From Nitrospira japonica (lineage in GTDB: Bacteria > Nitrospirota > Nitrospiria > Nitrospirales > Nitrospiraceae), in contig NZ_LT828648.1 in NCBI RefSeq assembly GCF_900169565.1, forward strand, positions 62,001 through 126,000: a stretch of 64,000 nt of DNA, written 5' to 3'. Both the position numbers and the translations under genes were made by a program. The stretch's first letter is position 1. Every line of letters starts with the position of its first letter. Below are positions 1 to 64,000 of the stretch, piece after piece. The notes below the pieces were generated by a model. The model was not told the origin of the DNA. It saw only the letters and a list, made by a program, of their open reading frames with translations, and did not search any database.

Positions 1-83
1 GATTGAACTTCCCGGGACTGCAAGTCGACCGGTTACACGGTCGAGAGACGCATCGTGAGGATGGGCAATTCTAGGAAGAGAAC

Positions 84-106
84 GGGGCCGTCGATGCGAC
101 GGCCCC
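84..106 (-). terminator. Probable hairpin terminator after the RRM gene
   Basis: A 10-bp GC-rich perfect stem (84-93 with 97-106) and a 3-nt loop lie about 25 bases past the stop codon of the minus-strand RRM gene. The following minus-strand sequence (GTTCTCTTCC) is only moderately T-rich, so termination efficiency is uncertain. Bases 1-83 show no gene that I can support. Confidence 0.5.
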
Positions 107-131
107 GACATGAACCGACTGTGGCGCGGGC

Positions 132-434
132 TTAGTGCCGGCCGCCACCGAACCCGCCGCGGCCTCCGCCGCCACCAGAGCGTGGTTCCTGGGGACGGGC
201 TTCGTTGACTGTCAACGTGCGGCCGCCCAGTTGGGTACCGTTCAACGCGGTGATCGCGGTTTGCGCTTCCGAATCATTGGACATTTCCACGAAGCCGAAG
301 CCGCGCGATTGTCCGGTGAACTTATCCGTGATGATTCGGGCTGACGCCACCGCCCCATGGGCAGCAAACAAGTCACTCAGTTGCTGCTCGGTCGTGGAAT
401 ACGGCAAACCCCCAACATAAATCTTCGAACCCAT
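132..434 (-). CDS. RNA-binding protein, single RRM with glycine-rich tail
   Basis: This 100-residue protein is one RNA-recognition motif followed by a short Gly/Arg-rich C-terminus. The RNP-2 strand is seen as KIYVGGLP near residue 4 and the RNP-1 strand as RGFGFVEM near residues 43-50. The tail reads SGGGGGRGGFGGGRH. Such proteins bind single-stranded RNA in the cytoplasm, often in cold or stress adaptation of RNA folding. The start at MGSKIYVGG is chosen because AAAGGAGG stands directly upstream; a longer reading frame exists but has no ribosome site. The 266 bases upstream (435-700) hold no gene that I can see and probably contain its promoter and leader. The specific RNA targets are unknown. 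Confidence 0.9.
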   Translation of the reverse strand: MGSKIYVGGLPYSTTEQQLSDLFAAHGAVASARIITDKFTGQSRGFGFVEMSNDSEAQTAITALNGTQLGGRTLTVNEARPQEPRSGGGGGRGGFGGGRH

Positions 435-700
435 TGGGTTCCTCCTTTGAGAAATAGGTGTTGTCTTGGACTTGAGCAGAGGAGGCGAGGAAGGAATGGG
501 CCGAAGACGCAAACACGATGGCGACTTAGGTCTGGCTTCCGATCAGATCCCCGGGCAGAACCAAAACAACATCAGGTATCAGGCCTTGTCACTCTCCGCT
601 GTGGCGCCACCAGGCCTTTCGCAGCGCTACGGTTGTGGACTGTACCGCACAATGGTATCCGATTGCAAGAGTTGAATGACTCGCCGTCCCGTCCGGCCGG

Positions 701-1468
701 TCAGTATGCCGCTGGATTGGACAGCGGCCGCTGGGAAAACAAGGGAACTGCGTGCAAGCTATCGAAATACAAGGACGAATCCCCCAGCACCACCAATCCT
801 ACTTCGCCAAACCCGAGCGAATGGTCCTGAATGGACAGAACCTGGGCTCCGTCGAAAAACGTTTCCAGAAAATCTTTGCTGATGATCGTGTTCCGCTGAA
901 TCCTGAGCGAATGCCACTCGGTGGCTTTGGGTACAATGGCGGTCTGCCCCAGCACCGTCACGTTTCCATCCACCATCCGGACGACCTCCAAACGCTTTGC
1001 CGAGAGATCGATAATCGCGGCATAGAATTGCGAGGCATCCTTCAGTCCGATGATGATCCCTCCCCGGCCCGTTCCTCCTTCCGCGGGAAACCGCAGACGG
1101 ACCGAGACATCCGGATATTCATACTGCAGCTTGCTCGCGACGAGCATCCGATAGCAGGTTTCCTGTTTGCAGGAAGACACCGCTTTGAGCATGTTCGGAG
1201 GCGACGGAGACTCGGGATCCGCTTCGATGGTCCAGGTTCCCGTGGACTCACCCCCGAAGGTCAGCTGCGAAAAGTCCGCCGGTGATTCGGACGGCTGCTG
1301 CTGATCGAACGTCCACCGGTTAAACAGGCCGCCGGTGATTTGCCCCTTGAGGTTGGCTTCTTTTTCCGATTGAGTCTCTATCTGGATCGCGTCGGCCGGC
1401 GCGTACAGCACGGCCGCCTGACCCATGGTTGACACAAGGATCGCCACGCATATCTTGGACAGATTCAT
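701..1468 (-). CDS. Exported LamG-like (concanavalin fold) protein, unknown role
   Basis: This is a 255-residue protein with a Sec-type signal peptide (MNLSKICVAILVSTMGQAAV...). The mature part looks like the beta-sandwich found in laminin-G or DUF1080-like proteins, for example WTIEADPESPSPPNML, GGIIIGLKDASQFYAAIID and LRIQRNTIISKDFLETFFDG. Such domains often bind carbohydrates or sit beside glycosidases, but no catalytic signature is visible, so no activity is assigned. The start overlaps the stop of the upstream small gene by ATGA, which indicates translational coupling. It is probably the last gene of a three-gene operon with the YyaL-type protein. Confidence 0.75.
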   Translation of the reverse strand: MNLSKICVAILVSTMGQAAVLYAPADAIQIETQSEKEANLKGQITGGLFNRWTFDQQQPSESPADFSQLTFGGESTGTWTIEADPESPSPPNMLKAVSSCKQETCYRMLVASKLQYEYPDVSVRLRFPAEGGTGRGGIIIGLKDASQFYAAIIDLSAKRLEVVRMVDGNVTVLGQTAIVPKATEWHSLRIQRNTIISKDFLETFFDGAQVLSIQDHSLGFGEVGLVVLGDSSLYFDSLHAVPLFSQRPLSNPAAY

Positions 1469-1749
1469 GATTCGGACGTGTTCCCTTCGTTGGTCATAGT
1501 CATGATGGACCGGGGCTGCCCCAAGTCGACAATGTCCCGCTGACGCTGATCCCGCTCCCGGAGAATCTCTTTTCGCCGCTGCCAGCGGTTCCACGTCCAC
1601 CAGTGCAGCTTGTCGCGAAACGTCACCACCGGGGGCCGGACGCTGCCGCCGGGAGCATGCTGAAAATCATAGCCCTGGTGGGTATTGCGGCGCTCAAAAA
1701 ATCGCCGGTACAGATGATCGTAGATACCTTTTGCTCCATCGCCCGCCAC
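1465..1749 (-). CDS. Small conserved-looking protein of unknown function
   Basis: A 94-residue basic, aromatic-rich protein (for example YDHLYRRFFERRNTHQGYDF and LHWWTWNRWQRRKEILRERD). I do not recognise a family. The GTG start at 1749 is preferred over GTG at 1758 because AAGGAG is placed 8 nt before the former and abuts the latter. It sits 12 bases after the YyaL-type gene, and its stop overlaps the start of the LamG-like gene, so it is the middle gene of one transcript. No signal peptide or membrane segment is visible, so it is probably cytoplasmic. Confidence 0.6.
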   Translation of the reverse strand: MAGDGAKGIYDHLYRRFFERRNTHQGYDFQHAPGGSVRPPVVTFRDKLHWWTWNRWQRRKEILRERDQRQRDIVDLGQPRSIMTMTNEGNTSES

Positions 1750-1761
1750 GACAATCACTCC

Positions 1762-3855
1762 TTATGACGACAACAACCGTTCCAGTTCTTTCGGCTCGGC
1801 CACCGGAGCCGAGCACGTCCGCCCATGACAGACGTACGCAGCCGGATTCCCTTGCAGGCCCGTCTTTCCCGCAGCCAGCGGCAATTCGGGTTCGCTCGCC
1901 TGTCTCGATGGATCGACCGCCAATACCACCCGATTCGACAGATAGCGCTGGTGCACCGTCGTCAAGAGCGCCTCCGTCAACCGATGACTCCGAGGTCCGA
2001 TGACCACGACTTCCTTGGGCTGGGACAAGAGCCAGTCCGCGGCGCACAGCATAGCCGAGGCACCGTAGGGGTTGTGCGTCATCGTACGATGGAACAGCGT
2101 GACAATCCGCCGCGCCCGCTCATAATACCCTTCCTCTCCGGTGAAAGAGAAGAGCCTCAGCAGAAAGGAGGCGAACACGGCATTGCCTGAAGGAAGCGCG
2201 CTGTCGGTTCCCGACATCATCCGCTGGAGCAGAGCTTCGTGGTTGTGGCTCGTAAAAAAGCATCCTCCTGCCGTATCGTCCCAGAAATGTTTGAACGCGG
2301 CCTCCGCCATTTCGCGCGCCCGCTCCAGATACCAGCGATGTGAGGTCGCTTCGAACGCATCGAGCAGGGCCGTCGCCAACCAGGCCGCATCGTCCAGATA
2401 GCCGTTTAATCGCGCCTGCCCGGCTGTGACCGCCCGATACACCCTCCCATCCGCATAGGCATAATCCAGCAGAAAGGTCAGCGCCCGCTCGGCGGTGGTC
2501 AGATAGGCCGCCGTTCCGAATGCCTGGTAGGCGTCCAGGAAAGCGCAGACCATCATGGCGTTCCAGCCGGTCAGAATGTTCTCGTCGCGCGCCGGGCGCG
2601 ACCGCCGATTTCGAACCGCCAAGACCTTGGCCCGCGCCGGCCTTAAGAACACATCGGCCTGTTCCGACTCATCGGCCGAAAATTCGAGCCCGCCCAACCG
2701 GTGCAGCACGTTCTTCCCGTCGAAGTTCCCGGCTTCCGTCACCCCGTAGGCCCGGCAAAATTCCCCTCCGAGGTCGGCCCCGAGAATGGCCGTGAGTTCG
2801 GCCTGGCTCCACACGAAGAAGGCGCCTTCGCGACCTTCACTGTCCGCATCCTGCGCCGCAAAGAACGCGCCGTCCTGATGGGTCAACTCCCGGCGAACAT
2901 ATTCGAGCGTATCCTCGACCACGCGCCGGAACCGATCTTCTTTGGTCAGACGCCAGCCGTCCAGATAGAGACGCACCAATTGGGCGTTGTCATACAGCAT
3001 CTTTTCAAAATGCGGCACCATCCACTGGCCGTCCACCGAGTAACGGTGAAAGCCACCGCCCAGATGGTCGTAGATGCCGCCGGCCGCCATTCGCCTGAGC
3101 TGAAACAACACCTTCCGCCTGAGCGATTCGTCCCCCGGACAGGCGGACGGCCGCAGCATGAAATTCAACGGTGGGACCGTCGGAAACTTCGGCCGGTCGC
3201 CGAAGCCTCCATGAACGTCGTCGAAGAGACCGCCCAATTCCCGGCCTGCGTTCTCCAACAGCTGTTCAACCAATGGCTCGCCGGAACGTTTGGGCGTTCC
3301 GACCCGCAGCAACCCCGCTTTGACGCGCTCGACATTTTTGGTCACCTCGCCATGATGATGCCGATAGGCTTCGATGACGCCCCGCAACACGTCCGGAAAT
3401 CCCGGAAGATTGTAGCGGGGCCCCGGCGGGAAATACGTGCCCCCGTAAAACGGTTCCCGGTCCGGCGTCAGAAACATGGTCAACGGCCATCCGCCGCCAC
3501 GGCCCGTGAACACTTGAACCGACTTCTGGTAGATGTCGTCCAAGTCCGGCCGCTCTTCGCGATCCACCTTGATGTTGATGAAATCCCGGTTCATGAGCGC
3601 GGCGATGTCGTCGCGTTCGAACGACTCATGCGCCATCACGTGACACCAATGGCACGCCGAATATCCGATGGAAAGCAGGATCGGCTTGTCTTCGGCTTTG
3701 GCCCGCGCGAGCGCCTCTTCTCCCCATGGAAACCAGTCCACGGGATTGGCGGCATGTTGCTTGAGATAGGGACTGGACTCGGCGTTCAGACGGTTGAGCG
3801 GACGACCGACGGACGGCGGCGCCTCTGGAGCTTCTTCTCCCGATGTTTCCTTCAT
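1762..3855 (-). CDS. YyaL/DUF255-type protein with N-terminal thioredoxin-like domain
   Basis: A 697-residue protein of the family named YyaL in Bacillus and SPATA20 in animals. The N-terminal thioredoxin-like domain begins [20 protein letters not shown] and carries a CHWCHV redox-type CxxC motif. The rest forms an alpha/alpha-barrel related to glycoside hydrolases or N-acylglucosamine epimerases ([34 protein letters not shown]). Biochemical function is poorly established for the family. The start at MKETSGEE excludes an upstream extension that would overlap the divergent promoter region. Length is normal for the family. It leads the 3855-701 operon and is divergent from the M28 peptidase. 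Confidence 0.9.
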
Positions 3856-3941
3856 GGGCCTGCGGCTTAGACGACTGCGATGGATACGTGTCCCTATGCT
3901 ATAGTCCCTCAAACATAGCAGATAGATTCGGCGACACCTGC

Positions 3942-5507
3942 ATGAAAATTTCCTTCCGTTCCGTTTCTCTTGACCAGGCAAGACGACGCCGAACCGGTGG
4001 ATGGCTCTTGCCGGTTTTCCTCGCGCTGATCTCGACCGGCGCCTCGGCGGAATCGCCTCCTGCCGGTGGATCGGGTGACAGCCGCGCGCGTGCTGCGGCG
4101 CTGCAGTCCGTTTCCAGCGCGCGCATGCTGGCCGACATTCATACGCTCAGCGGGGAATCGTTCCAAGGACGCCAGACCGGCTCAGTCGGCGATAGACGGG
4201 CCGCAGAATGGGTGGCTGCACGTTTCGCGGCTCTGCACCTCACCGTTGTTCCTGTATTTTCTTCCGAGGCGGCTGATTCTTCATCCTTGCCGCCCGATCC
4301 GGCTCCATCCGTGCCGGTGTCCATCATCGGCGACGATCCGCACCTGGAAGCCTCGACGGCTCGCGGCATGACGGCCGGCCGCGCACCGGCCGACTATCTG
4401 CCGATTCTCGACTCCCCGCCGGTTGATACGACCGCACCGGTCGTCTTCGTCGGTTACGGCATTTCCGATACGGCCCGCGGCTATGACGACTATGCCGGCC
4501 TCGACGTGCGAAACCGCATCGTCCTCTTCATGCGGGGAAAACCCGATCACTACCCGGTGCCCGTCTCTCATGCGGAGAAGGAACGAATCGCCCGTGAAAA
4601 CGGCGCCGTCGGATTTCTGACGGTCACCGGCCCGATCTTGAATCCGTATGAGGCCCGCCGAGGGATGACGACCGCCCCCAGCGCCTTTTATGGTCGACAG
4701 GGCGGCGGTATTCCGCTGCCGGGAGCCTGGATCAGTCCGGCATTCGCGGACCGGCTCCTCTCGTCGGCAGTGGGAGGAGATCAGCCCTTGCGTGCATTGC
4801 AGGAACGTGTGAATCAATCCCGCCGCCCGCACTCGCGGCCTGCCGGCTCCGTCGTCCGCATGGCCTGGGACAGTCTGCGTACGTCGGGGCCGCTCTACAA
4901 CGTCATCGCCAGTATTCCGGGACGAGAGCCTGATCTCAAAGAACAACCCGTCATCCTCGGCGCCCATCGCGATCATTTCGGACGACAGGCCGGTTTGCTC
5001 TTTCCCGGAGCGGACGACAATGCGTCGGGCACCGCCGTCGTGCTGGAGGTGGCCCGGATCCTCGCGGAAGCCGGCGTGCAGCCCGCACGAACGATCACCT
5101 TCGTATCCTTTGACGGAGAAGAGCAGGGCCTGCTCGGCTCCCGGTCATACGTGGACAGGCACGTGACCGGACCGGTGAAACCCACCGGCATGATCAACGT
5201 GGATCATGCCGGCGTTGGCAACGGACGGCTGACGGTCGGGGTGACCGGATTCGACAAGCAGGTGGCACAGGAGGCGGGGCAGTCGGCGGGGCTCGCCGAG
5301 CAGCTGGATCTGTTTGGATTTTTCCCCGGCGGCGACCACGTGCCCTTCAAAGAGGCCGGAGTACCGACCATCACGGTCGTCAGCGGCGGCTCACACGCTC
5401 ACTATCACAAACCCACCGATACACCGGACACGGTGAATCCCCGCATCTTGGAATCGGCGGCCCGCTACGTGCTCGCGCTGGTCTGGCAATTGGCCGACTC
5501 GCGCTAG
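3942..5507 (+). CDS. Exported M28-family zinc aminopeptidase with PA domain
   Basis: A 521-residue secreted peptidase. Residues 1 to about 35 form a signal peptide ending near ASA. A protease-associated (PA) insert is seen around [18 protein letters not shown]. The M28 catalytic domain shows HRDHF, the bridging Asp in [10 protein letters not shown], the catalytic Glu pair in [10 protein letters not shown], the third metal Asp in NVDHAG and the last His in [12 protein letters not shown]. These are the ligands of a co-catalytic di-zinc site. The expected role is aminopeptidase activity in the periplasm or envelope on peptides of unknown source. The start at MKISFRS is the first that gives a clean signal peptide. 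Confidence 0.92.
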
Positions 5508-5542
5508 AGACGCGGGGAAACGTATTGCCGGTAGATTTTCGC

Positions 5543-5965
5543 TCAGGGGATTTCGTCGAGCAGCGTCGATTCGATGGGGGGCAGAGGTGCCGTTCCTCGA
5601 GGGGGACTGGGAAGCACGATGGGAGAGCCGACTTGGTTGGCTCCTTGAATCAAACCGATGGAAAGCTGCGGTCCCAACGTCATGACTGCCCCGCTCCATG
5701 CCTGACCCGTGGTGGGGTTTCGGAAACTGAACGATTGGAAATTGTTCCCGGGATTGTACATGTACCCTTGCGTCCCTTGATTATCGATATACAGACTGCC
5801 CGGACCCACGAGGCTGAAAAGAGGCGCGACCCCGCCGTCGAATCCCCGCACACCCGACACGGTTTGGGCCCAAGCTGGTCCCCCTCCGGCCACGCACAGC
5901 AGCAGGAAGCACGTGGCCGCGGCGCAGAGCGATCGATGCGAAGGAAGTTCATGACAGTCTTGCAT
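5543..5965 (-). CDS. Small exported protein, unknown function
   Basis: A 140-residue protein with a probable signal peptide ending near PAWAQ and a Gly/Pro-rich mature part (NQGTQGYMYNPGNNFQSFSF). No family is recognised. The ATG at 5965 has no Shine-Dalgarno sequence but lies where transcription from a near-consensus promoter would begin, so the message may be leaderless. It is divergent from the TolC-family gene. Confidence 0.6.
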   Translation of the reverse strand: MQDCHELPSHRSLCAAATCFLLLCVAGGGPAWAQTVSGVRGFDGGVAPLFSLVGPGSLYIDNQGTQGYMYNPGNNFQSFSFRNPTTGQAWSGAVMTLGPQLSIGLIQGANQVGSPIVLPSPPRGTAPLPPIESTLLDEIP

Positions 5966-5971
5966 AAACCC

Positions 5972-6000
5972 ATTATAGTATGGGACACATTCCCTGTCGA
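5972..6000 (-). promoter_or_regulatory. Near-consensus sigma-70 promoter for the small exported protein
   Basis: Read on the minus strand: -35 TCGACA (5995-6000), a 17-base spacer and -10 TATAAT (5972-5977). The predicted transcription start falls at about 5965, which is the A of the ATG start codon. Confidence 0.6.
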
Positions 6001-6018
6001 TCATTCAAAGGGGGCACC

Positions 6019-7578
6019 ATGACACGAAGATCGAGGCCGTCCGGGGTATGCCCGGTGCTGCTGGGTATCAGCATCAGCCTCACCGGAATGACCGGACCCG
6101 CCTGGGGCGCGGACGATCCGAAAGCTCAGTCGGAAGAGCGGCGGGAGGCCATTTCGCTGGCCGACGCGGCGCTTCGCGCCTTGAAGAGCAATCTGGATAT
6201 CAGCATCAGCCGCCAGACGAAAGAGAGCCGGCTTGCGGATATCGTCGTGGAGCAGGCCAAGTTCGATCCGACCCTCAGCGTAAACGGGCAATACAACCGG
6301 TCGGCCAGCCCCCTGAACCGTCCGGTGTTCGGCGGTACGCAGGGCAACCTCACCGATATCCAAACCTTCGATCAGCGGACCAGTCAGGTAACGGTCGACG
6401 CGGTGACGAACCTCGTCACCGGCGGTAACATCGACGTCAACTATGCTCCGGCGCGAACCAACGTGAACCCCGAAGTCGCCCAAGGATTCTTGTACAACCC
6501 GGCCTATACGAGCAGCCTGGCGTTGACCGTGACGCAGCCGTTGCTCCGGAATGCCGGCATCGACATCAATAAAACGTTCATCAAGGTCGCCCAAAACAAC
6601 GCCGACGTGGAGCAGCACGTCTTTCGAGATCGCGTGTTGACCGTGATCGCCACGGTGGAGCAGACCTATTGGGAACTGGTCTTCGCAAATGAGAATTTAA
6701 AGGTGGCGCAAGCAGCCCTCAAGGCCGCACAGGAACTGCTGGCCAGCAACCGGGCCAAGTCCAAGGCCGGCGTCATGTCCATCGTGGACGTCCTGCAGGC
6801 CGAGGCCGCCGTGGCCTCCCGCGTGGAACAGGTGCTGGTCGCGGAAAAAGCCATTCGCGATCAGGAAGACCAACTCCGTCGCCTGCTCAATCCCGGTGAA
6901 GAAGACCTGCGTCTGGACGTGCGCCTCACCCCGATCGATCCCCCGGTCACGGTGCTGGAACCCCTCAGCCTCCAGGAGGCGATCGACATTGCGATCGAGC
7001 AACGTCCGGAAATCGTACAGGCGAAGAAAAATCTCGACTCCGGCGAACTCAATAAACAGTTCGCGAAGAATCAGCTGCTTCCGACCCTGTCGTTTCAAGG
7101 CACGATGGGCCTGCTCGGCCTGGGCGGCGACTACAAGGGCACCAGCGAGAGGAACTTCAACGGCGATTTTTACAACTATGGCGCCGGCCTCGTGCTGAGC
7201 TATCCGCTCGGGAATCGCTCGGCCATCAGCACCTACAACAAGCGGCAACTCGAAGCCAAAAACGCCGAAGCGACCCTGTCCAGCGTGCGGCAACAAATCA
7301 TCGTGGGCGTTCGGGAGGCGGTGCGCCGGGTGCAGACGGATTTCAAGCGAATCGAAACCACCCGCTCCGCCCGCATCATGGCGGAGAAGCAGCTTCAGGC
7401 CGAGCAGGAGCGTCTCAAAGTCGGTCTCAGCACGACGCGCTTCGTACTCGATTTCCAGCGCGATCTCGCGACGGCGCAGGGCAACGAACTGCGCGCGACC
7501 GTGGATTACAACAAGTCGTTGTCCAACCTGTCGCGGCACAAGGCGACGACGCTCGACCGCTACCATCTCGAACTGTAG
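6019..7578 (+). CDS. TolC-family outer-membrane efflux protein
   Basis: A 519-residue outer-membrane factor of the type I secretion / RND efflux class. It has a signal peptide ending near AWG, then paired helical-hairpin regions with the recurring pattern of the family (EEDLRLDVRLTPIDPP, LQEAIDIAIEQRPEIVQAKK, LSYPLGNRSA). Trimeric relatives span the outer membrane and dock with inner-membrane pumps. No adaptor or pump gene lies nearby, so the partner must be encoded elsewhere. The start has the strong site AAAGGGGG 6 bases upstream. The next gene follows after 12 bases, suggesting cotranscription. Confidence 0.92.
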   Translation: MTRRSRPSGVCPVLLGISISLTGMTGPAWGADDPKAQSEERREAISLADAALRALKSNLDISISRQTKESRLADIVVEQAKFDPTLSVNGQYNRSASPLNRPVFGGTQGNLTDIQTFDQRTSQVTVDAVTNLVTGGNIDVNYAPARTNVNPEVAQGFLYNPAYTSSLALTVTQPLLRNAGIDINKTFIKVAQNNADVEQHVFRDRVLTVIATVEQTYWELVFANENLKVAQAALKAAQELLASNRAKSKAGVMSIVDVLQAEAAVASRVEQVLVAEKAIRDQEDQLRRLLNPGEEDLRLDVRLTPIDPPVTVLEPLSLQEAIDIAIEQRPEIVQAKKNLDSGELNKQFAKNQLLPTLSFQGTMGLLGLGGDYKGTSERNFNGDFYNYGAGLVLSYPLGNRSAISTYNKRQLEAKNAEATLSSVRQQIIVGVREAVRRVQTDFKRIETTRSARIMAEKQLQAEQERLKVGLSTTRFVLDFQRDLATAQGNELRATVDYNKSLSNLSRHKATTLDRYHLEL

Positions 7579-7590
7579 CGCCTGTCCGCG

Positions 7591-8301
7591 ATGGCTCCGC
7601 AGCCTGACCGGTCTCTTCAGGATCGCGGCGCAGAACGGGGAGCCGTCCTTGCGCTGCTTCCCATGGCCGCCACAGCCGCATTTTACGGCCTTCCCACGCG
7701 ACTCCAGGATCAGCCGGCGGTCCAATTCATCCCCCAGCTGCTGGGCTACCTGGCGTGTATGCTCTGGGCAGCCCGTAATCCCGGACTCATCGCCCGTTTC
7801 GGGCTCGAACCGGCCAAGATCGGCGCGGGCCTCGTGCGCGGAGTGCCCGTCGGTTGCGTGCTGGGATTCTTCAACTCCTTCGTGATTCTTTGGTGCGTTC
7901 CACGGTTGGGGTACGACCTCACGTTTCTCACGCACACGCCGCATGCCCGGCTCCCGGTGTACCTCATGCTGCCGTGGTTCATTTGCCTCATCGCGCTGTT
8001 CGTGGAGTTCAACTTCCGCGGCTTTCTGCTGGGACGCCTGCAGGCGCTGGGCACTGCGGCGCTCGGAGCCGGCCGTCCCCGTCTCCGTTCGAATCTCGCC
8101 ATCGGACTCAGCGCGCTCGCATTTTCCTTCGATCCGTTCATGACGCAGACGTTTCGTGAGCTCCACTGGATCGCCGTCTGGGATGGAGCGATCTGGGGCG
8201 CGCTTCACGTCGCCATGCGCAACCTGTACGTCCCCATCACCGCGCATGCAGTGGAGGTTCTCGTCATGTATAGTGTCATACGATTGGCGCTGCTGGAGTG
8301 A
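7591..8301 (+). CDS. CPBP-type (CAAX protease-like) membrane protein
   Basis: A 236-residue polytopic membrane protein with about six hydrophobic segments. The family's key motif is degenerate but visible: VEFNFRGFLLGRL (an E-x3-R pattern near residue 137) and histidines in WGALHVAMRNL and ITAHAVEVL. CPBP proteins are intramembrane glutamic proteases involved in protein processing or bacteriocin self-immunity, although many lack a known substrate. It follows the TolC-family gene by 12 bases. Assignment rests on the motif pattern and topology, not on a search. Confidence 0.65.
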   Translation: MAPQPDRSLQDRGAERGAVLALLPMAATAAFYGLPTRLQDQPAVQFIPQLLGYLACMLWAARNPGLIARFGLEPAKIGAGLVRGVPVGCVLGFFNSFVILWCVPRLGYDLTFLTHTPHARLPVYLMLPWFICLIALFVEFNFRGFLLGRLQALGTAALGAGRPRLRSNLAIGLSALAFSFDPFMTQTFRELHWIAVWDGAIWGALHVAMRNLYVPITAHAVEVLVMYSVIRLALLE

Positions 8302-8343
8302 ACCGGCACCGACGTATTCGGCGATCCCGGCGTCGAGACGGAC

Positions 8344-8781
8344 GTGCGCCGGTCCAGCCGGACGTGGCTCCCCGACCCGAATCAGAACGGCAGACCGGCA
8401 TCGACGAGACTGCAGCGGGCCGGCGACATCATCTCGCACATCGTGAACGAACTGATCAAATACGGGCTCTACTTCCTGCTCGGCGGGACGATCGTCAGCC
8501 TCTCGACCTACCTGGGCTCGCAAGGGCGATCTTTCCTGGCCGCCTTTGCCAGCACGTTTCCGGCGATCACCGGCGCCACGTTTCTTCTGATCTATCTGAA
8601 TGGCGGAACGGACTCCCTCGTCGGCTACGCGAAGAACCTCTTGTGGTTCGTTCCACCGTGGATCGTCTATGTGATCAGCATGATCGTCGTGGTGCCCCGT
8701 CTTGGATTCTGGCCCGGCGCGGCCATGTCGCTGACGCTGTATATGATGTGCATTGCCATCCTGAAGATGACGCTGCGATAA
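8344..8781 (+). CDS. Small integral membrane protein, DUF3147/GlpM-like
   Basis: A protein of up to 145 residues with four hydrophobic segments (YGLYFLLGGTIVSLSTYLGS, FPAITGATFLLIYL, LLWFVPPWIVYVISMIVVV, ALAMSLT-like end with LYMMCIAILKM). The pattern resembles DUF3147/GlpM-like proteins. Function is unknown. The start is unclear: GTG at 8344 gives a basic N-terminal extension without a ribosome site, and GTG at 8443 (just before the first membrane helix) is a plausible alternative. Confidence 0.6.
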   Translation: MRRSSRTWLPDPNQNGRPASTRLQRAGDIISHIVNELIKYGLYFLLGGTIVSLSTYLGSQGRSFLAAFASTFPAITGATFLLIYLNGGTDSLVGYAKNLLWFVPPWIVYVISMIVVVPRLGFWPGAAMSLTLYMMCIAILKMTLR

Positions 8782-8905
8782 CCGCCAGGAGGGCGGTCAG
8801 TGTTTCGCGTGAAGGGCAGCGTGAGCGACCTGAGTTTCGAGGTGCGGCTCGGCGGGAAAAACGATGGCCTAGCGGGTCCGACCGGGCGGATCGAATGGGG
8901 ACGGG

Positions 8906-9481
8906 TTACGACACGCCGAAGTGCAGGCGGCTCATCTCCCTCATCGCCGCCACCAACTGTTCGACCGCCTCGGTGACGGCGGCGCTGGCCTTGTGTGACG
9001 GGCCTTTGCCTCCGGCCCAGATATCCGGAGGATTCTCCAATTCGAGCACGTTCTGACAGAATCTGCTCAATGAGTGCTTCCAATAGACGCCGTCCTGCGC
9101 TTGTTGAACGAAATGTTCCCGGTCCTCCGTGAAGGGCGCGTCGAATTGCCTGGCCCGCATCTGCCACATCTGCTCCATGGCCTGCTGCCGCTCCTGACTA
9201 AATTCCAAGCGGGTGGCCTTTTCGTTCAAGGCGGCGAACAATCCCCCGATTACGCGTTCGACCTCGGACTCGGGAAACATACCGACGCAAGATTGCACGA
9301 CGAGATATTTGTGGAACAGAAAGACCTCGGCGCTGACGCGGGCGTCGTTCGCCGAGGGATCGTAAGCCCTTGCCAATTCCTTGAGCGCGTCCCCGGACCG
9401 CCCTTCCAGACTGCTGCCCAGCAGGATTGCCAACTGTCGACCGAGGCTCAGATAGTCAGACGGCGTGGAGGACTGTGCCAT
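8906..9481 (-). CDS. Helical protein of unknown function
   Basis: A 191-residue, mostly alpha-helical soluble protein (SLGRQLAILLGSSLEGRSGD, SQERQQAMEQMWQMRARQFD). No recognised motif, signal peptide or membrane segment is visible. The start MAQSSTPSDYL is chosen because AGGAG lies about 12 bases upstream and the longer frame is rich in non-coding-like residues. It lies between the membrane protein at 8344 and the divergent uvrA paralogue, with no operon partners. Confidence 0.6.
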   Translation of the reverse strand: MAQSSTPSDYLSLGRQLAILLGSSLEGRSGDALKELARAYDPSANDARVSAEVFLFHKYLVVQSCVGMFPESEVERVIGGLFAALNEKATRLEFSQERQQAMEQMWQMRARQFDAPFTEDREHFVQQAQDGVYWKHSLSRFCQNVLELENPPDIWAGGKGPSHKASAAVTEAVEQLVAAMREMSRLHFGVS

Positions 9482-9702
9482 ACGAATCGAAACTCCTCTC
9501 CTCGGGCCGGACGGCCGACCCGTCATGTGGTAGATATCCGTGGCGCGCACCGGCCTCATATTCTCATTCGGCGGAGGAATCCCCAAGACAAAGCAGGATT
9601 CCTTCCGCCCCCCTATGGCGACGCCCCTTCGTTGAAGACGCCGCCGGCTCTTGCTAGGATGACCGGTCTCGCTTCTGCACAGAAGGAGGGCGTGTCCCGC
9701 CT

Positions 9703-12564
9703 ATGGAGCCTCAATCCGCGGTTCGCAGCCTGATCGTCGAAGGGGCGCGGCAGAACAATCTCAAAAATATTTCCCTCACGCTGCCTCACGACCAAGTCAC
9801 CGCCGTCACGGGTTTGTCCGGATCAGGGAAATCATCGTTGGCGTTCGATACGCTGTATGCCGAAGGCCAATGGCGCTATGTCGAATCCCTTTCGACTTAT
9901 GCCAGGATGTTTCTCGAAAAAGTCTCCCGTCCCGACGTCGACCGCATTCTCAACGTCCGTCCGGCCATCGCCATCGAGCAGAAAAATCAGGTGCGGACCG
10001 CACGCTCGACCGTCGGAACCTCCACCGAGATCGCCGATCTGCTGCGCCTGCTGTTCGCGAAGATCGGCAGGCCGGTCTGTCCGGATTGCGGAGTGGAAGC
10101 CCGGGCGTTTCACCCGGACAGCGTCATCGACGATCTGCTCGGCCGTTTTTCCGGCGCGCGAGCTTTGATTCTCTTCCCCATCAAGCCGCCCGTCGCCAAA
10201 CAGGAGGAGGCCTTCCGGCAGTCCCTGCTGACCAGGGGCTATGCCCGCCTCAAAGCCGGAGACGACATCGTCGATTTACACGACGCGCCGCGGCTGCTCC
10301 CCCAAACGCAGGACGGCCTGTACGTCGTCCTCGACCGTCTGGTCTTGGGACGGGACAATCGGTCCCGTCTTGCGGAAGCGGTGGAAACCGCATTTCGAGA
10401 AGGTGAAGGTTATTGCGCCGTAGACGTGATCGGGACCGGCATGCAGACCTACAGCAGCGGATTCCTCTGCCAACGCTGTGGACGGACCTTCGAGCTCCCG
10501 AGGCCCGTTTTGTTTTCGTTCAACCACCCGCTCGGCGCCTGCCCCGAATGCAAAGGCTTCGGCAACGTCTTGCGATACGATCCCGACCTGGTGATTCCCG
10601 ATCACGGCAAGTCTCTCGCCCAGGGGGCCATCGAGCCCTGGAGCAAGGCCGGCACAGACTGGTGGCAGAAACAGATGTTGCTGGCCATGAAGCGACAAGG
10701 AATTGCCATCTCGGCTCCCTTCAAGGACCTGCCTCAACCGGTTCGCGACCTCCTCTGGAAGGGGGACAAGTCCTTCGACGGTATCAACGATTTCTTCACC
10801 TACCTGGAAGGGAAACGCTACAAGCTGCACGTGCGCGTACTCCTGAGCCGCTATCGCACGCCCGTCACCTGCCCGAGCTGTCACGGCAGCCGCCTGAAAC
10901 CGGCTGCTCGCTGCGTAAAAATAGGCGGCAGGGACATCCACGACATCGCCGAGATGACCGTCGAACGCGCGACTGCCTGGCTGAACGACCTGGCCCTGAG
11001 TCCGTTCGAGATCGAGATCGCCGCGGACCTGCTCAGACACCTCCGCGCCAAGTTGGGATTCCTCACTCGAGTGGGTCTCGGCTACCTGACCCTGGCCAGG
11101 CAGACCAAAACCCTCTCGGGCGGCGAGGCGCAACGAGTCTCGTTGGCCAATCAGCTTGGCGCCAGGTTGGTCGGCACGCTGTACGTCCTCGACGAACCGA
11201 CCATCGGACTGCATGCGAGGGACACTGCCCTGCTCGCGGAGATCCTCAGGGACCTCGCGTCCGCCGGAAACACCGTTGTGGTCGTCGAACATGACCGCCG
11301 GATGATCGAGTCCGCCGACTACGTCGTGGAACTGGGGCCACAGTCCGGGGAGAAAGGCGGTGAAGTCGTCTGTGCCGCTCCGGTAAAGGATTTTCTGACG
11401 GACCGCAGAGCAATCACGGCCCGGTATCTTCGCGGGGAAGACCAGATTCCGGTGCCGAAGACGCGCCGTCGCGGCAACGGCAAGCTACTGGTCGTTGCCG
11501 GCGCGAGCGAGCACAACCTAAAAGATCTCCTCGTCAGACTGCCGCTCCACATGCTGATCTGCGTGACCGGAGTATCCGGATCCGGCAAGAGCACACTGGT
11601 CGAAGACGTCCTCTATCGCGCGCTGGCCCGTGCGTTTCGCGTGGAATCGCTGTCGATGGGGCGATTCGCCGCCATTAAAGGGATCGAGCATCTGAGCGGC
11701 GTCCGGATGATCGACCAGCAGCCGATCGGACGGACACCGAGATCGAATCCCATTACCTATCTGAAAGCCTTTGAGGAGATCAGGCGGCTGTTTGCCTCCG
11801 AACGGGAAGCCCTCCGCCGGAGCTTCACGCCCGGACATTTCTCGTTCAATGCGGCGGGAGGGCGTTGCGAACGCTGCGAGGGCAGCGGAGTGGAAAAGCT
11901 GGAGATGTACTTTTTCGAGGACATGTACGTCCCCTGCGAGGTGTGCGAGGGGAAACGATTCAAACCCGAGGTCCTGACCGTTCGCCATCGCGGGAAAAAC
12001 ATCTCCGAGGTGCTCGCGATGACGGCGGACGAGGCCATGTCCTTTTTCGCCGGGGTGCCCAAACTCCAGGAGCGCCTGCATCTCCTCTCTTCCATCGGCC
12101 TGGGGTACCTGCGGCTGGGACAATCCGCTACGACGCTCTCCGGAGGCGAGGCCCAACGGCTCAAGATCGCGGCTGAATTGGCCATGAACGGCGGATCGTC
12201 TCACCGGAGGACAGCCCCCCTTCCCGGAGGAACGCGCAACGACGGGCATCACCGTGAGCGGAGCCAGTCGCCCGGCATGCTGTACATCATGGACGAGCCG
12301 ACGACCGGACTCCACTTCGACGACGTGAAGAAACTGTTGGCGGTGCTCCACAGACTCGTCGATGCCGGCAATACGGTGCTCGTGGTCGAGCATAACTTGG
12401 ACGTGATCAAGTCCGCCGACTGGATCGTGGATCTCGGACCGGAGGGGGGCGACGCAGGCGGCCGGATCGTGGCGGAAGGAAGGCCTGAACAGGTGGCAAC
12501 AACAGCGGCGTCGCACACGGGAAGATTTCTGGCGGAGTCCCTGGCCGCGACGGCTGCGACCTGA
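9703..12564 (+). CDS. uvrA: UvrA-family ABC ATPase, divergent paralogue
   Basis: A 953-residue UvrA-type protein. UvrA recognises DNA damage and loads UvrB in nucleotide excision repair. Both ATPase modules are present: Walker A GLSGSGKSS (residues 37-45) and GVSGSGKST, signatures LSGGEAQRV and LSGGEAQRL (812-820), and Walker B VLDEPTIGLH and IMDEPTTGLH. Zinc-binding cysteine pairs are seen at CPDC, CPECKGFG, CPSCHG, CERCEG and CEVCEG. The segment IAIEQKNQVRTARSTVGTST differs from the usual IDQKTTSRNPRSTVGT form, so this may be an accessory UvrA class. A roughly 25-residue hydrophilic insertion (827-859) separates the second signature from Walker B. Confidence 0.9.
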   Translation: MEPQSAVRSLIVEGARQNNLKNISLTLPHDQVTAVTGLSGSGKSSLAFDTLYAEGQWRYVESLSTYARMFLEKVSRPDVDRILNVRPAIAIEQKNQVRTARSTVGTSTEIADLLRLLFAKIGRPVCPDCGVEARAFHPDSVIDDLLGRFSGARALILFPIKPPVAKQEEAFRQSLLTRGYARLKAGDDIVDLHDAPRLLPQTQDGLYVVLDRLVLGRDNRSRLAEAVETAFREGEGYCAVDVIGTGMQTYSSGFLCQRCGRTFELPRPVLFSFNHPLGACPECKGFGNVLRYDPDLVIPDHGKSLAQGAIEPWSKAGTDWWQKQMLLAMKRQGIAISAPFKDLPQPVRDLLWKGDKSFDGINDFFTYLEGKRYKLHVRVLLSRYRTPVTCPSCHGSRLKPAARCVKIGGRDIHDIAEMTVERATAWLNDLALSPFEIEIAADLLRHLRAKLGFLTRVGLGYLTLARQTKTLSGGEAQRVSLANQLGARLVGTLYVLDEPTIGLHARDTALLAEILRDLASAGNTVVVVEHDRRMIESADYVVELGPQSGEKGGEVVCAAPVKDFLTDRRAITARYLRGEDQIPVPKTRRRGNGKLLVVAGASEHNLKDLLVRLPLHMLICVTGVSGSGKSTLVEDVLYRALARAFRVESLSMGRFAAIKGIEHLSGVRMIDQQPIGRTPRSNPITYLKAFEEIRRLFASEREALRRSFTPGHFSFNAAGGRCERCEGSGVEKLEMYFFEDMYVPCEVCEGKRFKPEVLTVRHRGKNISEVLAMTADEAMSFFAGVPKLQERLHLLSSIGLGYLRLGQSATTLSGGEAQRLKIAAELAMNGGSSHRRTAPLPGGTRNDGHHRERSQSPGMLYIMDEPTTGLHFDDVKKLLAVLHRLVDAGNTVLVVEHNLDVIKSADWIVDLGPEGGDAGGRIVAEGRPEQVATTAASHTGRFLAESLAATAAT

Positions 12565-12599
12565 GAAGGGTCTGGCTCACCACATTTCGATCGCTCTCG

Positions 12600-13988
12600 T
12601 CAGCCGGCCTGCGGATCATCCTTATGCTCTTCTTGCGGAGCATGCCCACCGGCCAATTTGCGATGCAGATATGTCCTGCTGACCGTCGTGATGACAAACG
12701 CCAGTCCAATGGCGATGGGAACGAATACCGCTGAGGCGATATTGGCGTTCTTGATCAGGCCGGCTTCGTAGAGTCCCTTGAGAATGTACCCGGCCAATCC
12801 CGCCAGGTAATAGGCGATGACGATCACCGACAGGCCCTCGACTGTATGCTGGAGGATCACCTGGCTCTTGGTGGTCTTGTCCACGCTTTGCAGAAGCGCG
12901 AGATTCTGGGCTTCGAGAATCAGATCGACGCGCGCGCGTATGATCGAGATGATGCCTTCAAACCCGCCCCGCAGGGTATCGATGCGCCGGAGCAGCTGTT
13001 GGTAGCCTTCCGCGACGCCCGTGATCCCTCCGAGCACGTAGTCGGACACGGGCCGATAGGAATCGATCGGACGCTCGGCCAGGGAGTTCAATGTCGCGTG
13101 AACGATCTTGTCGTACGGCAACGAGGCGGACAGTTCAAAGTGGAGCCGGCCGGCGATGCGGTTGGTCTTGAGAAGATCTTGCGTGAGGCTGTTCAGCCAG
13201 CGCTGCAATGTCTGCGAATCCGCATGGCCGATGTGGCCACTGATCACTTCGCGTTGCTTCAGGTGGACCTGTTCGAATTTATACACCTGATCCACGGCGG
13301 CGGAGAACAACGGCTTCTGCATCAGCAAGAGATGGTAGTAGGTTTCAATCCGGACGACGGCATCGACGATGTCTTTCAGACGCGATGCGACGCCCTGCGG
13401 CTGTCCCACGCTGACCCAATACCGCTCGCGCCCCTGCTCGTCCGGAGTAAAACTCGTCACCACCGTGGTCTGCTCGTCGAGGACCCGGCTCCCGTAGACC
13501 ACCGGGCCCGGCAGTAATGATTTCATGCGCTCGCGAGAAGGTACCGCATCCAACGTGAGCAGGATGTCGAGCCGGCACACTTCCGTGCCGAGCGGGGTCA
13601 CCGGAAATTGATAGCCGGGAAAGGTCAAGGATCCGAATGCCGCCTCGGCCCATGTCGGGAGAGGCAAATGCCAGAGCTGATAATTGTAATACTCGGTATG
13701 GGCCTGCCAGACGATGATCAATCGCTCGCCGGTCGCCGTTTCCTTGACGCCGTAGCCGAACGTCTCATGGAGAAAGATGTGGTCATCCGGCACGGAGAAC
13801 GCGGACAGGATCGACTCGAATTCCTCCCGGCTGGCTTTGCGTTGCACCGGAGGATCCGACATCCTGAACGCCATGTAGTGGACGTGCGCGGGAGCTCTGA
13901 GCCATTCGGCCAACGGCGTCTGCGGCCGTTCATGGAGTTTCTTCAGCAACGCTTCGGTTCCGGACTGCGAAAACTTTCGTTCGGTCAT
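12600..13988 (-). CDS. DUF3422 family membrane-anchored protein
   Basis: A 462-residue protein matching the DUF3422 (COG4949) pattern. The N-terminus has LHERPQTPLAEWLRAPAHVH, a central helical region follows, and two hydrophobic segments lie near the C-terminus (VIVIAYYLAGLAGYILKGL and SAVFVPIAIGLAFVITTVS). The bulk should be cytoplasmic and the tail membrane-anchored. No molecular function is established. The start MTERKFSQ has AAGGAG just upstream. It lies convergent with the uvrA paralogue, 35 bases apart. Confidence 0.85.
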   Translation of the reverse strand: MTERKFSQSGTEALLKKLHERPQTPLAEWLRAPAHVHYMAFRMSDPPVQRKASREEFESILSAFSVPDDHIFLHETFGYGVKETATGERLIIVWQAHTEYYNYQLWHLPLPTWAEAAFGSLTFPGYQFPVTPLGTEVCRLDILLTLDAVPSRERMKSLLPGPVVYGSRVLDEQTTVVTSFTPDEQGRERYWVSVGQPQGVASRLKDIVDAVVRIETYYHLLLMQKPLFSAAVDQVYKFEQVHLKQREVISGHIGHADSQTLQRWLNSLTQDLLKTNRIAGRLHFELSASLPYDKIVHATLNSLAERPIDSYRPVSDYVLGGITGVAEGYQQLLRRIDTLRGGFEGIISIIRARVDLILEAQNLALLQSVDKTTKSQVILQHTVEGLSVIVIAYYLAGLAGYILKGLYEAGLIKNANIASAVFVPIAIGLAFVITTVSRTYLHRKLAGGHAPQEEHKDDPQAG

Positions 13989-14054
13989 AGCGCTCCTTGG
14001 ATCATCCTCACGACACAGTCCCAACCGTACGCCGGCCCCGGCAAAACGGACCGG

Positions 14055-15299
14055 CTATAATCCCGGCCGCTTGTCCGCCGTCACCATCAGGTGCAACGGC
14101 TCGTCGGTGCGGCGCACCTCCAGCTCCAGAATCTCGCCGGCATCCACATGGCAAAGGCGTTTGGCGTCGCGCTCGTTCCTCGCCGTCGCCAGCGACGCGC
14201 CGTTGCAGGCCACGATCCGGTCGCCGACCTTGAGGCCCGCCTTTTCGCCCGGCAGCCCGGTGCGAAGCTCGCGTACCAGATAGAAGCGTGTCCCTCGTTC
14301 CTCGAGCAGTTCCCAGTTCACGCCGATCCGACCGGATCCGAGCAGTCCCGTCTGCGCGCCGAATCGTGTGAGAATGCGGTGGACGATCAGCCGCGCAGAC
14401 CCCTCGGGATCGTCGGTCGTGGGATCCGTCAAATGGCCCTCGCCGTTGAACAGCAACAGGCCGGTTTCGACGTCGATCATGCGCAGCGCCAGCGAGACGC
14501 TGTGCATGCGGTCCTGGGGACGTCGTTCCCACTGCTGCACCTCGCCGACGATGATGGCCTGTGCGCCGACCAGTCTGCCCACTTTCAGCACGTTGGCATC
14601 GTCCGCATGAGTGAGCTGAATGACCTGCTCTTTCAGCACTTCGTCCAGCTTGGCCCGCTCCACCATGTGGATGTCCAGGTCGAGCATCAAGGTCGTGACG
14701 ATTCCGGTCACACGAGAGCCCGATCCGCGCGCACCCGCCGCGTCTTCGAACAACATGACCGCCATCGTGCGATAGCGATCGATGTTCTCACGATCGATGG
14801 GACCGTTGCCGGTCACGACGGGTTCGAAGCGGCCGTTGACCGCCTGAACAGCCTGCACCCCGGTCGCGACACAGGCTTTCCTCCGCTGCAGGATGGCCGC
14901 GGGCGGCCCCCAGGCGCACAATTCCTCGTTCACCATGACCACGTGATGCGGATATTCCCGTTGCTGGTCCGCCGCGATATTCGTGAACGGATAGAAGAGA
15001 CAACCGCCGATCCAGACCGAGATGGGACAGAGCGCGAGTTCGTACAACCATTGCTTGCGCGCCGTCAGCGAATACTCCCACACGAGCAGGCGCCCGTCGT
15101 CACGCAGAACCCGGTCGGGGCGGCCGATTTCCTCGATAATCTGCGCCTTCGTCATGGGAACCGCAAGGCGATCGAGCTTGGATTCCGATTTGACGATCGT
15201 ATAAGCCACGCCGCATCCGGACGCGCCCGCGCCGATGCCGACCGCCAGTATCATGTTGAGAAAAATCCGGCTTCGCTGTGCGGCTACAGACCGTCGCAT
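14055..15299 (-). CDS. Lipoprotein with CsgG-like domain and C-terminal PDZ domain
   Basis: A 414-residue putative lipoprotein. The signal peptide ends in a lipobox-like GAGASGCG with acylation expected on that Cys. A short module (KAQIIEEIGRPDRVLRDDGR) resembles the SmpA/BamE small-lipoprotein fold. The central region looks like CsgG or LpoB-type lipoproteins: MLDLDIHMVERAKLDEVLKE, QLTHADDANVLKVGRLVGAQ and IIVGEVQQWE. A C-terminal PDZ domain has GEKAGLKVGDRIVACNG. The combination suggests an envelope assembly or secretion role, but I cannot name a partner. It is followed by the DUF3422 gene after 66 bases on the same strand. Confidence 0.75.
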   Translation of the reverse strand: MRRSVAAQRSRIFLNMILAVGIGAGASGCGVAYTIVKSESKLDRLAVPMTKAQIIEEIGRPDRVLRDDGRLLVWEYSLTARKQWLYELALCPISVWIGGCLFYPFTNIAADQQREYPHHVVMVNEELCAWGPPAAILQRRKACVATGVQAVQAVNGRFEPVVTGNGPIDRENIDRYRTMAVMLFEDAAGARGSGSRVTGIVTTLMLDLDIHMVERAKLDEVLKEQVIQLTHADDANVLKVGRLVGAQAIIVGEVQQWERRPQDRMHSVSLALRMIDVETGLLLFNGEGHLTDPTTDDPEGSARLIVHRILTRFGAQTGLLGSGRIGVNWELLEERGTRFYLVRELRTGLPGEKAGLKVGDRIVACNGASLATARNERDAKRLCHVDAGEILELEVRRTDEPLHLMVTADKRPGL

Positions 15300-15444
15300 C
15301 GGCGGCAGCGTACCATCGAGGTACGGCTCGCCGCAATGTGAGGACCGGACCGTCATGGGAAGCGATCCAAGGGTGCGGGGAACTCAGCGCCGGGAGACAC
15401 GCTCACGCGAGCGTCGGATGGGCTGATAGCGGACCGCTGAATTC

Positions 15445-16005
15445 CTAGTTCAGGCAGGGATCGATGGGCATATCGGCATAGTGCCGATACTCTTCGCCCA
15501 ATGCGCTCACGATATCAGGCCAAATACGCAAGGGGTCTTTCTCGAAGACGATGTTCGGATCCGCCGGGATGGTAATCCAGGAGCCGGTTTTCATTTCCGA
15601 CTCAAGCTGTCCTGGTCCCCATCCGGAATATCCGACATAGGCTCGAAACGCCTCTCGCCCTTGATTGGTGGTCAGAATCCGATCGACCAGTTCGACATCG
15701 CCGCCCAGACACACGCCGTCAAACACATGATGTGAATTGTCCGGCATCTGGTTCAGCCGATACAACAGCATGACCTGATTCGGCTGGACGGGCCCTCCTG
15801 AGAACAGCACGTGCCGCTGTCCCTCCAGAACCGGAACGTGAGGCAAGGCCTCCGATACGGACATGGCGGTCGGACGATTCACGACGACTCCCAACGCGCC
15901 GTCCGCACCGTGCTCGCACAGCAGCACCACGGTTTGACGGAAATTCGGGTCGCGAAGCGTCGGAGCTGCGATGAGGAAGATGCCCTTGCCTAGGGGGAGT
16001 TGCAT
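15445..16005 (-). CDS. YqgE/AlgH family protein
   Basis: A 186-residue protein with the YqgE/AlgH hallmarks: GKGIFLIAAPTLRDPNFRQ at the N-terminus, LGVVVNRPT, VLFSGGPVQPN and the C-terminal YVGYSGWGPGQLESEM. The structure is known for the family but the molecular role is not; in Pseudomonas AlgH was linked genetically to alginate regulation. Length is typical. No partner such as the Holliday-junction resolvase RuvX lies beside it here. Confidence 0.92.
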   Translation of the reverse strand: MQLPLGKGIFLIAAPTLRDPNFRQTVVLLCEHGADGALGVVVNRPTAMSVSEALPHVPVLEGQRHVLFSGGPVQPNQVMLLYRLNQMPDNSHHVFDGVCLGGDVELVDRILTTNQGREAFRAYVGYSGWGPGQLESEMKTGSWITIPADPNIVFEKDPLRIWPDIVSALGEEYRHYADMPIDPCLN

Positions 16006-16155
16006 ACGGCTTATCCTATCGCGCCATCACGGCACACGCAAGCCGATCGTCCCTCCGCCGGCGACGGCGAAGACGATTGTCCGACGCGTCGTCTGCAATC
16101 ACGATGCGTGCGGATTGATCATCGCGGATTCTTCCGAGCGATTATGGCGAGGCGA

Positions 16156-16944
16156 CTATTGATAGAGAGAATCCCGTCGATCGCGAAGGAGATCATTATA
16201 CGGAGTCACCGCCTTATCGCGGGCCTCGGATGGGTCTATCTCGATGATACAGACATCTTCCCGGTCGCGCGGCGACCGGCAGAGGATTTCCCCTCGCGGA
16301 TTGACGATCTCGCTGTTGCCGATATACACGAGCGGAGCCTTGCCCCCGCGGGATTCCATTCCGGTACGATTGCACGTCACGGAGAAGACGCGATTCTCAA
16401 GACAACGGACGGGCATGGAGTCTGGACAGTTCGGCAACACCAGATTCGACGGATGGCAGATGATATCGGCACCCCTCAGCGCCAACGCGCGAGCCGACTC
16501 CGGATAATACCAATCGAAACAGATCATCACCCCGATCCTGGCCGGGCCGATATCCCACACGCGGAAGCCCGTATCGCCGGGCGTGAAGAACAACGTCTCT
16601 TCGGAAAACAAATGGGTCTTCCGGTACGCTCCGATGAAGCCGGTGGGACCGACCGCCACGGCGGAGTTATACAGGAGGGAACCGGCCCGTTCCGCAAGGC
16701 CCGCAACGATGACCATGTGCTTCTTGCGCGCGATTTCGATCAGACGCGCCGTGGTGGGTCCGTCCGGAATGGATTCGGCTAGGTTTCGCACTTCCGACTG
16801 CGAAACGAACTGATAGCCGGACACGCAGAGTTCCGGCAAGACAATCAGATCGGCCTCGATCGCGTCGAGCTGGGCCGAGATCCGTTCCAGGTTCGCCGAG
16901 GTCTCGCCGAATTCCGGATTGCTTTGGTAGTAGCCGATGCGCAC
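16156..16944 (-). CDS. Carbon-nitrogen hydrolase (nitrilase superfamily)
   Basis: A 262-residue cytoplasmic amidase of the nitrilase fold. The Glu-Lys-Cys triad is visible: Glu in LPELCVSGYQ, Lys in YRKTHLF and Cys in MICFDWYYPESAR. It probably hydrolyses a small amide or carbamoyl compound; substrate cannot be read from sequence. The GTG start at 16944 (MRIGYYQSNPEFGE) is chosen because AAAGGGA lies about 6 bases upstream and family members begin at this strand; a longer frame would extend into the terminator of the next gene. Confidence 0.88.
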   Translation of the reverse strand: MRIGYYQSNPEFGETSANLERISAQLDAIEADLIVLPELCVSGYQFVSQSEVRNLAESIPDGPTTARLIEIARKKHMVIVAGLAERAGSLLYNSAVAVGPTGFIGAYRKTHLFSEETLFFTPGDTGFRVWDIGPARIGVMICFDWYYPESARALALRGADIICHPSNLVLPNCPDSMPVRCLENRVFSVTCNRTGMESRGGKAPLVYIGNSEIVNPRGEILCRSPRDREDVCIIEIDPSEARDKAVTPYNDLLRDRRDSLYQ

Positions 16945-17000
16945 GACAAGTCCCTTTTCACTCGAACACGGAAGAGCGGGTGATTCCCTGAGACAGAAAC

Positions 17001-17025
17001 GGGCAGGGACCACTGGTCCCTGCCC
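17001..17025 (-). terminator. Intrinsic terminator after the SmbP gene
   Basis: A nearly perfect 25-base GC-rich inverted repeat lies about 50 bases past the stop codon of the smbP-like gene. On the minus strand it is followed by GTTTCTGTCT, a weak T-tract. It also marks the upstream limit of the nitrilase-family gene. Confidence 0.6.
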
Positions 17026-17071
17026 GCTAGACTACAACCCACAAACCGTACGGAACAATGTTCAGCGCGGC

Positions 17072-17413
17072 TTACTTCACCTCGGACAGGTGAGTCACGG
17101 CGCCTTCGGCATGTTTCGTGGCCACATCGGCATGCCCGGCTTTCCCATGTTCCACCGCTTCCTGAAGATGCTTGACCCCTTCGTCCAGATGCGGATTCTT
17201 CGTGTCCTTTTGCGCTGCCTGGGCATGCTTGAGCGCGCCTTCCGCGTGCTTCGTCAATGCATCCGCATGACCCTGCTTACCGTGCTCTACCGCTTCCTTT
17301 GCATGTTCCACGGCTTCGCTCACATGCTTGTTGTCCGCCTGAGCAACCAGCGGCATGCCGAGCAATGCCACAGCTGCCAGCAGAAGCGCTCCGCGTTGGA
17401 TAGTCACTTTCAT
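17072..17413 (-). CDS. smbP: SmbP-like small periplasmic metal-binding protein
   Basis: A 113-residue protein with a signal peptide (cleavage expected after AQA, residue 26). The mature part is His-rich and helical, like the small metal-binding protein SmbP of Nitrosomonas europaea, which binds copper and other divalent metals in the periplasm. Two near-identical repeats are visible at residues 39-63 and 84-108, each with the pattern EAVEHGKxGHADxxTKHAEGA. The likely role is metal buffering or delivery, which suits an organism rich in metalloenzymes. It has a strong ribosome site (GAGGAGG), its own promoter at 17480-17508 and a downstream terminator, so it is monocistronic. Confidence 0.88.
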   Translation of the reverse strand: MKVTIQRGALLLAAVALLGMPLVAQADNKHVSEAVEHAKEAVEHGKQGHADALTKHAEGALKHAQAAQKDTKNPHLDEGVKHLQEAVEHGKAGHADVATKHAEGAVTHLSEVK

Positions 17414-17479
17414 GGGACCTCCTCTTATGGTTATCCGTTCGATGAGAGAGAGAGATGGATAAGGACTGCTAATGTGTTC

Positions 17480-17508
17480 ACCTTACACAGCCGTTTTTTA
17501 GCTGTCAA
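17480..17508 (-). promoter_or_regulatory. Sigma-70-type promoter of the smbP gene
   Basis: On the minus strand: TTGACA (17503-17508), a 17-base spacer and TAAGGT (17480-17485). The -35 box is a perfect match and overlaps the last codons of the upstream rhodanese gene. The -10 is weak (3/6). The predicted leader is about 60 bases. Confidence 0.55.
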
Positions 17509-18383
17509 GACGGCCGGGCCGGCGCATCGACCCCCAGGACTTTTTGCAGGCCTTGAAAATCTTTCTCCACCGGACAGGCGAAATCGCGGCTCCATTCCCA
17601 CCAGGATCCGGCATAGTTGCGCACCTTTTGAAAGCCCGCCAATTTGAGCACCACATACAACCAAGCCGACCGGACGCCACCGGTGCAGTAACACACAATC
17701 TCCTGGTCCGGATGCAGGCCCTTGTCCTCCAGGCCGGATTGGATCGCTTGGAGATCCTTGACGGTGGCATTTTGGTTCAGAAATCCGTTCCATGCGATGT
17801 TGATGGCGGAAGGGATATGGCCGGCTCGTGGGATACCGGAGACTTCCTTCCCCAGAAACTCCTCGAGACTCCTCGCATCGACGATCACGACTTGCGGATG
17901 GGACTGCTTCACCACTGCTCGAAGCTCGTCCTTCAGGATCGCGGCGTCCTTATTGATCCGGATGACGAAGGTGCCGGGTTTGACGTTGACCCGGCCATGT
18001 TCGAAGGGGCGACGTTCATCGATCCATTTGACCCACCCTCCGTCGAGGATGCGCAGATTCTTGTGCCCGAAATACTCGAGCATCCAGAACATGCGTCCTT
18101 CATCTCCCCAGTTGTCGAACGGATTCGAATAGATGACGACTTCGCTGTCGTCGTTGATACCCAAAGCACGGATTCGCTGCTGCATGCGGGACGGATCCGG
18201 ATCCAGAAGTCCTTTGGCCACGGCGTTCGGATCGCTATACTCGTGCCAGGTCGAATTGACGGCGCCAGGGATGTGGCCGCCGAATTCGTACGCCGCTTTC
18301 CCGCGGACATCGATGATGACGAGCCCTGGCCGGCCCAATTTACCCTGCAGAGTTTCGGTGTCGATCAGTAACGGATGTGTCAT
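17505..18383 (-). CDS. Two-domain rhodanese-type sulfurtransferase
   Basis: A 292-residue protein with tandem rhodanese domains. The first holds DVRGKAAYEFGGHIPGAVN and the second DARSLEEFLGKEVSGIPRAG. The catalytic loop is in the second domain: CYCTGGVRSAW with the active Cys at the second CTGGVR position. The expected reaction is sulfane sulfur transfer from thiosulfate or 3-mercaptopyruvate to a thiophilic acceptor. No signal peptide is visible, so it is cytoplasmic. The start at MTHPLLID has AGGAG 6 bases upstream. It runs in the same direction as the preceding deacetylase gene, 90 bases apart. Confidence 0.92.
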   Translation of the reverse strand: MTHPLLIDTETLQGKLGRPGLVIIDVRGKAAYEFGGHIPGAVNSTWHEYSDPNAVAKGLLDPDPSRMQQRIRALGINDDSEVVIYSNPFDNWGDEGRMFWMLEYFGHKNLRILDGGWVKWIDERRPFEHGRVNVKPGTFVIRINKDAAILKDELRAVVKQSHPQVVIVDARSLEEFLGKEVSGIPRAGHIPSAINIAWNGFLNQNATVKDLQAIQSGLEDKGLHPDQEIVCYCTGGVRSAWLYVVLKLAGFQKVRNYAGSWWEWSRDFACPVEKDFQGLQKVLGVDAPARPS

Positions 18384-18473
18384 AACTCCTCTCAATGCCC
18401 TCCCTGTCCTCTGTGAAATTCAGCAGGCCTTTTGCTCACGTGCGCTCCTGCCGGCGCACGGCAAGTCCCGCCA

Positions 18474-19418
18474 TCACGCATCCAAGAGCGCCCGAACGTG
18501 GGCCTCCACCGAATTGGCCAATGCCGGCAAATGATAACCACCCTCCAGCGAAGAAAGAATGCGCCCCCTGGCATGCCGCCTGGCAATACCGGCGACGATG
18601 CCCGTCAAGTCCGCATAGCCGGCTTCGGTCAATCCCATGCCGGCCAGGGGATCATCCCGATGCGCATCGAACCCGGCGGAGATGATCACGAACTCCGGCT
18701 TGAATGCATCCGCCGCCGGGACCAGGGACTTCAGGAAGGCATCGCGATAGGCTTCGTCCCCTTCGCCCTGCTCCATAGGAACGTTGACGGTAAAGCCTTC
18801 TCCCGCTCCGCGTCCCCGCTCGGTCGCACGTCCGGTCCCCGGATAATGCGGATACTGGTGCGTGCTGAAAAACAATACGGTCGGGTCATCCTCGAAACTA
18901 TGTTGCGTTCCATTTCCATGATGCACGTCCCAGTCGACGATCAATACTTTCGCGAGACCGTGTTTCTTTTGAACATACCGCGCTGCGATCGCCACGTTAT
19001 TGAAGAAGCAAAAACCCATCGCGCGGTCACGTTCCGCATGGTGGCCGGGAGGCCGCACGGCGCAAAATACGTGGTCGACCTGAGCGGCCAGGATGGCATC
19101 TACCCCAGCCAAAACCCCGCCCGCGGCCAGGTAGGCGGCTGCCAACGATCCCGGCGACATCGACGTGTCCGGATCCAGCGACACCCGTCCGGTGGAAGGA
19201 GCGCGGTCTTCCAAGGCTGTCACGTACCGGCTGCCGTGGATCTGCGTGACCCATTCGTGCTCCGCTTTCCTCGGCTCGATCTTGAGAAGCCGAGCGGCCG
19301 TGCCTCCATACTCCAATTGCTGCATGATCGCACGGAGCCGATTCGGCGACTCGGGATGCCCCGCACCCATGTCGTGGTCGAGATAAGCGGTATGATAGAC
19401 AAGTCCGGTCTTGCCCAT
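18474..19418 (-). CDS. Histone-deacetylase-family (AcuC/acetylpolyamine) amidohydrolase
   Basis: A 314-residue zinc deacetylase of the class II HDAC-like group. Motifs in order are [28 protein letters not shown] (catalytic His pair), [11 protein letters not shown] (metal-binding Asp and His), [12 protein letters not shown] (metal-binding Asp) and [10 protein letters not shown]. Bacterial members act on acetylated lysine (AcuC) or polyamines; the substrate here cannot be decided. Cytoplasmic. The start at MGKTGLVYH matches the conserved N-terminus of the family; the longer frame adds nine residues only. Confidence 0.92.
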
Positions 19419-19552
19419 AGCGTAACTCCGCAAGACACGCCTCACACGCCTTCGTGCGAGACAGCGCAGCTGTTGAGATTAGCACGCGCCGTTGCGCATA
19501 GACAATCTGCGCCGCCCCATGCTACGGTTCGACCAGGACGTTGGAGCAGCTC

Positions 19553-19870
19553 ATGCCTAACCCAAGAATCGAACCACTCAAGAAAGTCCTCGCCATGGAT
19601 CCCAACGATGACGTGGCGTGGTTCGGATTAGGGAAAGCCTACATGGACGACGGCAATTTCGAAGAAGCCGTGACGGCGCTCCGTCAGTGCATTACCGTCA
19701 AGCCGACGTACTCGGCCGCGTACTACGCCCTTGCCCAATCGCTGCATAAGCTGGGTCGCCACGCCGAATGCCGGGAGATCGCGGCAACAGGCATTGACAT
19801 CTCCGCCAAGAACGGCGATGCGATGGTGACGAAGAATCTTGAGAGCCTGAAGAGTTCCCTGCCGGCCTGA
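19553..19870 (+). CDS. Small TPR-repeat protein
   Basis: A 105-residue protein with about two tetratricopeptide repeats (DPNDDVAWFGLGKAYMDDGN and KPTYSAAYYALAQSLHKLGR). Such repeats mediate protein binding. No signal peptide. The ATG at 19553 follows TTGGAGCAGCTC, giving a good ribosome site. It is divergent from the deacetylase gene and convergent with the next gene. Partner unknown. Confidence 0.8.
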   Translation: MPNPRIEPLKKVLAMDPNDDVAWFGLGKAYMDDGNFEEAVTALRQCITVKPTYSAAYYALAQSLHKLGRHAECREIAATGIDISAKNGDAMVTKNLESLKSSLPA

Positions 19871-19881
19871 TCCTCACCGTC

Positions 19882-20721
19882 TCACAACAACCGATCGAAC
19901 GAATCCCGTTGGCGCTCCGTCAAGGGAGTGGCGGCGGATGGATTGCGAATCAACAGGCGTACACGCGGATGGCCGGCCTGACGGCCGTTCCGCTCGTGCA
20001 CGTCGACATTGGCCAGCCTGGTTGCGGCACTAACGGGGAGAGGTTCGACGTCCCAAAGCGTGATCAAGACGGCGCTGAGGTGCCGGAGCCCGGTCAAGAG
20101 CATGGTCGTCGAGCCGGCCATCGCCCTGAGATCGAGGCTGACATTCCTTCGCCGAATCCACCCGGCTCCCTGCAATTCCGCCCGAGGGATGGAAAGACTG
20201 AGCACGACGGGATCGACGTAATCGGCAAGTTGCTTGGCTTTCTGCCGAACGCGTGCAAGCACGCGATGAATCAAAATCGCACCCCGATCTGGCAGGTTAT
20301 CTCCCTCATGGGCTAGGCCGGCGATTGGATTCCGTCTCGGCGTGCGCGATCCCACCATCGCGGTGACTTCGACGAAAAATCGATCCGACCCGACACGGCA
20401 CTCCAGATCCGCAGTCTTGGCTTGGGATTCAGGCAGAAATATCACGGCGGCACCGACACGAATCAGCTGCGAAGCCAGTTCCATCTCCGCAAGAGCCGAT
20501 TCCCGGACACCATAGTCATACTGCATCAGCCGATGAATGAGCCGGCCGAGACGCAGATGGCTCGATTGATCACGGCATTGTCGCTGCAGCATCGCATATC
20601 GTTCCCGAAACTCGCGAGGAAGCACCGGCTCATCTGTCCAGCTGACGGCCTCCGCTGCGCCGTTCAAGCGGACGAGCTGATTGACAAGTTTGATCGTCTG
20701 TTTGGGACGAAAGCGCGCCAT
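19882..20721 (-). CDS. Hypothetical protein with a nuclease-like central segment
   Basis: A 279-residue soluble protein without a clear family. A central stretch (TADLECRVGSDRFFVEVTAM) has the D/E-strand-E-strand look of PD-(D/E)XK folds but lacks the usual Lys, so I do not assign nuclease activity. The start is uncertain: ATG 20721 (MARFRPKQT) or ATG 20796; neither has a convincing ribosome site. It follows the small gene at 20824 on the same strand and probably forms a two-gene unit with it. Confidence 0.55.
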   Translation of the reverse strand: MARFRPKQTIKLVNQLVRLNGAAEAVSWTDEPVLPREFRERYAMLQRQCRDQSSHLRLGRLIHRLMQYDYGVRESALAEMELASQLIRVGAAVIFLPESQAKTADLECRVGSDRFFVEVTAMVGSRTPRRNPIAGLAHEGDNLPDRGAILIHRVLARVRQKAKQLADYVDPVVLSLSIPRAELQGAGWIRRRNVSLDLRAMAGSTTMLLTGLRHLSAVLITLWDVEPLPVSAATRLANVDVHERNGRQAGHPRVRLLIRNPSAATPLTERQRDSFDRLL

Positions 20722-20823
20722 GGAGCAGCCGGACGGATTTGCGGACAGGCCGCATCGACCGTATAAGCCCTCGATGCCGCAAGGATGGAGCGGCATCACC
20801 GCATCGGAACGCCGAATCAGAAC

Positions 20824-21147
20824 TCAGTTCATTCTCCCGTGCTCGTCGTGGGCCGATCGATTCTCGTCGTTGTTGCGTGCGGCGACTTCTTCGCATGCTT
20901 CGTCCATCCATCGGCCGGCGCATGCAAGGATCTCTCGGACCAACGGCTCAGGCTGTCCCGTCTGCTTGATGGTCCACTGCGCGACATATTCCAGCAGCGA
21001 GTCCCGTTCGAAGCGCCGGGTCGTCTGAAGCGCCAACTCCGTCAACTCCCTGAAGCCGGTCCTGAGGACGGATTCGACGGTATCACGGCCGTACGACGTA
21101 CTGGCGATGACATACTGCACGGCACGATTGAGTTCTTGATCGGTCAT
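20824..21147 (-). CDS. Small helical hypothetical protein
   Basis: A 107-residue acidic, mainly helical protein (RAVQYVIASTSYGRDTVESV, EPLVREILACAGRWMDEACE). No recognised domain, signal peptide or membrane segment is visible. It lies divergent from pepF with about 140 bases between starts and is the first gene of a likely pair with the 20721 gene. Confidence 0.6.
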   Translation of the reverse strand: MTDQELNRAVQYVIASTSYGRDTVESVLRTGFRELTELALQTTRRFERDSLLEYVAQWTIKQTGQPEPLVREILACAGRWMDEACEEVAARNNDENRSAHDEHGRMN

Positions 21148-21289
21148 GTCGGGTCCTGAATCGAAAGATTCTCACATCCGACCCGAAAACTGTCAATCCA
21201 CGCAGATCCCGGTCGGCATCGTTTTTTATCCCGGCCCGCGGAGTGGGAGTGATATGATTCGGCTTTCTTTTACGGCAAGGAGTGAACAC

Positions 21290-23089
21290 ATGGCGACGAC
21301 GGTCCCGGCTCGGCGGCGATCACGACACTTCGCGGTGTCCGACCGATGGAATCTTACCGATCTCCTGGAAAACCCCGTGGAACGATTCGAGCGACACCTC
21401 GCCGATCTCGATACGCTCGTCACGCAAATCGAGTCGGCGCGGCCGACTCTGTCCGCTGCAATACCGGACAAAGCTTTCCAATCGATTCTGAAGACGCTGG
21501 AAGCCGTGACCCGGGGTTCCTCGAGCCTCGGCGCCTATGCCTATCTCTGGTTCTCGGGAAACACGAAGGACCTGAATGCGCGGTCCTTCAAAACGCGCGT
21601 CGAGGAACGTCTCGCCGCCCTCAACAATCGCCTCCTGTTCTTCGAACTCTGGTGGCAGAGCTTGGACGAATCCTCCGCAAACCGGCTCATGGCCGATTCG
21701 CATGACCTGCGCTACTACCTGGAAACGATTCGCCGGCACAAACCCCATACGCTTTCCGAGCCGGAAGAAAAGGTCATCAACATCAAAAACGTCACGGGAC
21801 GCAGTGCGATCAACACGCTGTATGAAGTCGTCACGAACGGCTTGTCCTTCACCATCCGCGATGGGGGGGGAAAGAAGGTTGTCAGCCGGGAAGAATTGAT
21901 GTCGTACGTGCGAAGCCCGAAAAGCGCAGTCCGACAGGAAGCGTATACCGAATTCTACCGTGTGTTTTCGGCCCAGCGCGACTTGCTGGGCGAAATATAC
22001 AAGACTTTGGTCAATGACTGGAAATCCGAGAATCTTTCCCTCCGGGGATTCTCCTCCCCGATTGCAACGCGGAATCTCGGGAACGATGTGCCGGACGAAG
22101 CGGTCGAGGCCCTGCTTTCGACATGCGCCAAGAACGTGGACGTCTTTCAGACCTACTTCAAGTTGAAGGCCAAGATCTGCAAGATCAAGCCCATGAGCCG
22201 CTACCATCTCTATGCGCCGCACCGGACCGAATCGAAGAAATACACGTATGGCGATGCAGTCTCCCTGGTACGAGAAGCCTATCGGGGCTTTTCACCCCGC
22301 CTGGCAGACCTGGTCGACCAAGTCTTCAGCGAGCGCCATATCGACGCCGCGACCAGACCAGGGAAAATGGGCGGGGCTTACTGTTACAGTGTCGTACCGG
22401 GACGAACCCCGTACGTCCTATTGAACTACACCGGTGACGCGCGAGACATCGCGACCATGGCCCATGAACTGGGACATGCCGCACACGGAATGCTGGCCGG
22501 GCACCATTCCGTGTTTACATTTCACGCCACATTGCCTCTCGCGGAGACGGCGTCGGTCTTTGGCGAACGTATTCTTTCCGACGCACTCATGCGGCAGGAA
22601 GCCAGAAAGGACGTCCGCCAAGGACTGCTCCTCAGCCAGTTGGACGATATGTACGCAACGGTCTTGCGGCAGGCGTACTTCGTCCGCTTCGAGCGAATGG
22701 CTCATCGGATGATCGCCGACGGTGCGACGGCCGATCAACTCGCGCAGGCCTATCTCGCCGAACTTCGCCGGCAGTTCGGCAAAGCCGTCACCGTTCCCGA
22801 CGAGTTTCGGTGGGAGTGGCTCACGATTCCCCACATTTTCGCCAGTCCGTTCTATTGTTATTCATACAGCTTCGGCAATCTGCTCGTTCTGGCGCTCTAC
22901 CGCATGTACCAGGAGCAAGGGCAGGATTTCGTCCCGAAGTATCTGGACCTGCTCGGCACCGGCGGGTCTCAATCTCCCGATGAGATGTTGAGAAAACTGG
23001 GCGTGGATATGACTGCCCAGAGTTTTTGGCAGTCAGGCTTCGATACGATCAAGGAGATGGTCATTCAATTGGAGACCACCCTCGCCTAG
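21290..23089 (+). CDS. pepF: Oligoendopeptidase F (M3 family zinc metallopeptidase)
   Basis: A 599-residue M3B peptidase. The zinc site MAHELGHAAHG (HExxH) lies at about residues 389-399, with a downstream Glu supplied by LAETASVFGE. The N-terminal helical domain and length are normal for PepF. It cleaves medium-sized oligopeptides in the cytoplasm. ATG at 21290 is chosen because AAGGAG is 8-9 bases upstream; a longer frame overlaps the divergent gene and has no site. Monocistronic. Confidence 0.93.
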   Translation: MATTVPARRRSRHFAVSDRWNLTDLLENPVERFERHLADLDTLVTQIESARPTLSAAIPDKAFQSILKTLEAVTRGSSSLGAYAYLWFSGNTKDLNARSFKTRVEERLAALNNRLLFFELWWQSLDESSANRLMADSHDLRYYLETIRRHKPHTLSEPEEKVINIKNVTGRSAINTLYEVVTNGLSFTIRDGGGKKVVSREELMSYVRSPKSAVRQEAYTEFYRVFSAQRDLLGEIYKTLVNDWKSENLSLRGFSSPIATRNLGNDVPDEAVEALLSTCAKNVDVFQTYFKLKAKICKIKPMSRYHLYAPHRTESKKYTYGDAVSLVREAYRGFSPRLADLVDQVFSERHIDAATRPGKMGGAYCYSVVPGRTPYVLLNYTGDARDIATMAHELGHAAHGMLAGHHSVFTFHATLPLAETASVFGERILSDALMRQEARKDVRQGLLLSQLDDMYATVLRQAYFVRFERMAHRMIADGATADQLAQAYLAELRRQFGKAVTVPDEFRWEWLTIPHIFASPFYCYSYSFGNLLVLALYRMYQEQGQDFVPKYLDLLGTGGSQSPDEMLRKLGVDMTAQSFWQSGFDTIKEMVIQLETTLA

Positions 23090-23131
23090 CTTTGACGCTG
23101 AATTTCACGAAATTCATGCGGCGAATGGGAC

Positions 23132-23160
23132 TTGACAGAATGGCCCTGCGGTGGCATACT
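23132..23160 (+). promoter_or_regulatory. Sigma-70 promoter of the bfd gene
   Basis: TTGACA (23132-23137), a 17-base spacer and CATACT (23155-23160). The -35 is perfect and the -10 matches 4/6. A Fur-box-like sequence begins at the next base, covering the expected transcription start. Confidence 0.65.
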
Positions 23161-23179
23161 GAGAATGCTTCTCATAATC
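23161..23179 (+). promoter_or_regulatory. Fur box (iron-responsive operator)
   Basis: The 19-mer GAGAATGCTTCTCATAATC matches the classic Fur consensus GATAATGATAATCATTATC at 14 of 19 positions and keeps its dyad symmetry. It directly follows the -10 box, a standard repressing position. This predicts repression by Fe(II)-Fur when iron is plentiful. Confidence 0.65.
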
Positions 23180-23201
23180 GGCAATTGACTGTGAGGCGCT
23201 C

Positions 23202-23408
23202 ATGTACATTTGTCTCTGCAAAGGAATCACGGAATCGGACGTACGATCGGCGGGTCGATCCGGTCTTGTGATGGCCTGCCAACTCAAGTCGAAGTTTGGA
23301 TTGAAAGAAGCCGGCTGTTGCGGCCGTTGCTCGAAGAATATTCAGGAGTTCGTCGAACTCGCCACCAGCGAACACCGTCTTCCTTCGCCAAGCGAAGTCC
23401 GCACGTGA
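23202..23408 (+). CDS. bfd: Bacterioferritin-associated ferredoxin (BFD-like, [2Fe-2S])
   Basis: A 68-residue protein with the Bfd cysteine pattern: C4-x-C6 at the start (YICLCKGIT) and C40-x2-C43 (CCGRC). Bfd carries one [2Fe-2S] cluster and passes electrons to bacterioferritin so that stored iron is released. The Fur box at its promoter fits that role: expression rises when iron is scarce. No bacterioferritin gene lies in the window. Downstream it is convergent with the flavodoxin gene with 21 bases between. Confidence 0.88.
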   Translation: MYICLCKGITESDVRSAGRSGLVMACQLKSKFGLKEAGCCGRCSKNIQEFVELATSEHRLPSPSEVRT

Positions 23409-23429
23409 CCCTCACTTTCGAAACCTTCC

Positions 23430-24035
23430 TTACCTCGCTTGTCCGTGTTTGAGCATCGCTGAGATTTCGGCGACCCGCATACCGAGCAGACGGGCATCTG
23501 CAAGCTCCCCTTTATCGATTCCAGGACTGTCCCCTTCCGTCGTGGCTGACGCGCCGAACGCACCGCCCCCGCTGACGACGATCATCTGATTGCCCAACAT
23601 CGCGGCAAGAATCGTCAGCATGGTCACTTCCTTCCCGCCGGATACCTGTCCGCCGGTCGCAAAGGCCGCACCGACCTTGTTCTTCATCTTGAACTCCGGA
23701 AAGACGCCAAACTTGAACTGCCAGTCGTCGAAAAACGACTTTACTTCTCCCGACATGTTCGACCAATACACCGGCGATCCGACGACAACGGCATCCGACG
23801 AGAACAGATCCTCGGCCGTCACCTCCCCTACGCGTTTGAGTAGCACCTGCGTCCCGGGAAGTTCTTTCGCGCCGGAGGCCACGGCCTCCGCCATCCGCTC
23901 CGTGTGACCGGACAACGAGTGATACGTCACCAGGACTTTCACAGAGGGAGTGGATGCCTCTTCTGCTCGGAGGCTTACGCTCGGGAAACTACACACACCA
24001 AAGAAGAGGGCGAGTAGAACCGGCAGGAATTTCAT
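23430..24035 (-). CDS. Exported flavodoxin / WrbA-like flavoprotein
   Basis: A 201-residue protein: signal peptide (MKFLPVLLALFFGVCSFPSV, cleavage near LRAEE) followed by a flavodoxin fold. The FMN phosphate loop is seen as VTYHSLSGHTERMAEAV, and other typical segments are DAVVVGSPVYWSNMSGEVKS and GAAFATGGQVSGGKEVTM. Relatives (WrbA, NAD(P)H:quinone reductases) are cytoplasmic, so export is unusual. A periplasmic electron-transfer or quinone role is possible. A longer frame without signal context exists but MKFLPV is the natural start. It follows the zinc-ribbon gene at 24262 by 41 bases. Confidence 0.82.
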   Translation of the reverse strand: MKFLPVLLALFFGVCSFPSVSLRAEEASTPSVKVLVTYHSLSGHTERMAEAVASGAKELPGTQVLLKRVGEVTAEDLFSSDAVVVGSPVYWSNMSGEVKSFFDDWQFKFGVFPEFKMKNKVGAAFATGGQVSGGKEVTMLTILAAMLGNQMIVVSGGGAFGASATTEGDSPGIDKGELADARLLGMRVAEISAMLKHGQAR

Positions 24036-24076
24036 GAGGAACGCTCTGAATTCAGGATTGGCGGGACAGCAGGCAA

Positions 24077-24262
24077 TCAATGACGGATGGTTTCTTCATC
24101 CATGTGCTCTTCGACCGAGACTTCCGTCAGCGTCCCGCGATAGTCGCACTTGTGACAGCGGATCCTCCATTCTTCGATCCATTTTTCCTGGACATACGAC
24201 TGGCGGCACTTGGGGCAGACAAAGACCCCTTTCTTGTACAGGACGCGGCGCTTTTCTTTCAT
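24077..24262 (-). CDS. Small zinc-ribbon protein
   Basis: A 61-residue basic protein with two CxxC knuckles (VCPKCRQ and RCHKCDYRG), a likely structural zinc ribbon, and an acidic tail (SVEEHMDEETIRH). The start MKEKRRV is preceded by AAAGGAG. Function unknown; it may bind nucleic acid or protein. It probably shares a transcript with the exported flavodoxin. Confidence 0.7.
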   Translation of the reverse strand: MKEKRRVLYKKGVFVCPKCRQSYVQEKWIEEWRIRCHKCDYRGTLTEVSVEEHMDEETIRH

Positions 24263-24376
24263 TGTAAGTCGCTCCTTTACCGGCGAGGATGGCACAGCCC
24301 GCAGCTGAATTCAAGCGGCGACATGGGCTGTCTCGGTGTATTGACTGCCTTCCGTCAGCCCGATAGGATGCCCGCG

Positions 24377-24829
24377 ATGCGGACGCATTGGCTGCTCGTA
24401 GCGCTTTTCGGTTGGCTCGTTCTCCACCCCGCCGTCACGAAAGCGGATGATCGCTTGGTCCAGATCCGCCTCCCAAACGGCACGATCATCCATGCGGAAG
24501 TCGCCGACACCCAACGAAAGCGGGCCGAAGGGCTGATGTTCCGCGAACATCTCCCTCGGGACCGTGGAATGCTTTTCACGTTCGAACAAGCCCAAGCCTG
24601 GACCTTCTGGATGAAGAATACCAAGATACCGCTCGATATCATCTGGATGAACGAGAAAAAACAGGTCATTCATATCGCGCACAACGTCCCCACCTGCACG
24701 AGGACGGATGACGGCTGTCCCCAATATCAACCGAATGATCCGGCGCTGTATGTCTTGGAACTCGGAAGCGGAGAGGCGGAACGTCTCAAGATCGAGAGGG
24801 GAGCCAAACTCCAGTTTCAAACCCCGTGA
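24377..24829 (+). CDS. Exported DUF192 (UPF0127) family protein
   Basis: A 150-residue protein with a signal peptide ending near VTKADD and a DUF192 domain: VEVADTQ-like strand AEVADTQRKRAEGLMFRE, GMLFTFEQ, WMKNTKIPLDIIWMNEKKQV and ELGSGEAER. The family is periplasmic or lipoprotein-borne and its function is not established. The start at 24377 is preferred because AGGA lies 8-9 bases upstream; ATG 24368 adds only three residues. It is divergent from the zinc-ribbon gene and convergent with rel. Confidence 0.88.
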   Translation: MRTHWLLVALFGWLVLHPAVTKADDRLVQIRLPNGTIIHAEVADTQRKRAEGLMFREHLPRDRGMLFTFEQAQAWTFWMKNTKIPLDIIWMNEKKQVIHIAHNVPTCTRTDDGCPQYQPNDPALYVLELGSGEAERLKIERGAKLQFQTP

Positions 24830-24876
24830 ACGGTCGGTCGATCCGGGATGCTCACATACCGTTCTCTTTTCCCTTG

Positions 24877-27045
24877 TTATGACCGCTCTTGCCAGGCACG
24901 CACTCGCCTGGCCGTGATCACTCCGTCGACCCGCTCGATCGCTTTCAACACCTGATCCAAGTGCTGCGTACCGGACACCTCGATGATAAAGTCGAGAAGG
25001 GCCTTGCGGTCCTCGCGCGTCGCGATCTCCGCCCGGCTGATATTGGCGCGGCATTCCGCAATGGCCGACGAAACGTTGGCCAGCACCCCGGTTTTGTCCA
25101 CCGCCATCACCGACACTTTGACGGCATGCGTGCTGGGCGTGGCCGAATCCCATTCCACTTCGACCAGTCGCTCCCGGTCGTAGTCCAAGGCTTCGAGGTT
25201 CGGACAATCGATGGCATGGATGGTCAATCCGCGACCACGCGTGATGTATCCGAGTATGCGATCGCCTGGCACCGGATTGCAGCACCGGGACAGCTGCATC
25301 AACAGATCCCGAGCCCCCCTGACTTTGACCCCCTTGTCGTCGCTTCTTCCGGACACCGCCTTTTGTACGGTCGGTCGCTCTTCGGTCGGCGTCGAGGCAG
25401 CCGTCAGCTTGCCGATCACCTGCGCCGTCGGCACATGGCCGAACCCTACCGCGGCCGCCAAATCATCGGTCGTATCAAATCCCGCCTGCTGCGCCACATC
25501 CAGCAACTCGGCTGATTTCAACATCTGGGCAGGGGCCATCCCGTGCCGTCGAAACTCCGATTCCAATAGACGCCGCCCGATCTCGATGCTGCGCTTCTGC
25601 TCCTCGACCTTGATCCAGTGTTTGATTTTGGTTTTGGCACGCGACGTACGGACGAATTTCAGCCAATCTTTATGCGGAGTCTGGGTCGGCGAGGTCAGAA
25701 TCTCGACCGTGTCTCCGCTCTCCAACTGATGCTTCAACGGAACAATCTTTCCATTGACCTTGGCGCCGACGCAGTGGTCGCCGACTTCCGTGTGGATTGC
25801 AAAGGCAAAGTCCACCGGCGTCGAACCTTTCGGCAATTCCTTTAGGATTCCCTTGGGCGTGAAGACGTAGACGACGTCATGGAAAAGGTCGAGCCTGACG
25901 GAATCCATGAACTGACGGTTGTCGGTCAGATCACGCTGCCATTCCACAAATTGATGCAGCCAGCCGAACGCTTTGCTGTCCCGGTCCGTGATACGCCCCT
26001 GCTCTTTGTATTTCCAATGCGCCGCAATACCGTATTCAGCTACGCCGTGCATGTCCTCCGTTCTGATTTGAAATTCGACATGTTCGCCCTTCGGGCCGAC
26101 CACGGTCGTGTGCAGCGACTGGTACAGATTGGACTTCGGAATGGCGATGTAGTCCTTGAACCGCCCCGGAACGGGTCGCCAGAGCGAATGAATGACGCCC
26201 ACCAAGGCATAGCAGCTCATCTTGGAGTCGGTGACGATGCGCAAGGCCGTCAGATCATAGACTTCTTCGAACGAAATGGCCTGCTTGTTCATCTTCTGAT
26301 AAATCCCGTACAGGTGCTTGGGGCGTCCATATACCTGACCCGACAACCCGTTCTCCTGCATCGCCTGATTGACCAATTCGATGACTTCCTGAATGTACTG
26401 CTGCCGATCCTCGTCCCGCTTGGCGACGCGCACCCGCAACATCTCATAAACGTCCGGCTTCAGATGCTTCAGGCAGAGATCTTCGAGTTCGTTCTTGATC
26501 CAGCCGATTCCCAAGCGATTGGCGAGGGGCGCATAGATCTCCAAGGTTTCCTGCGCGATGGCCTGCCGCTTCGCGGGGCTGAGATGTTCCAGCGTGCGCA
26601 TGTTGTGCAGGCGATCGGCGAGTTTGATGAGCACGACGCGGATGTCGTCCGCCATCGAGAGCACCATTTTCCTGAAGTTCTCCGCCTGCTTTTCCTCATA
26701 GCTCTTGAACGTGATCTTGCCGATCTTGGTGACGCCGTCGACGAGATGCACGACGTCCTTGCCGAACTCCTTTTCGAGTTCCTCGGGCGTCGCGACCGTA
26801 TCTTCCAGGGTATCGTGAAGGAGACCAGCCACAATGGCCGTCACGTCCGTCTTCAGCGACGTGAGGACGCCTGCCACGGCGATGGGATGCTGAAGATAGG
26901 GCTCACCGGAGCGTCGGAGCTGGCCCTGGTGTGCCCGGGCCGAAAATTCGTAGGCCTTGCGAACGACTCCCAAGTCCGCGTCGGCATGGTAGCTCTTGAC
27001 TCGATCCAGCAGCTGGTCTAGATCCGTCACTGTTTCATACACCAT
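24877..27045 (-). CDS. rel: Bifunctional (p)ppGpp synthetase/hydrolase (Rel/SpoT)
   Basis: A 722-residue RSH-type enzyme that makes and degrades (p)ppGpp, the stringent-response alarmone. Domains in order are: HD hydrolase near residues 30-190 (HDTLEDT, LADRLHNMRTL), synthetase near 230-380 (YQSLHTTVVGPKG), TGS near 385-450 (FTPKGILKELPKGSTPVDFA), a helical/CC region and a C-terminal ACT domain (VMAVDKTGVLANVSSAI). The intact HD motif implies hydrolase activity is retained. It starts 5 bases after the stop of recJ, so they form an operon. Confidence 0.95.
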   Translation of the reverse strand: MVYETVTDLDQLLDRVKSYHADADLGVVRKAYEFSARAHQGQLRRSGEPYLQHPIAVAGVLTSLKTDVTAIVAGLLHDTLEDTVATPEELEKEFGKDVVHLVDGVTKIGKITFKSYEEKQAENFRKMVLSMADDIRVVLIKLADRLHNMRTLEHLSPAKRQAIAQETLEIYAPLANRLGIGWIKNELEDLCLKHLKPDVYEMLRVRVAKRDEDRQQYIQEVIELVNQAMQENGLSGQVYGRPKHLYGIYQKMNKQAISFEEVYDLTALRIVTDSKMSCYALVGVIHSLWRPVPGRFKDYIAIPKSNLYQSLHTTVVGPKGEHVEFQIRTEDMHGVAEYGIAAHWKYKEQGRITDRDSKAFGWLHQFVEWQRDLTDNRQFMDSVRLDLFHDVVYVFTPKGILKELPKGSTPVDFAFAIHTEVGDHCVGAKVNGKIVPLKHQLESGDTVEILTSPTQTPHKDWLKFVRTSRAKTKIKHWIKVEEQKRSIEIGRRLLESEFRRHGMAPAQMLKSAELLDVAQQAGFDTTDDLAAAVGFGHVPTAQVIGKLTAASTPTEERPTVQKAVSGRSDDKGVKVRGARDLLMQLSRCCNPVPGDRILGYITRGRGLTIHAIDCPNLEALDYDRERLVEVEWDSATPSTHAVKVSVMAVDKTGVLANVSSAIAECRANISRAEIATREDRKALLDFIIEVSGTQHLDQVLKAIERVDGVITARRVRAWQERS

Positions 27046-27049
27046 CGCA

Positions 27050-28753
27050 CTACTCCCGAACGCTTGGGCGCAGGTCGCGAATTCGGAGCTGGATCCGATC
27101 GTAGCCGTTCCACCGGTTCATTTCAGGCAGAAAGGCCAAGTCGACCGGGGAACGGGACGGGATTCCCCGATCTTCCAATGATCGCATCCCGAACCCGATG
27201 CTATCAAACGGCAGGGAGCGGCCTTGACGCACCGTCATTTTCAGGTGCCGTTCTCCCACGGTGCGAGCCTCCATGATCTCGAGCCCCTTCACCGCGAAGG
27301 TCGGCTCGGGATTGCCGGCGCCGAACGGATGGAACGCATGGATTTCTTGAATCAATCGGGTCGTGACGTCGGTCAGCCGCAATTCCGCGTCCACGTGCAG
27401 CGTTGGCTCGCCGGGACGGCTGTTCGTCCATGCCCCTGCAATCGCCGCAAACCGGTCTCCGAATTCGGCTAATTGAGTTTCGCGCACCGTGACGCCTGCC
27501 GCGCTGGGATGTCCGCCGAATGCGTCGAGAAGATCTCGGCATACGGATAACGACTCATAGAGATCGAAATTCCCGACCGTCCGCGCGGATCCCTTCCCCA
27601 CTCCATGGTCGTCGATGGCGATCACCACGGCGGGGCGGTGGTAGCGGTCGACCAACCTCGCTGCGACGATGCCCACCACCCCCACATGCCAACGTCGTGA
27701 GGCGAGCACCAGTGCACCCGGCAACTCCGGTTCCAACAGTTTGACCATGGCGATGGCTTCAGAGAGTACCTCGGCCTCAATCGCTTGCCGTTCCCGGTTG
27801 AGTTGCTCAAGCCGATCGGCGAGCCGGCTCGCTTCCGACGGCGAGTCGGTCGTTAAGAGCTGCACCCCGAGCAATGCATGATCCAATCGGCCGGCTGCAT
27901 TAAGTCTTGGAGCCAACCTGAACGCTACGGTTTCCGCGGTACACTCCTTCGTCACGCCGGCAACCTGCTTCAGCGCACGGATACCGCAGCGAGCGCCGCG
28001 CGAGAGCTGGACCAATCCCGCCCTCACAAATCCCTTGTTTTCGTCCTGGAGCGGTACGACGTCCGCAATCGTACCCAGGGCGACCAAATCCAATAACGAT
28101 TCCAGCGGCATCCCGCCGTCCCCATAGCGAGACTGATAGGCTTCGACCACTTTATAGGCCAGGGCGGCCGAGCAGAGTCCGCGAAACGGATACCGGGCGT
28201 CCGTCCGGTGGGGATTCATGACCGCCACGGCCGGCGGCATCCGCTCGTCCGTCTGATGATGATCAGTCACGATGACGTCCAACCCGAGTTCCATGGCCAA
28301 TGCCAACTCACGGTGAGCGGTGGTGCCACAATCGGACGTGACCAGCAGCGAGGTCCCTTCGGCCCGCAACTGCCGTACCGCGCCCGCATTGAGCCCGTAT
28401 CCCTCGCGCAGGCGATGCGGCACATAGGCGCGCACCCGAGCCCCCAGTCCGGCGAAGAACGAAAGATACACGCTGGTGGCGGTCATGCCGTCCACATCGT
28501 AATCCCCGTAAAAACAGATCGATTCGTTGTCGATCACCGCCCGCCGCAGGCGTTCGACCGCCTGCTCCATATCAGGAATGAGATACGGATCGTGAGAAAG
28601 CTGATGGGACATCCAGGATATGGCTTCGTCAGGCGTCGTCACTCCCCTCGCGACGAGCAAGGAAGCCGTTGCAGCCGAAATCGACAAGGCCTGTACCAGG
28701 AATTCGCGGTGCGTGGGATCGATGTCGCGGAAGACCCAAAGCTTGGACTTCAT
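27050..28753 (-). CDS. recJ: Single-stranded-DNA-specific exonuclease RecJ
   Basis: A 567-residue DHH-family 5'-3' exonuclease acting in recombination and mismatch repair. Motifs are YGDYDVDGMTATS, SDCGTTAHREL, VIVTDHHQTDE and the DHHA1 region LASRRWHVGVVGIVAARLVD with GGHPSAAGVT. Length is normal. Expressed with rel. The start MKSKLWVF lies after a short leader at 28754-28820. Confidence 0.94.
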   Translation of the reverse strand: MKSKLWVFRDIDPTHREFLVQALSISAATASLLVARGVTTPDEAISWMSHQLSHDPYLIPDMEQAVERLRRAVIDNESICFYGDYDVDGMTATSVYLSFFAGLGARVRAYVPHRLREGYGLNAGAVRQLRAEGTSLLVTSDCGTTAHRELALAMELGLDVIVTDHHQTDERMPPAVAVMNPHRTDARYPFRGLCSAALAYKVVEAYQSRYGDGGMPLESLLDLVALGTIADVVPLQDENKGFVRAGLVQLSRGARCGIRALKQVAGVTKECTAETVAFRLAPRLNAAGRLDHALLGVQLLTTDSPSEASRLADRLEQLNRERQAIEAEVLSEAIAMVKLLEPELPGALVLASRRWHVGVVGIVAARLVDRYHRPAVVIAIDDHGVGKGSARTVGNFDLYESLSVCRDLLDAFGGHPSAAGVTVRETQLAEFGDRFAAIAGAWTNSRPGEPTLHVDAELRLTDVTTRLIQEIHAFHPFGAGNPEPTFAVKGLEIMEARTVGERHLKMTVRQGRSLPFDSIGFGMRSLEDRGIPSRSPVDLAFLPEMNRWNGYDRIQLRIRDLRPSVRE

Positions 28754-28904
28754 ACCACCCTCGAGTAGGAGTCCGAGCCAAAAGAAGCGTAACCGGCCGG
28801 ATTTTAAGCGGATAGTATAAGGTCATCCGCGCTTTGTCAAACCGGAGAACGGGGGTTCGAACCTGGAATATATCAGCCGGAGGGGGAAGCTTGAGGTGGA
28901 GACG

Positions 28905-28936
28905 AGAGGAGGAGAAACCGGTCGGGTGAACGACCG
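28905..28936 (-). terminator. Possible intrinsic terminator directly after pup
   Basis: On the minus strand CGGTCG-TTCACC-CGACCG (28919-28936) directly follows the pup stop codon and precedes GTTTCTCCTCC. The stem is short (6 bp) but GC-rich. If active it separates pup from recJ. Confidence 0.4.
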
Positions 28937-29134
28937 TTACTCCCCCCCCTTTTGCACGTAGTTCTTCACGAATTCTTCAGCATTCTTCTCAAGGACATCG
29001 TCGATCTCGTCGACCAACTTATCGATATCTTCCTTCAGTTTCTTTCCGGCCTCGACGACTTTCGGATTGGCCTTGACCTCTTCCTTCGCCTGCGGGTCTT
29101 TGCGCTGCTCTTGTTTGCGCTCCTGCTTTTCCAT
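28937..29134 (-). CDS. pup: Prokaryotic ubiquitin-like protein Pup
   Basis: A 65-residue, highly charged, Lys-rich protein. Its C-terminal half (VDEIDDVLEKNAEEFVKNYV, residues 41-60, then QKGGE) matches the conserved helix and tail of actinobacterial Pup. Pup is ligated to lysines of target proteins by PafA and directs them to the Mpa/ARC-proteasome. It ends in Glu, not Gln, so deamidation by Dop would not be needed before ligation. The start has GGGAGGTG upstream. No proteasome, ARC, PafA or Dop gene is in the window, whereas pup usually sits with them. It lies between hppA and recJ and has its own candidate promoter. Confidence 0.88.
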   Translation of the reverse strand: MEKQERKQEQRKDPQAKEEVKANPKVVEAGKKLKEDIDKLVDEIDDVLEKNAEEFVKNYVQKGGE

Positions 29135-29193
29135 GCGAGCACCTCCCGTACAACTGGGGCCGTCTCGTGGATCCGTGTGTGGTTCGTGTATTT

Positions 29194-29223
29194 ACCTTAC
29201 TCCACGCGATTTGAGCCCGTCAA
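29194..29223 (-). promoter_or_regulatory. Candidate promoter of pup
   Basis: Minus-strand TTGACG (29218-29223), an 18-base spacer and TAAGGT (29194-29199). The -10 hexamer is identical to that proposed for smbP. Predicted leader is about 55 bases. Confidence 0.4.
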
Positions 29224-29294
29224 GCAGAGCGCAAGAACGTGAAGAGACCTCTGCACGGCATTCGTCCGTCTGGCTCCCGAGAATCCCTTGGAGG

Positions 29295-31352
29295 TTACCG
29301 GACGATCAGCGAAACGATCAGCAACGCAACGATGTTGATGACCTTGATCATCGGATTGACCGCCGGACCTGCCGTGTCCTTGTACGGATCTCCAACTGTA
29401 TCGCCTGTTACCGCGGCCTTGTGTGTTTCGGTTCCTTTCTTTCCCTGCTCTTCGATGTATTTCTTTGCGTTGTCCCAAGCCCCTCCGCCGCTGGTCATGG
29501 AAATCGCAACGAATAGTCCCGTCACGATACTGCCCACCAGCATGCCTCCCAGTGCCTGAGGACCGAGCACGAGACCGACGATGACGGGGGAGACCACCGG
29601 AATCAATCCGGGGATCATCATTTTCTGGATGGCCGCTTGCGTGACGATGTCGACGCAGGTGCCGTACTCAGGCTTACCCGTCCCTTCCATAATCCCTTTG
29701 ATGGTCCGAAACTGCCTGCGCACCTCTTCAACAATCAACCCGCCGGCCTCTCCGACCGCCTTCATGCATAATGCCCCGAACAGAAACGGCAACATACCGC
29801 CCAAGAACAGTCCGACCAGCACTTTGGGATCCGACAAATCGAAGGCCGCCAACGACGGATTGTGTGCGGCCACTTCCCTCGCGTATTCCGCAAAAAGCAC
29901 CACGGCTGCGAGACCCGCCGACCCGATGGCATATCCCTTCGTGACCGCCTTGGTGGTGTTGCCAACCGCGTCCAGGGGATCCGTGATGTCCCGAACTTCT
30001 TTCCCAAGATGGGACATTTCCGCGATACCGCCTGCATTGTCGGTAATGGGTCCGAAGGCATCGATCGCGACTACGATTCCGGCCATCGACAACATCGACA
30101 CCGCCGCAACGGCCACGCCATACAGACCGCCGGAAGCCGCGCCGCCGCAGATCCAATAGCTGGCGAGAATCGCCGCGGCGATCATGACGACCGGAGCCGC
30201 CGTCGACTGCATTCCGACGGCCAACCCGGCGATAATGTTGGTGGCATGTCCCGTTTCGCTGGCTTTCGCGATGTACTTGACCGGTGCATAACTCTTGGAC
30301 GTGTAGTAGTCGGTGATGAAGACCAGCGCGAGGGTCACAATTAGACCCATTAGGGCCGCGATGTAATAATTGACGGCGCCGACCCCTCCGACTCCATCCA
30401 TGATGCTCGAGGTAATCGGGAAAAACGCCACGGCGGCAATGCCGCCCGCCACGAAAAGGCCTTTGTAAAGAGCCGGCATGATCTCTCCGCTCGGCCCCAC
30501 TCGCACGAAGAAAATGCCGATGATCGTCGCAAAGATCGTGATGCCTCCGAGAGCCAGCGGATAGAGAATCGGAGCGCTCTGTCCCTTGAACAGCGTGAAG
30601 GCGAGGACCATTGCAGCCACCGTCGTGACCGCGTACGTTTCAAACAGATCCGCCGCCATTCCCGCGCAATCGCCGACATTGTCGCCTACGTTGTCCGCAA
30701 TGACCGCGGGATTTCGCGGGTCATCCTCCGGAATCCCCGCTTCCACTTTGCCGACGAGGTCAGCGCCCACATCCGCCGCCTTGGTATAGATACCTCCGCC
30801 CACCCGGGCAAACACCGAGATCAGACTACCTCCGAAACCAAGACTGAGGAGCGCGTGAATCGCCTTTTCCTGTCCGGAGATGGATTGAGCGATAGTATAG
30901 AAAGCCGTGATCGCCAGCAGCCCCAATCCGATCAGCAGGAGGCCGGTGACGGCGCCTCCACGAAACGCCACCGTCAGAGCCGCGTTCATCCCGTCATGTG
31001 CAGCTTGCGCGGTACGTACGTTCGCCCGAACGGCGATGATCATGCCCACATAGCCGGCCAACGCAGAGGCGCCAGCCCCGACCAAAAACCCCATGGCCGT
31101 CAACATACCGAATTTGTCGGAAACCGCCCCGGCCCCGGCCAGCACGACGAACAGCACGGCAGCCACGATGGCTACCGTACGGTACTGCCGATTCATATAG
31201 GCGCTCGCGCCCTCCTGAATGGCTTTGGCAATCTCCTGCATCTTCGCGTTGCCGGCATTCAGTTTGAAAACCCACATGGCAAGGTACAAGCCATAGGCGA
31301 TGCCGGCCACCGCCGCAATCAACGCAAACGTGACAATTGCTGAATCGTTCAC
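29295..31352 (-). CDS. hppA: Membrane-bound proton-translocating pyrophosphatase
   Basis: A 685-residue integral membrane pump with about 16 helices that couples pyrophosphate hydrolysis to ion export. The catalytic loop is [20 protein letters not shown] and the acidic motif [19 protein letters not shown] follows. The determinant [17 protein letters not shown] has Lys where K+-dependent enzymes have Ala, which predicts the K+-independent, H+-pumping class. This would recover energy from biosynthetic PPi in a chemolithotroph with a small energy yield. The start is GTG (MNDSAIV) with AGGAGG upstream. Confidence 0.95.
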
Positions 31353-31497
31353 GGGATGCCTCCTGATCGTTAAACGCCGCTCACGTCACACGATAACCCG
31401 TGGCTTCAACCCAACGAAGGTACGGAAATCAGAAGGGGAAACCGCGGAGTGGTGCAGGTACGTCCTAAGCGAAGCTACGAGCCTGAAAAGCGGCCTC

Positions 31498-31526
31498 ATT
31501 CTATAGACATGCGGCGGAAGGATCAA
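31498..31526 (-). promoter_or_regulatory. Candidate promoter of hppA
   Basis: Minus-strand TTGATC (31521-31526), a 17-base spacer and TAGAAT (31498-31503). The predicted leader is about 140 bases. The rest of the 31353-31616 gap shows no gene. Confidence 0.4.
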
Positions 31527-31616
31527 GAGGCAAAGGAAGGATTCGACGGCTAGGCAATGCATCTGTAGTGTGATAGATAGCTCAAAAATCGCGCGCCGCC
31601 GCGTTGGATAAAGACG

Positions 31617-32810
31617 ATGAGGATACGGTTTTGCAAACTCGGTGTGCTTCCGGCGATCGGCTTCCTGATCCTCGGCCTGTCCGGTTGCCTATCCCCTATT
31701 GCGCTCAATCGGGCCGTGGTCGCCTATGACGAGGCGGTCACCGACACGGTGTCCAAGCAATTACTGATCAATATTGCAAGGGCGCATCATCACCAACCCA
31801 TCCATTTCTCTGGTGTCTCCAATATCGCCGCCACCTTTGATTTTCGATTCAGCGCCGGGGCGACCCCGGCCCTTACCGGCGAAGCCAGCCGCGCTATCAT
31901 GCCCGTCTTCGGGGGGTCGGTGGCGGAAAACCCGACCATCAGCATCGCCCCGATCGAAGGCGAGGAATTTACGAAGCGGCTGCTGACACCCTTTCAAGAG
32001 ACCAAGTTTCTGCTCCTCCTTCGTCAAGGGGTGGACATCGACCTGCTCCTCAGACTGATGGCGAAGGAACTGCGCGTGAAGGAAGGCGGCGAGGACGTCG
32101 CCTACCGCAATAACCCCACCGATCGGTCCGGATACGACATGTTCAGAAAGGCCGTCCTGCATTTGTCGTCCATACAGGATGCCAACCGTCTCTACGCGGA
32201 ATCACTGGTGTTCGAACGGGTCTGGACGATCCCGGCAGAGTCCGTGACGGCTGAGGGATTCAAGGCCTTGGAGCAGGATTATTTCGTCACTTATAGTGCG
32301 ACGGAAAAAACCTATACGCTCCGCAAGCCGGTGTCGGGGCGAGTCCTGATCACGAACTACGATCCCGACACGCTCTCCGACGAAGAGCGCACGGCCTTTC
32401 ACGAGACAGCCGAACAACACCTCCCGAACGACGTGTCATTCGACATTCGACCGGGACCCTTCGGCGGCGAGTGGCCGTTACACGGAGAATTCCGCCTGCG
32501 GAGCTTCAACGCCATGTTGAATTTTCTGGGAGCCTCCGTGGACGAGGAATTGGAGTACCCTGTCGACAAGGACCCGCGGACCTCGGAGGTGGCGGAAAAT
32601 CCAGTCCGAACCTTGGATCTGCTCGTCCAGGAAACGTCTCCCCAAGGCGCTGACCTTACCGTCTATTCACACGGGCGGCACTACGCCGTCAACGCAACGG
32701 GCCCTCAGGGCAGGTGGAACCGGGAAGCCTTCAAACTGTTGTTTCAACTCTTCCAAATGACAGTGACTGAAATACCCCGCCGGGACTTGCCTATCACCAT
32801 CGCCAAATAG
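31617..32810 (+). CDS. Lipoprotein of unknown function
   Basis: A 397-residue putative lipoprotein with a signal peptide ending in the lipobox LSGC (Cys about residue 24). The mature N-terminus (SPIALNRAVVAYDEAVTDTV then SKQLLINIARAHHHQPIHFS) and the rest have mixed alpha/beta character. No catalytic motif is visible. It is divergent from hppA and convergent with the gene at 32875. Possibly an envelope scaffold; function not assigned. Confidence 0.7.
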   Translation: MRIRFCKLGVLPAIGFLILGLSGCLSPIALNRAVVAYDEAVTDTVSKQLLINIARAHHHQPIHFSGVSNIAATFDFRFSAGATPALTGEASRAIMPVFGGSVAENPTISIAPIEGEEFTKRLLTPFQETKFLLLLRQGVDIDLLLRLMAKELRVKEGGEDVAYRNNPTDRSGYDMFRKAVLHLSSIQDANRLYAESLVFERVWTIPAESVTAEGFKALEQDYFVTYSATEKTYTLRKPVSGRVLITNYDPDTLSDEERTAFHETAEQHLPNDVSFDIRPGPFGGEWPLHGEFRLRSFNAMLNFLGASVDEELEYPVDKDPRTSEVAENPVRTLDLLVQETSPQGADLTVYSHGRHYAVNATGPQGRWNREAFKLLFQLFQMTVTEIPRRDLPITIAK

Positions 32811-32874
32811 CGCCACTCGGCGACGTCGGTGCACGCCCGTAACCGGCCGGCCGCGTCAGGGGTTCCCGCAGCAT

Positions 32875-33951
32875 CTACCGAGCCTGTTTCTGTACGTCGA
32901 ACGCATAGCGCAGTTGTACGGCCCAATATTCTTGAATGAGGCCGCCTCGGTCCAACGGAAGGTCCTGTTCCCGATAGACACTCACTTCATAATCCCGCCA
33001 CCGCACGGCGATTCCCAATATCCAATCCAGCTCTGAAGGCCGGACGACGTTCGACGCCGTCCGGTCCGTGAACATATTGAAATCGCCGTAAAACACCACT
33101 TTCTGTTTGTAGAGGTCCAGGTCGACGTGCCCGACGTACCGAAAGAGTGCCCGTCCGGTGTTGTCCGGCCTTGCGAAATAGGTTTGGTTGTAATAGAGCC
33201 ATCCCATCCCCGCATAGGCGGTCAACGTGTTTTTCGGAAAAGTCTTCTGCCACCAAGACCAATCTTCATGGCTGCGGACCCGATAGTTCACCAGTCCGTC
33301 CGCATAGGCCTGAATGAGCCCGCTCTTGTCGAGCGGCGCATCCCGCTCGTACTGCGTGCGCCAACTCCAATGGTTGACCGTGCCGGTCATGCCATAGGTC
33401 TGATCCCATTCGGTCAAGATGATCCAGCCCTTCTCCCGGTCGGAAAAGAAGTTCTGGTCGGTATAGGCCGTCAAATATTTTTTGTACAGATCAGTCTCCA
33501 AATGCGCCATGTAGCGCATGCCGACGAGACCCGTGTTGTCCGGACGGGCTGCGAAGGTCGGATTCGAGACAAACGCCGCCGCGAGGAAATATCCGGCGAT
33601 GAGAGATTCATCGAAGTCTTGCTTGGACTTGTCACCGTCGCTTTTCTCGAACTCCGGCAGGGGTCTTCCGTACTTCTCCAGCGCATGGGCATCGCGACCG
33701 CCGTCCCACAGGCCGGCGACGAGCACGACACCCGTCAACAGGCCGGCCGGAATCCAATGGGCGCCAAACGTCCTCTTACGCGGCAGGACGGCGGACGCAC
33801 GCAGGCGGGAGATGCATCGGCCGCTACGGGTTGACGCAGCGATCGAAGATTTCCTCGCAATGGTCTTCGTCCTGATAGGAACTGGGATCGCTTTCGTAGC
33901 GCACGTCGGCGACGCGATCCTGGTCGAGAACGATCGTCGCGCGACATCCAT
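32875..33951 (-). CDS. Probable secreted or outer-membrane beta-rich protein, unknown role
   Basis: The confident part (from about residue 60) has a hydrophobic signal-like segment (WIPAGLLTGVVLVAGLW) ending near AHA, then an aromatic, beta-strand-rich region with repeated pattern (YFARPDNTGRALFRYVGHVD; FAARPDNTGLVGMRYMAHLE). The two ARPDNTG copies suggest an internal duplication, and the profile resembles a small outer-membrane barrel. The start is uncertain. ATG 33951 has an AAGGTG site but would overlap the upstream lipoprotein gene by 128 bases; the only later in-frame starts are weak TTG/GTG codons inside the signal region. Function unknown. Confidence 0.55.
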   Translation of the reverse strand: MDVARRSFSTRIASPTCATKAIPVPIRTKTIARKSSIAASTRSGRCISRLRASAVLPRKRTFGAHWIPAGLLTGVVLVAGLWDGGRDAHALEKYGRPLPEFEKSDGDKSKQDFDESLIAGYFLAAAFVSNPTFAARPDNTGLVGMRYMAHLETDLYKKYLTAYTDQNFFSDREKGWIILTEWDQTYGMTGTVNHWSWRTQYERDAPLDKSGLIQAYADGLVNYRVRSHEDWSWWQKTFPKNTLTAYAGMGWLYYNQTYFARPDNTGRALFRYVGHVDLDLYKQKVVFYGDFNMFTDRTASNVVRPSELDWILGIAVRWRDYEVSVYREQDLPLDRGGLIQEYWAVQLRYAFDVQKQAR

Positions 33952-34228
33952 GGTGCACCTTGGCGAAGCTGCTCTTCGAGCCGGGAAATGATTCCTCCAG
34001 CTGTGAGGCTTCTCGATAGTAGATCACCGCAGGCCGCTCTCCCCCTGCCCGCTCGCTCACCGGCTTTCCCGCGCAGGCGAGCAACTCCTGCCTGGTCTTG
34101 CCGATCAAGGCCTTCTGCGCCGGATACTCTTCAGGCCCGTTTGGCGCGACCGCCGTACATCCCACGCCGAGGCCGAGGACGACGCACGCGTATAGCGCCA
34201 GTATCCGCTTGGTCATTGAGCGCTTCAT
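33824..34228 (-). CDS. Small lipoprotein, possibly SmpA/BamE-like
   Basis: A 134-residue putative lipoprotein: signal peptide with lipobox LGVGC (MTKRILALYACVVLGLGVGC). The mature part begins with a segment typical of SmpA/BamE-like folds (KALIGKTRQELLACAGKP) and ends in a Cys-rich tail (EDHCEEIFDRCVNP). ATG at 34228 or 34216 are both possible. It is upstream of, and may overlap, the beta-rich protein gene. Confidence 0.6.
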   Translation of the reverse strand: MKRSMTKRILALYACVVLGLGVGCTAVAPNGPEEYPAQKALIGKTRQELLACAGKPVSERAGGERPAVIYYREASQLEESFPGSKSSFAKVHHGCRATIVLDQDRVADVRYESDPSSYQDEDHCEEIFDRCVNP

Positions 34229-34340
34229 ACCGGACGCGCAGAATACGCCAGCGCACGGGGAAAGGAAAGCTATGGCTCGCGCCGAACGACGTTTGCCGGA
34301 CTGAAAGGACTTTGCTATAGTTCCGCGCGGAGGGAAACCG

Positions 34341-34595
34341 ATGGGATTCGAGCCCAATTACATCGTGGTCGACGGTCAGACATTCAGCAAGGCCAAGTTG
34401 GCATTGGACAATCACGTCTATAAGAACTGCCAGATCGATGATTGCGACCTCTACTACAGCGGGGGGCAGTACGAACTGATCGATACCCACATCACGAATT
34501 CACGGTTGGTCCTGAATCATCCCGCCAAAGGCATCTACCACTCGCTTCAAATCTTCAAAATGAAGTCGCCAGGATCACGCATCATCTTCGAATAG
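34341..34595 (+). CDS. Small hypothetical protein
   Basis: An 84-residue protein (MGFEPNYIVVDGQTFSKAKL...). Alternating strand pattern with YKNCQIDDCDLYYSGGQYEL suggests a small beta-helix-like or pentapeptide-like fold, but no family is recognised. GGAGGG stands 6-8 bases upstream of the ATG. It is divergent from the small lipoprotein gene. The following 170 bases hold no gene. Confidence 0.6.
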   Translation: MGFEPNYIVVDGQTFSKAKLALDNHVYKNCQIDDCDLYYSGGQYELIDTHITNSRLVLNHPAKGIYHSLQIFKMKSPGSRIIFE

Positions 34596-34766
34596 ATTCA
34601 ACCCTTCGAACCTTTCCGTCGTTCAGCCTTTCGGCAAAGCCCTCTGCACCATGGCGACCTGCGCCATACGAATATTCATCCTCTCTTGAGCAAGCTCGGC
34701 CGGCAATGCACGGGAATGCCGGCAATCGATCCGAACAGGCTGATGGGGAATTAAACGAGGGATCCG

Positions 34767-36035
34767 CTACCTGGCGATCGGGACGTTTTCGGTCCTCGTA
34801 ACGATCTCGATCGGTTGGAAGACGGGGTCCGAAGTGCCCTTGGAAGACTCAGCCTCAATACGCTGAAGGAAGGGAGCCGGTCCGGTGATCGGCGCATAAC
34901 TCAACGTCGCCTCGACATCGAACGTCCTGGTTTCCTTCGGGGTGGGAAACGTGAAGGTTTCGACCCGTAATTCTTCCGGCTTTAACACCGTGTCTTCGAC
35001 GACCTTCACCGCCTCGAAATCAAATTGGGTCTTTTCACCTTTGGCATTGTGATAAACCCGGCCGTAAATCCGCTTGTCGGAAAAGACGGTCTTGAGGTTC
35101 TTACCCTTGATGACCAGATCCAGCACAACGCTCGCCCATGCGGGGTGAGTGGTCGGAAGATTGTGAGGCACCAGGCTCTGAACCTTCACAATGACGGTCG
35201 TCTTGTCGCCTTCGATCTTCGTCTCTACGTCGAGCTTTGCCGCTTCCTGCCGAAGCTTTCCGATACGGCCGGGGAACGTATGGTTTGCGACGGTCCGTTT
35301 TTTCTCGCCATTGGCCGATTCGCCCGTCTGCTCGGGCATATGACAGGACTGGCATTCCTTCCCGGACTTGACGGCTTTGCTCTGGTCCCAATTTCCAAGT
35401 AAATCATTCGCTTTCCCGAGGTTGGCAGCGGAGGGAACCGCCTGATGACAGTTCAGGCAAAGGTCCGACTTCTTGAACAGCCCCAGTTCCATCGATTGGT
35501 GCGCCAAGTTCTGCGAAAAGTCCTTGTACGGACCATAGAGAGTCTTGCTGCCAGGAGCTTCGTACTTCGGCTCCGGCGGATGCTTGGCACGATCCACCTG
35601 TTTGATCAGGTGGCACTGCGCGCACGCGACCCCGTCCAGTTGCGGATCGCCCGATTTGACTTGGTCGATAAAGAGCTGGGTGTGATCCTGAAATTCCCGG
35701 ATGTGCGGAGCGTGGCACCGGAAACACAGCGCCTTGTCTTTTCCCTCCGGCGAAGCGAGAAACGCGTCCAGCGTGGCCCGAAAGGCCGGCGAATGGATGG
35801 ACCTGGAAAGGGGGGACGTCTCCCACTCCTCGAACACGCGTTCGTGGCACCGTTTGCATTTATTGGAATTGGGAAATGCTTTCTCGATCGAAGCTTGAGA
35901 CTTCGCGTCCTGGGCGAGCGTACGGTCTTCCACCGTTCCAAGCCAGGTCCAGGCCAATGCGACAAACACGACCGCCAAGGTCGTCTTCTTCACCGCTACG
36001 GCGCGAAAGATCCTATGCATCGATTGCCCGGCCAT
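34767..36035 (-). CDS. Pentaheme cytochrome c, c554-like (paralogue 2)
   Basis: A 422-residue periplasmic cytochrome with five CxxCH heme sites: C60-H64, C104-H108, C138-H142, C193-H197 and C228-H232. An N-terminal hydrophobic segment (AVVFVALAWTWLGTV) is a signal peptide or membrane anchor. The heme half resembles cytochrome c554/c-prime-type multiheme proteins; the C-terminal third is beta-rich and heme-free. It starts one base after the stop of the paralogous gene at 36037, and the two share matching heme surroundings, so they arose by tandem duplication. It is the last gene of the long minus-strand block. Expected role is periplasmic electron transfer. Confidence 0.85.
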   Translation of the reverse strand: MAGQSMHRIFRAVAVKKTTLAVVFVALAWTWLGTVEDRTLAQDAKSQASIEKAFPNSNKCKRCHERVFEEWETSPLSRSIHSPAFRATLDAFLASPEGKDKALCFRCHAPHIREFQDHTQLFIDQVKSGDPQLDGVACAQCHLIKQVDRAKHPPEPKYEAPGSKTLYGPYKDFSQNLAHQSMELGLFKKSDLCLNCHQAVPSAANLGKANDLLGNWDQSKAVKSGKECQSCHMPEQTGESANGEKKRTVANHTFPGRIGKLRQEAAKLDVETKIEGDKTTVIVKVQSLVPHNLPTTHPAWASVVLDLVIKGKNLKTVFSDKRIYGRVYHNAKGEKTQFDFEAVKVVEDTVLKPEELRVETFTFPTPKETRTFDVEATLSYAPITGPAPFLQRIEAESSKGTSDPVFQPIEIVTRTENVPIAR

Positions 36036-36036
36036 C

Positions 36037-37332
36037 CTAGAGATTCTTGGCCCGATAGGTCAGCATGCGTGGCTGCGTGTATTCTTCGATGACTTTCATC
36101 GCAGCCTCTCGGTCCTTGTCATCGGGAAGCGTGGCCAGGTATTGCTTTTTCAATTCGGGAGCGGGGTCCGGGATCAATCCGTAGCTCAAGACCGCCTCGA
36201 TCAGCGTGGGGCTTCCTCCCGCGGGCACTGCAAGCGAAAACGGCACTTTTCTGGTGTTTCCGCCTTTGATGAACGGATCAGGGATGGGGCCACGGAGGAT
36301 TTTGTCGTAGCCTAATCCGAACCGCTTCGTTTCCGAGGCCAATACGGCGCCGCGGATGTCTTTCACGGTAATTTCGAGAAAGAACTGCTTGAGGATCGGA
36401 TCACCGTCCGGAAAACTGTGTGGAAGGCTTCCCACCTTGACCAAGACCGTTCCTTCCACATTGGCCGAAGACTTGGCGGTTTCGATATCGATCCGCGGCA
36501 TCCATTCTGCCTGCAGATTCCGGTTCTTCAATAGGGTACCGGGAATGACGACCCCGCGGAACCAGTGACGGCCGATCGAACGCGTCATCGCCCCGCGCTT
36601 CGAGGTGGAACTGCCCGTCGAAGGCTCCATATGGCAGTCCTGGCAAATCGTGCCCTGCAGGATCTCTCCGGGAAGGTTCTTCTGTGTCACGTCCTTGACC
36701 TTGTCGAAATGACATGACGCGCAGAAATTCGCCCCTCGGTACAGATCGGATTGCATGGCCGGATGAACCAAATTTTCCTCGGGGTCCGCATAGGGACCGT
36801 ACATGGTCTTGTCCGGCTCAATCACGAACGTCGGCGGCGGCGCGGCAGTCGTCTGGACGGACTTGATGAGGTGACAGGAGGCGCAGCCGATCCCCTCGAT
36901 CTTCGGCTTGCCGGCCAGGACTTGCGTCACCATTTTTTCCGCATGCTGGGGAAACACGGTGGTTGACGGCACATGGCACGACAAACAGCGCGTGCGCTCC
37001 TCGGCCGTCGGATTCGTTTGAATCCACAAACCCAACACGGTTCGGAAGACCGGCGATTCCAGCGACGTCCCGTGCAGGAGAGCCGCATCCACACGGCCGA
37101 ACGTCTTCAGATCCGGAGTCTGTTCCCGCGCGCCCTTCCACTCTTCATAGTGGCGATCGTGGCACTGCTTGCAATCCTCCGAGCGGATGAAGATTTTCTC
37201 GATCTCGGAAATCCAATCGCCGGATGCCTGCCCGTCAGCCTTTTCGGCGATCGCGCGATCGTGAAAGAGACCGATCACGCCGATCGCCAGGAATAGGAAT
37301 GCTGCGGTGATGATCCGTCGTCTGCCTTGCAC
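36037..37332 (-). CDS. Pentaheme cytochrome c, c554-like (paralogue 1)
   Basis: A 431-residue protein with a basic N-terminus and hydrophobic signal (RRRIITAAFLFLAIGVIGLF). Five CxxCH sites are visible: C54-H58, C116-H120, C150-H154, C204-H208 and C230-H234. The C-terminal region is heme-free and beta-rich, as in its neighbour. Matching segments with paralogue 2 include GCASCHLIK/ACAQCHLIK and YGPYADPEENLVH/YGPYKDFSQNLAH. It lies 12 bases after the PDZ-like gene. A role in moving electrons between the membrane and periplasmic partners of the NXR-like system is inferred from context. Confidence 0.85.
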   Translation of the reverse strand: MQGRRRIITAAFLFLAIGVIGLFHDRAIAEKADGQASGDWISEIEKIFIRSEDCKQCHDRHYEEWKGAREQTPDLKTFGRVDAALLHGTSLESPVFRTVLGLWIQTNPTAEERTRCLSCHVPSTTVFPQHAEKMVTQVLAGKPKIEGIGCASCHLIKSVQTTAAPPPTFVIEPDKTMYGPYADPEENLVHPAMQSDLYRGANFCASCHFDKVKDVTQKNLPGEILQGTICQDCHMEPSTGSSTSKRGAMTRSIGRHWFRGVVIPGTLLKNRNLQAEWMPRIDIETAKSSANVEGTVLVKVGSLPHSFPDGDPILKQFFLEITVKDIRGAVLASETKRFGLGYDKILRGPIPDPFIKGGNTRKVPFSLAVPAGGSPTLIEAVLSYGLIPDPAPELKKQYLATLPDDKDREAAMKVIEEYTQPRMLTYRAKNL

Positions 37333-37344
37333 GGTCCGACCTTT

Positions 37345-37806
37345 CTAATCTCTCTTACAGCCCACGAAGTGGAAATTCACCCCCCAGCCGACCGGATCGC
37401 CGGGATCAGCCGGTTCATACGTCCCGACCGTAAAATTGCACTCTTTCATGGCCTTCTTGATCGCTCGTCCGAATTCCGGCATGTTCTTGATCTCGGTCTT
37501 GTCGATCTCCTTGATCACCGACCGAACTTTGATTCCTGCGTAGTCGGCCCGCGAGTTTCCGATGACTTCAAAGACCGCGACGCCTTGGGGCCGCTGGAGC
37601 TTCAACTCCTTCTGTATCTCTTCGTCGACTTCACCGACGACGACGCCGAATTCTTCACCAAGCTTGGCGGCCTCATCCTCCGTCATGGGACTTTGATCGA
37701 CTGCTTCGACCTGCGACACCACCAGAAATCCCATCAATCCTCCCCATAAACCGGCACACAGAAAAAAGGCCCTCCAGGGATGAAGGGCCTTTGTACGGGC
37801 TTTCAT
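37345..37806 (-). CDS. Exported PDZ-domain-like protein
   Basis: A 153-residue protein with a signal peptide (basic RTKALHPWRA, then FFLCAGLWGGLMGFLVVS, cleavage near VEA) and a small PDZ-like domain: VAVFEVIGNSRADYAGIKVR followed by SVIKEIDKTEIKNMPEFGRA. PDZ domains bind peptide tails; here a chaperone or assembly role in the periplasm is plausible but unproven. A terminator-like hairpin lies within the signal-peptide codons (37762-37792). It sits between the second NxrC-like gene and the pentaheme cytochromes. Confidence 0.75.
   Translation of the reverse strand: MKARTKALHPWRAFFLCAGLWGGLMGFLVVSQVEAVDQSPMTEDEAAKLGEEFGVVVGEVDEEIQKELKLQRPQGVAVFEVIGNSRADYAGIKVRSVIKEIDKTEIKNMPEFGRAIKKAMKECNFTVGTYEPADPGDPVGWGVNFHFVGCKRD
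37762..37792 (-). terminator. Terminator-like hairpin inside the start of the PDZ-like gene
   Basis: On the minus strand a perfect 9-bp stem (AAAGGCCCT with AGGGCCTTT, 10-nt loop) ends in a run of six T's. This has the form of an intrinsic terminator. It lies in codons 5-15 of the PDZ-like gene and about 75 bases past the stop of the NxrC-like gene at 37866. It may end a share of transcripts and so set the ratio of the downstream cytochromes. Confidence 0.6.
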
Positions 37807-37865
37807 ATGGTTGCGGTCTCTCCCCTCAACAGTCGTTCACGGACGAATCCATCCGGTTCGTCCAC

Positions 37866-38693
37866 TTAAAGATTGGCAGGATCGATCGACAGCTGAAACC
37901 AGGGGGCCACCGCCTTTTGGCCGTTCCGCTCCTTGTTCTCACCGTTCCATACGGCAAAAGACACGGTCTGCACTCGCCCAGGAATCAATTTCGCTTCGTT
38001 CTCCTGCTCTTCGCTTACCAGCGGCCTTCGCATGACGACGTGCCAGACCCCGTCTTTCCACAGGGCCTTGCCCTGCACGCGCCCTTGTTTCTCTTTGGTG
38101 GTCAACGTGCTGAATCCCCCTCCGATGAGATCCTCCACCGACGACACGCGCCTTGGGATCACCTCGAACGTCCGGACTCCTTCCCGCTGCTTATCCGTAT
38201 TCCTGGCCGCACGACGATCAATATCGCTCTGCCAATCGGCTTTCCAGTGCCAGATGTTGATGTAGTGATCGAGTTGCCCCATGCAGAAAAAGGCCGGGGC
38301 GTCTCCCAATGGAAGGCCGATCGCCACTCCATCTCGAAAAGTACCGGGGGTGAGCCGATCGTTCTTGGTATTGTCCTGCCACTCAAGGAGGAAGGCCAAG
38401 TCGGTGCCGTTATGGACGGCTCGAACCGTCAACGCCCGCGCCGTCGGCTCGGGCCAAACCGGCCTGGTGATGATCTGGCCGCTGAGCGGCAGCGTCATCG
38501 GTGAAATTTTTGCCCACGCGGCATCCTCGGGAGTCGACGGGAGATCACCCTGCGCATAATGCGCCCGGATCACCATCCCCTCCGAACTGACCAAAGGAAT
38601 CCCCAGTCCTCCGAGGACGCCCGCGACGACGAGGATAAAAGAGAAGAGCGCCAGAAGAGAACGGGAAGCCGTCTTCGTCGTCATACGTCCCAT
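37866..38693 (-). CDS. NxrC-like heme-b gamma subunit (ethylbenzene-dehydrogenase-type)
   Basis: A 275-residue exported or membrane-anchored protein. The N-terminal hydrophobic segment (LLALFSFILVVAGVLGGLG) is followed by the type II DMSO-reductase gamma-subunit fold seen in NxrC and EbdC. Shared signatures with the 44412 gene are LPLSGQIITRP, LEWQDNTKND, VSSVEDLIGGGFSTLTT and SFAVWNGENKERNGQKA. Such subunits bind heme b and pass electrons from the iron-sulfur beta subunit to a c-type cytochrome. The start at 38693 has GAGGG upstream. It follows the NHL gene by 91 bases. Confidence 0.8.
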   Translation of the reverse strand: MGRMTTKTASRSLLALFSFILVVAGVLGGLGIPLVSSEGMVIRAHYAQGDLPSTPEDAAWAKISPMTLPLSGQIITRPVWPEPTARALTVRAVHNGTDLAFLLEWQDNTKNDRLTPGTFRDGVAIGLPLGDAPAFFCMGQLDHYINIWHWKADWQSDIDRRAARNTDKQREGVRTFEVIPRRVSSVEDLIGGGFSTLTTKEKQGRVQGKALWKDGVWHVVMRRPLVSEEQENEAKLIPGRVQTVSFAVWNGENKERNGQKAVAPWFQLSIDPANL

Positions 38694-38784
38694 GAAAGGC
38701 CCTCGGATGACCGACGCAACCGGACTCGACGATGCCACAATACCACACTTTTCCGGCGAGACCAATCCGGATGCGGCCGTGTTC

Positions 38785-40038
38785 CTACCGAAGTCGCACG
38801 CGACGAATCTTGTTTTCCCCACGCTCACAGATGTAGAGGTGCCCGCGCGAATCCAGTGAGAGCCCGACAGGAGAATTCACGACCGCGTCCACGCCCAAGA
38901 GTCCATCGCCGTGTTTCAGTCCTCCGGCCGCCTCCTTCGCCACGAATCGCGCAGCACCGCAGCCGCCCATGTTCTTGTCTTCATATCCGCTGTCGCCGTT
39001 GCCGGCGACGGTGGTGATGATCCCGGTGACCGCATCCACCCGACGAACACGATGGTTCATCGTATCGGAAACGTATAGGTTGTCCTCGTCATCCAATACG
39101 ACGGCCTCAGGAGCATGCAGCATCGCACGGACGGCCGGCTTTCCATCGCCGTCATATCCGTACCGACAGACACCGGCCACGGTCGAAATCACACCGGTCT
39201 CTCGATCGACCTTTCGCACACGATTGCTTCCCTTGTCGACGATGATGACATGTCCCTTACGGTCCACACCGATGCCGACCACATCATAGAGACGCGCGTC
39301 CAAAGCCGGGCGACCGTCGTCGAGATACATGGACATATCCAACCCATCGGAGCACACGGGCATCAGCCATCCGTGATCGTCGCTGAAATCGATTCCGATG
39401 GCGTCTCCCGACAGCACGACGAGGTTTCTGGCGACCAACGGCTGCTCCCGAGCGTCGTCCTCGGCCGTCCAGGTTCCCGCGATCGTGGTGACCATGCCGG
39501 AGGAGGGGTCGTACCGGCGAATCCTGTGGGCCTGAGTATCCGCGATATACAGGACATCGTCCTTGTCAAACGCGATCGCGGCGGGCCAGGTCAGATTCAC
39601 ATCCAACGCCGGGCCGTCCCCGTTGAAGCCATGCTGTCCCGTTCCGACGACGGTGGTAATGATTCCCGTGTCATGGGCGACTTTTCTGATGCGATTACTG
39701 CCGGAGTCACAGATATAGAGATCATTACGGGAGTCGAATGCGACGTCAAGCGGCAGATACAACCCGGCTTCCCCGCAGAGGCCTTCATCACCGCTATAGC
39801 AGGTTTCACCTATTCCGGCGAAGTTGTGGAGGGTGCCTTCCTGGAGATCGACGCGTCGAACTCGGTCGGACCCGGACTCGGCAAAATACAGCCACCGCTC
39901 GTCTCGGTCCACGGCGGCGTGATGCGGTAAAGGAATACCGGCTTTCACGGCGCGTTTTCCGTCTCCGGTGCTGCGTGCCTTTCCGTTCCCGGCAAACGTT
40001 TCGATATAGCCCAGTGCCAGCTGAACTTCTGTTTCCAT
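38785..40038 (-). CDS. NHL-repeat beta-propeller protein
   Basis: A 417-residue protein made almost wholly of NHL-type repeats, each with a pattern like VDRETGVISTVAGVCRYGYD or LYICDSGSNRIRKVAHDTGI; about six blades can be counted. NHL propellers are usually binding scaffolds. No signal peptide is visible at METEVQLALGY, so it appears cytoplasmic. It starts 24 bases after tatA and is part of the long operon. Role in the system is unknown; it may serve as an assembly platform. Confidence 0.88.
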   Translation of the reverse strand: METEVQLALGYIETFAGNGKARSTGDGKRAVKAGIPLPHHAAVDRDERWLYFAESGSDRVRRVDLQEGTLHNFAGIGETCYSGDEGLCGEAGLYLPLDVAFDSRNDLYICDSGSNRIRKVAHDTGIITTVVGTGQHGFNGDGPALDVNLTWPAAIAFDKDDVLYIADTQAHRIRRYDPSSGMVTTIAGTWTAEDDAREQPLVARNLVVLSGDAIGIDFSDDHGWLMPVCSDGLDMSMYLDDGRPALDARLYDVVGIGVDRKGHVIIVDKGSNRVRKVDRETGVISTVAGVCRYGYDGDGKPAVRAMLHAPEAVVLDDEDNLYVSDTMNHRVRRVDAVTGIITTVAGNGDSGYEDKNMGGCGAARFVAKEAAGGLKHGDGLLGVDAVVNSPVGLSLDSRGHLYICERGENKIRRVRLR

Positions 40039-40062
40039 TTTTAGCGCGATGCCCCTCGTATC

Positions 40063-40335
40063 CTATGCGTGGGACACCGGCTGCGGAGCCGGTTGATCCG
40101 CCACCGGCGCCTGCGGAGATGCTGACGGGATGGCCTGCTGCGGGGTCGCCGCCTGTTGCTGAGTCGCCTGCTGTGCCTCCGCTTCAATCGCCTCCGCCTC
40201 ATGGACGGACTTCTTGAATCCCTTGATGGCCTTCCCGATTCCTTCTCCCAATTGCGGGAGCTTACCGGCGCCGAAAATGATCAATACGATGAACAGGATG
40301 AGGATCAACTCTGTAAAACCAAGACTCCCAAACAT
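40063..40335 (-). CDS. tatA: Twin-arginine translocase subunit TatA/E
   Basis: A 90-residue protein with the TatA layout: one N-terminal membrane helix ([13 protein letters not shown]), the hinge [22 protein letters not shown] as an amphipathic helix, then an Ala/Gln/Pro-rich tail. TatA oligomers form the conduit for folded, cofactor-loaded proteins. Its position within a respiratory cluster suggests a dedicated copy for exporting cluster proteins. No tatB or tatC is nearby. Confidence 0.93.
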
Positions 40336-40359
40336 GGCATGTTCCTCCGTATGGGTGTG

Positions 40360-41169
40360 TCAGGACGGGCTGCTTTCCTTGCTCCGTTTGGCAAACCGCT
40401 CTTTCAAACGCTGGCGCGCCTGTTCAGCCTGTTCGAACATTTTACACTTATCATACACGCTGATGAGATTGTAGTACGCCAACGGCTCGTCGGGATTCTG
40501 TTCGACCGCATCTTCCATGACCTTGATGGCGAGATCGGACTTCTTGTGATTCAACGCCAGCTCCATCAGCTTGAAACTGGCTTCAAGGTGCTTCGGATCC
40601 AGTTCAAGCGTGCGCAGGTAGCACTGGATGGCCATGTCGATTGTATTGTAGTCGGAGACCTGCGGGTTATCGAGATCCACATAAACCCCGGCGATATTGT
40701 ACCAGGCGATGGGGTCATCCGGCGTGATCTCCACGAGCCGCTCGTAGTATCCCTTGGCTTCCATGTACTTCTTCTTGTCCGCATAGACTCGGCCAAGATT
40801 GAAGAGCGCCAACACGTCGTATTGGAACACGTCAAGGGCGTGCTTGAATTCCGTCTCCGCCTCGTCCGACATGTTCTTGGTCGCATAGATCGTCCCCAGA
40901 TTCGAGTAGTACATGGCCAGCGACCGATTCATTTCTGCGCGCAGCCCTTCGGCCATTTCGATGGATTTCTTGACCTCCACGAGCGCGTCGTCGAGACGCC
41001 CCTTGCTGAAATACAACTCGCCCAGACGGCAACGGGCCTGGAAATCGTCAGGTTCCGCCGCCAACAGCTTCTCAATTTCGGCAATTTCTTCGTCAGGATT
41101 CAACGGCTGATCGTTCGGATCGACCGCCGCGCGGCTCTGCTCTACCGGCACACTCGTATCATCGCTCAT
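40360..41169 (-). CDS. TPR-repeat protein
   Basis: A 269-residue soluble protein with about five tetratricopeptide repeats, for example ALFNLGRVYADKKKYMEAKG, YYERLVEITPDDPIAWYNIA and KHLEASFKLMELALNHKKSD. No signal peptide. Likely a protein-interaction scaffold. It lies 24 bases before tatA and 30 bases after the membrane-protein gene, so it is in the same transcription unit. Confidence 0.85.
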   Translation of the reverse strand: MSDDTSVPVEQSRAAVDPNDQPLNPDEEIAEIEKLLAAEPDDFQARCRLGELYFSKGRLDDALVEVKKSIEMAEGLRAEMNRSLAMYYSNLGTIYATKNMSDEAETEFKHALDVFQYDVLALFNLGRVYADKKKYMEAKGYYERLVEITPDDPIAWYNIAGVYVDLDNPQVSDYNTIDMAIQCYLRTLELDPKHLEASFKLMELALNHKKSDLAIKVMEDAVEQNPDEPLAYYNLISVYDKCKMFEQAEQARQRLKERFAKRSKESSPS

Positions 41170-41199
41170 AGGAAGTTCCCACCTGTCCTCAACAGTGCG

Positions 41200-42327
41200 T
41201 TAAACATGATCCCCCGCGAGTCGATCAGATCCGCTCAGCATGGGCGCTCCGACCGCGGACGGGGCTTCCAACGGTTCCCGTCGATACCGATCCATCGTCA
41301 ACAACATGACGCCCAACACGACCATCAGCGTCAGATTCGAATAGAGCAAGGCATATCCCGCGATAAACATGAGTCCCAGACCATAGCCGGCTAGCCTTCC
41401 CATGGTCAACAGCCTGATTACGGTGTAGGACCAGCAAAGAAGCCCGGCCATATACAGCGCAAAGGGCAGGTAAAAGGTGTATCCCATTCCAAACTGGAAA
41501 ATCCACCCAATGCCGTCGGCACCCTTGCGGATGTTGCTGGCCATGACGGGGTCGTACCGACTCAGGAGATAATCCAAGAAGAGCAGGACCGTGAAGATAG
41601 TTCCAGCTGTTCCCCAAAACCAGATGGCCCGACGACGTTGATGCTGGTTCCGCGAGCGAAAGGACAGTCCGCGGCCGTAGGCTCCGTACACCAAAATGCT
41701 GGCCAGCACCATCAGCGCTTCTCCCCCGCGGTGGAATTCGTAGACGAAGGGAGGAGCGATCACGGTGCCAAGAAAACTAAAGAAGGTGGACACCATCTGA
41801 TAATAGAGCCATCCGGATATTCCGAGCAGATACACGACGCCCAACACCCGATGAGACCAGTCGTGATGAGTCATGAGGTACTCGGTCATCAACAGCACGA
41901 TCGCCGTCAAGGCGGTCAGGTTGTAGATGGCCGAACCAATCATGGTCGGCGGAACGAACAAAAATCCCACCGTCAACAACAGCAGCAGCGCCACACAAGG
42001 AACCGTCACGATGTTCAAGCCGCCCCAGCCGCGACTGGCAAGCCGATTCGTCAGTCCAAGAACGAGCCCCAAGAACAAGAGAATCGCCACGGCATTGAGA
42101 AGCCATTGCCCGATCTCCGTCAGCGCCGTGAACGTGGGGATGATCCATTGATGATCGGCCGCCAGCTTGCTGAGGTGCATCCCCAGGCGGGACACGAGCC
42201 GGTACAATATCAATTCCAGGAAGGACACCAGGAGTACAAGCTTGATCGTATATTGAAACAGGAGCGGTTGATCGGTCAGCTTTCCGGTCACGCGCTCCAT
42301 GGTTTTCGTCGACACTGTCACGATCAT
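41200..42327 (-). CDS. Polytopic membrane protein of unknown function
   Basis: A 375-residue protein with about nine or ten hydrophobic helices (FQYTIKLVLLVSFLELILYR, GLNIVTVPCVALLLLLTVGF, LTLMVVLGVMLLTMD). Several helices carry His (TEYLMTHHDWSHRVLGVVYL and YEFHRGGEALMVLA), which could ligate heme b as in cytochrome b-type quinol oxidases, but I cannot confirm this. The start at MIVTVSTKTM is chosen since the longer frame overlaps the upstream gene. Its place in the operon suggests a membrane partner for the electron-transfer proteins. Confidence 0.7.
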   Translation of the reverse strand: MIVTVSTKTMERVTGKLTDQPLLFQYTIKLVLLVSFLELILYRLVSRLGMHLSKLAADHQWIIPTFTALTEIGQWLLNAVAILLFLGLVLGLTNRLASRGWGGLNIVTVPCVALLLLLTVGFLFVPPTMIGSAIYNLTALTAIVLLMTEYLMTHHDWSHRVLGVVYLLGISGWLYYQMVSTFFSFLGTVIAPPFVYEFHRGGEALMVLASILVYGAYGRGLSFRSRNQHQRRRAIWFWGTAGTIFTVLLFLDYLLSRYDPVMASNIRKGADGIGWIFQFGMGYTFYLPFALYMAGLLCWSYTVIRLLTMGRLAGYGLGLMFIAGYALLYSNLTLMVVLGVMLLTMDRYRREPLEAPSAVGAPMLSGSDRLAGDHV

Positions 42328-42389
42328 ACTCCGCGTCCAGCGTTGAACATAATCCGACTCGGGAAGAAATCGGTTAACGACGCCCGCTC

Positions 42390-44168
42390 TTACGAGCGTG
42401 CAACCGCCGCCCGTTCGGTTTCCGATTTCGCCCGCGCGATATACAGAAGACCATCCGCCATCGAGTAGTTGAACGGCAACTCGCACACGACTTCGCTGAC
42501 CTTTTCGTACACATGTTGGTACAGCCGCTCCGCTTGATCCGGGGTCATGCCTTCCTGCACCTCATAGAAAAATCCCAGGCTCAGATCTTCCGCCGACGGC
42601 CGCATGATCCGTCGAATGCCGTATCCGCCTGGATCACTCATGATAGGAGCTTCCTTTTCGAGGTCGAAGAGGCAGGGCTGGCAGGAAAATCCGTACGAAT
42701 CGTGGAGCTTCTTGTTATCGACGATGAAATTCATCGTCTCAAGCGCTTCCTCCTCTTTCTCGGTTGGGAATCCCACGATGATGTAGCAGTGGACGGCAAT
42801 GCCGAGATCCACACAATCGTTCGCGATGCGGCGGACCCATTCCTGCTGGATGCCCTTCTTCATGAAATCCATGATCCGCTGGTTGAACGATTCCAACCCG
42901 AACACGATCTTCAGGCAACCGGCATCGTGCATGGAGGACAAGAGTTCCTTCGTGAGATGTTTTTCGAATCTCATCTCGCAGGTCCACTTGATATCGAGCC
43001 GCCGGTCGATCATTTGTTGGCACAATCGCTTGGTCGGCGACAAGGCGAAGCATTCATCGGTAAAAAAGAACCGCCGGACCCCGTATCGCTGCTTGAGCCA
43101 TTCCAATTCTTCAATCGTCCGGCCCGGGTCCTTTTGGCGGAAGTTCTGGTGATCAAGCGTGAGCGCACAAAACGCGCAATCTTTGTAATAGCAGCCCCGT
43201 GAAAATTGCACGGGCAACACCGGCTCGGGGGACAAGTATCGGTCGAGCGGAAATCCGTCGTAATTGGGGGCCGGAAGCTGATTGACGTTTTCGGAATAAA
43301 ACGGCTGATTGACGATGATCCGGTCGTTCTGGCGATAAATCAGATTGGGAACCTTGCTGAAATCCTTTTTCCCGGCCATCTGATTGACCAATTCCAGCAG
43401 GGCGGTTTCGCCTTCGAAGACGACGATGTCGTCGGTGATTTCGAACAGGCTGGGACACCGGCGCAGATTATCGACCAGCCGCGTGAAAATGCTTCCCCCG
43501 ATGGTGATGTGAATATCCGGGGCCGCTTCCTTGATCAAACGGCACAGCGTCAACCCGGGAATGATCTGCGAAGTGGCCGTGATCGATACCCCGACGAGTT
43601 CCGCATGATCCCGCACAATCGACGGAATGAAGCGCTCCCGGAACAGCGCAATGTACGGATTCTGCTGCTCGTCACGGATGACCTTCATCAAATCTTTTGA
43701 GGAATAAATGGAATAGGTGCTGAATTGGTTGTCCACGACCGTGAGCCTGGTCGGGAAATACAAGCTCGAGAGCACTTCCAACCACTTATCGATCAGAAAC
43801 AGGCTTTCTCGGTATCCCTCCATGTCATAGAAACCTTCGCCACGCAAGGTCGCTTTCGCCGGCTCGATGCGATCGACGAGATATGGGAACCGATCCAGCG
43901 ATTCCACGATCCTCGCGAGATGTTCCGCGCTGCCTGGTCCCGTCTCTCCCCGGTGTTCCCGCTCAAGCGCATTCTTCTTATCGATCAGGCCCTGATAGAG
44001 TTCGATGCCATAGGCCTGCGTCACGATATCGTCGAGCAGCTCGATCCCGAGATCACGCTGCGAGACGTTCGGAACACCAGCTTGAGTGAGAAACCCCGTG
44101 AGTGACGGGAGGCTCAGATATGGTTGGGACGGATGCCACGTCGGAGGGAAAAGCAAGGAGACTTTCAT
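42390..44168 (-). CDS. B12-binding-type radical SAM protein
   Basis: A 592-residue protein. The N-terminal part (KVSLLFPPTWHPSQPYLSLP; VGVSITATSQIIPGLTLCRL) resembles the cobalamin-binding domain of B12-dependent radical SAM enzymes. The radical SAM motif at about residues 331-339 is CYYKDCAFC, that is CX4CX2C rather than CX3CX2C, a variant seen in some members of this group. Later typical segments are FFFTDECFAL, KIVFGLESFNQRIMDFMKKG and CYIIVGFPTEKEEE. Substrate is not predictable. It is the first gene of the unit beginning after the strong terminator, so it may modify a protein, cofactor or lipid for this system. Confidence 0.85.
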   Translation of the reverse strand: MKVSLLFPPTWHPSQPYLSLPSLTGFLTQAGVPNVSQRDLGIELLDDIVTQAYGIELYQGLIDKKNALEREHRGETGPGSAEHLARIVESLDRFPYLVDRIEPAKATLRGEGFYDMEGYRESLFLIDKWLEVLSSLYFPTRLTVVDNQFSTYSIYSSKDLMKVIRDEQQNPYIALFRERFIPSIVRDHAELVGVSITATSQIIPGLTLCRLIKEAAPDIHITIGGSIFTRLVDNLRRCPSLFEITDDIVVFEGETALLELVNQMAGKKDFSKVPNLIYRQNDRIIVNQPFYSENVNQLPAPNYDGFPLDRYLSPEPVLPVQFSRGCYYKDCAFCALTLDHQNFRQKDPGRTIEELEWLKQRYGVRRFFFTDECFALSPTKRLCQQMIDRRLDIKWTCEMRFEKHLTKELLSSMHDAGCLKIVFGLESFNQRIMDFMKKGIQQEWVRRIANDCVDLGIAVHCYIIVGFPTEKEEEALETMNFIVDNKKLHDSYGFSCQPCLFDLEKEAPIMSDPGGYGIRRIMRPSAEDLSLGFFYEVQEGMTPDQAERLYQHVYEKVSEVVCELPFNYSMADGLLYIARAKSETERAAVARS

Positions 44169-44315
44169 AGGAAATCTCTACCCGACATATTTGAAAAATA
44201 AGACGAATTAGACGGAGATGATCGTATTTTATACACTCCGCCGCAGCCGAAAAGCAACCCTGACCACATCGAAAAACCTCTCGATCGAAGAGTGTTTCGG
44301 TTGACCGTGGAAAAG

Positions 44316-44362
44316 GGAAGGCCCCGGTCCGGATCACCGAGTGATCCGGACCGGGGCCTTCC
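44316..44362 (-). terminator. Strong intrinsic terminator after nxrC-like gene
   Basis: A perfect 22-bp GC-rich stem (44316-44337 with 44341-44362) and a CGA loop lie 50 bases past the stop of the nxrC-like gene, followed on the minus strand by CTTTTCC. It should isolate nxrC from the radical SAM gene. The remainder of 44169-44411 holds no gene. Confidence 0.8.
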
Positions 44363-44411
44363 GTGCTCTCACCGCAGGTCAGCCGAAGGCTGATGCGGTT
44401 CTTCTACTTGT

Positions 44412-45365
44412 TTATGGAAGCTTGAGCGTGAACCATGTGGAGAGCGCCTTCATGCCGTTACGCTCGATGTTGTTGCCGTCCCACACGGCGAATGCGATAG
44501 GAACGGACATACCTGCCTTGAACTGCGTGTCATTGGCATCACCTGTTTCCAGGGTACGCTTAACGACTACACGCCAGGTCGGACCGGTATAGCCACCGCC
44601 CTTGACGGATCCAGACGGTTCCCACACGCCGTTTCCAATGACATCCTGATGCGCTTGCGTCGTCAACGTGCTGAATCCGTTGGCATTCAGGTCTTCCACC
44701 GAACTCACACGCAACGTTGGATCGGACATGATGTTGCCCGACCAGATACCGGGATTGAAGGGACCAAGGCTGCGACCAATCCGGTCCGGATAGGTCACGC
44801 CGCCGGCCGGCTCTTCAAAGTAGTAGTCCCAGAAGATGCCGGGATATTGATCGTCCACGTCCCAAATACCGGCGCTGTCTTTTCCGAGATCCTTTTGCCA
44901 CTCCGCGTTCCACCGCCAGATGTTGGTGGTTCCACCGGACTGACCCATGCACTGGAACGGCGGCGCACCCGAGGTATTAACCGGGAACATGATCGCCACC
45001 TGATCGCGGAAGTCCTGCGGACCGATCGTCGTATCGTTCTTGGTCTGATCGCTCCACTCCACCCGCAACCCGAGCTCCTTGCCGTTCGTCATGGACTTTA
45101 CGAACACCGACTTGACGGAAATATTCGGATGCATCGGCGTCGTGATCAACTGCCCGCTCAAGGGCACGATCACGCCAGGCACGCTCTCCCACAGCGGGTT
45201 CGCACCATCCATCGGAATGGGGCCCTTCACCGCCTTGGCCGGAATCGTCACCGGCTGGCTGACAGCCAAGGGTACCTGCCCAATCGTCAGCATCACGCCC
45301 ACGATCAGGGCAGAGAGAAGAATGCCAAACACCACAGACTTGTTGTGTGTCTGCACTACTCTCAT
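44412..45365 (-). CDS. nxrC: Nitrite oxidoreductase gamma-like subunit (NxrC family)
   Basis: A 317-residue protein with an N-terminal signal or anchor (VFGILLSALIVGVMLTIG) and the heme-b gamma-subunit fold of type II DMSO-reductase enzymes. Typical segments are IVPLSGQLITTPM, RVEWSDQTKND, PFQCMGQSGGTTNIW, VSSVEDLNANGFSTLTT and AFAVWDGNNIERNGMKA. In this family heme b is held by Met and Lys and conveys electrons out of the enzyme. It lies 92 bases after the TorD-like chaperone gene and ends at a strong terminator, which fits heavy expression. Which catalytic subunits it joins cannot be read from the window. Confidence 0.82.
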   Translation of the reverse strand: MRVVQTHNKSVVFGILLSALIVGVMLTIGQVPLAVSQPVTIPAKAVKGPIPMDGANPLWESVPGVIVPLSGQLITTPMHPNISVKSVFVKSMTNGKELGLRVEWSDQTKNDTTIGPQDFRDQVAIMFPVNTSGAPPFQCMGQSGGTTNIWRWNAEWQKDLGKDSAGIWDVDDQYPGIFWDYYFEEPAGGVTYPDRIGRSLGPFNPGIWSGNIMSDPTLRVSSVEDLNANGFSTLTTQAHQDVIGNGVWEPSGSVKGGGYTGPTWRVVVKRTLETGDANDTQFKAGMSVPIAFAVWDGNNIERNGMKALSTWFTLKLP

Positions 45366-45457
45366 GGACTATGCCCTCCTCTCAATTAAGTGATTAAAAA
45401 ACTGTGACCCAAATGACTCCCGAGAAACGAAAAATGACACCGACATGAATGCGAATA

Positions 45458-46429
45458 TTACGCAGTCCCGACGGGTCCCCCCTCCTCCTTGTTTTTGTTC
45501 TTCTCCCCTTGCTCCATAAAATCCTGTGCGCCCGTCTCATTCAACAACAGGCTGAGCTCATTTCCCTGGTCCTGCGCACCGCATTCGTACGTCTGCCCTT
45601 CCGGAGCATTGAACGTGGCAGGGCGGTAATCCGTTTCGGAATACGGCTGAGGAGTGACGCCGAGAAAAGCAGCCTCGAAGTCCATCCAATCTGCGGTCAG
45701 ATCAGCTACCAGTTTGAACAGCCCTGAATCAGCTTTCTTGACCAGCATACGGCAGAACAACGGAACCCACCGACCGATGTGGTTCTTGACGAATTTTTTC
45801 TGCGCCTCCACGACGATCTGCGTCTTGTCGGTTCCATCGTGACAACGCGAATAGGATTCCTTGTATGCCAGAAAATGCATGAACTCAAACTCAACACTCA
45901 AATGATCGAGCCGCTCGTGAATGTCCTTCGACAATTCCACGCCGAACGCTTTGTAAAAACCCGCGATGTCCCCCATGACATGGGATTGGGCGAACACGTG
46001 GTCGTTACCGAAAAGCGTTTCGTAGGGCGGGCAATCCAAGGTGATCACGTTGCTGAAGACCCGGCGATGCTCCGACTGGAGATCGGTCAGATGCCAATTG
46101 ACGCATTCCGAAGCGACGAGCTTTTCCAGCTGATCGAACTGCTTTTTTAATGCGTTCAATTTCTGCTTGGCCCGATCCCCGTCGATGCCGTCAAGCGCCT
46201 TCTCCAAGGCTTCGACCGCTGCGCGACCATCCTCGACAAATTCACCGCATTGCACGTAGTCGAGGAACTCGTCGTCTTCAGGGTACAACAAGCTCCACGA
46301 TACGAGAAGGTAAATCTTGCTGCGATTGAGGGCACGTTCGACGGCGGGAGAGTCTTTGATCGGCGTCGGGGTCGAGATGACGGCCGTTCCGGAAGCGGAG
46401 GGATTTTGTACCGGCTGTTTACTCGTCAT
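45458..46429 (-). CDS. TorD/DmsD-family chaperone for a molybdenum enzyme
   Basis: A 323-residue cytoplasmic protein whose middle (about residues 30-270) has the all-helical TorD fold: YLLVSWSLLYPEDDEFLDYV, LTDLQSEHRRVFSNV, PPYETLFG, VMGDIAGFYKAFGVEL and ERLDHLSVEFEFMHFLAYKE. Such chaperones bind the catalytic subunit or its Tat signal until the molybdenum cofactor is inserted. At 323 residues it is longer than usual (about 200), with extra N- and C-terminal tails. ATG 46429 has GAGGAGC upstream. It has a clear promoter at 46515-46543 and is followed by nxrC. Confidence 0.85.
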   Translation of the reverse strand: MTSKQPVQNPSASGTAVISTPTPIKDSPAVERALNRSKIYLLVSWSLLYPEDDEFLDYVQCGEFVEDGRAAVEALEKALDGIDGDRAKQKLNALKKQFDQLEKLVASECVNWHLTDLQSEHRRVFSNVITLDCPPYETLFGNDHVFAQSHVMGDIAGFYKAFGVELSKDIHERLDHLSVEFEFMHFLAYKESYSRCHDGTDKTQIVVEAQKKFVKNHIGRWVPLFCRMLVKKADSGLFKLVADLTADWMDFEAAFLGVTPQPYSETDYRPATFNAPEGQTYECGAQDQGNELSLLLNETGAQDFMEQGEKNKNKEEGGPVGTA

Positions 46430-46514
46430 ATGAGAATCAGCTCCTCGGTGTGACCTTGCGCCGTGGCCTGGATTTTCCGGCATGTGCGGTCAAACCTCTG
46501 GCACAAGCTCGGGT

Positions 46515-46543
46515 ATGATAGGTAATGGACCAGGTGATGTCAA
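46515..46543 (-). promoter_or_regulatory. Strong sigma-70 promoter of the TorD-like gene
   Basis: Minus-strand TTGACA (46538-46543), a 17-base spacer and TATCAT (46515-46520; 5/6). It is one of the best promoter matches in the window. Predicted leader is about 80 bases. Confidence 0.7.
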
Positions 46544-46583
46544 GCACGTTCTCCTCTTTATCGAAACGAAACTTAACCGGCTG

Positions 46584-46597
46584 AAATTTCGAAATTT
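46584..46597. promoter_or_regulatory. Perfect 14-bp palindrome upstream of the TorD promoter
   Basis: AAATTTCGAAATTT (46584-46597) is self-complementary and centred about 80 bases upstream of the predicted transcription start, a usual distance for an activator or repressor dimer. The regulator is unknown. Confidence 0.45.
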
Positions 46598-46648
46598 TTG
46601 CATGGGCTTCTTGAGTCGAGATCCCACAATCATCCTTCTACGGCATGC

Positions 46649-47245
46649 TTAGCAGGCCGGGGACAGCAGCCGGTATGGCGTCACGCGGATCGCAATATGG
46701 TCATTGACAGTCTTACAGACCTGCTCGCACACGCCGCACCCGACGCATCGCTCTCCGGAAACCAGCAGCCGCTGTTCGTCAAAATCCATCGATAACGCCT
46801 CGGTGGGACATTTCGACGCGCAGGCATGACAACCTTGCCCCGCCGTACATAGACGATGGGAGACGACCGCTGTCCCCATGCGCACGTAGTCGCGACTCGG
46901 CACCGAAACGAGGGCTTCTGTCCCACAGGCTGCGACACAAGGAAGATCTTCGCAGAGCATGCATGGCGCCTGATCGGGAAAGATGATCGGCGTCCCGTCT
47001 CCCTGATGAAAAACGATGGCGCCGTGCGGGCAGGCTTTCGCACAATCACTGCACTGGGTACATCGATCCAGGAACAACGGTTCGGCGACCGCTCCCGGCG
47101 GGCGCAACCAATCGGTTCTTGGAGCAGGGGCGACTTTTTCGGGAAGCGCCTCTGCATGCTGGGAATACTCGCGTGCAGCCTTGGCGACGGACAGCACCGA
47201 GTCCTTGAGAAAATCCCGACGACCATATTTGGGATCAATAGCCAT
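46649..47245 (-). CDS. Four-cluster ferredoxin-type protein (NapF/NapG-like)
   Basis: A 198-residue iron-sulfur protein with four Cys clusters: CTQCSDCAKACP, CMLCEDLPCVAAC, CTAGQGCHACASKCP and CVGCGVCEQVC, each expected to bind [4Fe-4S]. The N-terminus reads GRRDFLKDS, close to a Tat motif, but the hydrophobic stretch that normally follows is weak, so it may stay in the cytoplasm like NapF. It lies between the HExxH gene (28 bases) and the TorD-like promoter. Expected role: electron supply or cofactor assembly for the molybdenum enzyme. Confidence 0.82.
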   Translation of the reverse strand: MAIDPKYGRRDFLKDSVLSVAKAAREYSQHAEALPEKVAPAPRTDWLRPPGAVAEPLFLDRCTQCSDCAKACPHGAIVFHQGDGTPIIFPDQAPCMLCEDLPCVAACGTEALVSVPSRDYVRMGTAVVSHRLCTAGQGCHACASKCPTEALSMDFDEQRLLVSGERCVGCGVCEQVCKTVNDHIAIRVTPYRLLSPAC

Positions 47246-47273
47246 GAAAAAGCAGGTAGCGGTGCTTCTTTCT

Positions 47274-48272
47274 TTACATCACGCCGTCCGCGCGGAGTTT
47301 GTAGACCTCGACGCACCGATCGCAGGCGCCGAATTCGACGTCCCATCCGGGATGATTTTCCCGGATAAAGTCCAACACATAGGTTTCGAGCTTATGTCCC
47401 AGGTCCTCCACCCATGAATAGGTGGGAAACCGACACAGGGGGCACGGGAATCCCGGCATCAACATGACCTTGTTTTCCGTTTCCGGTACCTCCCCGCCCT
47501 CGACGTCCACGGCACGATCCATCACGCGCAGGGTATCCGTTGCCATCTCGATCAATTCGGAATGCGTGAAGAATCCCGTTTGCCACAAGCCTTCGAATAC
47601 GGACTTTAATTGAGGCGCGGGAATCTTTCGATACCAAGACCGGAACTCCTTGAACCGATCCTCTTTCCGGAGCATCGGCTCCTTGCCGGTCGCCATCAGC
47701 CGACTGTCGACGCTCAGGCTCCAGAGTACGCGATACCGCTGGAGGATCAACGTTTCTTCTCCGGGATTTTGACCGACCTTTGTATCGGGATCATAGCTGA
47801 ACTGCGGGCTCAGCATGTCGGAGATATGCATCAACTCATGCCGGCAGTAGCGGGTGAGTGCGGGATCGTAGAACCGGCGGGGAATCAGCTTGATCCCGAC
47901 TCCCTTCAACCCTTTTTCCTCGAACCGCTTGGCCAATTCGTGCTCGACCGAACCCCACTTGCGAAGAATGTCGACGCCTTCCTGGTCTTCTTTGAGCACC
48001 CCTTTGACCAGGACGATACCGACCTGATCCTTGAGAACCGGATATTCGTTGAACGCGTCCCTGATGATGTCGGAAAATCCCCATGTCCCAAATAAATACT
48101 GATATAGCTTCTTGAACTCGCTCTCGCGGTCGTCCAGCGTAAACTTCTCGTAGATCGGATCCGCCAACTCATGAAATTCCTTATAATAGGTGGGATCTCC
48201 TTCCCGTTCCGTCTTTTCCACGAAGGAGTCGATAACTTCCTGCAACAAGGCGGGCTGAAAGCGAAGTTCCAT
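47274..48272 (-). CDS. Putative metalloprotein with HExxH motif and C-terminal zinc ribbon
   Basis: A 332-residue soluble protein not assigned to any family I know. HELMH (residues 145-149, in RYCRHELMHISDML) has the zincin metal-site form, with Glu in GEETLILQ about 22 residues later as a possible third ligand. Near the C-terminus CPLC and CDRC form a likely zinc ribbon. No signal peptide is visible. The ATG has GGGGA upstream and a promoter at 48358-48387. It heads the minus-strand block, directly before the ferredoxin gene, so it may be an assembly protease or metal-binding factor. Confidence 0.7.
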   Translation of the reverse strand: MELRFQPALLQEVIDSFVEKTEREGDPTYYKEFHELADPIYEKFTLDDRESEFKKLYQYLFGTWGFSDIIRDAFNEYPVLKDQVGIVLVKGVLKEDQEGVDILRKWGSVEHELAKRFEEKGLKGVGIKLIPRRFYDPALTRYCRHELMHISDMLSPQFSYDPDTKVGQNPGEETLILQRYRVLWSLSVDSRLMATGKEPMLRKEDRFKEFRSWYRKIPAPQLKSVFEGLWQTGFFTHSELIEMATDTLRVMDRAVDVEGGEVPETENKVMLMPGFPCPLCRFPTYSWVEDLGHKLETYVLDFIRENHPGWDVEFGACDRCVEVYKLRADGVM

Positions 48273-48309
48273 AGCGTTCCCCAATCTCGAAATGAGCCAT
48301 GACCGCAGC

Positions 48310-48339
48310 TTGACTTGACGACCGGGCTTCTCTTACGAT
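48310..48339 (+). promoter_or_regulatory. Candidate promoter of the WD40 gene
   Basis: TTGACT (48310-48315), an 18-base spacer and TACGAT (48334-48339), giving a leader of about 90 bases. It overlaps the leader of the divergent gene. Confidence 0.35.
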
Positions 48340-48357
48340 CGTCCCGTTGAGAGAGAA

Positions 48358-48387
48358 ATTATACTGACCTAAAACGACCATTTGCAA
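48358..48387 (-). promoter_or_regulatory. Promoter of the HExxH-protein gene
   Basis: Minus-strand TTGCAA (48382-48387), an 18-base spacer and a perfect -10 TATAAT (48358-48363). Predicted leader is about 80 bases. Confidence 0.55.
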
Positions 48388-48437
48388 TCGAACCGGCTGC
48401 CGCCGGTTCACCAACCATCTCATCACCGGACATTTTC

Positions 48438-49517
48438 ATGACTGAACAAAGCCCTGCTTCTACGGTTACGGCGCCGACTTCGCAAACTCCCCACGTCGAT
48501 TTCCTGGAATATTGGACCGCGGGGGCACGAGAGGTGAAGACCTTCCGCGGGCACTCCCACGGAATCTGGTCCGTCGCGTTCGCCCCTGACGCCCTCACGT
48601 TGGCCAGCGCCGGCGTGGACCGTCTCGTCCGTATCTGGGACATCGAAACCGGTCGACTCCTTCGTTCTCTCCGCGGCCATACCAATGACATCAGGGCGGT
48701 GGCGTTCACCCCGGACGGGCAAACTCTGGCGACCGGAAGCGAAGACCGGACGATCAGGCTGTGGAATCCGAAGACCGGCGAACCGCTCAAACTCCTCTTC
48801 ACCCGCTATGACCACAACGTCTGCAGTCTCTCCCTTTCGCCGGACGGACTGATGCTGGCGCGCGGCAGTCACAACAAAGACATCAAGATCTGGGAAGTCA
48901 CGACCGGGACCGAATTGATGACCCTGTTGGGAAAAGATCAGTACGATCACCACTGGTCGGTCTGCGTGGCATTTTCTCCAGACGGCATGCATCTGGCCAG
49001 CGGAACGGACATCGGCAAGGTCAAGATTTGGGAGGTCTTGCCGAGCGGGGAAGAAAAGGTCCTCCACAACGGCCACTGGAAAGAAGATGCCGATGATTCG
49101 ACCGAAACACGGGGCTATTTCATCGAGGACGACGGCGGATTTCAAAAGCCCATGGACTATTGGATCGGAGCCATGACGTTTACTCCGGACGCCAAGCATC
49201 TGATCACCGGCAGCCGAGACCAGACGATCAAAATGTTCGAAATGCCTCAGGGCCTCGAGCACCGGACGCTCCGGGGACATACAGGCTGGGTACGAACGCT
49301 GGTGGTGACACCGGACGGCAAGGTACTCATCAGCGGAAGCGACGACAACACGATCCGATTCTGGGATCTGGCAACCGGGCGTTGCTTCCGAACCATCAAG
49401 ACGCACACCGGCGGCGTTCGCTGTGTCGCACTCTCTCCGGATGGTCTGTCGCTCGCCAGCGCGTCGTGGGATCGAACCGTGAAGCTGTGGAGCGGAGGGC
49501 CGGAGCCTACCGAATAG
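48438..49517 (+). CDS. WD40-repeat beta-propeller protein
   Basis: A 359-residue protein with about seven WD40 blades, for example SHGIWSVAFAPDALTLASAG, VDRLVRIWDIETGRLLRSLR and GLSLASASWDRTVKLWSGG. WD40 propellers are interaction scaffolds. No signal peptide is visible. It is divergent from the NXR-like block and convergent with the NtrC-type regulator gene. Its job is unknown; position suggests a link to one or the other. Confidence 0.9.
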   Translation: MTEQSPASTVTAPTSQTPHVDFLEYWTAGAREVKTFRGHSHGIWSVAFAPDALTLASAGVDRLVRIWDIETGRLLRSLRGHTNDIRAVAFTPDGQTLATGSEDRTIRLWNPKTGEPLKLLFTRYDHNVCSLSLSPDGLMLARGSHNKDIKIWEVTTGTELMTLLGKDQYDHHWSVCVAFSPDGMHLASGTDIGKVKIWEVLPSGEEKVLHNGHWKEDADDSTETRGYFIEDDGGFQKPMDYWIGAMTFTPDAKHLITGSRDQTIKMFEMPQGLEHRTLRGHTGWVRTLVVTPDGKVLISGSDDNTIRFWDLATGRCFRTIKTHTGGVRCVALSPDGLSLASASWDRTVKLWSGGPEPTE

Positions 49518-49538
49518 AGACGGGCGTTTCCCTTCGTT

Positions 49539-50987
49539 TTATTCCCCTTCTTCCCCGGCATCCTCCGTGACTGACGGGATCCCGTAGCGTTTGCATTTAT
49601 CCCCCAGCGCCTTACGGGACAGACCCAACACCTTCGCCGCGGCAGTTCGGTTCCCTTCGACACGCTCCAGCACGGACAGGATATGGCTCTTCTCGAACTC
49701 CTCCCGCGCGGCGGACAAGGACGTCAGCGAGACGCCTTTGGACTTGCTTTCTGCCGCGAGTCCTTCGTGACAGAACCCGCAGGATTCTTGAGGCCCCCCT
49801 CCCGTGAACGGGCAAGAGGGAAACTCACAAAGATCGGCCGGATGAACCATCTCATGATCGCGTCCGGTAGTCACGCCCCGCTCAATGATCTTTTCCAATT
49901 CCCGTACGTTTCCGGGGAATGAATACCGTGACAGGAGATCGCGGGCTGAGGGAGAAAACCCCTTCAATCTCTTGTTCATCCGGCTCGAATAGTCGTGGAG
50001 GAGATGATCGGCGATGATCATGATGTCATCCGTACGCTGTCTCAGCGGAGGGAGCGTGACCTGCACCGTATTGAGCCGCCGGTACAGATCTTCGTGGAAG
50101 CGCCCTTTCTCAACTGCCTGAGCCAGATCGACACGCGTCGCCCCGACCAGACGGACATCCACCTCGATCGACTCGCGGCCACCCAGACGCCAAAATTTTC
50201 GTTCCTGCAGCAGGCGAAGTACTTTGTCCTGAATACCGGCCGGAAGTTCACTGATCTCGTCAAGAAACAACGTTCCCCGGTGCGCCAATTCGAAGCGTCC
50301 TCTTCGTTGCCGTGAGGCTCCAGCGAATGCGCCCTTCTCGTGGCCGAAGAGCTCGGCGTCGAGCAAGGCTTCCGACAAGGCGCCGCAACTCACTTTGATC
50401 AGCGGATGATGATTACGAGGGCTGTTCTGGTGAATGGCATTGGCAACCAGTTCCTTTCCGGTTCCGCTCTCTCCGAGGATGAGAACAGGCACATCGGATC
50501 CCGCCGCCGTTCTGACCTTGTCCAACACCTCCCGCATCCGGCTGTTGGCCCCGAGAATTCCTCCGAACCTGAAGTTATCATCGTGAATCTCTTTGGATTC
50601 CTCCGTCTCACGGCGAAGCCTGACCACCCGCCCCACCCGCTCCACGATGAGCAGCAGTTCATCCATCTGAAACGGTTTGGTGATGTAGTCGAATGCACCA
50701 AGCCTCATGGCGCCCACGGCGGTTTCCATCGATCCGTGGGCGGTGATCACGACCACTTCGGTTTCGGGTGCCGCTTCTTTTGTCGCCTTGAGGACCGCCA
50801 AGCCGTCGGCACCGGGAAGCCGCAGGTCCGTAATAACGAGATCAAACGGGTTCTGGCGGAGGAGTTGGATTCCTTCCGTCCCGGTGGACGCTGCGCGCAC
50901 TTCATACCCCACGGCCTCCATGGCGTCCACCATGGAAAGGCGCATAAGCGGTTCGTCATCCACCAGCAGAATCGTCAGCCCTTTCAT
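49539..50987 (-). CDS. NtrC-family sigma-54-dependent response regulator
   Basis: A 482-residue regulator. The receiver domain has D10-D11, phospho-acceptor D54 and K104. The AAA+ domain has Walker A GESGTGKE (172-179). The sigma-54 contact loop reads GAFAGA (219-224) instead of GAFTGA. A linker holds four cysteines, C387, C392, C403 and C406 (CEFPSCPFTGG and CGFC), which could bind a metal or iron-sulfur cluster. The C-terminal Fis-type HTH is NRTAAAKVLGLSRKALGDKC. ATG overlaps the kinase stop by ATGA, showing coupled expression. Targets are unknown; the nearby NXR-like block is one candidate. Confidence 0.9.
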   Translation of the reverse strand: MKGLTILLVDDEPLMRLSMVDAMEAVGYEVRAASTGTEGIQLLRQNPFDLVITDLRLPGADGLAVLKATKEAAPETEVVVITAHGSMETAVGAMRLGAFDYITKPFQMDELLLIVERVGRVVRLRRETEESKEIHDDNFRFGGILGANSRMREVLDKVRTAAGSDVPVLILGESGTGKELVANAIHQNSPRNHHPLIKVSCGALSEALLDAELFGHEKGAFAGASRQRRGRFELAHRGTLFLDEISELPAGIQDKVLRLLQERKFWRLGGRESIEVDVRLVGATRVDLAQAVEKGRFHEDLYRRLNTVQVTLPPLRQRTDDIMIIADHLLHDYSSRMNKRLKGFSPSARDLLSRYSFPGNVRELEKIIERGVTTGRDHEMVHPADLCEFPSCPFTGGGPQESCGFCHEGLAAESKSKGVSLTSLSAAREEFEKSHILSVLERVEGNRTAAAKVLGLSRKALGDKCKRYGIPSVTEDAGEEGE

Positions 50988-53900
50988 GACGTCCTCTCCA
51001 CGAGCGAACGGTCCCTCGACAAGGGGAGGCACAGGGTGAACGTCGTGCCTCTGCCCACTTCACTGTTCACGAGTATTTTTCCGCCGTGACGCTCGATGAT
51101 GCCCAAACTGACGGATAACCCCAGCCCCGTGCCTTCTCCCTCGCCTTTCGTCGTAAAGAAGGGGTCGAAGATGCGGGGGAGCACGGCCGGAGCGATTCCT
51201 GACCCGGTATCGGACACCTCCACCAGACAGACCCCTTCCGCAACGGAGGTGCGAATTCTCAACACACCCCCGCCTTTCATCGCCTGTACGGCATTGAGGA
51301 TCAGGTTCATGAGCACTTGCTCGATCATGTGCCGATCGATCATTAGACTCGGCAGCGCGGAACCGAGCACCGTTTCCAGGACAATGCGATTGGAAGCGAA
51401 CAGATGATTCGTAAGCACCAGCACCCGATCGACCACCTGCTTGATGTCCGTCAAGCTGAACTCCGGATCGTGCTGCTGGGAAAAATCGAGCAACTGACGG
51501 ACGATCTTCTGAACCCGTCGCACACCGTCTTCCATTGACGTCCAGTATTCCTCCTGTCGGGCCGGCGACAACACGCCTTTACGCAGGTTGTAGAGACAGT
51601 TCAGAATCCCGGCGAGCGGATTATTGATTTCATGCGCCACCCCGGCCGCCAATTTTCCCACCGAAGCCAGCTTCTCGGAATTGCGGATTTGCTGTTCGAG
51701 GCGCTTTGTTTCCGTCATATCGCGCGCGATGCCGAGCACGCCGAGAATTTCTCCTTCGGCTCCGTGGAGCGGTGACACGCTGACGGTTACCGTGCGGGTC
51801 TCTCCCGAGCGGGTTACGACTTCGACTTCGTAGACCTGCTTTGCGCCGATGTCCAGTGTGTTCTTCAGCCGACGGCCGCGATGCCGCCGGGAGAGAAGCG
51901 ATAGGTAGGGACGACCCAACAGATCGTCCTTCCGGTAGCCCCACACGGTGACCTTGTTGTTGACGTAGGTGAACCGCTGGTCCGTATCGAGCGTGTAGAT
52001 CACGTCGTTGGCATTCTCAAGGAGATTCTCCAAGTACTGTTTGGTCTGCTCGATTTCCCTTGTCCGCTCTTTGACCTTGGTTTCGAGTTCCTCCCGGTAG
52101 GTTTGCAGCTGCCGCTCGAGCTTCTTTCTGTCGGTGATGTCCCGCAATTGGACCATGACCAACAAATGATCGGGACTTCCGACCTGAATAAGATCCATCT
52201 CCACGGGGGTTTCCACGCCGGCGGCGTTATACACCGTGATTTCTTGGCTGGGGGCCTTTTCCCGACCCGTGTTGATATCGCCCAACCATCGTCGCAGTGC
52301 TCCCCGATAGGCTTCGAGCGTGACCTCGAAAATACTGCGCCCCACGATGTACGGCTCCGCATAGCCCAGCGCCTGCTCCTCGCGTTTATTGACGGACACG
52401 ATCGTGCCGCTCGGATCCACCATGAACACCGAATCGGCAACAAGATCGAAGAGAGCCTTGTACCGGGCCTGCGAGGCCACGAGTTGCCTGGTACGTTCGG
52501 TGACAGCCAGTTCGAGCTTCGACGTATATTGCTGGAGTTCCTGCTCGAGACGATGCCGTTCCGTGACGTCGCGCACGAAGGCTCGTGAATGCACGAGTCC
52601 GCCACGCTCCTGATCGAACAGAGCCGTCGCATGAATCTCGACATCGATCGGACGGCCGTCCTTGGCCAGCAAGATCGTTTCCATCGCCGTCTGTCCCTGA
52701 GATACCAGTCGCTCGAGGTATTGTAGCACCCGAGTGGCCTGCCCTTGAGGCACCAGATCCCAGAGCTTCATCGCCAACATTTCATCCAATTGATAGCCCA
52801 GTTTGTCCAAACCCGTTTTGTTGACGTGAACAAATTGTCCGTTCCGATCCAACTGGTAGATCATCTCCGGCGAGTGTTCGATCAGGTCGCGATACTTTTC
52901 CTCCAACCGGCGCACTTCCACCACCCGCTGCTCGATTTGGCCGAATGACCGCTGAAGATTTGAGGCCATCTCGTTGAACGCGCCGGCCAACTCTTCGATC
53001 TCGTCCCCCGTCTCCAGCGCCAGCCTTCGTTCCAGCCGGCCGCTGCCTAATTCCCTCGCTCCTTCATGCAGAAGCTTGATCGGCCTGACGATCCGGCGAG
53101 CCGCCAGCAAACCCGTGCCCCACAGCACCCCCAGTACGATCAATCCGTACAGTAAAACCTTAGCGACAAGATCAGCCAGCGGGGCAAAGGTTTCCCGGGG
53201 ATCCTGCCGAATGACGGTCACCCACTGTTTCCCGCCGATGCTGCCGGGCGCGAGCCGATCATTGAAACGAACGGGAGCAAATCCGATCAACGCATCGCGG
53301 CTTCCGTGGGAATCGTCTAACGCCACCGCCCATCCGGCCTTCAATGCCTGAAGGGTCTGAATGAGTTCGGGCTTGACGGTATGTTCCTCCGGAGAAAGAA
53401 TCGGACAAATCAGCGGAACTCCATCCGAACTGAACAGCATAGCGTGGCCGGTCATGCCGATGGAAACCTCGGCGATAGAATGAAACAGGGTATCCCGACG
53501 CATCAGAATCGTGATGGCCCCGATGACCGCCCGTTGTTGATCGTCAACGATGGGAGCTGAGACGACGACGACATGGGTGCCGAAAGAGGGATCGAAGGCG
53601 ATCTCACCGACATAAGGCTGACGGGTCCCTCCTTTGACCACAGCCTGCCACCAGCCGGTCTTGCCGTAAAAGTACTCCACCTGGGGAATGGAGCTCACGA
53701 CCAGCGCCCCTTGCACGTCGGTGACCAGAATGCCCACATAATCGGCCTTCCGGATGTCGTGCCACCGGATCAGATAGTTGGTCACGATTCGATTGATGAA
53801 CAGCGGAAATTCGCTCCGCTTGTCCCGTTGCTTCCACCGCTGCTGCCAATCCTTGATGACCTCCTGAATGCGCTGCGCATCCTTTCCTTCATACGTCCGA

Positions 53901-54163
53901 TTGGCTTCCACCACCGCCGTACGCAGGAAGGGAGTGGTCGCCAACTGTTGCGCCTCATTCATACCCCGGCTGACGTGCATTTCGATCCGGCGGGCCGCTT
54001 CGACCGCCACTTCCTTGAAGCTGGTACCGGTGGTCTCGCGCAGGGCGCGGCGTTCTTCCAGATAGGTCAAGGCGAGCAGGAATGTGAGGGGGAGAAGTCC
54101 AACCATCACGATCGCCGTGATGATCTTGTGCTGGAGACTGTACGACCGACTCCAGAATTTCAT
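50984..54163 (-). CDS. Membrane sensor histidine kinase with three PAS domains
   Basis: A 1059-residue hybrid-free kinase. TM1 is near residues 13-33 and TM2 near 333-355, enclosing a long periplasmic Cache-like sensor. HAMP follows at about 356-408, then three PAS domains (about 424-540, 565-680 and 710-820), a HisKA domain with phospho-acceptor His 844 in AGVAHEINNPL and a C-terminal ATPase domain (VLMNLILNAVQAMKGGG, DTGSGI, GEGTGLGLSV). It phosphorylates the overlapping NtrC-type regulator. Ligand of the periplasmic domain is unknown. It lies 70 bases after secF on the same strand. Confidence 0.93.
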   Translation of the reverse strand: MKFWSRSYSLQHKIITAIVMVGLLPLTFLLALTYLEERRALRETTGTSFKEVAVEAARRIEMHVSRGMNEAQQLATTPFLRTAVVEANRTYEGKDAQRIQEVIKDWQQRWKQRDKRSEFPLFINRIVTNYLIRWHDIRKADYVGILVTDVQGALVVSSIPQVEYFYGKTGWWQAVVKGGTRQPYVGEIAFDPSFGTHVVVVSAPIVDDQQRAVIGAITILMRRDTLFHSIAEVSIGMTGHAMLFSSDGVPLICPILSPEEHTVKPELIQTLQALKAGWAVALDDSHGSRDALIGFAPVRFNDRLAPGSIGGKQWVTVIRQDPRETFAPLADLVAKVLLYGLIVLGVLWGTGLLAARRIVRPIKLLHEGARELGSGRLERRLALETGDEIEELAGAFNEMASNLQRSFGQIEQRVVEVRRLEEKYRDLIEHSPEMIYQLDRNGQFVHVNKTGLDKLGYQLDEMLAMKLWDLVPQGQATRVLQYLERLVSQGQTAMETILLAKDGRPIDVEIHATALFDQERGGLVHSRAFVRDVTERHRLEQELQQYTSKLELAVTERTRQLVASQARYKALFDLVADSVFMVDPSGTIVSVNKREEQALGYAEPYIVGRSIFEVTLEAYRGALRRWLGDINTGREKAPSQEITVYNAAGVETPVEMDLIQVGSPDHLLVMVQLRDITDRKKLERQLQTYREELETKVKERTREIEQTKQYLENLLENANDVIYTLDTDQRFTYVNNKVTVWGYRKDDLLGRPYLSLLSRRHRGRRLKNTLDIGAKQVYEVEVVTRSGETRTVTVSVSPLHGAEGEILGVLGIARDMTETKRLEQQIRNSEKLASVGKLAAGVAHEINNPLAGILNCLYNLRKGVLSPARQEEYWTSMEDGVRRVQKIVRQLLDFSQQHDPEFSLTDIKQVVDRVLVLTNHLFASNRIVLETVLGSALPSLMIDRHMIEQVLMNLILNAVQAMKGGGVLRIRTSVAEGVCLVEVSDTGSGIAPAVLPRIFDPFFTTKGEGEGTGLGLSVSLGIIERHGGKILVNSEVGRGTTFTLCLPLSRDRSLVERTS

Positions 54164-54233
54164 GAACGTGTCCGCCTATGCGAGGGACCGCCCGACCAGG
54201 CCCGCAGGGCGGCCCGTTCACTATCGCTCAAAC

Positions 54234-55151
54234 CTAGGCACGCTTGAGCAAACGTCCGGTCGTTCCGGGCCACAGGAGCAACAGGGGGCTGGCGACAAAG
54301 ATCGACGAATAGGTTCCGAAGACCACCCCCCACAGAAGGGCCAGGGAAAAATCGTGCAGCACCTCCCCGCCGCCGACGGCGAGGGGAATAAGGACCAGGA
54401 CCACGGTCAAACTGGTCACAATCGTGCGGCTCAATACCTGATTGATGGCGGTGTTGATCATCATTTCCTCACTGTCCCGCCGTCGCACTCGAAGATTCTC
54501 TCGAATACGGTCGAATACCACGACCGTGTCCGTCAGCGAATAGCCCGCCAAGGTCAAGAGGGCCGTCACGACCAGCAGGGTGATCTCTTTGTCAAGAATG
54601 TAAAACGCGCCGAGAACGGCCAGCACATCGTGGAATGTCGCCAGGGCCGCCGCTACTCCGAACCGCAGTTCAAAGCGGGCGGCAATGTAGAGGATGATGC
54701 CGACAAACGATACGAGGACCGCGATCAGCGCATCCTCCTGCAGTTTCTTGCCGATGGTGGGCCCGATTTCCGTGCTGGAGTCCACAATAAAGGTGTTGCC
54801 GGGAAACTCCTTGGAAAAGATCGCGACGACCCGTTCCGCCGTTTTGTGTTCCAACGTCGTGGACGCCTTCACCCGAATCAGCAACTTGTTGTCCTGGCCG
54901 AATTCCTGAAGTTCGGCATCCCCCAACCCGTTTGTCTCCAAGGCCTTCCGAGCTTCGTCGATCTTGATCGGCTGATTGAATTTCAACTGCACGGCCGTAC
55001 CGCCGGCAAAGTCGATACCCAGGTTGGCCGCACCACGGCCGATCTGGATGATCGCCAGAATTCCCAGCACGACCATGATGCCGGAGAACGCAAACGAGAT
55101 GTTCCGCTTGCCCATGAAATCAAAGTTCGTCTTTCCCAGAATTTCCAGCAT
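54234..55151 (-). CDS. secF: Protein translocase subunit SecF
   Basis: A 305-residue inner-membrane protein with six helices. It has the family segments GIDFAGGTAVQLKF and SLTDTVVVFDRIRENLR. With SecD it uses the proton gradient to help pull exported proteins across SecYEG. It follows secD by 15 bases. Confidence 0.95.
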   Translation of the reverse strand: MLEILGKTNFDFMGKRNISFAFSGIMVVLGILAIIQIGRGAANLGIDFAGGTAVQLKFNQPIKIDEARKALETNGLGDAELQEFGQDNKLLIRVKASTTLEHKTAERVVAIFSKEFPGNTFIVDSSTEIGPTIGKKLQEDALIAVLVSFVGIILYIAARFELRFGVAAALATFHDVLAVLGAFYILDKEITLLVVTALLTLAGYSLTDTVVVFDRIRENLRVRRRDSEEMMINTAINQVLSRTIVTSLTVVLVLIPLAVGGGEVLHDFSLALLWGVVFGTYSSIFVASPLLLLWPGTTGRLLKRA

Positions 55152-55166
55152 GCAGGCTCCTTCGAC

Positions 55167-56810
55167 CTAGATACTCAACTGATCGACTTTGCGGCGTTGA
55201 TTGATGATGTCAAAAATGACCTTGGTCCCGACTAGGGCCGTAAAGAGATTGATCGCGATGCCGAGACAGAGCGTGACGGCAAAACCCTTGATCGGACCGG
55301 TGCCGAACAGGAACAGCGCGACACCGGTGATCAGAGTCGTGACGTGGGAATCGATGATGGTGAGCAGTGCCTTGTCATACCCTCCATCGATGGCAAGCCG
55401 GACCGCTTTCCCCGATCGGAGCTCCTCTCGGATGCGCTCGAAGATCAACACGTTTGAATCGACGCCCATGCCGATCGTGAGGACGATGCCGGCAATGCCC
55501 GGCAAGGTCAACGTCGCCGTCAACGCGGACAACGCCCCCATCAAACAGATCAAGTTCAGGATCAGCGCAACGTCGGCGATGAGACCCGACAGCCGGTAGT
55601 AGACGATCATGAAAATCATGACGATCGCTCCGGCCACTAACGTCGCCTTGATGCCTTTCTCGATCGAATCCCGGCCGAGCGACGGACCGACCGTCAGGTC
55701 TTGGACGATCTTCAACGGTGCCGGCAACGCACCGGCTCGCAGTACGATGGCAAGATCATTGGCCTCTTGCGTCGAAAACGTCCCGGTAATTTGCGCACGC
55801 CCGCCGGAAATCCGCTCCTGAATCACGGGCGCGGAATAAATGGTGTTGTCGAGCACCACCGCCATCCGTTTTTTGACGTTCTCGCCGGTGATACGCTCGA
55901 ACTCACGTCCGCCTTTGGCATCGAACGTGATGGAGACGTACGGATCATTGAACTGTCCGATCGATACCCGTGCATCGCTCAACACGTCACCCGTCAGCAT
56001 GACGCGTTTCTTGACCAAATAAGGAATGCGATACTCCCGCCCCGTATCTTTGTCGATCGCCCGCTCAAAAAGGATCTGATCGCCCTCCGGCAGTTTGCCC
56101 TCGAACTGCGAAAGCACTTCGGCCTCTTTATCTTTCGGCACCCTGGCAGGAAGGTCCAATCTGATTTGGCTGTCCTCGTCCAGCATCTTGAATTCGAGCA
56201 GGGCGGTTTCCTTAATCAAATCTTTGGCCCGCTTCGGCTCCTTGACTCCCGGCAATTGCACCACGATCTGCTTTGGGCCTTGCCGTTGCACCACCGGTTC
56301 CGCCACGCCGAACTGATCGATGCGATTGCGGATGGTCTCGAGAGCCTGATTGACCGCGGAATCCTTGATGCGCTTTATTTCCGACTCCCGAAGCTCCCAT
56401 GCCAGCGTATTGGCGGACCCCGCCGAGTCCTTCTCCGCAAAGGTCGGGAAGTCGTCGATCAATTTTTGGATCTGGGCCTTCAGGTCGGCGTTCTGAAACT
56501 GAACGGTGATGTCCGTCGGACTCGTGCGCTTGACCGACTCAGCCGGAATCTTCTTTTCCACCAGGAGATCCTGCAGCGACGTCAGCGACCGGTCTACCGC
56601 GATTTCGACCGCCCGGTCCTCGTCGACTTCCATCACCATGTGGATGCCGCCCTGGAGATCCAACCCGAGGGTGATGCCCTTGTTCGGCAACAGGGTTTTC
56701 AACCACCCAGGTAGGCCCTGATACACATCCGGAACCGACGGCACGAACGCAATCACCGAAGCGATCACGACCAGCGCCAACAACGTCAACCGCCCGCTCA
56801 CTTTCTTCAT
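55167..56810 (-). CDS. secD: Protein translocase subunit SecD
   Basis: A 547-residue inner-membrane protein with an N-terminal helix, large periplasmic domain and five further helices. Key segments are KGITLGLDLQGGIHMVMEVD, RIDQFGVAEPVVQRQGPKQI and IGMGVDSNVLIFERIREELR. Works with SecF and YajC in Sec export. It follows yajC by 29 bases. Confidence 0.95.
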   Translation of the reverse strand: MKKVSGRLTLLALVVIASVIAFVPSVPDVYQGLPGWLKTLLPNKGITLGLDLQGGIHMVMEVDEDRAVEIAVDRSLTSLQDLLVEKKIPAESVKRTSPTDITVQFQNADLKAQIQKLIDDFPTFAEKDSAGSANTLAWELRESEIKRIKDSAVNQALETIRNRIDQFGVAEPVVQRQGPKQIVVQLPGVKEPKRAKDLIKETALLEFKMLDEDSQIRLDLPARVPKDKEAEVLSQFEGKLPEGDQILFERAIDKDTGREYRIPYLVKKRVMLTGDVLSDARVSIGQFNDPYVSITFDAKGGREFERITGENVKKRMAVVLDNTIYSAPVIQERISGGRAQITGTFSTQEANDLAIVLRAGALPAPLKIVQDLTVGPSLGRDSIEKGIKATLVAGAIVMIFMIVYYRLSGLIADVALILNLICLMGALSALTATLTLPGIAGIVLTIGMGVDSNVLIFERIREELRSGKAVRLAIDGGYDKALLTIIDSHVTTLITGVALFLFGTGPIKGFAVTLCLGIAINLFTALVGTKVIFDIINQRRKVDQLSI

Positions 56811-56839
56811 CGTGCCTCTTGTCCCCTTGTTCCCGGAGT

Positions 56840-57172
56840 CTACGACTCTTTCTCGTCGTCATCCGCACGCAGCCGCGCGATGTGCTCCCGCTGGATCTTA
56901 ATCTTGGTGTTGTCGGCGATTTGCAGCGTCACCGTGTCTTTGCCGAGATTCGCCACGACTCCCCAGACGCCGGACGACGTGATCACCTTGTCGCCTTTCT
57001 TCAGAGCGTCCATCATGGCTCGTTGCTGCTTCTGTTTTCTCTGCTGCGGCAATACCAGCAGAAAATAAAAGATGACGAAGACCAGCACGAAGGGGACGAG
57101 CGACAGAATGGTGCTTGCACCACTCCCCCCTCCGGCAGTTCCCTGGGCCCATGCGACTGATGCCATCCACAT
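56840..57172 (-). CDS. yajC: Preprotein translocase subunit YajC
   Basis: A 110-residue protein with one membrane helix (LVPFVLVFVIFYFLLVLPQQ) followed by the YajC SH3-like domain (GDKVITSSGVWGVVANLGKD). It associates with SecDF. The start at 57172 (MWMASVAWAQG) has AGAGGA about 10 bases upstream; a much longer frame runs into tgt and is rejected. The order tgt-yajC-secD-secF is the usual bacterial arrangement. Confidence 0.93.
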   Translation of the reverse strand: MWMASVAWAQGTAGGGSGASTILSLVPFVLVFVIFYFLLVLPQQRKQKQQRAMMDALKKGDKVITSSGVWGVVANLGKDTVTLQIADNTKIKIQREHIARLRADDDEKES

Positions 57173-57213
57173 ATGTGAGCGTGTCCTCTCTGCGTCGACT
57201 TTGCCTCGATCCT

Positions 57214-58359
57214 CTACTGACCGCTGGTCTCCGCCGTGCCGACGAACTCCGACGGAGCCTCCGCGCGCATCCGGTAAAACGCGTCTCGAAAATTCGCGAA
57301 CGTCCCGTCGGCGATCGCCCCGCGAAGCCGACGCATGAAATCGGAAAAGTACCAAAGGTTGTGCGTGGTATTCAGCCGCGATGCCAGCATTTCTTTGACG
57401 TTGTATAGATGATGCAAGTACGCGCGGGAATATCGTCGGCACACCGGACAGGCGCAGTTCGGGTCGATCGGCCGCTCATCCCGTGTATACCTGGCTTGCT
57501 TGATCGAGACTCGCCCCGACTCGGTGAACAGCCATCCGGTCCGTCCATGCCGGGACGGGATGACGCAATCGAACAAGTCGACGCCGCGCGCCACGCCTTC
57601 GATGAGATTTTCCGGCATGCCGACCCCCATCAAGTAGCGGGGCTTTACGGAAGGAAGCTCGGGGGCGCAGATCTCCAACATTCGATACATCTCTTCTTTG
57701 GTCTCGCCGACCGACAGACCCCCGATGGCGTAGCCGTCGAATCCGAGTGCCACGATGTCGCGCGCGGATTTCCGTCGAAGCTCGGGATCCAACCCTCCTT
57801 GGACGATTCCGAAAAGCGCCTGGTCCGTCCTCCGTCGACTCTCCTGACACCGGCCAGCCCACAGCGTCGTCCGCCGCACCGCATCCGCCACCCTGTCCCG
57901 GTCGGCAGGCAATGCCACGCATTGATCGAAGGCCATGATGATGTCCGCGCCGAGGTCTTCTTGAATTCCAATCGCGGACTCTGGGGTGATGACGTGGGTC
58001 GATCCGTCCAGATGCGAGCGAAAGGTTACACCCTCGTCGGTGATCCGGCACAGACCGGCCAGGCTGAAGATCTGAAATCCGCCGCTGTCGGTTAGAATGG
58101 ATCCCGACCAGCCAGCGAACCGATGCAGCCCACCCAGCTCCGAAATGACCTTATGTCCGGGCCGCAGGTAGAGATGGTACGCGTTGTTCAGAAACAGTCG
58201 AAAACCCAACTGGTGTAATTCTTCAGGATCGATCCCCTTGACCGGTCCCAACGTGCCGACCGGCATGAACGCCGGGGTCTCGATTTGACCATGTGCGGTC
58301 GTCAGCACGCCCAACCTGGCGTGCCTCTCCCCAGCGGTTTGCTTGACGGTAAATTCCAT
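57214..58359 (-). CDS. tgt: tRNA-guanine(34) transglycosylase
   Basis: A 381-residue enzyme that exchanges guanine 34 of certain tRNAs for preQ1 in queuosine synthesis. Motifs are DSGGFQIFSL (catalytic Asp), FDCVIPSRHGRTG (nucleophile Asp) and the zinc site CACPVCRRYSRAYLHHL. Length is normal. It lies 20 bases after argS and 41 before yajC. Confidence 0.95.
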   Translation of the reverse strand: MEFTVKQTAGERHARLGVLTTAHGQIETPAFMPVGTLGPVKGIDPEELHQLGFRLFLNNAYHLYLRPGHKVISELGGLHRFAGWSGSILTDSGGFQIFSLAGLCRITDEGVTFRSHLDGSTHVITPESAIGIQEDLGADIIMAFDQCVALPADRDRVADAVRRTTLWAGRCQESRRRTDQALFGIVQGGLDPELRRKSARDIVALGFDGYAIGGLSVGETKEEMYRMLEICAPELPSVKPRYLMGVGMPENLIEGVARGVDLFDCVIPSRHGRTGWLFTESGRVSIKQARYTRDERPIDPNCACPVCRRYSRAYLHHLYNVKEMLASRLNTTHNLWYFSDFMRRLRGAIADGTFANFRDAFYRMRAEAPSEFVGTAETSGQ

Positions 58360-58379
58360 GCTGCTTGCCTGGTTCTCTC

Positions 58380-60131
58380 TTACATGTGGTCCGGAGCGGA
58401 GATGCCAAGCAGCGACAGGCCGTTCCTGAGCACTTGCTGGACTCCCGCCATCAGGGCCAAGCGCGCGGCCGTCCGGTCGGAATCGACGATCTCCCGTTGC
58501 CGGTCCCCATCCGGCACCACGATCCCCAACTCTCCTTCTCCACCGTCCCTATCGGCCGCCGGAGGCAGAACACGGTGCTTGTTATAGAACCCGTGAAGCA
58601 ACGCCGCCAGTTGTTGCAGATAGTAGGTGAGCCGATGAGGCTCATACGATAGCGCGCTGGCGTGAACGACGGAAGGAAACGCCGAGAGTTTTCGAATCAA
58701 TGCCAGCTCATCCGGATCCATCAGCATGCTCAAGTCCGTCCGGCTCGCCCGAGGACGGTCGATTCCGCGCGACTTGGAGACCCGCCATAGGCTCGAAATC
58801 CTGGCATGGGCATACTGCACATAGTACACGGGGTTTTCGGCAGATCGCTGTTTGGCCAGTTCCAGGTCGAAATCGAGATGGGTCTTGGAATCCCGCATAA
58901 GAAAATAGAATTTCGCGGCGTCGGCACCCACCTCGTCAATCACGTCCCGAAGGGTGACGAATTCCCCGGCGCGCTTGGACATCTTCACTTCCTCACCGCC
59001 GCGCAGCAACTTGACGAGTTGTACGAGAACGACTTGCAATCGTTCTTTCGGATGCCCGTAGGCTTGCATCACGGCCTGCATGCGAGGGATATACCCGTGG
59101 TGGTCCGCCCCCCAGACATCGATCAACAAATCATATCCTCGCCGCAGTTTGTCCCAATGATACGCGATGTCGGATGCAAGATAGGTATACTCTCCGTCCT
59201 GTTTCTTAACGACGCGGTCCTTCTCGTCGCCGAACTGTGACGATCGAAACCACGAAGCACCGTCCTGCTCGAATACCAACTGTCGAGACTTCAGGTCATC
59301 CAGCACTCGTTCGACGGCATGGGAGGACAGAAGAGACGCCTCGCTGAACCATGACTGGAATTCGATCCCGAACGAGTGGAGATCCTGGCGGATCACGTTC
59401 AGCAAATCCTCGAGGGCGAAGCGTCGGCACTGCTCTTCCAGGTCATCAGTATCCGGGTTTTTACCGGATCCCCGTTGTTCCCGTAACCGCTCCGCCACGG
59501 CGGTGATATAGGTTCCATGGTATCCGTCGGTCGGAAACGCGACGTGACGGCCGTCCAATTCTTGATAGCGGGCACATACCGATTGGCCCAGGAGCTTGGT
59601 TTGACGGCCCGCATCGTTGATGTAATATTCGCTGACGATTTCATACCCGACGGCATCGAGCAGATTCGCGACGGCTTGACCAACCGCGGCTCCGCGGCCA
59701 TGTCCCACGTGCAAGGGACCGGTTGGATTTGCACTCACATACTCGACGAGGACCCGACGCCCGCTGCCGGAATTACTGCGGCCATAGCGGTCACCCTGGG
59801 CTTCAATTTCCCGCAATACTTCCTGCCAAACCGCGGGCTTCACCGTCAGATTGAGAAATCCGGGCTGGGCGATTTGGACACGATCGAACAGCCGATCGTC
59901 CTGGACCAACTCCTCAACGATGATCCGGGCGATATCTTGCGGACTTCTTTGCTCGGAGGAAGCCAGCGACAGAGCTACGGTGGAAGCCAGGTCTCCCCAC
60001 TCCGGGCGCTTGGGAGCGTCCAGGCTTAGAACCGGCCATGATTCCGTTTTCAGCAGCCCTTTTCTTTTCGCCCCGTTCAAGGCATCCAGCAATGCGCTGG
60101 TAACTTTGTGCAGCACCACACCCTGAGACAC
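58380..60131 (-). CDS. argS: Arginyl-tRNA synthetase
   Basis: A 583-residue class I aminoacyl-tRNA synthetase. The HIGH motif is HVGHG in SANPTGPLHVGHGRGAA and the KMSKS motif is KMSKRAGEFV. The N-terminal Arg-specific domain and C-terminal DALR domain (ISSLWRVSKSRG and beyond) are present. Essential for translation. It has a candidate promoter at 60179-60207. Confidence 0.95.
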   Translation of the reverse strand: MSQGVVLHKVTSALLDALNGAKRKGLLKTESWPVLSLDAPKRPEWGDLASTVALSLASSEQRSPQDIARIIVEELVQDDRLFDRVQIAQPGFLNLTVKPAVWQEVLREIEAQGDRYGRSNSGSGRRVLVEYVSANPTGPLHVGHGRGAAVGQAVANLLDAVGYEIVSEYYINDAGRQTKLLGQSVCARYQELDGRHVAFPTDGYHGTYITAVAERLREQRGSGKNPDTDDLEEQCRRFALEDLLNVIRQDLHSFGIEFQSWFSEASLLSSHAVERVLDDLKSRQLVFEQDGASWFRSSQFGDEKDRVVKKQDGEYTYLASDIAYHWDKLRRGYDLLIDVWGADHHGYIPRMQAVMQAYGHPKERLQVVLVQLVKLLRGGEEVKMSKRAGEFVTLRDVIDEVGADAAKFYFLMRDSKTHLDFDLELAKQRSAENPVYYVQYAHARISSLWRVSKSRGIDRPRASRTDLSMLMDPDELALIRKLSAFPSVVHASALSYEPHRLTYYLQQLAALLHGFYNKHRVLPPAADRDGGEGELGIVVPDGDRQREIVDSDRTAARLALMAGVQQVLRNGLSLLGISAPDHM

Positions 60132-60178
60132 CGAATCACTCCTAAGTCCTTAGCATTGAAAGAGAAAATTAGCCTGTC

Positions 60179-60207
60179 ACTCTATCACACGGCCTAATGG
60201 GAGACAA
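60179..60207 (-). promoter_or_regulatory. Candidate promoter of argS
   Basis: Minus-strand TTGTCT (60202-60207), a 17-base spacer and TAGAGT (60179-60184). Both boxes match 4/6. It overlaps the end of the upstream glycosyltransferase gene. Confidence 0.4.
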
Positions 60208-61225
60208 GGCGCTTTGTGTGGATTTTCGAGGAGTTGTGACGAACCAACCGCTGCCGACACATATCCAATAGCGTGTGCGGAGGAATGTTAAGACAAGGCC
60301 GTTCCACACAGTGACCGACGGCCTCCCAGTTCGGGCATCGACAGGCGTCCGCCTTCATCACGGTCACATGTCCCCCTCGTGGAGCCCATCGTTCCGCCAC
60401 GGTAGGACCGAACAGCGTGATAGTCTCTGTGCCAACCGACGCGGACAGGTGACTGGCTCCCGAATCGTGTCCCACGAACAGATCGGCCGATGCCAGCACA
60501 CCGGCCAGCAATCCCAAATTCAGGTCCCTCAAAATGCCGATTCGTTCTTCCCTCACCAAGCGGGACACTTCCACGACCGTCGCATGGTCGGCCGGTCCCT
60601 CCAGCAAGGCGAGCCCAAGTCCGTCCCGCCTGAGGCCGTGGATCACCTCGGCAAATATCTCCGCCTTGGCACATTTCGATCGGCTTCCGCTACCAGGGTG
60701 AAGAAGGACGATCCTGCGATCAGGATCGAGATTTGCCTCGCGGAGGCGTGTGCGCCCGAGTTCACGCAGTCCCCGGGGCAACTGCAGCACCACAGGCTGC
60801 ACAGAGTCGCGCGCCACTTCGTCCAGTGCCTCCCAAAATCGATCGCTCTGATGGACGGAAGATAGTCGGGGCGAAAATGGCGAGCAAACGGCGACTGTAC
60901 CCTGCACGTATCTCCTGAGCACCTCTTCAAGAATTTCCCCTTCATCTCTGACCCAAGCCACCGCCAGTTCGCATCTGGCCAGCCAATTCGACATCACGCT
61001 TCCCGCTTCGACGTATCCGCCGAATAGTTGGCCGACGCCGAATCCTTGTGCCGGCATCCATCCGTCGACGAGGCCGCAATCCCGCAGCAATTCGCCGATC
61101 CGACGGTCGGCACAGAGCACAAATTCATGGCGGGGAAATTTTCTGCGGAGGTTGACGATCGCCGGTACGGCGAGCAGCACATCGCCCAATGCGCCGGGAT
61201 GAATGATGACGACGGTTCGTATCAC
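60194..61225 (-). CDS. Glycosyltransferase family 9 (heptosyltransferase-like)
   Basis: A 343-residue GT-B enzyme of the ADP-heptose:LPS heptosyltransferase family. Motifs are HPGALGDVLLAVPAIVNLRR, LLHPGSGSRSKCA, FVGHDSGASHLSASVG and LFGPT. It probably adds a sugar to lipopolysaccharide core at the inner membrane; the exact acceptor is unknown. A Cys-rich C-terminal segment (CRCPNWEAVGHCVERPC) is unremarkable for the group. It lies 17 bases after mobA. Confidence 0.9.
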   Translation of the reverse strand: MIRTVVIIHPGALGDVLLAVPAIVNLRRKFPRHEFVLCADRRIGELLRDCGLVDGWMPAQGFGVGQLFGGYVEAGSVMSNWLARCELAVAWVRDEGEILEEVLRRYVQGTVAVCSPFSPRLSSVHQSDRFWEALDEVARDSVQPVVLQLPRGLRELGRTRLREANLDPDRRIVLLHPGSGSRSKCAKAEIFAEVIHGLRRDGLGLALLEGPADHATVVEVSRLVREERIGILRDLNLGLLAGVLASADLFVGHDSGASHLSASVGTETITLFGPTVAERWAPRGGHVTVMKADACRCPNWEAVGHCVERPCLNIPPHTLLDMCRQRLVRHNSSKIHTKRLVSH

Positions 61226-61242
61226 AATCGAGGAAGATGATT

Positions 61243-61851
61243 CTACGATCGGTCGCTCGCGAAGATCGACCGAGCCAATTCAAGATCCGCCGGCGTATTG
61301 ATGTTTAAGAATGCTCGCCCGGCCGGATCGATGGTCTTCAAGTCTTCCGCGGTGACGGTATGTAATTTCAACGCGGGATGTTCGGTCACCCGATGGATCC
61401 GCAGGTCCTTTGCCGCCATCATGGACTCCATGACCGGCAGGCATCGCCGGCCGTACAGGGCATGCATGGGGTGCCATCCATTGTGTAACCGCGCCATCAC
61501 GATGTCGGCCTCGGTCTTGAGATGCACGAAGTAGCGCACCGTCTCTTGACTCAAGAATGGCATGTCACAGGCCAGGACAAAGACCCGGTTCGTTCTGGCA
61601 ACGCTCAATCCCGTGTACAAACCTCCAAGGCTCCCGCAATCCGCTACGAGATCACGAACGACGGGGACAGTGGACGAAAGATCGGGACTGTCCTGCGCGA
61701 TTACGATGACGACGTCCTGAAAGACGCACCGGAGGATATCGAGGCTTCGCTCCAGAAGGCTGCGCGCTCCGATTTCGACAAATCGCTTGTCCTCACCCAT
61801 TCTGCGGCTTTTTCCGCCAGCGAGCAGGATACCGGTGACCTCTGTGATCAT
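61243..61851 (-). CDS. mobA: Molybdenum cofactor guanylyltransferase MobA
   Basis: A 202-residue enzyme that joins GMP to molybdopterin to form the bis-MGD cofactor. The nucleotide-binding signature is LLAGGKSRRMGEDKRFVEIG; others are GSLGGLYTGL and VLACDMPFLSQE. This cofactor is required by NXR-type enzymes, which fits the neighbouring gamma-type cytochrome gene. Length is typical. Confidence 0.92.
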   Translation of the reverse strand: MITEVTGILLAGGKSRRMGEDKRFVEIGARSLLERSLDILRCVFQDVVIVIAQDSPDLSSTVPVVRDLVADCGSLGGLYTGLSVARTNRVFVLACDMPFLSQETVRYFVHLKTEADIVMARLHNGWHPMHALYGRRCLPVMESMMAAKDLRIHRVTEHPALKLHTVTAEDLKTIDPAGRAFLNINTPADLELARSIFASDRS

Positions 61852-61877
61852 AGACGTTTCACTGTGTCCGGCGGAAA

Positions 61878-61910
61878 AACAAAGAGGGGGTGGGTTTCCC
61901 CACCCCCTCT
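61878..61910 (-). terminator. Intrinsic terminator after the cytochrome/gamma fusion gene
   Basis: A perfect 12-bp stem (61883-61894 with 61899-61910, TTTC loop) lies 25 bases past the stop. On the minus strand it is followed by TTTGTTTTTCC, a strong T-tract. It separates the respiratory gene from mobA. Confidence 0.85.
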
Positions 61911-61935
61911 ACGCATTGACCTCTCTCAGCGGCGA

Positions 61936-63711
61936 TTAGATGGTCTTGCCCTTCTTCTTATTCGACCGCCGCGTCATGACCCATCCTTCCAGCAGCACGA
62001 TACCGAACGCAATGACTGCCGGATAGATGTAGGTCTCCCTGGGGATCGGGGGATTCAGGAACGTATAATAGAAAGCCGACACGGCCATCTTCCGTCCTGC
62101 ATCGCCGTTGTGTCCGTCCCAGGCAAAGAACACCGTAGGCACATACTGGCCGACCTCAAAGAACGTGTCCTCATCGTAGTCCTGATCCTTCTTGTTCCCA
62201 AGGGGGCGTTGGATCATGACGTACCACCGGCCGTTTTTCCACTCGGCCTTGAGGACTTTGAGGTTCTCCTCATAGGTGTCGCGTTCTTCAAAATCCTTGT
62301 CCCATCCCGTTCCCTTGAAGGCTCGGATGGATCCATCCGCTTCCCACTTCACGATGTCGACCGGGAACTGCTCGTTGGTTCCGAACAGGTAGCGCGGCTT
62401 GATCGGAGCCGGCAACTCCTTCCACTTGACCGGATGCTCGATCCCGATCGCGTCGTTGTACACGGTGTAGTTGTTCTGATGGGCCGCGATGGACCCTTCC
62501 TCACCGGTCTTGGGATCCTGCTCCTTCACATCAACATTTACCTGCGTAGGCGCCCAAGGCAGCTTGCCTTCGGCCACGCTCTTGGTCCGGTCGTCCCACT
62601 CCAATAGATACACGAGCGACTTTTCGTTATACAGAGCCCGAACCCAGATGTCGTCGATACGATTGACGAAGTTTCTCGGCTTGTGGGTGATCTGTCCGCC
62701 CATCGCGACGTATCGGCGGGAGGCCTTTTGCCACGCCTCATTTTCGATATCGGCCGGAATTTCCCCTTCGACCAGATTCGCCGGCACCACGAAATTGATC
62801 TTCGGCTTGTCGGTCAAGGGATCGATGGGAAGTGGATTTCCTTCGAGGTCCCGCTCGCACAACGAATTCACGAAGTTCGCAATATCCCACCGCTCGTCGA
62901 CCGAGGTGTTATCCGCGAACGACGGCATCGGCGTTCCATTGACGCCAGTGGAGAAGGTTCGGAAAATGTTCTTCACATTGTACGGATCCTGGCGGCTTCC
63001 ACGGAAATTCCAGCACTTATGCCAGTTGGCCGGCTGAATCGAGAATCCCCAGTCATCCTTCAGGTTGAAGGCATTTCCATCTCCTCGCCCTTCAGTACCA
63101 TGACACTCAATACATTTCTTTTCGACGATGAGTTCTGAACCACGCTTCTTGCTTTCGTCATTTGCGGCTTTCGGCTTGATGTCGCCGAGCTGGAGCACCG
63201 TCTGTGTTTCCGACTGCTTGTCGGTGAACTTCCGGTCCTTCACCAATTGAGTCGTGACGAACGACAATACCTGAAGCCGTTGTTCCTCAGTCAAAATACC
63301 TTCCCAAGACGGCATGGCCGAGCCCGGCAAACCGTGCGTGACGGTCTCAAACAGGTCGTTCTGTCCAGCGACCGGCTTCTTCGCATCGAACAAGGGAAGC
63401 TCGCCGCTCGCCGTGTGACGGATCTTGAAAGTACCCTGATTGAAATTCCGAGGACGAGGCCACAGGCGGTCTGCACCGGGACCATCGCCCGCTCCATCGA
63501 CGCCGTGGCACCAAACACACTTCGTAAAGTAGACCCGCTTCCCCGCCTCGATCATCTCGGCGGAGGGCTCCGCGGCGAGATCGCCTTTTTTGAATCCCTC
63601 TGGCAATCCTTCCGCACCGACGACCGGTATGCCGATCTGTCCGGAGGCCAGGATGATGCCGAAGGCGGCAGCGGCGGCCACTCCTACCTTCTGACTTGCG
63701 CTCTTTCTCAT
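61936..63711 (-). CDS. Di-heme cytochrome c fused to NxrC-type heme-b domain, membrane-anchored
   Basis: A 591-residue protein: signal peptide (VAAAAAFGIILASG), two cytochrome c domains (CVWCH C65-H69 and CIECH C200-H204, with likely Met ligands in SAMPSWEG and TPMPSFADN), then an ethylbenzene-dehydrogenase/NxrC-type heme-b domain (LVYLLEWDDRTKS, VFFAWDGHNGDAGRKMAVSA) and a C-terminal helix (YIYPAVIAFGIVLLEGWVM). This is a triple-heme, membrane-tethered gamma-like subunit, as proposed for Nitrospira NXR. The start at 63711 has AGAGGA just upstream; ATG 63726 does not. It follows another cytochrome gene by about 50 bases. Confidence 0.85.
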   Translation of the reverse strand: MRKSASQKVGVAAAAAFGIILASGQIGIPVVGAEGLPEGFKKGDLAAEPSAEMIEAGKRVYFTKCVWCHGVDGAGDGPGADRLWPRPRNFNQGTFKIRHTASGELPLFDAKKPVAGQNDLFETVTHGLPGSAMPSWEGILTEEQRLQVLSFVTTQLVKDRKFTDKQSETQTVLQLGDIKPKAANDESKKRGSELIVEKKCIECHGTEGRGDGNAFNLKDDWGFSIQPANWHKCWNFRGSRQDPYNVKNIFRTFSTGVNGTPMPSFADNTSVDERWDIANFVNSLCERDLEGNPLPIDPLTDKPKINFVVPANLVEGEIPADIENEAWQKASRRYVAMGGQITHKPRNFVNRIDDIWVRALYNEKSLVYLLEWDDRTKSVAEGKLPWAPTQVNVDVKEQDPKTGEEGSIAAHQNNYTVYNDAIGIEHPVKWKELPAPIKPRYLFGTNEQFPVDIVKWEADGSIRAFKGTGWDKDFEERDTYEENLKVLKAEWKNGRWYVMIQRPLGNKKDQDYDEDTFFEVGQYVPTVFFAWDGHNGDAGRKMAVSAFYYTFLNPPIPRETYIYPAVIAFGIVLLEGWVMTRRSNKKKGKTI

Positions 63712-63761
63712 GTTTATCCTCTTCATCGTATGTCCAGGTTATCGAAAAAGCCTTCGGCGCA

Positions 63762-64000
63762 TTAATCCCACGTACGCGGGTAGTAGCCGGTATGCCAATA
63801 TTCGAAGAGAATGACCTTCCAGATTTCGTCGACGGTCAGGTGCTGCTCCCAAGGCGGCATGACGGACGCCCAGGGGAATCCTTCGTTCGGCAATCCAATT
63901 CCGCCCTTGGACACGCGCCAGAAAATGAAGGTCTCCTGGAGCTGCGCGATGGTGCCCGGATCGGTGAAGTTTGCAGGAATAGGATTGAAGGCAAAGGCAT
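63762..64000 (-). CDS. Cytochrome c-like protein, C-terminal part only (cut by window edge)
   Basis: The last 79 codons of a minus-strand gene are visible. The translation includes FNPIPANFTDPGTIAQLQET, FIFWRVSKGGIGLPNEGFPW, ASVMPPWEQHLTVDEIWKVI and FEYWHTGYYPRTW at the end. The VMPPWE segment with Met and the helix that follows are typical of the C-terminal half of class I cytochrome c domains. The heme site, start and full length lie beyond 64000. It is in the same direction as, and probably cotranscribed with, the fused gamma-type gene. Confidence 0.75.
   Translation of the reverse strand, partial: AFAFNPIPANFTDPGTIAQLQETFIFWRVSKGGIGLPNEGFPWASVMPPWEQHLTVDEIWKVILFEYWHTGYYPRTWD

Follow-up and report, generated by a model that had tools for sequence, protein, structure and literature searches.

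In the actinobacteria, including Mycobacterium tuberculosis, the genes of the Pup-proteasome system are arranged in the order arc/mpa-dop-pup-prcB-prcA-pafA, and the encoded tag ends in GG[EQ]. In published accounts (Iyer et al.), pup is 'invariably' adjacent to a PafA gene, and its location beside dop and prcB is likewise presented as invariant. In the other classes and families of the phylum studied here, the Pup system consists of the same cluster, with pup inside the operon, about 20-150 bp after dop, and with a Pup that usually ends in Glu. The UBact system likewise combines a tag gene with genes for an ATPase, the alpha and beta subunits of a proteasome, and enzymes resembling Dop and PafA, but its tag belongs to another family; in the UBact cluster of the genome analyzed here, the tag, which ends in RQRTGE, is encoded within the cluster, and the ATPase ends in NQII, not in GHYL. 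In Corynebacterium glutamicum, which has no proteasome, the encoded Pup ends in Glu, so that deamidation is unnecessary, as has been established, and Dop is retained (PMC3511204).

The Nitrospira genome analyzed here encodes the same component families as the actinobacteria, with the enzyme and proteasome genes in the same order, but pup lies 44 kb away from its usual place between dop and prcB, apparently under its own promoter, and the dop stop codon overlaps the prcB start (TGATG). To judge from the genomes compared, pup is unlinked to the cluster throughout the order, which is thus an order-wide exception to the pup-PafA adjacency, with a known system arranged in a new way. No paper noting this exception was found in the literature searched, with most subscription journals outside the scope of the search, and priority cannot be claimed.

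The window, a stretch of 64 000 nucleotides, covers positions 62001-126000 of a genome assembled as a single contig (4,084,817 bases, ~4.08 Mb). The original prediction identified a Pup gene ending in Glu within it, and this identification holds: the coordinates of the ORF are exact (Table 1), and the 65-residue product, with the terminal residues QKGGE, scores above the cut-offs of both the Pfam Pup model PF05639 (77.6 bits, E = 1.4e-21; cut-off 27) and the NCBIfam model pupylate_cterm, TIGR03687 (61.6 bits; cut-off 41.45), while a search with the curated UBact models (PF20513 and NF033388) gave no match. Residues 28-65, the C-terminal part that corresponds to the solved Mpa-bound and PafA-bound Pup, align without gaps to mycobacterial Pup (E = 3.9e-11; 3m91 chain B and 3m9d chain G). 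All relatives read share the GG[EQ] end. Pup is present in 132 of the 147 genomes of the family, nearly always in one copy, and in all 22 genera (22/22), and the mean pN/pS of the gene is 0.09 (19 family sequences), with a nearly invariant C-terminal half; because of this breadth of occurrence and this constraint, the ORF is a genuine gene, far from a chance reading frame. To judge from the sequences, the gene at its present site is in use.

Table 1. Coordinates of the features discussed (plain numbers, positions in the window; prefixed numbers, positions in the contig or locus named)
Feature	Position	Strand	Remarks
relA/spoT-type gene	24877..27045	(-)	ancestrally paired with recJ at this site
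recJ	27050..28753	(-)	downstream flank of the relocation site
recJ promoter TTGACA-N17-TACTAT, putative	28812..28840	(-)	in the pup-recJ gap; mostly shared by relatives
possible terminator hairpin after pup	28919..28936	(-)	weak 6-bp stem; low confidence
pup	28937..29134	(-)	prokaryotic ubiquitin-like protein of 65 residues, ending in QKGGE; no second copy
-10-like element TAAGGT of the pup promoter	29194..29199	(-)	downstream of the -35-like element, spacing 18 nt
-35-like element TTGACG of the pup promoter	29218..29223	(-)	conserved across the family
hppA	29295..31352	(-)	upstream flank in the window's family
cluster A, arc-dop-prcB-prcA-pafA	G000:C1:40438-46773 (L010 3408-10774)		complete canonical set minus pup
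cluster B, UBact-proteasome	G000:C1:1879119-1885867 (L011 3120-9868)		complete; ~1.879-1.886 Mb (1.88 Mb)
UBact tag gene (NF033388, PF20513)	G000:C1:1882487-1882612		distinct from pup

As predicted, pup is located between hppA and recJ, all three on the same strand, with the relA/spoT-type gene next after recJ, and no proteasome genes lie beside it; when the genome-wide matches were checked by position, the window contained no other Pup, Pup-ligase or proteasome-subunit match. The gene is nevertheless not the orphan that it was taken for. The genome encodes four Pup-ligase homologues and four proteasome-type subunits, split over two clusters, and the search for prcAB, arc, pafA and dop that had been suggested recovered all of them in one of the two, cluster A, at ~40.4-46.8 kb of the contig, 15 kb from the edge of the window. 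Here arc, dop, prcB, prcA and pafA are clustered as in a canonical locus, and the products pass the NCBIfam cut-offs for PafA, Dop, 20S beta, 20S alpha and the pup_AAA ATPase, that is, for the canonical, actinobacterial-type families. The ligase is thus encoded in the same genome as Pup (PafA, TIGR03686, 564.7 bits; cut-off 551.3); PafA and Dop align to the solved enzymes across the region with the conserved Asp, and PrcB starts with TTV after the propeptide. The proteasome-docking tail of the mycobacterial ATPase is GQYL. The end of the cluster A ATPase, GHYL, is close to it. Of the two possibilities raised for pup, a relocated gene or a second copy, the latter falls away, since a search of the whole contig found no second Pup. 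Cluster A is followed by an M23 peptidase gene, and ~0.5 kb farther on lies an IS30-family transposase gene (L010 1872-2882).

The separation of pup from the cluster recurs in the relatives, and in no member of the order that was checked is the cluster adjacent to pup; as PafA is encoded too, neither of the findings originally named as refuting the idea came up. In the 43 genomes of the family whose pup and dop share a contig, the two are never nearer than about 40 kb (about 40-75 kb in 35 of the 43 and 129-864 kb in the remaining eight), and pup is upstream of dop on the same strand in all but one (G071). The new neighborhood is similarly stable: hppA is the upstream neighbor in all 20 pup loci from the family, and recJ directly follows pup in 27 of 30 loci from two families of the order, the other three having relA without recJ, as if recJ had been deleted from between pup and relA (G293, G006 and G004; L126, L138 and L139). 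In a sample of named records, which overlaps the genome set in that a few records are the same assemblies, pup is beside hppA and/or recJ in 23 of 23 Nitrospira/Nitrospirales-type records, and proteasome-system genes lie within a few kb of pup in 53 of the 57 others, mostly actinobacterial. In a record titled Patescibacteria (L238), possibly misbinned, a divergent recJ-like gene is found near pup, and no gene of the proteasome system turned up within 4 kb; a Methylomirabilota and a Rokuibacteriota record (L210 and L214) contain Pup relatives with no recognizable dop, prc or pafA in the stretch covered.

In the outgroups compared, pup is found within the cluster. In all nine class outgroup genomes, which represent seven other families, it adjoins prcB, and the same holds for genomes of other classes; one of these (G207; G207:C16 and G207:C135, L164 and L165) contains two Pup-proteasome clusters, with a pup inside each. 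By contrast, pup is absent from 14 of 14 clusters from the two families sampled in the window's order, although the clusters are otherwise syntenic with those of the class outgroups, with thiG upstream and the M23 peptidase gene downstream in both. The eight outgroup recJ loci that were recovered retain the recJ-relA pair, with neither pup nor hppA within the 1.5 kb read upstream. In the PafA+Dop tree, the genomes of the order group together as a single clade (support 1.0), which is nested among lineages whose pup is in the cluster. Given the in-cluster pup of the outgroups, their pup-less recJ-relA loci and the single clade formed by the order, the simplest history is that pup left its place between dop and prcB a single time, long ago, in the ancestor of the order, for the site upstream of recJ-relA, where it has been strictly conserved; a duplication in which the original copy was later lost would leave the same picture as a move. 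We consider it very probable that the gene is the functional Pup of a complete canonical system, that its relocation was a single event in the order's ancestor, and that it has stayed upstream of recJ-relA since.

A different history, the loss of pup from the cluster and the acquisition at recJ of an unrelated one from outside, would account for the dop-prcB gap, where three-frame translation of 14 genomes of the order revealed no pup remnant in any of them, only the PrcB propeptide being recognizable; a protein as short as Pup does not give a firm tree. Such a replacement is unlikely, however: the Pup of the order matches the in-cluster Pup of the class closely, residue for residue (the present Pup is 71 and 74% identical to those of two class outgroups, compared with ~45-56% for most Pups of actinobacteria), and the partner enzymes were, according to the PafA+Dop tree, inherited vertically. 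Still less credible is that pup survives for some other reason, as a moonlighting or non-tagging relic that no longer serves the proteasome. The lack of linkage to the enzymes would fit such a relic, and non-degradative roles of Pup are possible in actinobacteria without proteasomes (PMC3511204), but purifying selection is very strong across the whole C-terminal half that binds Mpa and PafA, the GG[EQ] end is found in every sequence read, and Pup broadly co-occurs with canonical Dop, which is kept in 137 of the 147 family genomes. That the placement is an error of assembly could be suspected as long as a single window had been seen, but the genome is a single contig and the same placement recurs in many independent assemblies, other single-contig ones included, which refutes it for all practical purposes.

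Having moved, pup appears to be transcribed on its own. In an alignment of 16 genomes, the region upstream of the gene is poorly conserved except for the Shine-Dalgarno sequence and two elements, TTGACG and TAnnnT, 17-18 nt apart. The pattern TTGAC[G/C]-N17/18-TAnnnT is present in 20 of 21 family sequences, the present gene included; among the 20 other family members aligned or scanned, 19 have the -35-like element (18 TTGACG and one TTGACC), and most members of the sister family have a TTGAC[C/G] version of the pattern. By its spacing, the putative promoter is of the sigma-70 type, whereas its TAAGGT is a weak match to the -10 consensus (3 of 6 positions; conserved as TAnnnT), so that it is conservation that speaks for it; a generic promoter scan did not report it. 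The arc operon is preceded by a near-consensus promoter, TTGACC-N17-TAGAAT, found in 7 of 7 sequences. With a promoter for each (Table 1 for recJ), it seems that pup, recJ and the arc operon are each transcribed as a unit of their own. Of the promoter and terminator originally proposed for pup, the former gains support from its conserved elements, and the latter comes down to the weak hairpin, for which an alignment of relatives showed no conservation.

Going by the family memberships, the PafA of cluster A would join the C-terminal Glu of Pup covalently to lysines of target proteins, Dop would take Pup off the targets, and the Arc/Mpa ATPase would recognize the coiled-coil part of Pup and feed the tagged protein into the PrcAB proteasome. 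With two conserved promoters, the supply of the tag could be set independently of the arc-dop-prcB-prcA-pafA operon. Independent dosage may be the reason why the arrangement was kept; drift could explain its retention as well. Nitrospira would offer a natural case of a tag supplied independently of the enzymes that attach it and of the proteasome that degrades its targets, and methods based on gene neighborhoods will call the Pup system of this lineage incomplete.

The second cluster in the genome, cluster B, is a UBact-proteasome locus with the gene order ATPase, Dop-like, UBact, beta, alpha, PafA-like, the NQII and RQRTGE ends noted above in its ATPase and tag, respectively, and enzymes that score below the cut-offs for the canonical Pup system. 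Unlike C. glutamicum, the genome therefore has two complete sets. UBact is found in 115 of the 147 family genomes, and 105 have both Pup and UBact (hand count); PMC searches, with the original 2017 UBact paper outside their scope, yielded no mention of the two in one Nitrospira. The presence of two complete tag-proteasome systems in one cell makes their division of labor and cross-reactivity testable. A speculative and rather improbable extension is that pup was freed for separate control under two tagging systems, and that the freed Pup is shared with the UBact pathway or competes in it, through the PafA-like or Dop-like enzymes, making the two proteasomes one regulated network. One genome of 1.7 Mb (G064, 91% complete) has the UBact cluster, with Pup and the canonical cluster not found, a possible loss of the Pup system.

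The Glu end of Pup is unrelated to the relocation, as it is also the usual end of the in-cluster Pups of relatives (nine Glu and no Gln in the class outgroups). Among the 48 Pups read from the family, 41 end in Glu and seven in Gln, and the sister family has eight and two, respectively; being the commonest end in the family, the sister family and the class outgroups, Glu is probably ancestral, and Gln probably arose several times. A link between the relocation and a Gln-to-Glu change is ruled out by the nine of nine Glu-ending in-cluster Pups of the class and by the occurrence of both ends in the order; relocation as an adaptation to the loss of Dop is ruled out by the retention of Dop. By analogy with C. 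glutamicum, the Glu end may make deamidation by Dop unnecessary, as originally proposed, yet Dop is kept all the same. If the main work of Dop is depupylation (PMC3511204), its retention is expected with either end.

Pup is missing from 15 and Dop from 10 of the 147 family genomes, and these are mostly, though not all, fragmented assemblies. In two genomes (G067 and G104), an apparent retention of pup without the cluster could not be separated from fragmentation of the assembly. Only one near-complete genome, a Nitrospira MAG (G037), lacks Dop while its cluster is otherwise present: in it, thiG breaks off at residue 180 and runs directly into the final 25 residues of prcB (L266 7509-8803, G037:C20), a junction that removes arc, dop and most of prcB, through either assembly collapse or real deletion, and the Glu-ending pup is retained. 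In another genome, the canonical Dop gene contains one in-frame TAA (G010:C62:32514-34001, in L268), from a sequencing error or in a broken gene; the Pup of this genome ends in Gln, so that deamidation would be needed there.
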